From: Salminus brasiliensis
Taxonomy: Eukaryota; Chordata; Actinopteri; Characiformes; Bryconidae
DNA: 64,000 nt
Assembly (NCBI RefSeq): GCF_030463535.1
Contig: NC_132893.1
Location: 23,850,782 to 23,914,781, forward strand
Reading direction: 5' to 3'
The notes below the pieces were generated by a model. The model did no database searches and was not told where the DNA came from. It saw only the letters and a program-made list of their open reading frames with translations. The stretch's first letter is position 1. Each line of letters begins with the position of its first letter. Of the stretch, positions 1 to 64,000 are shown one piece after another. The position numbers were made by a program, and so were the translations under genes.

Positions 1-2843
1 TACCTATATTGGTAAACAGGTGGCACAAAAAGTTCCAACTTGACCACACAGCAAAATGTGAACTACCCTCATGCCATTAATTTCAGAGGTTGCCCCTATT
101 TACCAAGCAAACTTCTGATTCAGTGCTTATGCTGTTTAAAATACACATATTATTCTAGTAAATACCAATCCTGCCTTACTTTCTACAGTGTTAAAACAAG
201 GTTATGTGACAAATAATCAAAAAATCCATTATGACCATTTGTTTTTGATTATTTTACTCCACTACTTTGTGTTGCCCATCACTTCGCCTGTCATAGGAGA
301 AAACCTGAGCTTGTGCTTTAAAATGGAACTAAACTCCCTACCAATTGTCAATGGTATCGACTTTATCCATACCCAAGCACCTCTTATACCGGTCAGACTT
401 TATTTATTTTTAAATTAACCAAAAAAAGAAAATGTGTAATGAACAGTGTGAAATTATCAGCCCTTTATCAGTTAGTCTTCAGAAATCAGAAGATGCACAT
501 TGCTAACTGATCATTTTGCATTGTGAAAGTAAAACTCATACAGATTAAAATCCCAGATGCATACAAACATTTAAAGATGCCAGAGAACAAAAAAACTATT
601 TACTTTAGCATAGCTGGCTACATGGAAGTGACAAAACCTAAACGTCAGACTGTCACTTTATTGAGAGATAATGTTTAGTAATGTCTAAGCTTAGAGGTAT
701 CCTTTGAATTATTGGTCTATTCTAACTAGCTAAGGCTTTTCTTGGGTAAATAGTAAAGCACTTTGTAAGTCGCTCTGGATAAGAGCATCTGCTAAATGCC
801 ATAAATGTAAATGTAAATATTCAAAACAACTAAACTGGGCCAGTTCTAAAACTGTTACAGAGCAAAACTAACTGTTGCTCTGTATTTCACACTAAAATGT
901 ACACCCACTATGTAAAGTCCTTGTAGACCTAATTGATGCGGACAGGGCAATACGCACCACGTTTGATACTTTGTCAGTGTCCTGTGCACATCAAGAGACT
1001 GTTAGTTATGAGTAAACGGGTTCATGCACAAACCAAGCGTCATGACTGCAGCTTTTCCTGTGCTGGGAGGCCACAGAATGGTAAATTCAGAAAGGCAAGA
1101 AGCAAGCAGGCAGGCATCAGCGTTGGGCTAAACCCCCATCGGATTGGCTTCTAACATTTCTTCTCTTAAACGTCTACTCCCCTTCCAAGATTAATAAATA
1201 AATAAATAAATACACATACTATGGCACCTACACTGCAATACCAAATTGCTCATGCTCTTATTTCCATTTCAGCTACATGGATCACTAATTCATAAGTTGT
1301 TTTTCCTTTCAATGTATGTAGAATGTTTTTCAATGTTCTATGTAGAAATTCAAGCATTAATATGGCCACCACTAAAGGCTCATTAAAGTCTCCTCTAATG
1401 CATCACAAAGGCTGGTTTTAAAACTGTAGATAACTCTGTGGGGAACTGAACATTTTCAGAACAAAGTACAAGTGGTTCTGGGTTTTTTTTTCCTGCCAAT
1501 CCAAAGTGTTCAGTAATGACCATGCCAAAGAACGCTTGAAATATGTATACTTTCTCTTCCCTAAATTGCACAACACTGAGGGCAAGTATGTTGTGAGTAG
1601 GACTTTGTATTGAAAGGCAAACTCATTACCACACTTTATCCACTTAGAAAAGAGGGAGGATTAGACCCTGGCAGAGAATGAAGAGACTGCTGTTTGAAAA
1701 GAGAAGAGGAGAATTGTTAAAGCAAATGTACATTACTCACAGGAGTTGATAAAAAAATATGATTTATTTCCAGTTACTGATAACCATGTTTCTAAACATT
1801 CTTTGGATTCCAAACACTCATACACAAAACATCTCTTACCAAAATACAAAAGGACAAACCTTCCCAAAAAAAACCTTTTTCTTCTTCGTTTTGTGATGAA
1901 GCTGAAGTACTTCTGTTACAGTAAAGTAAAAATCCTGTTTGCTGTTATGTTAAGCAGATACATAAATGAGGAACTAACTCATTTAAAGAATAGCATAGAG
2001 CTACATATTAAACTGACTGCAGTGTGATGGAGTACCAGTAAAAGCTTGAACTTACACTCCTTTGTACTACCTTTTTAAATTTAGAAGGCCATGATGCAAG
2101 CTGCTGGTCCCGATTCTTCAGCTTTCCCCCACAGCAAATCCACTTTAGCATAAAGAAAAATAAGGGGCTACATGAAAAACATCCTCCAAAAAAATAGTGA
2201 CATTTCACAAAGGGCTTACTTTCAACAAAACATACTATTTTCTGAATTAATCCTTCAGATACATTGCCAATTATAATGGCTATCATCTATACACCCTTTG
2301 TGAAACCTCACCTTTTAACATCATTTTAAAACATTTCAGTAATTACTAACTAGCCCTCTGTACTTTAAATTCACAAGAAATATCTACTTTCCTGTTTTCC
2401 AAAATTGTATTTTCCAAAAATGTTCACAAAACAAAAGACAAATCTTCTCTCTCCATTACATTCAACAAAAAAAAAATCTATTTACAAGTTCATATTGTGT
2501 CGTGAACTGGTAGAGAGCACTGCAGAACATCTGAGAAGAGAATGATTTCTGAGCAGTCTTCAACATCTTGATCCTTACCATGGATTCAGGTAGTCATGGA
2601 TGTTCTGAGACCCACTCATCCCGCAGGGCAGACCAAGCACCTGGAAGAAAACTGTCAACAAGTTTAGCAGTAACTTGTATTGAAAGCAGATTTTAGATTT
2701 AATGTACATGCAATGTCAGTGTCCTTATTCAAACAGCTAACTCTTGACATTTGACAATTATTGTTGTGATGTCCCTTTGATGTTCATTACATCATGTATA
2801 TAGTTCAGTCTCAGGAAACGCTGAAAAGGTAAGATACTTGACC
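1..2843 (-). other. Left flank and probable 3' UTR of crebzf; no other gene seen
   Basis: No protein-like reading frame is visible. The part next to the crebzf stop is probably its 3' untranslated region. A minus-strand AATAAA (plus TTTATT) at 1763-1768 would give a 3' UTR of about 1.1 kb, but others are possible. A candidate spliced exon lies at 2579-2640 (see findings). Around 752-818 is a fish SINE 3' tail. An AATA simple repeat is at about 1187-1212. The rest is unremarkable AT-rich DNA. Confidence 0.5.
752..818 (+). repeat. 3' tail of a fish SINE
   Basis: The segment reads as a tail widely dispersed in fish genomes: a 'gtaagtcgctctggataaga' core followed by 'gcatctgctaaatgcc' and short ATAAATGTAA repeats. 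The tRNA-related head is not recognisable to the left, so this is a 5'-truncated copy. Identification is from memory of the tail motif, without a database search. Confidence 0.6.
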
Positions 2844-3611
2844 CTACATTTTAAGCGAAGAGCTTGCACTCTCTGCACATTTAGTGCAGAATTCCACAGA
2901 GACGTGGTCTTTGTCCACGTGCAGACAGACACCGCCTGCTGCACCTTTGTCCTCCACCTTCACTCTCTTCCTTGGCATGGCATAATCGTGGTCATTCTCA
3001 TTGGGCTCCTGGAAAAGCGAGGTAGAGAATTTCATGCCGTTCACACCGCTTAATCTGGACAACAGCTGAGCCAACATGCTCTCATTGGCCAACACAGCTC
3101 TCAAGTACCTAGTCTCATTCTCCAATTCTTCCACACGCTTGTTAAGATTGCTGTTCTCCTGCTTAAGATGCCGGTTTTCTGACGTCAATGATCCCACACG
3201 CTGCTCTAAGCCATGCAGATACTCTTTCTTCTTTAGCCGATTCATTCTCGCCGCCATGGCATTCTTGTTGATGCCACTAGAAAGCTCTTGCATTTTCTGC
3301 CTCTGCGCCGAACCTCTGCTTTGGGAAGCAGGCACATCAGATGTCTGGTCCGTAGTCCCTTCTGCATTTAGAACGGGATCTTGCATTCCAACGTCTGGAA
3401 AGGCTGCGAAGTCATCACTGTCTAAGGCCCAGCTGAAGTCAGACCTTAACAGGTCATCCAGTCCCCAGTCATTCGAATCACTTTCTGGTGAGGTTTGTAC
3501 ATTTATGCCACTTCCAGAAGTGATGAAGGGATGATCACATTCTTGTAAATCACTTGTAAATGTGGCGTCTGCGCCGTTACTGACTACTCTTCCTCTTTTC
3601 CTGGTGATCAT
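2844..3611 (-). CDS. crebzf: CREB/ATF bZIP transcription factor (CREBZF, Zhangfei/SMILE)
   Basis: The single coding exon encodes 255 residues. The order is an acidic N-terminal region with an LDDLL motif at about 51-55, a basic region at about 115-130 ([15 protein letters not shown]), and a leucine zipper to about 175. A C-terminal block follows, with a DHDY tetrapeptide at 207-210 and a Cys/His-containing end ([17 protein letters not shown]). This C-terminal block and DHxY, the known HCFC1-binding motif, are diagnostic of CREBZF, a bZIP protein that mostly acts as a corepressor or heterodimer partner. It is about 100 residues shorter than human CREBZF because the low-complexity N-terminal part is missing. 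The ATG at 3611 follows an acceptor (exon start 3664), and a non-coding first exon lies at about 4334-4480. The basic region carries an Asn at residue 117, where the human protein is reported to lack it. Confidence 0.93.
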
Positions 3612-4333
3612 TGCTGCTTTGTGATTAGTACGCGCCCTCCCCTCTGGAGTAGGACTTGCACAATCTGTAAGTGAGAAAAACAGATTGAAGAATTATTTAA
3701 GGCATCCAACCAGCCTTTCATAACATACGTGCTATATTATCACCAAATGCAACCAGAGGACAGACGTTTCGAGTATTAGCTACTAGACTAGCCAACAGTT
3801 GCGTCCGCTTATAACCTAGGCCTTGTCAGTTGGCTAACACAAGTCGCCAGAGAAATACTGTAAAGACTGCAAAATGGCCCCAAACATTGAATAAAAGCCT
3901 TAGCTAGTGAAAGTCAGACGTATACCACTTTACTTTTGGTCGGCTCTGCTTGTCACAAGAGTATTCGTTGCATAATCCCGTGAATCTACCCAGCCCGCCA
4001 AACCCCAAACAGCCTTAGCCAAATAACGCTAGCTAGCTAACAAACTACTATAGCCGTTTAACGCTTAAAATCTGTCTCAAAACAACCACAATACTCGCTC
4101 AGAAAACCCGTAATAATGTTATCATTCATATTCAGGGCTCAAAATGAGACATAAGATCATAATTGTGCGAGAAAAAGGAAAAGATTTTCAAACACGCGCC
4201 CTGTTAGCCAGGTTAGCAGCCTTCGTAGGCCACGCGCTGAGCGCCATATTCCGAGTGATGCAGCATTTTTAAAGGCAGCCGACTTCTACGATTAACTAAG
4301 CTGTACGGCCGCCGTTGATGAAGTAAAACTTAC

Positions 4334-4480
4334 CGTGCGTGTTACTGCTGACCCCACTAAACGCAACAGATCGCCCCACTCGATAAAGAACGCCGTCTGT
4401 TTACAGAGGTAAAGTTTCGTGAGTCTAACCGAAGCAGCTCGAAATCCACCGAGCCGACGGACAAGGAACGTAAAAGCTAA
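4334..4480 (-). other. crebzf: Non-coding first exon and promoter region of crebzf
   Basis: On the minus strand a strong donor (CACG|GTAAGT) ends an exon at 4334. The acceptor (CACTTACAG) at 3665 opens the coding exon, giving a 5' UTR intron of about 670 bp. The segment 4334-4550 is comparatively CpG-rich, as expected for a housekeeping promoter. The 5' boundary is a guess. The hAT-like element begins only about 330 bp further upstream. Confidence 0.55.
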
Positions 4481-4899
4481 AATGGCGCGATAACTCGAGT
4501 TCTCGCGGGAGTTGGGCGGCGCTTGAGATTACAGTGGAGGCGAATGGGACGTTTGATTCAGTTCAGTGAACCGAATCTTTCGATTCTCCGTTTCGACAAA
4601 TCTACAGAGTTAACATTTTATCATGCATCTCCCTTTCAGCAAGTGAGTCAATAAACATTTTACGACAAAAACTGACTGGATAAAAACGTTGATTTATTTA
4701 TTACCGAGAATTACAAACAAATGACAGGAATCCCGTAGGTGTAGTGTGGAGTCTTTAAAGTCAGTAAAAGCTCATGCAGATATGGACCAGCAGCTTGATT
4801 TAATACTAATATGACAGGGTGTTGGATCCGTTTCTGCTAGGTGCCAGCTGGCATTTTACACAGCATTTTTTGCTGGATGGCACTCCTCCCGGCTGCCGA

Positions 4900-7390
4900 A
4901 TGCTGGCCAGCTCTTGACCTAGCACATCTTAAAGCAACTGACAAATCTCAGATCTGCAGGAACCCCAATCCGGCACATCTTAAATCAGCTGGCACACCAT
5001 CCAGCACACCTTAAATCAGCTGGCACACCATCCAGCACACCTTAAATCAGCTGGCACACCATCCAGCACACCTTAAATCAGCTGGCACACCATCCAGCAC
5101 ATCTTTAATCAGCTGGCACACCATCCAGCACACCTTAAAGCAGCTGGCACACCATCCAGCACACCTTAAATCAGCTGGCACACCATCCAGCACATCTTTA
5201 ATCAGCTGGCACACCATCCGGCACACCTTAAAGCAGCTGGCACACCATCCGGCACATCTTTAATCAGCTGGCACACCATCCGGCACACCTTAAAGCAGCT
5301 GGCACACCATCCGGCACACCTTAAAGCAGCTGGCACACCATCCGGCACACCTTAAAGCAGCTGGCACACCATCCGGCACATCTTTAATCAGCTGGCACAT
5401 CATCCGGCACATCTTTAATCAGCTGGCACACCATCCGGCACATCTTTAATCAGCTGGCACACCATCCGGCACATCTTTAATCAGCTGGCACACCATCCGG
5501 CACATCTTTAATCAGCTGGCACACCATCCGGCACATCTTTAATCAGCTGGCACACCATCCGGCACATCTTAAATCAGCTGGCACACCATCCGGCACATCT
5601 TAAATCAGCTGGCACACCATCCGGCACATCTTTAATCAGCTGGCACACCATCCGGCACACCTTAAAGCAGCTGGCACACCATCCGGCACATCTTTAATCA
5701 GCTGGCACATCATCCGGCACATCTTTAATCAGCTGGCACATCATCCGGCACATCTTTAATCAGCTGGCACACCATCCGGCACATCTTTAATCAGCTGGCA
5801 CACCATCCGGCACACCTTAAATCAGCTGGCACACCATCCGGCACATCTTTAATCAGCTGGCACATCATCCGGCACATCTTTAATCAGCTGGCACATCATC
5901 CGGCACATCTTTAATCAGCTGGCACACCATCCGGCACATCTTTAATCAGCTGGCACACAATCCGGCACATCTTTAATCAGCTGGCACATCATCCGGCACA
6001 TCTTTAATCAGCTGGCACACCATCCGGCACATCTTTAATCAGCTGGCACACAATCCGGCACATCTTTAATCAGCTGGCACACCATCCAGCACATCTTTAA
6101 TCAGCTGGCACACCATCCAGCACATCTTTAATCAGCTGGCACACCATCCAGCACATCTTTAATCAGCTGGCACACCATCCAGCACATCTTTAATCAGCTG
6201 GCACACCATCCAGCACATCTTAAATCAGCTGGCACACCATCCGGCACATCTTAAATCAGCTGGCACACCATCCGGCACATCTTAAATCAGCTGGCACACC
6301 ATCCGGCACATCTTAAGTCAGCTGGCACACCATCCAGCACATCCTAAATCAGCTGGCCCACCATCCAGCACATCGTAAAGCAGCTGAAATACCACCCAAC
6401 ACATCTTAAGGCAGCCAGAGCACCACCTGGCACATTTTAAATCAGCTGGCACACCATCCAGCACATCGTAAAGCAGCTGAAATACCACCCAACACATCTT
6501 AAGGCAGCCAGCGCACCACCTGGCACATCTTAAAGCAGCTGGCACACAATCCGGCACCTATTAAATTAGCTGGCACATCATCTGGCACATCTAAAGTCAG
6601 CTGGCACACCATCCAGCACATCTTAAAGCAGCCGAAATACCACCAAACACATCTGAAAGCAGCCAGCGTACCATCCAGCACATTCTAAAACAGCCAGCAC
6701 TTAATCTGGCACAATTTAAAACTGCCGGCACACCAACTGGCACATCCTGAAACAACTGGCACACCATTTGGCACATCTTAAATCAACCAGCACACCACCT
6801 GGCACATCTTAAAGCAGCCACCACACCATCCAACACCTCTTAAATAAGATGGCACACTATCCAGCATACTCTAAAGCAGCCAGCACACTAACAGGCATAT
6901 CCTAAAGTAGCTAGCGCTCCATCTGGCACATTCCAGCAGCCAGGCTTCCTTATTGCACACTCTAAAGCTGTCAGCACACCAACCAGTACATCCTAAAGCA
7001 TCCCACACACCAACTCGCACACTTTAAAGCTACTGGCACATCGTCTGGCACATCCTAATGCAGCCGGCACACCAAACAGCTCATCCTAAAGCAGCCAGCA
7101 CACGAAATGGCACATCTCAAAGATGCCTGCACACTGTCAGGCACATCTTAATGCTATCGGTACATTATCTGATACATCCTACTGCAGCCGACAAACCATC
7201 CAGCAAATTCTAAAACAACTGTCACACCAACTGGCACATCTTAAAGTTGCAGACACACTATCCAGCACATATTAAGGCTTCCAGCAATCCATCAGCCACA
7301 ACCTAAAGTCTCCAGCACACCAAATGATACATCCTAAAGCAACTGGCATACCAACCGGCACATCTTAAAGCAGTCGGCAGACCATCTTGC
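4900..7390. repeat. 31-bp tandem repeat (minisatellite) array, ~80 copies
   Basis: The unit is a 31-mer built from CAGCTGGCACACCATCC, then GGCACATC or AGCACACC, then TTTAAT or TTAAAT. From about 4985 to 6340 successive copies are almost identical and exactly 31 bp apart. From about 6340 to 7390 the copies diverge progressively until only the GGCACA and CACACCA cores can be followed. Variant types (GGCACATCTTTAAT versus GGCACACCTTAAAG) are interspersed in blocks. Because 31 is not a multiple of 3, reading frames through the array shift register, so I regard those ORFs as non-coding. Confidence 0.95.
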
Positions 7391-8700
7391 ATGAGTTAAG
7401 GTTTAAACAAATAAGATGGTATGACCAGCATCCCTCTCGTAAAAAAATGTCTTATCACTAATTATTAATTCGCTTTTGTCCTAAAGTTACCATCTCAAGG
7501 GTGCGCTGATGACGCCATCTATTAAGTCAGGAGTGTGTGTGTCAGTACGGTAGTGAACATTGTGTGGTCTGCAGCAGTGTGTCTTTCACATATAGGACAC
7601 TGCGCCGTTCTGAGTGCAGAGTGTGACAGGGTCCAGATCCATTAATCAAATTAATATATTGTAACAAAACGACACCTGAGATGTAGTCAGTTGTTTGCTT
7701 TTCTCCGGGGTGCTAGTTTTTACGCATCTGGTGCGTTTTTACGCACGGTGTGCAAATCGAGAAAAAAGTATTGGTTATGTATTATGTATTATGTATTAAT
7801 AATCAATTGTATTATAATTTAATTTAAATGTGATTATAGAGCCTTTTTATTGGTCCATTCATCATAAAATGGTTAAAAATTGACTCGATGTAAAAAACTA
7901 GATTAACATTATGTCAACATGTAAAAAAAAAAATGGCAAAAATGTAAATACAATGTTTGTTTGAAGAAAGACACGCATGGAACTGAGTTGCATGTAAAGT
8001 AAAATAAAATAAAATAAATAAATAAAACACATGTTTTAACCCCCATTCATTTTTGGTGCGCTTTTGTCTTATCTGTGTACCGCCCCCCTCTTTTCTCTCC
8101 TTTGAAATGCCTTACTTTTCATCCATATACAGCTCTGTGTTTTCTGATCGTTTATCCTTTTTTAACAGCAAATGCAGCACTCGCGCAAGAAACCCAGGAC
8201 TCTAGAGTAAACAATCAGATGTCATGAACTGTTTACACCCCACATTTGAGCCTATAAATGCATGCTCTACTATTGGGAAAACAGAATGGACCAGCATAGC
8301 CACCAGCAAAAAAACACCATTTGTTGTGTTTTGAACACTGGTTTGCTGGTCAACCAGCATAAATCAGCTAATGTATGTTGAAATTGGAGAATTAAATCTG
8401 AAAAATAAGTTATTCCAGCAATAAAGGCATAAATACTGACACTAACAAGTGATTGCTTTTCTTACTAAGCGTCTTCCTGCTGCAGTGCAATACTTTCTGG
8501 TTTTGCTGGTCAGGTTTTGTCTTTAGATGCCGTTTCTGCTGTTTCAAACTGACTTATCCTCACATGCTGTACCCCATAAAAGTATGTTTATTAAGACCAG
8601 AAGGAAAACAAATATTACAGATGTTTTGGTTGTATGTTATAATTACTGTCAAGATAAGCAAATTTGCTTAGGCCAATCCAGCAATAGATATACGTAGATG
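7391..8700. other. Interior of the transposon; no gene recognised
   Basis: AT-rich sequence without a transposase or any other recognisable coding region. A short interspersed segment near 7845-7880 (TTGGTCCATTCATCATAAAA) recurs near 37815-37845, which suggests another dispersed repeat copied within the element. Simple ATAAA runs occur at about 7998-8030. Confidence 0.5.
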
Positions 8701-9378
8701 TAGCTGTAAAATGTGCCAGTTGATAGACTGGCTCCTTTAGGATGTGTCGGTTGGTGCGCTGGCTGATTTAAATGTCCATTGAAGTGCTAGCCGGCACCGG
8801 CACACAGGGATCCAACCTCTAATATGGTATTAAGCATGACATGATTGTTGGTTTCAGGATGGGTTTTCCGTGTTTTAAGAACTGCTGATTTCCTGGGAGT
8901 TTCAGCACAACAACCTCTAGAGTTTACTCCGAATGGTGTAATAAAGAAAAACATCCAGTAAGTAGCAGTTCTGTTAATGGAAATACCTTGCTGATGAGAG
9001 AAGTCAACCGTAAATGACCAGAGTAGTTGGAGCTGACAGAAAGGTTACAGTAAGCCACTCTGTATATTTTTTTGTGAGCAGTCAGCTAAGGCTGCAGTGG
9101 GCACAGAAACAAACCAAAACTGGACAGCTGCAGACTGAAAAAAACGTAGCCCAGTCTGATAAATCTCAGTTTTTGATGAGGCATGTTTGATTTGATGAAA
9201 ACAAACTTGTAATAATCATATTTATATTTATATGGCTCCTATATGGTCATGTAAGAAATATACTCTCTATAAACTGCAGTCCTTCATTGTCATTTAAAAA
9301 TATATTTATTTAACTTATTTGTACTTAAAAGGTACAGTGTACAGCATTTTATTATTTAGGATGCTTAAGCAGTTCATC

Positions 9379-9540
9379 TTTATTGCAGTTGTTTTCATAA
9401 AATAAGCCCCTGCAGAACATCCTCATGTGCATCCCCCTACAAAATTTAGTTCATTTAGATAATTAACACCACAATCAAACTCACGACCAAGTCTTAAGAC
9501 CTCTCTATTCATTAGACAAAATACAGGAAATATATTTATT
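9379..9540 (-). terminator. sytl2: Candidate polyadenylation signals of sytl2
   Basis: Minus-strand AATAAA motifs (plus TTTATT) occur at 9535-9540 and 9379-9384, which are 140 and 300 bp beyond the sytl2 stop codon. Either could end the transcript. No downstream element separates them by eye. Confidence 0.35.
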
Positions 9541-9681
9541 TTACAAGAATATATGAAATATACATGTTTTCTTATCTAGTGTTAGTATCTGACTTCTTCC
9601 CAAATTAGGTAGGCTATGTTTGTCTCACATCCTGTAGCATATCCTGTGATTTGGTCTGTCTTTTCTTAAATAGGTCCAATA

Positions 9682-27838
<18,157 letters not shown>

Positions 27839-28108
27839 GATGCCTGGTTAAGTTTCAGTCCCCGGATTCAGATCAGATGAACAATCAGTGGCTCTGGTTC
27901 TGTGCACAGGCTGATACTGCCCGCCCACCGCTCCGGGACCAGCCTCCAGAAGATGATGGTGACCAGATCAGATCTCTTAGGACCGGGGCAGCACTGGGCA
28001 CAGCAGCATCACTTAGGCTCAACAGCACCCCGAGGGCTGGCGCCAAATCTGTTTGCACTGCCCATGCGTGTCTGGATAATTTAGAAAATCAGGAGGGACG
28101 TCCACCAG
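27839..28108 (-). other. sytl2: 5' UTR part of the first coding exon of sytl2
   Basis: A very good acceptor (GTTGTTTTGCAG) ends at 28109 on the minus strand and the ATG is at 27838. The 270 bases between are therefore probably 5' UTR. An upstream exon with matching splice sites is at 32307-32385. Confidence 0.6.
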
Positions 28109-31100
28109 CTGCAAAACAACATACACAGTAAAGGCCAATCTGACAAACAGTCTGGCAAACATGGCAGACTGCTTCTACTGTACTGGCTATAGACTATTTC
28201 CAGCTTTTGCAACTATCACATGAATGAAATTGAAAGCAATGGCCTTTTGAAAGAGCCAGCATCAATCAGCTGCGATAATTTGATGCCCATTTGCAATAAC
28301 ATGCCATTTTGCTTCATATCAGCCATACAACGGGCACTTGTCAGAGAGCTCTCATGTCAGACCAAATGGAGCATGTGATGGTCTATTGTCAGCTGACTAT
28401 CAGAGGATGCTGCCTTGGCCGCCTGTGAAGCATCAGGGCCCAGACCACTGTGAAAGAGAGCTTTTATTCGAAAATCGAATTAAGCCTAATTTAAATTAGG
28501 TGCCAGCAGACAACTGGTTTCCATTTAAAACAGACTGTTTATATTTGTGTCACAGTTGAAATGCGAATCAGTAAGCAACTCATCGTCAAAAAGATTCTGA
28601 AAAAGGAAGTCCAAAAGTATATCATTCGAACTAAGCAATAAAACAAGTTGTTTTGCATTTGTGTCGCAAACACAACATAATTTACATCTCCACCTATTCA
28701 GACTACAGCAGTTTAGCTCCGCCCACTCACACTAAAATTAAAAGGGGAGTTTCACCCTGACTGATTTTTAAATGAGGTACAATGCAGACCAACAAACTGG
28801 AACGGACTTCATTTACATAAATCAGTCTTAAAGGAATAGTAACAAAAACTTCTTATTTCATTTTGATTGAGAAAAGAGAAGTTGGAAAATAATCATATGA
28901 AAATGAATTTTGATGTTTTTGGTATTCAAACCCAAACCATAAATGTTTAAAATGGAGAAATAAACAAAATACAAGGCAAATGTAAGATATGGGCTGTTTA
29001 ATACAATGGGTTTCAGGTTTTAGTTGAAAAATAACATATTAATGATGCATCAAATTTCTCCTGTTCTCAAACAAAAAGCCTTTTCAATGGTTGAATCCAC
29101 TGAAAAGTCCTCCAGTTCTCTTTCCCTAAGGCCTGCAGAGATAATCGCTTATAGTTAGACTGGTGCCTGAGTCTCTGGGCTGAATTTTAAAGATAAATGA
29201 GGTTACAGAGTGAGCGGGGCCAATCATGTTTTAATGGTGCTCAGTGAAATTGTGTGCTCTACACAACAAAACCAATTTACAGCAGTTATGTGTTTGTATG
29301 TGTTAGCTGATTACAGTTACTGGAGCAAGGGTGCATTCCTGCTCTAAAGGAAGTGCATACATAATTACTGCCCCAGCGCTAATAACGTTTTTCCTGTGAT
29401 AATTCCCTGACTGACTCGCTTCCGTAACCCCAACAGACTGGGTTTGGCGACAGCCGTAAAGCAACCCAAGCACTTCAGCTATTTGCCTTCTAACCCTCAG
29501 CACACAAATGCTATGCTGGTTGGGCAGCCATGTATAATATTCAGATTGGATTTGTCTATTTTTACAACAGAATTCTGGGTTTAGATAAGCTTGTGATTGT
29601 TACTCAGAAATAAACATATATGGGTCACATTACAAGGCCCTATTGAGACGGAAACACGGATTTACATGGGGAGGTGTAGTAATTAAATTTTACTACAGGA
29701 CATCTGGAACATATATGGCCGATTCGGACGAGATAAGAAATATTGGCATTAATGACAATGACTTATAGTAGTTTAGCAGCTACATCTTGATAACACATAT
29801 GCTACACAGAACTGCTGCGCCTCTGAGAAGCCCTCGGCTCATCTTCTGGATTTATTTTTATACAGAAGGTAAAAACATGGCTCATTTGAATAGGACTAAA
29901 ATCACTGAGAAACTATGGGCTATAGGGCTTATATCGCCTTGAAGAATCCCAGTATTAACAGTTAGCGTCCGATTCCTATCCTTAAACTGGTTGTAAATTA
30001 AAGTAAATCAGGTGAGCTGATGGTGGAACTGACCACATCCATACATTGGCTGGAGTTCACAGAGAAGTTAGCAACCAAACCTGTGCTCTTCTAACCAACA
30101 TATGAAAAACAACCCATTCTGGATAATGTGTGTTTATTTGTTTTGATCCCAATGTTACATAGTGTTTTTTCCAGGCAAAAACACACTTACTGTTTTAATA
30201 AATAAACAGAAATGCACTCATATAGAAACTGTGGGCCGATGCTGATACTTTCTATGCAGCCTACATATCTGCAGATGCTTATCCATAAACATTTATTAAT
30301 GTTTAATCCACCTGAGTTAGCATTACAGACAAATAACAGAAAAATAATTAGAATATTGCTTTTGAAAGGTTATAAACGCTATAAAAGGAATACACTGCAG
30401 CAGCCAAGCATTATCTTAAAATTTTACCCCACTGGAGTAAAAGAAATACATCCTCAAATATTGTTTAAAATATCATTCACCTCTGTTACATGTTGGAAGT
30501 TTTAAGCACTTATCTGCCCAGTTTACCTATTACCATTTTCTACCTGCTAGCTACATAGAACCGAAGAACCACTCAATCACCACTTGCGCTGCCTACATAA
30601 GAGTTTGTCCTCCACATCCAAGCACACACACGTGCTTGGAGAAGGGGGCAGCCCTGGCTGCGGCTACCTAGGGAGCAGTTGGTGGTTAGGCACCATGCTC
30701 AAGGTCATTTCAGACGTGTCCTGTCAGTTCAGGGGATCGAACCAGCGACCTTCCAGTCACTAAGCTACTTCTCTAACCTTCAGGCCACGGCGCTACCAGG
30801 CTTACCAGGCAGTCCAGGGAGTTGGGCCAAATCCTAGCCACTAGACTGCACCAGCAGAGAAGACTTGTAAAGCATCACCAACACCATTGGACAGCTTAAC
30901 ATGCTTAGAAGAGAATGCTAACGGATGATCCTGTTACATTAGCTATCAGCCCCACACTGGCTTGAAATGTACTTACTGGGGGTAGGGGAAGAAATGTGGG
31001 GTATCTCGCCCCAACCAGAGGCTGCTGCACCCACACAGATGCATTCATAATGTTCAAGTCATTTTTGTTACTGCCTCAGACTTTTGCACAGTGCTGCTTT

Positions 31101-32306
31101 TTTCTGCATTACATATGTGCATATTATTATATTATATAGTGTAGGGAAAATAAAGCTCCTTCATTTCGTTGAAATCAAAGCAATCCTATAAGTCAAAGAC
31201 ACAACAACCAACCCCTCTACACAAGCCATTCAACCTTTACATCTATGTTCTTCCAAAAATCTTTTCAGTACTGCAAGGAGTACACTGAGAAGGATCTACA
31301 TGCCCTGGCAGAGTTTATGACCAAGAGGTTTAATAGCCTGAGGTGGAGGCGAACCACTGTAGTCTCTATCTATTTAAGAAAGGAGTAGTATTTAAGAAAG
31401 GAGTAGGCCCTCTCAATCAATGCCATGCCGTACACTCCTTTCCATTCTTGCCATGTCGTTCCAGTCTGAGTAAAGCACAGCTTCATCATCACATCATCAC
31501 ATCATCATCATGAGGCTTGTCATGTTTACACAAGTTTAATCATCCTGAGGCAGCTATTTGCAAACCAACCCAGCCTTGCTTTAAGAAACAACAACAAAGA
31601 TACACCCTTAAACCCTGTTAAAAAGTCTGTAGAGCGTGAATAACTGTTTTTAATTATTTGTAGGTATTAATAAAGATGCTGTAAAAACAGGTATTCTGCA
31701 TAAGTGCCTGGTTTTCTCTAATACCAGATGTATCATAATTCAGAAAAGTCATTTAATAAAAAACAGTGACTTCAAAAAGTGCATTATAAATAAGCCTCTT
31801 GTTTTTTTTTTTTTTTTGTTGTAAATGCTTTTCACCTTTATTAGATTACAGGACATCTTTTTACAGTCCTTACACCACTGTATTAAGATGTATCTAACTT
31901 TCTGAACTCTTTGTTCTTTATAACTCATATTTGCATTATTCTGTCTTTTGTTTTGTTTTATTTATATATCTGTATTATAATGATAATGCTGTATTTGATG
32001 TACTCTTGTTTTTGCTATTCTTACTACTTTTGTTCGGCTGCAATGTGGGACAATCTATCTATGTATACAATTTAAATCACAGCTTCTTTGTTTTTGTACA
32101 ATGATCTTTGCAGTCCTTAAGAAATGCATGCAAATGAGTCAGTGTAGAAGGCTTTCTATTACTTCAGATTTCCAAAACGTTTTAGTTTGTTATGTGTTTT
32201 ATGCTTTACACCAGTACCTTTCACTGCAGATTAAGGCATTTTTTCATTGAATAGCTTATTCTTTATAAACGAAATGAAATGGTTGGTTGTTGCAAAAATC
32301 ACCTAC
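28109..32306 (-). other. First introns of sytl2; no gene seen
   Basis: About 4.2 kb without a convincing reading frame. It contains the tRNA-like SINE at 30625-30805 and LINE-3'-end-like AT-rich DNA around 31040-31170 and 31800-32060, with a T run at about 31801-31817. A short CATCAT run is at about 31486-31510. I take it as intronic DNA of sytl2. Confidence 0.5.
30625..30805 (-). repeat. tRNA-derived SINE, minus orientation
   Basis: The reverse complement gives an A-box-like TAGCTTAGTGACTGG and a B-box-like GGTTCGATCCCC at the expected order and distance, within a compact GC-rich segment. This is characteristic of a tRNA-related SINE head. It is not a tRNA gene, since the acceptor stem and anticodon arm do not fold. 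Confidence 0.55.
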
Positions 32307-32600
32307 CTGTTGAAACATGACTCCCTGTTCTTGTTCCAGCACGCTGCATATTTTAGAGTGAAAGGCACCAGAATCTTGGAGCAGCCTGAGAAAAGCGTAA
32401 GTGAGCTCTAATCTTCTTAATCTTCTAAAACCCAGTAGATTATGAACGTAAACAGAGTTAGATAGAAAAGGTTACCTTGGGGGGTCCCTCTTGTCCCGTT
32501 TTAACTCCAATTTGGTACCAAGAAAGTAAAAAAATAAAAATAAAAAATAAAAGTGGATGAGTGGAGCTGAGCTCGTATAATATGACTATATGATATGATA
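32307..32600 (-). other. sytl2: Two candidate non-coding 5' exons of sytl2
   Basis: On the minus strand, TTTTCTCAG opens an exon at 32385 that ends at 32307 with CAACAG|GTAGGTG. Further upstream CCCCAAG|GTAACC closes an exon at 32476 whose start may lie between 32500 and 32700. Together with the acceptor at 28109 they form a plausible 5' UTR chain. This places the sytl2 start about 1 kb from the arrb2 start. The evidence is splice consensus only. Confidence 0.45.
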
Positions 32601-33053
32601 ATATGATAAACCCCCTCAGACAGAGCAGCGATACGGTATTCCTCCCAGCATCTGAAGAGCTCTTTGCTTATCAGAAACTTGGAGCTGTGACTACAAACAC
32701 CACAGCTGGTCTCAGATCAGCGTTAAAGGGCAGACAGGCCGTGCCTTCACTCAGATCCACCCCTCAGTGCTGATTGGCTCTTCTTTTTAGCGCTGATTTG
32801 AGATCAGTGGGCTCCTACGGTGCGACATTTCAAAATAAAAGCCTAACAATTTCTCTAAGTAAAACCAGACATAACGACTTGGGGTTCAATCACATAGACA
32901 AACAGACAGACAGACAGACTGACAGACACATACATAAACAGATAGACAGACTAAGATCCACTCAACTTTCTGTAGATTCCTCTCATATAGAGAGAAAGGC
33001 AGCAACGTAGATAGATAGATAAATGGATTGATGAATTGACGTGCAAATTATAC

Positions 33054-33054
<1 letters not shown>

Positions 33055-33108
<54 letters not shown>

Positions 33109-33240
33109 AATCAAATCAAATCAAATCAAATTTTATTTGTCACATACATAGTAATACACAGTATAACTTGCAGTGAAATGCTTTTTTGACAGTCTGCCCA
33201 CATCAAAGCTATTCAATAAGATCTAAATTTAAACTAAACT
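33055..33240. repeat. TA microsatellite and dispersed repeat tail
   Basis: A (TA)n run covers about 33055-33100. It is followed by CAAAT repeats and TTTTATTTGTCACATACATA, ACACAGTATAACTTGCAGTG, a tail common to many fish repeats. AT-rich simple sequence continues to about 33500. Confidence 0.6.
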
Positions 33241-33559
33241 TTAACTTAATGAAATAAAGTGCAAAAGTGCAAAAAAAGTAAAATAAATAAAATAAAAGTT
33301 ACATTTAAGTTAAAAAATAAAATATAATAATATGAAAATATAGAAATATAGAAATATAAGAAGCAAAAAAAATATATAGTATATATATATGTAAAAAATA
33401 TAATATAGTTATATATATTATTTAATATATATTTTACATATATTTATTTAATTTATTTACATTTATATTTATTTATTTAGATATATATTTGTCTACATGT
33501 ATGTCTGTCTATCTATCTTTATAAAACCTATATATATCTAGTTTTAAGTGTGTGTAAGT

Positions 33560-33767
33560 TTTATTATGAAGGGTATTCTGTGTAGAGGCGCTGCAGACTG
33601 CGCTGTTTCCGCTCCGCACAGCTGCTCATCGTCGCTGGCGGGTCTGGGTCTGGGTCTGGGTCTGGCGGAGCTGCTGGCTACAATAACGCTAGATGTGTTT
33701 TACTGCACAACATCACGATTAAGCGCTACGAGTTCCCGATCATCTGACGGCCACATTCTCCCTGGAT
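33560..33767 (+). promoter_or_regulatory. arrb2: 5' UTR and promoter-proximal region of arrb2
   Basis: This segment directly precedes the arrb2 ATG at 33768 and stands out from the AT-rich flank by its GC content and CpG dinucleotides. It carries a short GGGTCT tandem repeat (about 33637-33665). The transcription start cannot be located from sequence. Confidence 0.4.
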
Positions 33768-42250
<8,483 letters not shown>

Positions 42251-43160
42251 GCCATTTCTACTCCCACATGTTCTTTTTTTTCCCCCTCCCACTCAACCCA
42301 GAAACTCACAAAAACCACCAACTAATCCACCCAAACGAACAATATCGCTCATTATCAAACTCTCGTCTAAGCTTCATGGCATCCCTTTGGTGAGGCAGTA
42401 TTTTACCCACTTCTTGGCTGTATTGTTCAAAGAAAAAGAGGACTTTTTTGGAGATGCTGAACATTTTCTACAGTTAAAAAAAGGATTGAATGAAAATCTT
42501 AGGAAAGGTGCTAAAGAGCTTTAGAGCTTTGAAAATGGGGGGACAAACACCACAGAAAACTTATCACTCATCTCATAAGCAAATTGTGAGCTTACGTGCT
42601 GCTTCTGCCAACCTTCAGTGGAAAGAAAAGAAAAAAAGCAGATAAGATTTGGAAAGATGATCCAAATTGAAAGAACCTATGCTATTTTGTTGTTCTGTGA
42701 TCTTCTAAACTTGATTTTGAAATGCCTTTTTTAAAGCTTAATTTCCATGTATGTGTTAGTAAACATTAGTGAAGAGTTCTTGATCACCAGTTATAACGGA
42801 AACATAACGAGCAGCTGATCATATTGGGCATCCTGGGCAGAACAATGTTGCACAAGCCTCATCGCCCTTTACAGCGTTTTACAAAGACAGCCTTTTGAAA
42901 CAGCTAAGCAGTTCCGCATGGTTTAATACTAATGTGACTTCTGTTTGTGTTCTCCATGGCATACTGTATCCAACCCTCAGGTATACAGGCTCCTTCACTC
43001 ATTCTCTCACTTATTCATTCATATCAGTGCTGATATGGAGTGTGCTACATTGGTGCTGTAAAGACCGTCTATGGCTGTGTTTGCATTTGAAGGGTGGTTT
43101 TTACATTGCCATTCAGCACTGTATCAGTCTGGTGTAAATAAAAGTGCTGCTTTTGGTTAA
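42251..43160 (+). other. arrb2: 3' UTR of arrb2
   Basis: It runs from the stop codon to just past an AATAAA at 43137-43142, about 0.9 kb. Reading frames inside it are short and unlike proteins. Confidence 0.65.
43137..43142 (+). terminator. arrb2: Polyadenylation signal of arrb2
   Basis: Canonical AATAAA about 890 bp after the stop, followed by a TG/T-containing stretch. It is the best-placed signal on the plus strand in this interval. Confidence 0.6.
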
Positions 43161-43684
43161 AATGAAATTTCTGCCTGATAAATAGAGATTGTCTCAGATT
43201 TAAAAGAAAAGTATAGTCTTCATCTTCATGTTAATACAGGTTTATTAATTGTGAAAAACATTGTTTTCCATTTACATTTTTTTGAATTTCAGAATTTATT
43301 TAATTTTTTAAATAAAACTGAAAATAATCCAACCCCTGCCTTTTTTCATTGAATGAAATAATGAGCATTATTTTATTTTTTTTTACACTTTTTATTGGAC
43401 AATACAACTGACAACTGAATTATTTTTCATATCATTTGTAGAAAAAGTTCCTTTGTTCTACAGTTCTTTTGAAGGCACATTATTCGTAAACTGATTTAAA
43501 AGGCCACTGGTTAGTGAGTATTTATTCATTCATTTTTGTTTGGCAGAGGCAGATCAGTTGAATCCCTCTGAATGATTCTTGGGCCGTGGGTAGTCGCACA
43601 CATCTGCCGACAAGACCCCCCACCATGACGTCTGTTCTGTCGACCAGCAAAGCGATTCCATCTAATAGGAAGAAAGGTGGGGAT

Positions 43685-44460
43685 GAGGTGAGTGGTGATG
43701 ATCTGACACCCTGGCCTCAATAATGCTCGTCACTGAATGCAATCAAATCCTTACAGCAATGCTCCAAATTCTAGTAGAAAGTCTTCCCTGGACAGCAGAG
43801 GCAGCTACCCCAGCAAAAGCATGATAAACGCCTACAGGAGCTTTATGAGATCCCATTCTAAATCAATAGGGATTTGTATGGAGTTGGTCCTATAACAGCG
43901 TCCACTCTCCTGGAAATGCTTTCTATGAGATTGCCTGTGGGATGTTTTGCACTAGTCATTCAAAAGAGGATTTGTAAGGTCAGATACTGCTTTTGGGACG
44001 GGAGAGCCTGGCTCACAATCTCCATTCTAGTACATTCCAAAGGGGTTGGATGGGGTTGAGGTCAGGGCTGTGTGTGGGCCAGTCAAGTTCTTCCATACCA
44101 CACAATTGCCCAAGCATGCCTTGGATTGAGCACTGGGGCAGTCAAGTTGGAACATAAAAGGGCATTCACCAAACTGTTTCCACAAAGTTGAAAGCATACA
44201 ATCATCTAAAATATCGTGATGCTGAAGCATTAAGATTTTCCTCCATTGGAACCAAGAATTCTAGGCCAAACCCTGAAAAAACAACCCCATAGCACTGTCC
44301 CTGCTCCTCCAAAATTTTAACTTGGCACAGTGCAGATAACGTTCTCCTGTCATTCGCCAAACCAGACTCGTCCATCAGACTGCCAGATAGGGAAGTGTGA
44401 TTTGTCACTCCAAAGAACATACTTTCAGTGCTCCAGGGTCCAGTGGCTGTGTTCATATAA
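43685..44460 (-). pseudogene. Degenerate Tc1-like transposon with transposase remnant
   Basis: The left part (about 43685-43830) matches the MITE family seen in the sytl2 introns. From about 43870 the minus strand resembles a Tc1-like transposase. Near 44456-44202 the frame has residue patterns such as VTNHTSL, DESGLAN and FSGFGLEFLVPMEENLNAS. These correspond to the conserved segment with the catalytic DDE context and the FSG.G...P..G.LNA stretch. Coverage is partial and broken by frame changes, and terminal repeats are not clear. It is a dead fragment lying between the arrb2 3' end and the ATG16-like gene. Confidence 0.7.
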
Positions 44461-45036
44461 TGTATATTCTGGTGACCTTTATGTATTCATAGCTTTTCTG
44501 ATTTTATCATTTATATAATATGCCAAAACAAACTACCAAATGTCAGTCAATGGATTGTCATCATTTCTAAATTGTGAAAAGGTTCAAATAAGTTTCATGC
44601 CTGAGCAGGACTTAATTATTAGGTTTAAAATTACAAATATTTAAATGATTTAAATTAATATCTGGAAAGAAATTGTTTCTAGGTTTCTAGGATCTGTATC
44701 TAGGTTGTGGTCACAGCATTGCCTTTAAATGCTTTAATTGGCTATTATCCTTTGATTTGACCTACTACTAAAATGTGTTCACTATGAGTGTTTCATAGTG
44801 CATTACTAATATTGCAGTATATAAAAAAAACAAAGATCAACACCAACACTATGGGTCAGATTCCTTAATAGGGACAAAACTTAGTTTTGCACTATATTGT
44901 TCTTTCATTGGAAATTCTCTATTCAGTAGCCTAGTTCTGGACTAGATAGCATTCTATATGGAGACCACTACTCAAAGGGAAATGTGCTTAGACACTAAGG
45001 CTTACACTCTCAAATGCAACACTAATTGTGTTGTCA

Positions 45037-45042
45037 TTTATT
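45037..45042 (-). terminator. Candidate polyadenylation signal of the ATG16-like gene
   Basis: Minus-strand AATAAA (plus TTTATT), 170 bp past the stop that is read directly (45214) and 44 bp past the stop of the alternative frame (45086). Confidence 0.4.
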
Positions 45043-45213
45043 AATTTCAGTGATGCTACCAGTAACTTAAAATAAGTCTTGAAATTTACTTCACTTTTAC
45101 CCATGAAAATACAGAGAGTTTGGTAACCCGCCTTTGGTAGCTGCTGTTAAATGGGACATTGGGTCTAGCACTGGGCACACTTGCATGCATCTGCTTGTTG
45201 TTGTCCAAATTAT

Positions 45214-47665
45214 TTATCTGTTTTTCCAAAATGGCATAAAATCTCTTTTTTGTCTGATCCTGTAAAGTTACCAGTTTCTTTTCTTTAACACCAACAAGCT
45301 GCTGATTTAAACAGATTTACAGAAGACAGACATTTACCTTTCAAGAGTAGCATTGTGTTTATTAAGACGTTCAGCCTCTCCTCTCTTCTCTTCCAACCAG
45401 CGCTCAAGTAGCTCCTCCTTTTCCTGAAGTGTAACTGCAAGCTCCTTCTTTAGCATTTTGTGCTCCAGACTCAATGCTGCCAACTCTTTGGACTGACACT
45501 CCAGTCTATACTGATACTCTGACAGATCATCCTTCAGTGAGCACGCTCCTTTGGCCAGCACAACAGCTTCACTGCGGTAGCGGGCGACTCTACAGCAACA
45601 GGAGAACACACTGTGAAATAAGGACAACCTTTGTGACCAGTGTGAAAATACAGAGGTGTCTGATCTGTGGATTTACTTACTGAGAGTGACAGTACTGCAG
45701 CTCCGCCTCCCTGAGGTATAGATCACTGGTCAAGTCTGAGACTTTCTGTGCAAGCTGGAAAATAAAATTATTTCTCTTTATCACCAACCTGTGTGCAAAA
45801 GAGTTTGTAGTGATTTCATAATATCTGTAGTTTCAATACTGAGATTACTTCAGGGCATTATACATATTGCTGCTCCCCAACGAAAACCATGCATCTCCAC
45901 GTTTGGCCGTTTTGTGTTCTCTCCTCAGTTTAAACCCTGTAGCTGCTCTGTATACTGTGTAAATATTTATGGATGAATATTCCAAGTAATTCAGACATTT
46001 TTTTTGGTCTAAACTCTTAATTTACATTGACTTCCATTCAGAGTTAAGAACATTTTTGCCTTCTCCTTTAAAGTCACCATTCTGGAGATTCTTCAGCAAC
46101 AATATGCTATATCTTTTTATGCTATAGTGGCAAACAGCAATACTTTTAGCACTTTTTGCTAGAATATAAGCAATATATCCAATTAATATCCAATAAATCT
46201 TTTTGTAACTATGTTTTGTGCATTTTGCTAATGAAATCCAGGAAACGACAAATGGGAGAAATGCTATATCAGGATCTCTGAACAAATGGGTTTAGTCAAA
46301 ACCAGCTAAACATTTTAACATAGAACACTAGTATTCAGGTAGCCTAATGCCATAGACCTGATTAATAATACCCTAGTTGCCAAGTTTTAAGGGAAATGTC
46401 ATGATGATCTCAATATCCCTATCCTTGTTCAAAAACATTACAGGCAACAAATAACTAAAATATTATATAGTATGTGAAAATATTATAGATTATTACACAA
46501 GTACCATATAGCACCATATAAGTCTACAGTTTCTAACTGCATTACAAAGCATCTTTCTGTAAAAGACTGTGAATCAGTAAAGGCTATCCAGTCAATGGGG
46601 CGATATTGAAATTATAGTAAATGTGATACATTAAATTAGACAAAGGAAAGTCAACCAATATTAAGAGTTTGGAAAGGTCTAGAGTTACCAGAGAAACGTA
46701 GTGTTTACCGTGTTATTTGAAACATTTCATTTAAGAACATACCTCTCGTCTGTCATGCTCGGTCTCTTTTAACTCCAGATAAAGTTTTGGAGGGGCGTCC
46801 CCTTGAACCGGCCTTCTTGCTCTATTTTCAGTTGAACTGAAGGGTGAAAAACACAGAAAAACAAGCTGTGAACACGTCACAACAAAGTCAGAACATGAAA
46901 ACGGTTTTATCTCTGACCATGTCTTCTCAATTTACCTGTGCTTCTCCAAGTCCTCCCATAAACTCAGGTGGAGACTTAGCATGTCTTCTAACCTGGATAC
47001 TAACATTAGAAATAATAATAAATAAAATAAATAAAAATAAATAATAATGCAACATTCAAAAACCAGTGTATAAAAAAAATCTTGAAATACTACTCATTAA
47101 TATAAATATATATATATATAAAAAATATTTTATAATTTAATTTTTAATAATTTTATAATTAATTAATTTTAAAAACATGATAAACACACATGAAAGCCAC
47201 GCTACTATGAAATATTTTACTTTGAAATAAAAGCTAGATTTTTCTGAGCCAAACTAATTTGTGCAGTATTTATTTATAGCCAGGAATCATTCTCAAATAC
47301 ATTTACCAAAAAATATCAAATGTCAATTAGATATTTGAATATATAGTATCGCTATAGCCCTACACAATTACAGACAACAGATAAGAGATGAGCCTCAATA
47401 CATCAGGAATATGAACTCATTTAATAGTGTTTTATGGATTTAAAACACATATTTAGTTCCTGATATTATCTGGAATGCTATTCCATAGTTTAACAGCTAT
47501 ATAAGAAAAGCTTTACTGTGTGACAGTTAACCCCGTTTCTCCACACTCACCAGCAGGAGGATAGTCAGCTAGTTTACCTTTGGTGAAGAGTCCAGAGAAG
47601 GGGTCTTTCTGGGAGCAGTCCCTCTGAAACAGCTTGGCCCGCACGTGACTCTTCCACAGCTCCAT
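45214..47665 (-). CDS. Short ATG16-like coiled-coil protein without WD40 domain
   Basis: Six exons join in frame: 47665-47578, 46999-46936, 46836-46743, 45754-45681, 45589-45338, 45259-45214 (205 aa as read). The N-terminus MELWKSHVRAKLFQRD resembles the ATG5-binding helix region of ATG16 (W+..+...RD pattern). Residues about 85-190 are a continuous coiled coil. The segment ELLERWLEEKRGEAERLN aligns well with ELVTRWMAEKAQEANRLN of human ATG16L1, where ATG16 dimerises. ATG16 brings ATG12-ATG5 to membranes to direct LC3 lipidation. No WD40 exons occur downstream on this strand, where only 3' flank and transposon debris are found. The last exon reads out after 15 codons, whereas the +1 register stays open and protein-like to 45086, so a one-base difference is suspected. 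An ATG16L2 relative or a separate paralogue are both possible. Confidence 0.75.
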
Positions 47666-48127
47666 TACCTCGGTCTACTCAGAGGTTAGAGAGTTGTCCT
47701 TTCCACTCGTTTCTCCAAAGGCAATTCAATAAGACGACTTCGGAGCTAACCTTAACCTTAATTCCTCCTAAACACTTAAACCGAATAGCTTTAGTTCACA
47801 GCAGACACCAGCTCTCCATCCTCTCCCCCACAGCTGGTTTCGCGTTTTCCTGAAACGCAAAATGTCCCTCTCCGCCTGCCGTTACTGGACTGTCTGTGTG
47901 CGTGTTGCTTTGTTATGAGGTTTGTTTATAAAACGTTGTATTAAATAACATTAGTATTAATGTATCCCGTCTTCTAGTCGATGTAAGTGACCTGTAAGCT
48001 ATCTTTCCATGGTTTGTTGTCGTTGGTTTTCCGCTGAAGCTCTCGGAAACACTGTGGTGGGCGGTTGCTAACCGTGCTGGTTCTTCTGTGTTTTACCTTT
48101 AGATGAAGTAGATAAAAGTCTCTGGAA
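47666..48127. promoter_or_regulatory. Head-to-head promoter of the ATG16-like gene and med11
   Basis: Only 462 bp separate the two divergent start codons. The segment is moderately CpG-containing and has no TATA box at a convincing place. Such spacing suggests a shared bidirectional promoter. The transcription starts are not known. Confidence 0.55.
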
Positions 48128-49366
48128 ATGGCAAACGACAGACTGCGAGCCCTGGAGGACGTGGAGAAGGAGATCGCCGTCGTTCTTCAGTGTGCAGGTA
48201 GCAATGGGTCTCCACACTTAGCCAGCTAAAGTCCCTTTGCCGTGAGGTAGCTAGTTAGCTAGCTAGTGCTAGCTAGTGTTAGCACCCTGCTGTGATTATC
48301 AGCGGAGTCTGATGAAGAGGACCCGGTATCCAGCGTTTCTTAACTCACACCTAGGATTAGTGTGGGGTTATGTATCAGTCACCATTCAGCTAACTAGTTT
48401 TACATGGCCATTTATATCCTCTCTAGACCAAATTTGCTAATGTGCCTTTAAGACTGATGTATGTAAATGATCTCTGCTCTGATTGGCTGTGTTGTAGCTA
48501 ATGGTAATATTCCTTATTACCCTCAAACTCATTTATTCATTACTTGAAGAGATACCCTTCAATTTTCCTTGAGATGCCACAGTCACCCTCTTTAAAACAT
48601 GAACTAAAAACATATTTAATGATGTTGGTTAAAATGGGTTGGCAGTTTCCCTGTGTTAGGATTTTATGTTGACTCTGATGCTTCTAACATTTGTTGATTT
48701 AAAAAAAAATAATAATAATAATTCTTTTTTGTCCTGTATTCAGGAACTATTATTCTGGAGCTGTCGAAGGAGAAGCACAATGCAAGTTTGTTGGATCGTC
48801 AGCTCAACCAGTTCCAAACCTCTATTAACAGAGTGGAAAGTGAGCTCAGCTCCCAGATCCGCTATCTCACACAGGTGGGCATGTTAAGCCATTCACACAG
48901 ATGTATAAATTCAGTAATTTATATTTTACGTAATGTTTAAGTAGATGACATTCACATGCACATGAAACTAAAGAGGATTTATTTTGTCCTGCTGTGTGAA
49001 AGCTTCACCTTTCCAGCTGTTTTACACATGTATCCTTGTTGATGCCTTTAAGTCTTTCTGGTTGAAGGAAATGGTGCATATAAAGAACTTGCATGTCACA
49101 AAGGAATGTAACATCTTTGTGTGATATTAGCAGTGGTGCACTGACTAGTTGTGTGAATCACTAAAGACATCAATCCTACACAGTTGCAGCGTGTTGACTT
49201 TCTCTTCTCCATTTGAGTGCAGGTGGCGACAGGACAGCCTCATGAAGGCTCAACGTACTCTGCGCGAAAGGACTGCCAAATGGCCCTGAACCGTGCAGAA
49301 TATGCCCGGGTCAAACTGGGAGAACTAGGGCGCACCTGCGAGTTAATGCTTGACCCGCAGACCTGA
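48128..49366 (+). CDS. med11: Mediator complex subunit 11
   Basis: Three exons (48128-48197, 48744-48874, 49223-49366) give 114 residues; human MED11 has 117. The protein starts [20 protein letters not shown]. It continues with the conserved blocks [26 protein letters not shown] and [19 protein letters not shown], which identify MED11 without ambiguity. MED11 is an essential head-module subunit of Mediator that forms a helical bundle with MED22 and contacts TFIIH and Pol II, acting in the nucleus in general transcription. The few residues before the start in the human protein are missing here. The arrb2-med11 neighbourhood also exists in human at 17p13, with the ATG16-like gene in between here. 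Confidence 0.95.
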
Positions 49367-49653
49367 TGCGATGCACCATTGTTCTAATGCAAACTGCTTG
49401 TACGCCTTACACCCTGGAATAGGAGTTGGGTTATTATGTAAATGATCATGTATGTTCTCCAGTTGCTGGAATGCTATATCTGAAAGGAATCTCTCTGACC
49501 TCCTAAAGTTTTCTTCTGTTTTAGAAACAGGCTGACAAATTGAAGGTTACCGAGGTCAGACAAAGACTTTGTCAGTCTTTTTCTTCACTAAATGTCATCA
49601 CATTGGTTAATTAACATGGTTTGTATTTTTTGTTGTTTTGCTTTTTGATAAAT

Positions 49654-49692
49654 AATAAAACAAAAAAGTTGTTGAAACAATGGAGCTTTATT
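49654..49692. terminator. Facing polyadenylation signals of med11 and rnasek
   Basis: AATAAA at 49654-49659 serves med11 on the plus strand. TTTATT at 49687-49692 is AATAAA for rnasek on the minus strand. They lie 28 bp apart, so cleavage 15-25 bp after each would make the transcript ends overlap slightly. The interval 49700-50354 is then the rnasek 3' UTR. Confidence 0.55.
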
Positions 49693-50354
49693 TCCACTTC
49701 ACATGTTATTCACATTGCCATCACATTCACAAACAGTACCTTCATATTGTAACAGAAACCACATGAAGTAAACAAACAAGGGAGGAACACAAAGTAAAAT
49801 AAGTTAAGAAATTAGAACTCAACATGAACAATGAATCAGTGCATTAAATAAATAACATTGCTGTCACGCTGTATTTAATAGAGGTACTTGGCTTCTCTTC
49901 ACTGTATAGGTTGTCATTAAGAGTTAGCCTTTATTGTGGTCCACTCAGCTTGGATTTTCTTTCACTAGGAATGTGTAATTAAACAGGATCCTGCTGGTTT
50001 TTAGTTTACAAGGACATTCACATACATGCATATGAACATTATCATTAATAAGTGAAAAACAGTTTACTGATCAGAGCTGGGTTTCCTAAATGCATTTAAG
50101 CATAATGATTATTCTTAAGGGTAGAGACAGAAACACAGAACACTCTCTACCAGTTAAGAAGATCTTACCACCAAGATGTTTTTGGGAAACTAGGCCTCGT
50201 TTAATCTGTCTCTGTATATTTATATTTGTCAATATTTCTCCACTCCAATAATAATAAATAAAATGCTAATCCACAGGTCTTCACATTAGCCACCTACAAA
50301 TAAATAATGATTGGAAGATTTGAACTGCGGTTAATTTTGTGAACTGCTTGTAGC

Positions 50355-51825
50355 TTATGTCACCATGTATTCCTGACGTTTGTTCAGGCGAACCTGGCAC
50401 AGAGACACAGCACCAACTCCGACATAGATGGCTGCAGCAATGAAACAGTTGATGCCCACTTGGTTGTACAGTGCATAGATGTTCTGGGGTGGACTTTTGC
50501 TGCAAATAAGACAAAAAACAGAAAAAAATCTTAGAAGGTGTGTGACAATTTGCCTGGCCTTAGAATTAAAGTGGAATACAACAGACATTTAAAAATATCT
50601 GCAGAATGAAATGTTGTACAGCAGTGGTGATTTGCCCATCTCTAAAATGTCTTGTCATGTCACGTCCCTATGCTTCAGCATACACACAAAAGGAAAATGA
50701 GGCTTACTAATTTGACTTGAATTTCTTCAAAATCTACCTTTGCAGTGAAATGGTTGCAAATATGTTGCCTGATGTTTTACAGCAAAGAAAATGGGTGCAT
50801 TTGTGTTTTAGACTAGACATCCACCTCTGTTACAAACACCCCACAACTGGTTTAACATGAGCAGAATCAAGAGGGTTTACAACAGGAGGGCTTGGACTTT
50901 GACCACAAGGTTGTGGGTTCAATACCCAGCTCCACCACGTTGGTCTATTCAAACAGAAGAATGTCACTGAACAAGTATAAATAGATGAGGCCCTAAAATG
51001 TCAAGGGAGAAAAATAATATTTTGAGACATGAACCGTTCCCTTCATTTAATAAATTGTACACTCAAACAACCCTTTTCTTTATTAGTTTAACAATCATTT
51101 ATCTTGACTTAATAAATCATTCACTCAATTTAATAAATATTTCCCTCAATTTAGATGGGATGCTTTAGTAAGACTGGGGAATTAATTTATTTAATTGAGG
51201 TAGCGCTAAAAGAAAAGGGGGATGAATTAAGTTATCACCGGCTCTGTATAAATGACAACAGATTATTATTATTAATATTATTATTATTATTACTACTACT
51301 AATACTGCTAATATTAACAACAACTCACTCATTACGGATGTCTTCTTCAGTGAAGGGAACATCCTCGATCAGAACAGCAGATTTTGAACAGAAGAAGATC
51401 CCCAACATTGCCTAGGAAAAATAACATACAGAATTTATGAGCTCTTCTTTATAGTATGATTTCTTAGAGGGTGAAATGTGTGGCATTTCATCACGACCAG
51501 CATCAATATCCAGTATCGCCCAGGACCCACTGCCTACCTGCCTCGACAGTATCAGTTAACCTAGCTACTAGCTACAAAAATCGGAACAGACAAGACCCAA
51601 ACGTGATAAAACAGACAATTTTCAACGTTAAGGAATCATTCATTTGGCAAGCAAACAGAGAACATTAGTGGTTGACGTTCTCCTGTTTTCCGGCTAACGT
51701 TAGCTTCTCAGCTAGCTAGCAATGTCACGAAGACTATGGGCGCTTACCAGCATTATGACTCCCCATACACTGAGCACAATGCCGCAGGCGGCCAGTTTGG
51801 GGCCACAAAATAGCAGAGACGGCAT
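50355..51825 (-). CDS. rnasek: Ribonuclease kappa (RNASEK), V-ATPase-associated membrane protein
   Basis: Three exons (51825-51748, 51411-51329, 50499-50355) encode 101 residues, close to the usual 98. The protein starts [18 protein letters not shown]. It has a first membrane segment at about 10-33, a loop with [15 protein letters not shown], a second membrane segment at about 68-90 and the end [14 protein letters not shown]. All of these are hallmarks of RNASEK. The protein associates with the V-ATPase membrane sector and is needed for endosomal acidification; ribonuclease activity has been reported for it. It shares a roughly 500-bp interval with bacc1, in head-to-head orientation. The exon 3 acceptor (TTATTTGCAG) and both donors are consensus. 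Confidence 0.95.
50870..50960 (+). repeat. SINE-head fragment in the rnasek intron
   Basis: A B-box-like GGGTTCAATACCC with flanking text (GACCACAAGGTTGTGGGTTC) resembles the SINE at 14229. The tail is missing. Next to it, 51020-51165 carries reverse-oriented TTTCCCTCAATTTA-type motifs. Confidence 0.4.
51020..51165. repeat. AT-rich degenerate repeat, second locus
   Basis: CCCTTCATTTAATAAATTG, GACTTAATAAATCATTCACTC and AATATTTCCCTCAATTTAG are successive degenerate units about 30-55 bp apart. They are the reverse complement of the motif at 34430-34690. Confidence 0.5.
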
Positions 51826-52324
51826 CGTCTCCGAATTGTCGGACCCAGTACAGACGATGAAGCTTCAGAAATGACTGTCAGCTACCATCCACTCCAACAA
51901 ATTGGTGAAAATGGTCGAAAGCTGCTTCGGTTATCTTCGACTGAGTTCGTTTCCGTTCCCGTTCGGCTGCTGCTCCACGGCAGCCAATCACAAGCCAACA
52001 CTCTCCCGCGGTGCATTACGGGCTCGCAGCTCCTAGATCAGTTAGCAGCCTTGCTAACTGTTTATGAAATATTCATTCATCTTGCTAAGGGGGGGAAAGT
52101 ATCATATTTGCCGTATTATTCTGGGCTGGGTTGTTCAGTAAGCCAGTGGGATTTGAGCTTCAAAAATAACTTGAATTTACACTGTGTTTTTTTGGTCGTT
52201 GGAGCAGACAGACGTTGTCTAGCTAAGTAAGCTAGCTAGCTAATTTAGTGGCGGAGCTAAGTGGGCTCAGTCAGTGGTGTTTTGTGTTTTGGTGTCATCT
52301 CTCAGCTCTTACTACAAGTGTAGG
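51826..52324. promoter_or_regulatory. Head-to-head promoter of rnasek and bacc1
   Basis: The two start codons lie 499 bp apart on opposite strands. The left third is relatively GC-rich (CGGTTATC, TTCCGTTCCCGTTCGGCTGC). The layout suggests a bidirectional housekeeping promoter. Confidence 0.5.
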
Positions 52325-54775
52325 ATGACTTCAGCTTCCACTAAGGTAAGATGAGGGGTTGAGGTGTGATGGATGGCACATATATTTTTGTAATATGATT
52401 GGTTAGTAACTTTGGCTGCCTGTGTGAATTAGGTGGGTGAAATCTTCTCGGCCGCAGGCGCTGCTTTTAGCAAACTGGGGGAACTGACCATGCAGCTGCA
52501 CCCGGTAGCTGATTCCTCTCCTGCAGGGTAAGAAGGAGTTCGTCACCTTTATTACAACGATGTCACAAATTCTGTACAGTATCAAAAAGTGTATCAAAAC
52601 TAGAACTGCAGTGTCTACTGCAGTATTAGACTATACCTGTCTCATAAATGTACATATCAAAGACTTTCTACAGATCCCTCCTGTCTTTGTATATTCTGTA
52701 TGTTGTATTAGTATGTATATAGTTTTGTCCTCCTGTAGAGCATCAACCTGAGCCTCACCACAAGCATTTTAATGCATAAATGTCCTGACATGTTGTGCAA
52801 ATGACAATTAAACCTGAAACTTGAAACTTGTATAGAGTAGGATTTATTGCATTTTTACAGAGCGTCTAAAGTATTAAGGTAGAAAATGAATTTTTAGAAA
52901 CATAACAGAAGAAATACTATTAGGTTTTGCGAACGATTTAGTAAATGAATGGTCTCTAAATATATGGAAAATGTATTGTAATTTAACACACACACACACA
53001 CACATATACATATATGCACCCCCCTCAATGATCGCAAACTTTATTGCGATCATTGTTTGATCCTAATTTGGTTGATGTTTCTTGCTTCCTTCTCCACACT
53101 CCTTTCTAGAGCTAAATGGACAGAGACTGAAATTGAGATGCTGCGGTCGGCTGTGAGGCGCTTTGGGGACGATTTGAACAACATCAGCTCAGTCATTAAG
53201 GAACGAACAGTGTAAGTGTTAGCACAATTTGTCCTTATTTTTTTGTTCCCCACCACATAAAAGTATGTTTGAAAAGTAGTTTTTAAACAAAAAAATCAGA
53301 AAACGATTCATCAGTTCATTAATTGATTTATCACAATTTTAAAGAGTACAGCTTTAGACTCACAAGAGGTTATCTTAAATAAAGGGCCATATCCTACATT
53401 TATTTATTTTATTATTATTTCCCCCTTATATGCTTATATTTATAATAAATCTTTTTAAACTTTAACAACAACTAAGTTGGGAGGAGAGGGTGCCAGCACT
53501 TCCTCAAGGTGTCTTTCCACACCTGTATGAAACTATACCAATGTCTGTTAGTTGGCAGAAATCATAAACTCAGTCTCAGTCCATAAAAGCTTTCCCTTAA
53601 GTTGAATCTTGTGCTGTTCTGTTCTGTTATAGATGCTTCAGTTTGAATGTCATCTGTAATCCCTGTAGCTCCACCAGTGTTGTCTTTGACAATGGACATA
53701 TTTTTAAGTCCAGTAAGAAGGTAGTTTAATTTCTGATGCATTATTAATAACTCTCTCTTTTTCTCTGTGCACAGTGCTCAGATTAAGAGCACAGTGAAGA
53801 GGAAGCTCTATGAGGACAACAGGGTTCCTCTATCAATAGAGCCCCCTAAAAAAACAGTAAAGAAAACCACCATGGCAACTACAGCAGCACCAATGGCATC
53901 GGCCATTATTTCCGTTCCAACGTCACAAGTTGTTGTGACGTCAGGCCTGCAGAGTGCTTCCTCTTTGCCATCCACAATCAAGAAAGCCAAAACTGCAGGT
54001 GACTAGTGTAAAATGACACATTGAGTTATTTCACTTAAAGTGCATTTATTTCCATTCTAACTGAACAGTTATTGATTTGACTGTGTGGTGGTCCTCTGCA
54101 TCAGATGTTACACTCAGCGCGCTGAATGACTCAGATGTCAATAGCGACTTGGTGGCTATTGAAGGACTTGGAGAGGGTTCTACCAAAAAGCCTAACTTTG
54201 ATCAAGGTAAGATAAGGCACACATCCTGCTACAGAGTGAACTATGCATAAAATTGATCCATTGATTGAATACTACTGAAAAGTACTCCATGAAATTGATA
54301 CAACTTACAATTTCACAATAGTTAGAACAGAATCAAACTATATTCAAGTTAATAAACATAATTAATCCACCCTTCCTGAATAATCATATTCTATGAATAT
54401 CTTACACATTCTTTTGGATTAGATTGGACTGTTTTGTGCTGTTTTCTTTCCTTAACATAACACCAAAGAGGGCTCTGAACAGGGCCCTAACAGTCATTAA
54501 CCAAACATAAACCACATTTCCAGCTAGGAAAATGTTGTTTTAATGTATTAAGAAACTGAAGCACCTACCAGTTGACTTTTTTTTTTTTTTTTTTTTTTAG
54601 TCATTGAATTATATAATTGCTATATTGCCATAATTACTCTATAGTCGAAGGTGCATCTTATTATCTTATCTGTATTATTGTTTGACACTGGTTGTGTGTG
54701 TTTTCTTTAGAAAGTCTCAGTTTGGATTCCAGTCTCATAATGAACTCTGGCGATCTGCCTCTACTCTCACGATAA
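52325..54775 (+). CDS. bacc1: BPTF-associated chromatin complex component 1 (BAP18/C17orf49)
   Basis: Six exons (52325-52345, 52433-52527, 53110-53211, 53775-53998, 54105-54206, 54711-54775) join in frame to 202 residues. The protein starts [24 protein letters not shown]/Myb-type domain follows at about 39-86 ([19 protein letters not shown], then [19 protein letters not shown]). An Ala/Ser/Thr-rich linker leads to the conserved [11 protein letters not shown] and EGLGEG block near the end. BAP18 is a subunit of the BPTF/NURF chromatin-remodelling complex and of MLL1-containing complexes that recognise H3K4me3. The last exon adds a Ser/Leu-rich tail ([14 protein letters not shown]) beyond the usual human end near DQA, so it may be isoform-specific. 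The linker is also longer than in human. Confidence 0.93.
52640..52835 (+). repeat. LINE 3'-end-like fragment in bacc1 intron 2
   Basis: The segment ends TGTGCAAATGACAATTAAAC, CTGAAACTTGAAACTTG, which resembles the 3' tail of fish L2/CR1-type LINEs with short terminal direct repeats. No reading frame survives. A CA run sits at about 52986-53003. Confidence 0.45.
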
Positions 54776-55303
54776 GTGTCAATGACAGCTTCTGCTGGAA
54801 AGGATCAACACTGCATGTGGATGTACAGATATGTATTTACTCGGATATGTATTGGCTCAGTTAGTGAGGCTCTGACCACTTCTGTAGTTACAGAAGTTTA
54901 TGGAGTTCAGGATAATTGGATCCACTCCTTGGATCCAGAAGACTGTGACGGCTATTCTCACAAACTTAGTTTAAATATAAAATTGTTCTGACCTCTTGTT
55001 TTTGTTTTTTTTTGTTGGGTAGCTTGACTTAGTGAGAAATCTTGCTTTGCAAAACACCCATAGATGCTCAAATTTAAGATACAGTAGTTTTGTAGTTGTG
55101 CTTTTGTATTATATTTTTAAATGTTTATTTTCTCAGAGATGTGACTGTGTATATATAGTTTTTTCATACAGGTTCTACCATTTGAGCAACAATTCAAATA
55201 GAGGTCAGTTATACATACTGCTATAGTGACTTGCCTTGTAATGATGGTCTTTATCATGTGAAGCTTTTGGAGAAAATGAACCCTGACCTGTAATTTATCA
55301 TCA

Positions 55304-55342
55304 AATAAAGCCCCATTTTTTTAAATACGGTATTCTTTTATT
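55304..55342. terminator. Facing polyadenylation signals of bacc1 and the PABIR-like gene
   Basis: AATAAA at 55304-55309 lies on the plus strand. TTTATT at 55337-55342 is AATAAA on the minus strand, 27 bp away. As at 49.67 kb, two convergent genes seem to end in the same few dozen bases. Confidence 0.5.
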
Positions 55343-57706
55343 GTCATGGTCATCTTTATATACAATGTAATGTACATTTTAAAACAGCACTTCTTATCCA
55401 CTAGAAATGAGAATTTACCAGGTACAGAATTTACCAGGTACGGTCTGTGATATTCAGAGGGAATGCTACCTCTGTTTTATATTACAGTTCCATAAAAATA
55501 CATTATCTTTTCTTTGTGGCAACCGGAACATATTTACATCTCGAACACAAGAGGCAAGAGCCACAGTCTGCCATATCGTAGAATGTTCTATGTGCTTGCA
55601 AACGTCAGCCTTGTCGATGGCCTTCCAACTGACATCTTAACCAACTTTGTAACGCTCAAAAATCAAATTAAAGCTCATCCCTTCTTCCTTTTATCTTTCT
55701 TTTTTAAAGAATACTTGTGACTCTTGGGAAACGCCCTCTCGTTTAAGAGAGTAAAAAAAAAACAAAAATATATGAAGTATACAAACCAAAAGTTAAAAAA
55801 ACTCAAACACAGTATTCTGAGTTTGTCCAAATGATGTCTGGTCTTCTACTCAAACAAGAAGTCCAGGTTACTAAAAGCTACTTTCACAGAACTAAACTGT
55901 GATCATTTGTGCCTTCTTAAAACAAGAGATTCAACTAGAACAGTACGTTGGCTGAAATGGGAAAAAAAATCAGGAGAAACTATACAGAAAGTCAGGAATT
56001 ACTTCAAAACTTGAACTCTCCTATTCTGTGGTGTATTTCAGTCTATATTGCACATTCCTCTTGAAGACCCCACATAGTTAAGCACTGATAATCTTTGATA
56101 AATCACACTAAACATACTAGAGACTGGACGTGACAACATATGCAAATGTCTTTGGAATTACTCAACAAGGCGTTTCATTGTACCAGCAATAAAGCTCAGA
56201 AATGCAAAAAAAAAAAAATAAAAATAAAAAAAATAAAGGCCATTACATTTTTACAAATTGCTGAAAAAGTTCCTTCCTTTCTTTGCGAACATTTTGCCCA
56301 TTGAGCTCATCGGAATCATAACATGACCAACATTTTTGGACTGAAATTCCGATAGAAGTGAAGTGCTGTGGGCACTGTCTGCTGTGCATGAATAGACCCG
56401 CAACAGCCATATTCCTGCTGAGGGAGCTCTGCAAGCATTAAAGCGCAGGTCTCTGTAGACATCTGCAGTCAAAAATACTGTACATCTGTTAGTCTGTACA
56501 TTCAATCTTCCTTACTCACACTCAAATTAACCAACAAATGTAAATATGATCCCATTCACGTAACAGCAAGACTGATTAACATTGATAATGTCCAACACTG
56601 TGCAAACAAAATACAAAAAAAATGATATCCATCAAATTAAGCCATGTTTTACATACAAAGGAGAATTATTATACATTCGTTACACATGCAGCTTGTCTTT
56701 TTTTTTCACGCAGTTTGTAAGCTAAGGGTCACAAGGGGCTACATTAATGCAGCATTAAAATACATATGGCAAATGCTGGTAAATGCTTTTGGCTTTCATG
56801 TGGTGCGAAAATGCTCTGGTCACATGTTCATTTTTAAAGTGGAATATCTGAGCAAAGTGCTATATTTATCCTCAATTATGGTACCCATATACTGTCATCT
56901 GAAGAACAAGCTGACCCTGGTTTTCAGAACGGAATCCACTCAGTGTCAGTCCATGAAAGGTTCTTTTTATGAAAAAACTATGAAAATTATCAGAAATCAT
57001 AAAAAGGACTATTAAAAACAAGACTTTTAAAGAAAAGAAAAAACAATTATACTGAGTATACATATAAACAGCAATGTGGCCTTATTAGCCGACTAATCTC
57101 AGAATCCTTCTAGCTAGATGTCTAACACTGTGTATTTCAAATGTGAATAGTTACATTCTGGAAGACCTCTTTGGAGCGCGTCAATAGTTGCAGACATTAA
57201 GAAAAGGTGTTCTGCCACTGCTTAAAAATAAAGCTAAAGAAGGCGAAAAACAAAGTCTTGTCTATTTGCATGCTCAAAACAGGCAAATGCAAAAAGATAC
57301 ACTTTGTAAGGGACCACAGATCCTTGCCTTGGCGCAAATAAACTATTAACAAGTTACATGATGGACAGTACAGTGCCTGACACTGGCACATTTGAATATT
57401 TTGTCTTCAGCTCTCCTCTTCAATTATAGATCAAGCTTTCTTCAATTTTCAAAAGTCCTTTCAGATGTTTTCTTCAGACGTTGTGGAGAAAACAAAACAC
57501 ACTTCTCAATAGCACCTTGTAATAGTGAAGAACTGATTATAACACAAGGTTACTGAAAGAGAGCTGGAAGCATGAGAAGCAGTGAAGATAGAGACCTTGT
57601 TTTTCTTACTCTGGTAGTCCAACCAACCTCTTTTTCCAGTCCAGGACTCAAATAGGCTAGGCTATGGTCTTGAAGATGCTGAGTTGATAGGCTCAATGTT
57701 GTTAGT
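55343..57706 (-). other. Probable 3' UTR of the PABIR-like gene
   Basis: If the signal at 55337-55342 is used, the minus-strand gene has a 3' UTR of about 2.36 kb. The interval holds no protein-like frame. Poly-A/AAAT runs are at about 56205-56236. Confidence 0.45.
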
Positions 57707-60700
57707 TTAGATGCTGGGGTGATGGGAGGTGAAGGGTGGTGGAGGGGAAAGTGAAAGCGGGCTGCTCTGAGGGCTTGAACATATGGGCACGGCTCCTGAG
57801 GAAGAATCCACGGACTGGGAAACACTGTAAAGAGCAAGGAGAGAAATAATTTCTTTTGGTGCTTCAACCTCATTTCTAAAGGGGTTTCCATTGAACCTTT
57901 CTGTGATTTTAGAAAATACATTTGAAAAACAAAAATTCTAGCCTCACCTGACAGTACAGCTAGTTATGTGGGCAGGATCTGCAACTCCAGCAACAAAAAG
58001 TTTTTTAGGGGGGCCATCAGATTCAACTCCACCTGAATGGTAGGTCACAAACCAACCATTTAATAAAATCACTAATTAATAAAGATCAATCAAAATATTA
58101 CATATACATATACATATATATACATATATATATATATATATCCTACCACATCCTACCTTTTCGTTTTAACGGTGCAACCACAGGCCATCTAACAGCAGGA
58201 CTCACTGACCCCCTATCAGAAATATGAAATATTAGAAATGTTTCTATTTTGCATGAAAATATGACAATACTTCTGCATGCTATTTTATATATCACAACAG
58301 CTTTCGCTGCTACTTAAACAGGCTGAATTTCTTACTCCCTGTGTAGTGCACAACAAAGGTCATGAAAATAAGGGCTTCTGCACCTATTTGAGACTCAGTC
58401 CCTGTAGAACCCATTGTTTCATGAACTTGATTCATCACCTACAGATGTTTTGGTAAGACATGTTTGCTTCTTTAGTTTACAAGGGGAGATGCTAGGCTGA
58501 CAATGATAACATTGGACTCACATTGTCAAATTAATCTTTGTAAATACATGAACAAAAAGCCTCAAAATGCATCCAGGTCATCATTAGTGTGGTTTAGAAC
58601 ACGGTATAACAAAGTAGTCTATAAAGACCATTTTTTTTTAAATCGAAACGTAAAAACATGTTTATTCAGATTTACAGACGATTTTGGGGTACCGAGGAGT
58701 AACAAACTACATTAACCTGCCTTCTCTTAGATCACTGACTGCTGTGAGTGATAAATCATGTTCACTTTATTTTTCACCAACCTATTACTTTAAAGGCAGA
58801 TGTGGATTACTTATCCACTCAAATGTAAAAAGTCAAATCAAAAGATCAGATCTAAGAAAAAACATCATAACTGAACAATTTGTTTGTTGGCTTGTAGTGT
58901 GAACGAAGCCAAATACAGGAGTTCATTAACTTTTTAGCACAATGAGATTTACCCTCTGAACCTTCTTGTTGGACTAGGTGAAGAATTAGGAGTGACGCCA
59001 GAGTCCTGGGGATGGAATCCCTGAGAAACAGAGGAAGGGAGAGTTTTATCAGTTCGGTTTATTTACTGGCCATTTATAAGTATAAAAATACATACAATGT
59101 ACAGTAAGTGTGCTGAGTTTAACAATAACAAAAGCAAATAATTACAATATCAACAATAAAGACACTGACTAATCAGATCATAATACACATGCATATATAT
59201 TGCAGAACCATGTCCCATCAATCAACATAGTTATATTAAAAAACATTATCTAACACTGCTCAAACCAGTTCACACTCACTGGTGACAGATGTTCATGCCA
59301 GTTACTAGTAGGTGGTAAGGGGACTGCAGCTGAGGCACTAAAAGAAAAAGATGAGATATATTTAAAAAGAAAATGGGTTCAGGTCGTTCAAGTCAAGTCT
59401 TTCTACACGTATGAATGTAAAATGCAGTTACCTTAATCTCTGTAAACTCCCTCTGAGAGTGAGTTCCATATTCTCCATCTACATAGAAAAACACCAGTGC
59501 AATCAGTGTCAGTGCAATAAAAACTGATGTCTCAAAGCAAGTTTAATTTAAAATACCCTTAAGTTCCTTCCCCTTCCCTGACTAATGTTAACAGTTGTGC
59601 TCAATACAGAAGATTTCATTCTCACCTGCCGCCTGTGCTCCGGCCTCTCGCTGGACCAGGAGAACGGAGAAAGAGGAAGGGTCTGTGACAAAAAGCCCAA
59701 ACAGTGACTTTCTCTTTGCAACGGAGCATCAACAACAATACCTAATTTCAAAGCCTGTAACAGTTACATGTTCCAGTTAGTCACTCACCCTGGAGGGGCA
59801 GCTCGGGTTTACGGACACACTGCTCCGCCGATACCGAGCCGAGCTGTTAGAGCTGAATACGGTCATCCCATCACTGTCGTGAAAAGTACAGAGAAACATA
59901 AATCAATACAGTTCCCAAGCTATATTGATGCATATCCAAGCTCCTAGATAGATGGTATGACAGCGGCTCTCAATCCTGGTCCGTCCATGGCATAGTCTAG
60001 GACGTCTCCAGCTTTACATTACAAGTTCAACTCGTAAAAGGCTTTTTATTTGGCTCATGAGTTCAATCTGGGGTACAGCATACACTAAAACATGTAGCAT
60101 GTTTACTAGCAATACACTGCACTATGACCACTTGTTATGGGTGTAACAACTTCCACTCAAGATGAATGACACAGTAAAGAAATGAACATTGAGAATGTCA
60201 GCATTACAGTTAATAACTTTGCACTAATAATTTCTAAACCTATTTACTAATGGTTTCCCTGTAGATTGAAATGCAGAGGCCATTTAGTCACTGTTGTTAT
60301 TAAAGCAGTTGATCAGCCTATGTGACTGAAGCTCCTGCTATCCATGCTTCAATAAATAACCTGTTTTCAAAGTCACTTAGATCCTCTCCTTATGCCCTTC
60401 TGGTCCAAAATCATTGCCAGCTGGGTCTGCTAAGGGTTTTTATGCAGGTCAACAATAGTAATAATACATTAGATTGATAATGCACTTTATGTTTTAAACA
60501 ATTTTAACAAGCTACAAAGTAAAAGTGTCACTAACATTAAAAATCACCAAATCAAATTAAGAATCATAGGCTCTAGTTAAAAAACTAGAAGTTCCCTAAG
60601 TTAAAAGTCCCTTTTTAAAACTCTCAATTGTGTGCGGTGCCCTGAGATGGTCCACACCCATGGTGCTGAGTTTTGTTCGAGGACGGGAGAGACAGTTTTA

Positions 60701-61480
60701 CAGAATGAAGGGATTGTGATGATGTTTGTGATGAGTTCTTTTAGATAGATAGGGGCATTTCCATAAATGCACTGATGAACTGATGGTTAGGTCATACACC
60801 ATGGTATGTGTAACTGTAAGCAATATTTTTCATAATTAATAATTACATGCAGTACACTTGTCTTAACAGTATCAAACTGATTTGAACAATATTTTAAACT
60901 GATAGTTGAAGAGTTGAAGAGCCAGGATGTTTAGAGTACACAGGGCTTTAGTCCTAAATATTACTATATTTGTTACAATATTTCTCTGTAATGCTAGCGA
61001 TAATTACAGGTGTATTCACAATTTTTACATCTCTATATTTTGCTTTTGCCAGATCTTGGCACATTAACCATGTATTTGTTGTGAAAACAAGTGCACTTTT
61101 GCTTGTAAAAATCACCATATATAATTAGAACAGATGAAAGCAAACATAAATACAGTAAAAAGTAACAAGAATTTATTATGCATTATTTATCCCCAGCCTG
61201 TGCGAGGATTCGATAACCTCCACCAGCATGAGGTTTCTGTACTATTTAATAACTAACATGCACTGCCAAGACATTTAACGACTCAAAATCCTCAGAATCG
61301 GACCCGTGTCTAATCTCAGAAGGTGTGTATCGTTACACTCCTCCAAAGCAGAATTCACGGTGGGATGCAGTTGTAGTTCTCTCACCTGACGTTAGTGATC
61401 ATGGGGGCGCTGTTGGACCGTCGCAGAGCACCGCCTCCGCCAGCTGCGCCTGCGCACTGGTCCACCTCCATCCTCTCCAT
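57707..61480 (-). CDS. PABIR/FAM122-family protein (PP2A-B55 regulator-like)
   Basis: Nine exons join in frame to 222 residues: 61480-61386, 59873-59789, 59682-59626, 59478-59432, 59337-59280, 59020-58953, 58212-58157, 58032-57948 and 57824-57707. The N-terminal LRRSNSAPMI is the FAM122 signature; in FAM122A its serine is a CHK1 and 14-3-3 site. It is followed by SSARYRRSSVSV, matching the SARRNST block, then SSPSPTRRF, SVSPAVRWPVVAPLKRK (probable nuclear signal) and GPPKKLF. The order agrees with PABIR1/2. The stretch between SPFSW and the SPSPTR block is much shorter than in PABIR1, and the RLHQIKQEE-type helix that binds PP2A-B55 is not evident. Family members inhibit PP2A-B55 in the nucleus. 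The C-terminus is Ser/Pro-rich. I cannot tell which family member it is, so no symbol is given. Confidence 0.8.
58100..58142. repeat. TA/CATA microsatellite
   Basis: Alternating ATACATATATA text immediately downstream (minus-strand sense) of the exon 58212-58157, in the intron. Confidence 0.7.
59874..61385 (-). other. First intron of the PABIR-like gene
   Basis: About 1.5 kb of AT-rich intron. Near 60640-60660 there is TTGTGTGCGGTGCCCTGAGA, part of a dispersed repeat by its look, and near 61327 text shared with 40316. No exon-like or RNA-gene-like signal is visible. Confidence 0.45.
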
Positions 61481-61760
61481 GGCTCTTCGGCGAACCCGAG
61501 TGTGGCTGGTAGAGGCGACCGAGCCGAGCGCGCTCTACTGCGGCTTGAGCCACAAATCGAACGCGGCGAAAGCCTGACCAGCAGGCCGCACGCCAAACTG
61601 TTCGAGCCAATGCAAAGCCGTCCGGATAAATGCGCTGGCGTTATATGCCGTGGTCTCCACTCTGTCGCATTTCTGTCCGAAGTGAAAAAGCGTTGAACGC
61701 GGGACTCAGCTGGTCAAAACTCCTTTTAGTCAGCGGCTCGCTGAAGTGAACTTACGGAGC
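61481..61760 (-). promoter_or_regulatory. CpG-rich promoter region of the PABIR-like gene
   Basis: It contains dense CpG dinucleotides (GGCGAACCCGAG, GACCGAGCCGAGCGCGC, TCGAACGCGGCG) in contrast to its AT-rich surroundings. It covers the region upstream of the ATG at 61480. Reading frames across it on either strand are products of its high GC content. Confidence 0.55.
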
Positions 61761-62394
61761 AGCTCCGACAGGTTTAGTGTGAAGAGCCGCCAGCACACAC
61801 TGGCTCCAACTAGTTTTGTCACTTGGGCTGCGAGCAAACTTTTCTTTCAACTCTTCAACCCACACTAAACATCAACTTAGAGCAAAGAAAGCTGACAGTT
61901 GTGATTCGCAGCAAATTTGATGAGAGCCGAGGTTAGCTAGTTAGCTACCTAGCTATTTTTCAAGTTTACCTGCTACTTTGTAAACCAGCCGAATAACGCC
62001 GTTACGCGATCCGTGGCCCAAATCCACGGTAATAAGTTGTCCAGGTGGATGCATTCTTCTTTCGGACAACACGAGCTTTGCTTTTCAGATGAGCCGTGCG
62101 ATTCAAGGTAGTCGAGAAGTTTGTCAGTCTTTCATTAATTTTGAAAATAAAAAATATTACCCGCAACCAAATAGTGATGGTCTTTCTGCTGGAACAACAG
62201 CACCCCGCTCAGGCACACAGAGGGAACTGCAGATTGAACCGAGTGCAATGGACACCTTTGATCTTCCAGCCATGCTTCTCTTCTGCCTCTGTGACTTTAG
62301 CCTTGTGAAGAAATCTGTACTCGCCTCTGTTTTACAGTTAAAATACGGTGCCCCCAAAGTGTCAAGGTCGCAAAATAATATGTAGAGGCTTACA

Positions 62395-62600
62395 ACGATC
62401 CCTCAATTTCATAAATTATTCCCTCTATTATATAAATGATTCCCTCGATTTAAATAATTAATTCTCTCAGTTTAACTGAGAGTTTAATTATTATTTTTTA
62501 AAAAGATTTTTAAGAATTACTTAATAAATTGAGATAATTAGGAGAAATTGTTTAATTAAGAAACCGGTTAAGAAAATTGAGAGAATGGTTTCCCTAAATA
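62395..62600. repeat. AT-rich degenerate repeat, third locus
   Basis: TCCCTCAATTTCATAAATTA, TTCCCTCTATTATATAAATG and ATTCCCTCGATTTAAATAAT are spaced 27-29 bp apart, then decay into AT-rich sequence with AATTGAGAGAATGG on the opposite strand. This is the clearest copy of the motif seen at 34430 and 51020. Confidence 0.6.
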
Positions 62601-63269
62601 TTTTCTTCTACCTTAATATTTTAGGCTCCATAGAATCTCAAATAACAGTACAGAAGTAAAGTGAGTTAACTGGCCTGTATGCAAATGAACATGAGGGGAA
62701 AAAAATAATATGGCCTGCTGTGCCATAACCGAACAGCAGGGCAGTCACTTAACAACAAGAGGTTCAGTAGAGTTTGGGTTCATTTAAAGTTAATTTCTAC
62801 AAGAAACCTATGAACATTCACAGCAGTGCGTCTGTCATTAGCATATGGAAGTCGTGCCAAGTGTTCATATGGGATCTTATGGCCTTTCTTATGCAACATG
62901 AATAATCTTTAACAGTGGAACTCCACAGCTGTGTCTGTGGGGGAGGAATTATGGTTCATTTGAGCCTGAAGATGTTATTTACTTGAGAAGCTGGACTCAT
63001 GAGCTAAATCTTTTGGAATGTATGTACTGAAAGACTACTAAGACTCCCTATATGCCAGCACAAGGAGAGGAAAGACAGATGGTCCATCTTTGCTCATACA
63101 TTCATTACATGCTGTGAATTAGTAACACTGCTTCCTGTTTTTGTATTTATTGACACGTTGTTCCAGGTCAATCTAATCAACAATCTCATTGCATCCTATT
63201 AGTGGCAGGAAACCTGACTCATTATTTAAGTTAAACTTAACTACAGAGCAAAGGTTTAGTGTTTTATAA

Positions 63270-63575
63270 ATTATCTGATCAGCCATGACATTAAAACCAC
63301 TGTCAGGGGGAAGGATATATTAGGCAGAACGTGAACAGTCAGTTCTTGAAGCTGGTGTGTTTTAAGTCTAGACTACAGCAGGTCTTGTGGGGTGTTCCCA
63401 GCATGCAGTGGTTAGTGTTCACCAAAAGCACTACAAAGAAGGATAATCAGTGAAACTGTGATGGGGTCATTGATGAGCATCTGAAGAAGTGAAAAACTGA
63501 AAATGCTAATGCTGTCTTATGCCCTGTTTTTGACAGTACAAGGGGGACCTACACAATGTTATGGCTCGTTGGTGT
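63270..63575 (+). mobile_element. Internally deleted Tc1/mariner derivative
   Basis: The left end GATCAGCCATGACATTAAAA is the known terminus of a fish Tc1-like family. The interior has AACAGTCAGTTCTTGAAG and AGGTCTTGTGGGGTGTTCCC, and the end GGGGGACCTACACAATGTTA also matches that family. Most of the transposase region is missing, so this is a non-autonomous deletion product. Right end AATGTTATGGCTCGTTGG is degenerate. Confidence 0.65.
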
Positions 63576-63615
63576 GTGTATACATTGTGGACTGTTGAAA
63601 ACCAATGTATATATT

Positions 63616-63678
<63 letters not shown>

Positions 63679-64000
63679 ATGACAAAATTCACAATTACAT
63701 AAACTAAAGTAAGTAATTTGATCCCTACAATGCATTCAGAAAATCCTCAGTCTCACTCTTTCACTTTTTCTGTTGAGGCCTTGTGTTTTCCCTGATCAAT
63801 CTACACTCAAAACCCCATCAATTTATATGAAAAAACGAACATTTCGCATGGACATAAGTGTAAAGACCTTGCTATGACACTTACACGGGGCCTCCCATTT
63901 CTGATTGGAGACCACCTGTGGTAATTTCTGTCTATATAGGGTCTCACAGCTGACAATATAACAAATAATGGCAAATATAAGAGCAAAAAACAAGCCAAGA

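Follow-up and report, generated by a model that had tools for sequence, protein, structure and literature searches.

The autophagy protein ATG16L1 makes contact with its partners through several sites. WIPI2 site 1 is formed by E226 and E230 within region 207-230 (PMC4104028, PMC8455133) and WIPI2 site 2 by D164 and E165, the human counterpart of the D101/E102 pair through which yeast Atg16 binds Atg21 (PMC10688262). The RAB33B contacts and the splay residues W194, E197 and E201 have likewise been named (PMC7395093, PMC8496732), and I171, K179 and R193 are reported to act in membrane targeting (PMC8496732), I171 and K179 being phosphoinositide-binding residues. An ATG16L1 mutant unable to bind WIPI2b did not rescue starvation autophagy (PMC4104028). 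According to PMC11050548, canonical autophagy did not depend on the WD40 domain in earlier studies, whereas the paper's own data show it to be weakened when the domain is missing; non-canonical autophagy requires the domain. The second vertebrate paralogue, ATG16L2, forms an ATG12-5 complex and does not bind WIPI2b or RAB33B (PMC7395093, PMC4104028).

With regard to genomic position, human ATG16L1 adjoins SAG (PMC5791184, PMC3297573, PMC3782427), and the OMIM gene list of 2q37 gives INPP5D, ATG16L1, SAG and DGKD in that order (PMC5791184). ARRB1, FCHSD2, ATG16L2 and INPPL1 share one segment in gene lists of cat and horse (PMC6976565, PMC8532986), to which the cat list adds SYTL2 and CREBZF (PMC6976565). 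The four arrestin genes form a paralogon (PMC5795056); ATG16 goes unmentioned in the text of that paper and of PMC5501109. In the OMIM list of human 17p13, as given in PMC5791184, PELP1, ARRB2 and MED11 are consecutive with no ATG16 gene between, as the first-pass annotation of the present locus had supposed.

Here, we describe an ATG16-like gene found between arrb2 and med11 in a fish genome. The window analysed is a stretch of 64 kb on contig C16 (C16:23850782-23914781), and all positions without a contig name refer to it.

Gene structure and family membership

The gene, which was rebuilt from a reading of positions 42000-50500, runs on the minus strand from 47665 to 45214 and encodes 205 residues in six open exons separated by five introns (578, 99, 988, 91 and 78 nt), all of the GT..AG type. 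The extent proposed in the first-pass annotation was thus exact. The start codon (47665-47663) has G at both -3 and +4 and an in-frame stop upstream, and the stop codon ends at 45214. By our reading of the sequence, exon 1 (47578-47665, 88 nt) holds the start codon and the putative ATG5-binding helix WKSHVRAKLFQRD and ends in phase 1, exon 2 (46936-46999, 64 nt) ends in phase 2, and exon 3 (46743-46836, 94 nt) encodes a linker and ends in phase 0. The coiled coil is encoded by exon 4 (45681-45754, 74 nt) and exon 5 (45338-45589, 252 nt), both ending in phase 2; exon 5 contains the peptide ELLERWLEEKRGEAERLN and a RAB33B-type site, ERWLEEKRGEAERLNKHN.

Exon 6 (45214-45259) is truncated. It reads RIRQKR, with the RxRQ pattern of ATG16L1 exon 6, followed by an unrelated tail (DFMPFWKNR) and a stop 15 codons into the exon. 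Because of its weak pyrimidine tract it is the least certain exon, its acceptor being the weakest splice site of the gene (pyrimidine fraction 0.41). However, retention of intron 5 leads to an immediate stop after ...NATLER, so that the protein would end there whether the intron is spliced or retained. Reading exon 6 in another frame (KRFYAILEK...) was rejected, since it requires an acceptor judged poor by eye, and since exon 6 of this genome's own ATG16L1 starts with RRRQ in the frame chosen here. A candidate polyadenylation signal, AATAAA, lies at 45037-45042 on the same strand, 171 nt past the stop codon. GC content is 0.48 in the exons versus 0.31 in the introns, a weak sign in its favour.

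Both neighbours were as previously proposed. The arrb2 gene (35021-42250, plus strand; first coding exon not located) ends at 42250 and is therefore convergent with the ATG16-like gene, while med11 (48128-49366, plus strand; Pfam Med11, 72.8 bits with joined exons) starts head-to-head with it at 48128. The 462 bp between the two start codons (47666-48127) are a candidate bidirectional promoter for this head-to-head pair; CpG observed/expected ratios reach 0.90 in 400-base windows overlapping this interval. Near these three genes lies rnasek, and beyond it a Myb-like DNA-binding exon was observed at about 53.0-54.2 kb on the plus strand (Pfam Myb_DNA-binding, 29.7 bits). At the other end of the window, a long minisatellite-like array extends from about 5.0-5.9 kb onward, its open frames reading ISWHTIRHIFNQLAHHPAHLKSAGTPSGT repeats.

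The first-pass annotation had assigned the product to the ATG16 family, an assignment that the profile searches upheld. In hmmscan, the 205-residue product scored 51.7 bits with Pfam ATG16 (PF08614; cut-off 33.7 bits, E 1.6e-13), residues 8-183 aligning with positions 2-200 of the 200-position profile. Four other Pfam families were listed, all under their cut-offs, with CENP-F and Fez1 at E 0.003; no unrelated coiled-coil family exceeded its cut-off. None of eight heptad-preserving shuffles matched the ATG16 profile. Residues 80-205 alone still scored 42.1 bits with it, and residues 1-79 alone matched no Pfam family. In a phmmer search of the PDB, the ATG16L1 chain 5npv_B was matched at E 6.1e-9 (product residues 3-196, chain residues 6-213) and the Atg16 chain 6rgo_C at E 0.0045; the top four of the seven chains listed at E <= 10 were ATG16 chains. 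Weak coiled-coil matches were all that NCBIfam returned, including SMC under its cut-off (E 0.0002), and a scan of the viral contig and genome contig collections revealed no relative.

Regarding the N-terminal helix, its 13-mer scored 38 against the ATG5-binding helix of human ATG16L1, which was the best value in the 64 kb (next-best 26 among 60,574 stop-free six-frame windows). Nine of 31 residues are identical to the human stretch, a score reached by none of 100,000 shuffles. The heptad pattern was reached by 46 of 20,000 shuffles, which is consistent with a predicted coiled coil and, as far as sequence can indicate, a dimer. A single-sequence AlphaFold2 model placed helices at residues 2-17, 24-56 and 67-197 (mean pLDDT 77.7, pTM 0.37); Foldseek returned no matches for this single-chain model.

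Descent of the gene

A PF08614 search of the whole assembly (1.07 Gb, 103 contigs, limit E <= 0.001) yielded nine matches: exon 5 of an ATG16L1 gene on C11, exon 5 of the ATG16-like gene, and seven tandem repeats. Six of these repeats form one cluster at C11:38.09 Mb and one lies at C3:1.22 Mb; their TEVNTLT and DSVSTLN units imitate PF08614, and the six-frame matches pass the E limit and in some cases the cut-off. The search also gave below-cut-off signals in 6 of 14 control genomes.

The gene on C11 is the canonical ATG16L1 of this genome, with WD40 exons (plus strand, about 35.9487 to 35.9677 Mb). Its N-terminal half shares 74% identity with human ATG16L1; about 9 kb further along lies an arrestin gene (plus strand, 35.976-35.984 Mb). 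From the chosen start codon, its exons 1-6 measure 106, 94, 91, 74, 252 and 66 nt, exons 4 and 5 thus having the same lengths as in the ATG16-like gene. The phases after exons 1-5 (1, 2, 0, 2 and 2) are identical in both genes, and all five introns agree in position and phase. In ATG16L1, too, the phase-1 end of exon 1 lies at a distance of 26 residues from the Trp, and exon 6 begins RRRQAK as the counterpart of RIRQKR. These shared introns, phases, exon lengths and exon 6 start indicate that the two genes descend from one gene.

The products have diverged deeply, with 28% identity between them. Over human residues 126-207 the coil shares 22 of 82 residues with human ATG16L1 (27%); coil identity over that region is 73-100% in ATG16L1 orthologues, which range from those of fish to those of mammals (PMC3782427). 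As the value falls outside the orthologue range, the ATG16-like gene is to be regarded as a paralogue and not as an ATG16L1 orthologue; moreover, it neighbours arrb2 instead of SAG, and ATG16L1 is already present on C11.

The first-pass annotation had also stated that the gene lacks the seven-bladed WD40 domain, and this was confirmed for the 64-kb window. There, a human WD40 query found nothing better than E 0.37 and the WD40 query from the genome's own ATG16L1 had no match at E <= 1. As positive controls, the WD40 exons on C11 were recovered both with full-length human ATG16L1 and with the WD40 query from the fish gene. Splicing into WD40 exons inside the window was rejected on the basis of these two empty searches. 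As a separate observation, a DDE-transposase remnant (43581-44500; Pfam DDE_3, 22.3 bits, below cut-off), pieces of which recur at 22.1, 14.1 and 23.6 kb of the window, occupies the expected site of the missing exons, between the gene and arrb2.

By contrast, the likeness to the short yeast Atg16 that had been pointed out earlier did not hold as a relation. In position and phase its introns match those of a vertebrate gene, the ATG16L1 of the same genome, which argues against a simple yeast-type origin, and the acidic pair used for Atg21 binding lacks its first residue, the corresponding residues being K and E. Given this intron structure, the best interpretation is an animal gene that once carried WD40 and was shortened in exon 6, i.e., a putative secondary loss.

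The arrestin gene next to it is of the ARRB2 type. Nine of 13 paired segments favoured ARRB2, one was a tie and three slightly favoured ARRB1; one segment was detected by ARRB2 alone, and the best PDB chain was a beta-arrestin-2 (397.8 bits, compared with 387.7 for the best beta-arrestin-1). A place beside arrb2 suggests a third copy from whole-genome duplication. We therefore consider it probable that the gene is a third fish ATG16 paralogue, which we designate ATG16L3, and that the whole-genome duplications of early vertebrates left it beside arrb2, only its first six exons being retained afterwards. The reading frame, intact despite the deep divergence, was also counted in favour of this reading. 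The simplest account, which we infer from the three pairs ATG16L1-SAG, ATG16L2-ARRB1 and ATG16-like gene-ARRB2, would be that ATG16-arrestin linkage predates the duplications. Since ATG16L1 and its arrestin are both on the plus strand of C11, and here arrb2 is on the plus and the ATG16-like gene on the minus strand, this account needs an inversion. The name 'ATG16L3' did not occur in the literature collection searched, and an automatic annotation of the gene may already exist.

Two further genes of the window bear on its history. A crebzf gene lies at 2844-3692 on the minus strand (63% identical to a C-terminal piece of human CREBZF), and a large C2-domain, synaptotagmin-like gene at about 10-20 kb on the same strand (Pfam C2; best PDB chain synaptotagmin-7), which we take to be SYTL2-like. 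The distance of the two to arrb2 is about 15-32 kb, whereas the cat list places CREBZF and SYTL2 with ARRB1 (PMC6976565); possibly, they are extra members of the paralogon. The same cat segment, with SYTL2, CREBZF, ARRB1 and ATG16L2 (PMC6976565), raises the main competing explanation, namely that the gene is not a third one but the ATG16L2 of this fish in a truncated, rapidly evolving form. The high dN of ATG16L2 (PMC13020874) would fit, as would the genome-wide search, in which only two true ATG16 exons were found, those of ATG16L1 and the ATG16-like gene. No ATG16L2 was detected at E <= 0.001, a limit under which a diverged ATG16L2 could fall. However, the arrestin of the window is ARRB2-type by both segment scores and PDB chains, med11 comes next as in human 17p13, the product matches ATG16L1 at E 1.3e-11 but ATG16L2 only at E 0.32, and it is ATG16L1-like at W194, E197 and E201. 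Taken together, we hold an identity with ATG16L2 to be unlikely, while giving it more weight than any of the following explanations.

The better fit to ATG16L1 than to ATG16L2, together with the intron structure, would equally be expected of an ATG16L1 copy that arose in the teleost duplication or later and moved here. This is improbable, given 28% identity to an ATG16L1 that is itself 74% identical to the human protein, and given that a teleost-duplication copy is expected beside the arrestin neighbouring ATG16L1 and not beside arrb2. Still less probable is a pseudogene or functionless fragment: the WD40 half was not found in the window and the last acceptor is weak, yet despite deep divergence the gene has six open exons, five canonical introns and a polyadenylation signal, and its contact residues are kept. 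Finally, a generic coiled-coil protein merely resembling ATG16, to which the sub-threshold matches to CENP-F, Fez1 and SMC might point, was dismissed as hardly credible in view of the full-profile Pfam ATG16 match over its cut-off, the negative heptad-preserving shuffles and the five introns common to the gene and the genome's own ATG16L1.

Contact residues and predicted function

Contact residues were read via the phmmer alignment with the ATG16L1 chain 5npv_B. In the ATG5 helix, whose positions we take to be human W13, I17, L21 and R24, the first and the last two are kept and I17 is replaced by V, as judged from sequence alone. Human F32, I35 and I36, presumably the membrane helix positions, correspond to F, L and F. 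I171, K179 and R193 correspond to L, E and R. All nine RAB33B contacts and splay residues are kept (E186, R193, W194, E197, K198, E201, A202, N206 and N209). Six of them (E186, R193, K198, A202, N206 and N209) are also present in human ATG16L2; as ATG16L2 is reported not to bind RAB33B, these residues do not prove binding. At the sequence level, only W194, E197 and E201 separate the product from ATG16L2 in this site.

In contrast to the RAB33B site, WIPI2 site 1 is missing: the protein ends at about human position 228, with its unrelated tail, and has no counterpart of E226 or E230. WIPI2 site 2 (D164 and E165) reads K and E, and the FIP200 site (230-246) has no counterpart. With WIPI2 site 1, the FIP200 site and the WD40 domain absent, the published mutant data lead to the prediction of a WIPI2-blind partner of ATG12-ATG5.

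It had been proposed in the first-pass annotation that such a protein supports ATG12-ATG5 or disturbs it, and both are plausible; from its sequence, a diverter or competitor is more likely than a substitute. ATG16L3 would bind ATG5 through its first helix and dimerise through its coil, giving an ATG12-ATG5-ATG16L3 complex that WIPI2 and FIP200 could not recruit to phagophores and for which the route to single membranes through the WD40 domain and V-ATPase would be closed as well. The likeliest effect would be that a share of ATG12-ATG5 is diverted from WIPI2 sites, whereby canonical LC3 lipidation would be held down or the E3 moved to RAB33-bearing membranes derived from the Golgi. More tentatively, and as a possibility that we rate well below the paralogy itself, a third ATG16 may have been kept since the early duplications, each ATG16 with its own arrestin, the fish copy having become a WD40-less scaffold, blind to WIPI2 and FIP200, that builds an ATG12-ATG5 complex of its own on RAB33 membranes, thereby setting part of LC3 lipidation apart from canonical autophagy.

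If expressed, the gene would represent a natural version of the truncations with which the parts of ATG16L1 in canonical and single-membrane lipidation have been dissected, and its product a possible natural ATG5 competitor where autophagy and infection are modelled in fish.

Among known systems, ATG16L1, both the copy on C11 and the human one, shares with the new protein the ATG5 helix, the coil, the residues of the RAB33B site and an arrestin neighbour, and the copy on C11 also the five intron positions and phases. It differs in that the ATG16-like protein is 27-28% identical, ends in exon 6 and is devoid of WIPI2 site 1, the FIP200 site, the propeller linker and the WD40 domain. ATG16L2 is similarly a diverged second ATG16, linked to a beta-arrestin gene in the cat and horse lists (PMC6976565, PMC8532986); unlike the new protein it has a WD40 domain, and human ATG16L2 has lost the W194, E197 and E201 that are kept here. 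Yeast Atg16 resembles it in having an ATG5-binding helix and a coil without WD40, at a similar short length, whereas the shortness of the new protein would go back to a separate truncation, its gene structure is that of a vertebrate ATG16L and its Atg21 pair is K-E instead of D-E. Lastly, TECPR1 competes with ATG16L1 as another partner of ATG5 (PMC12005411); not being an ATG16, it offers a parallel for the proposed mechanism only.
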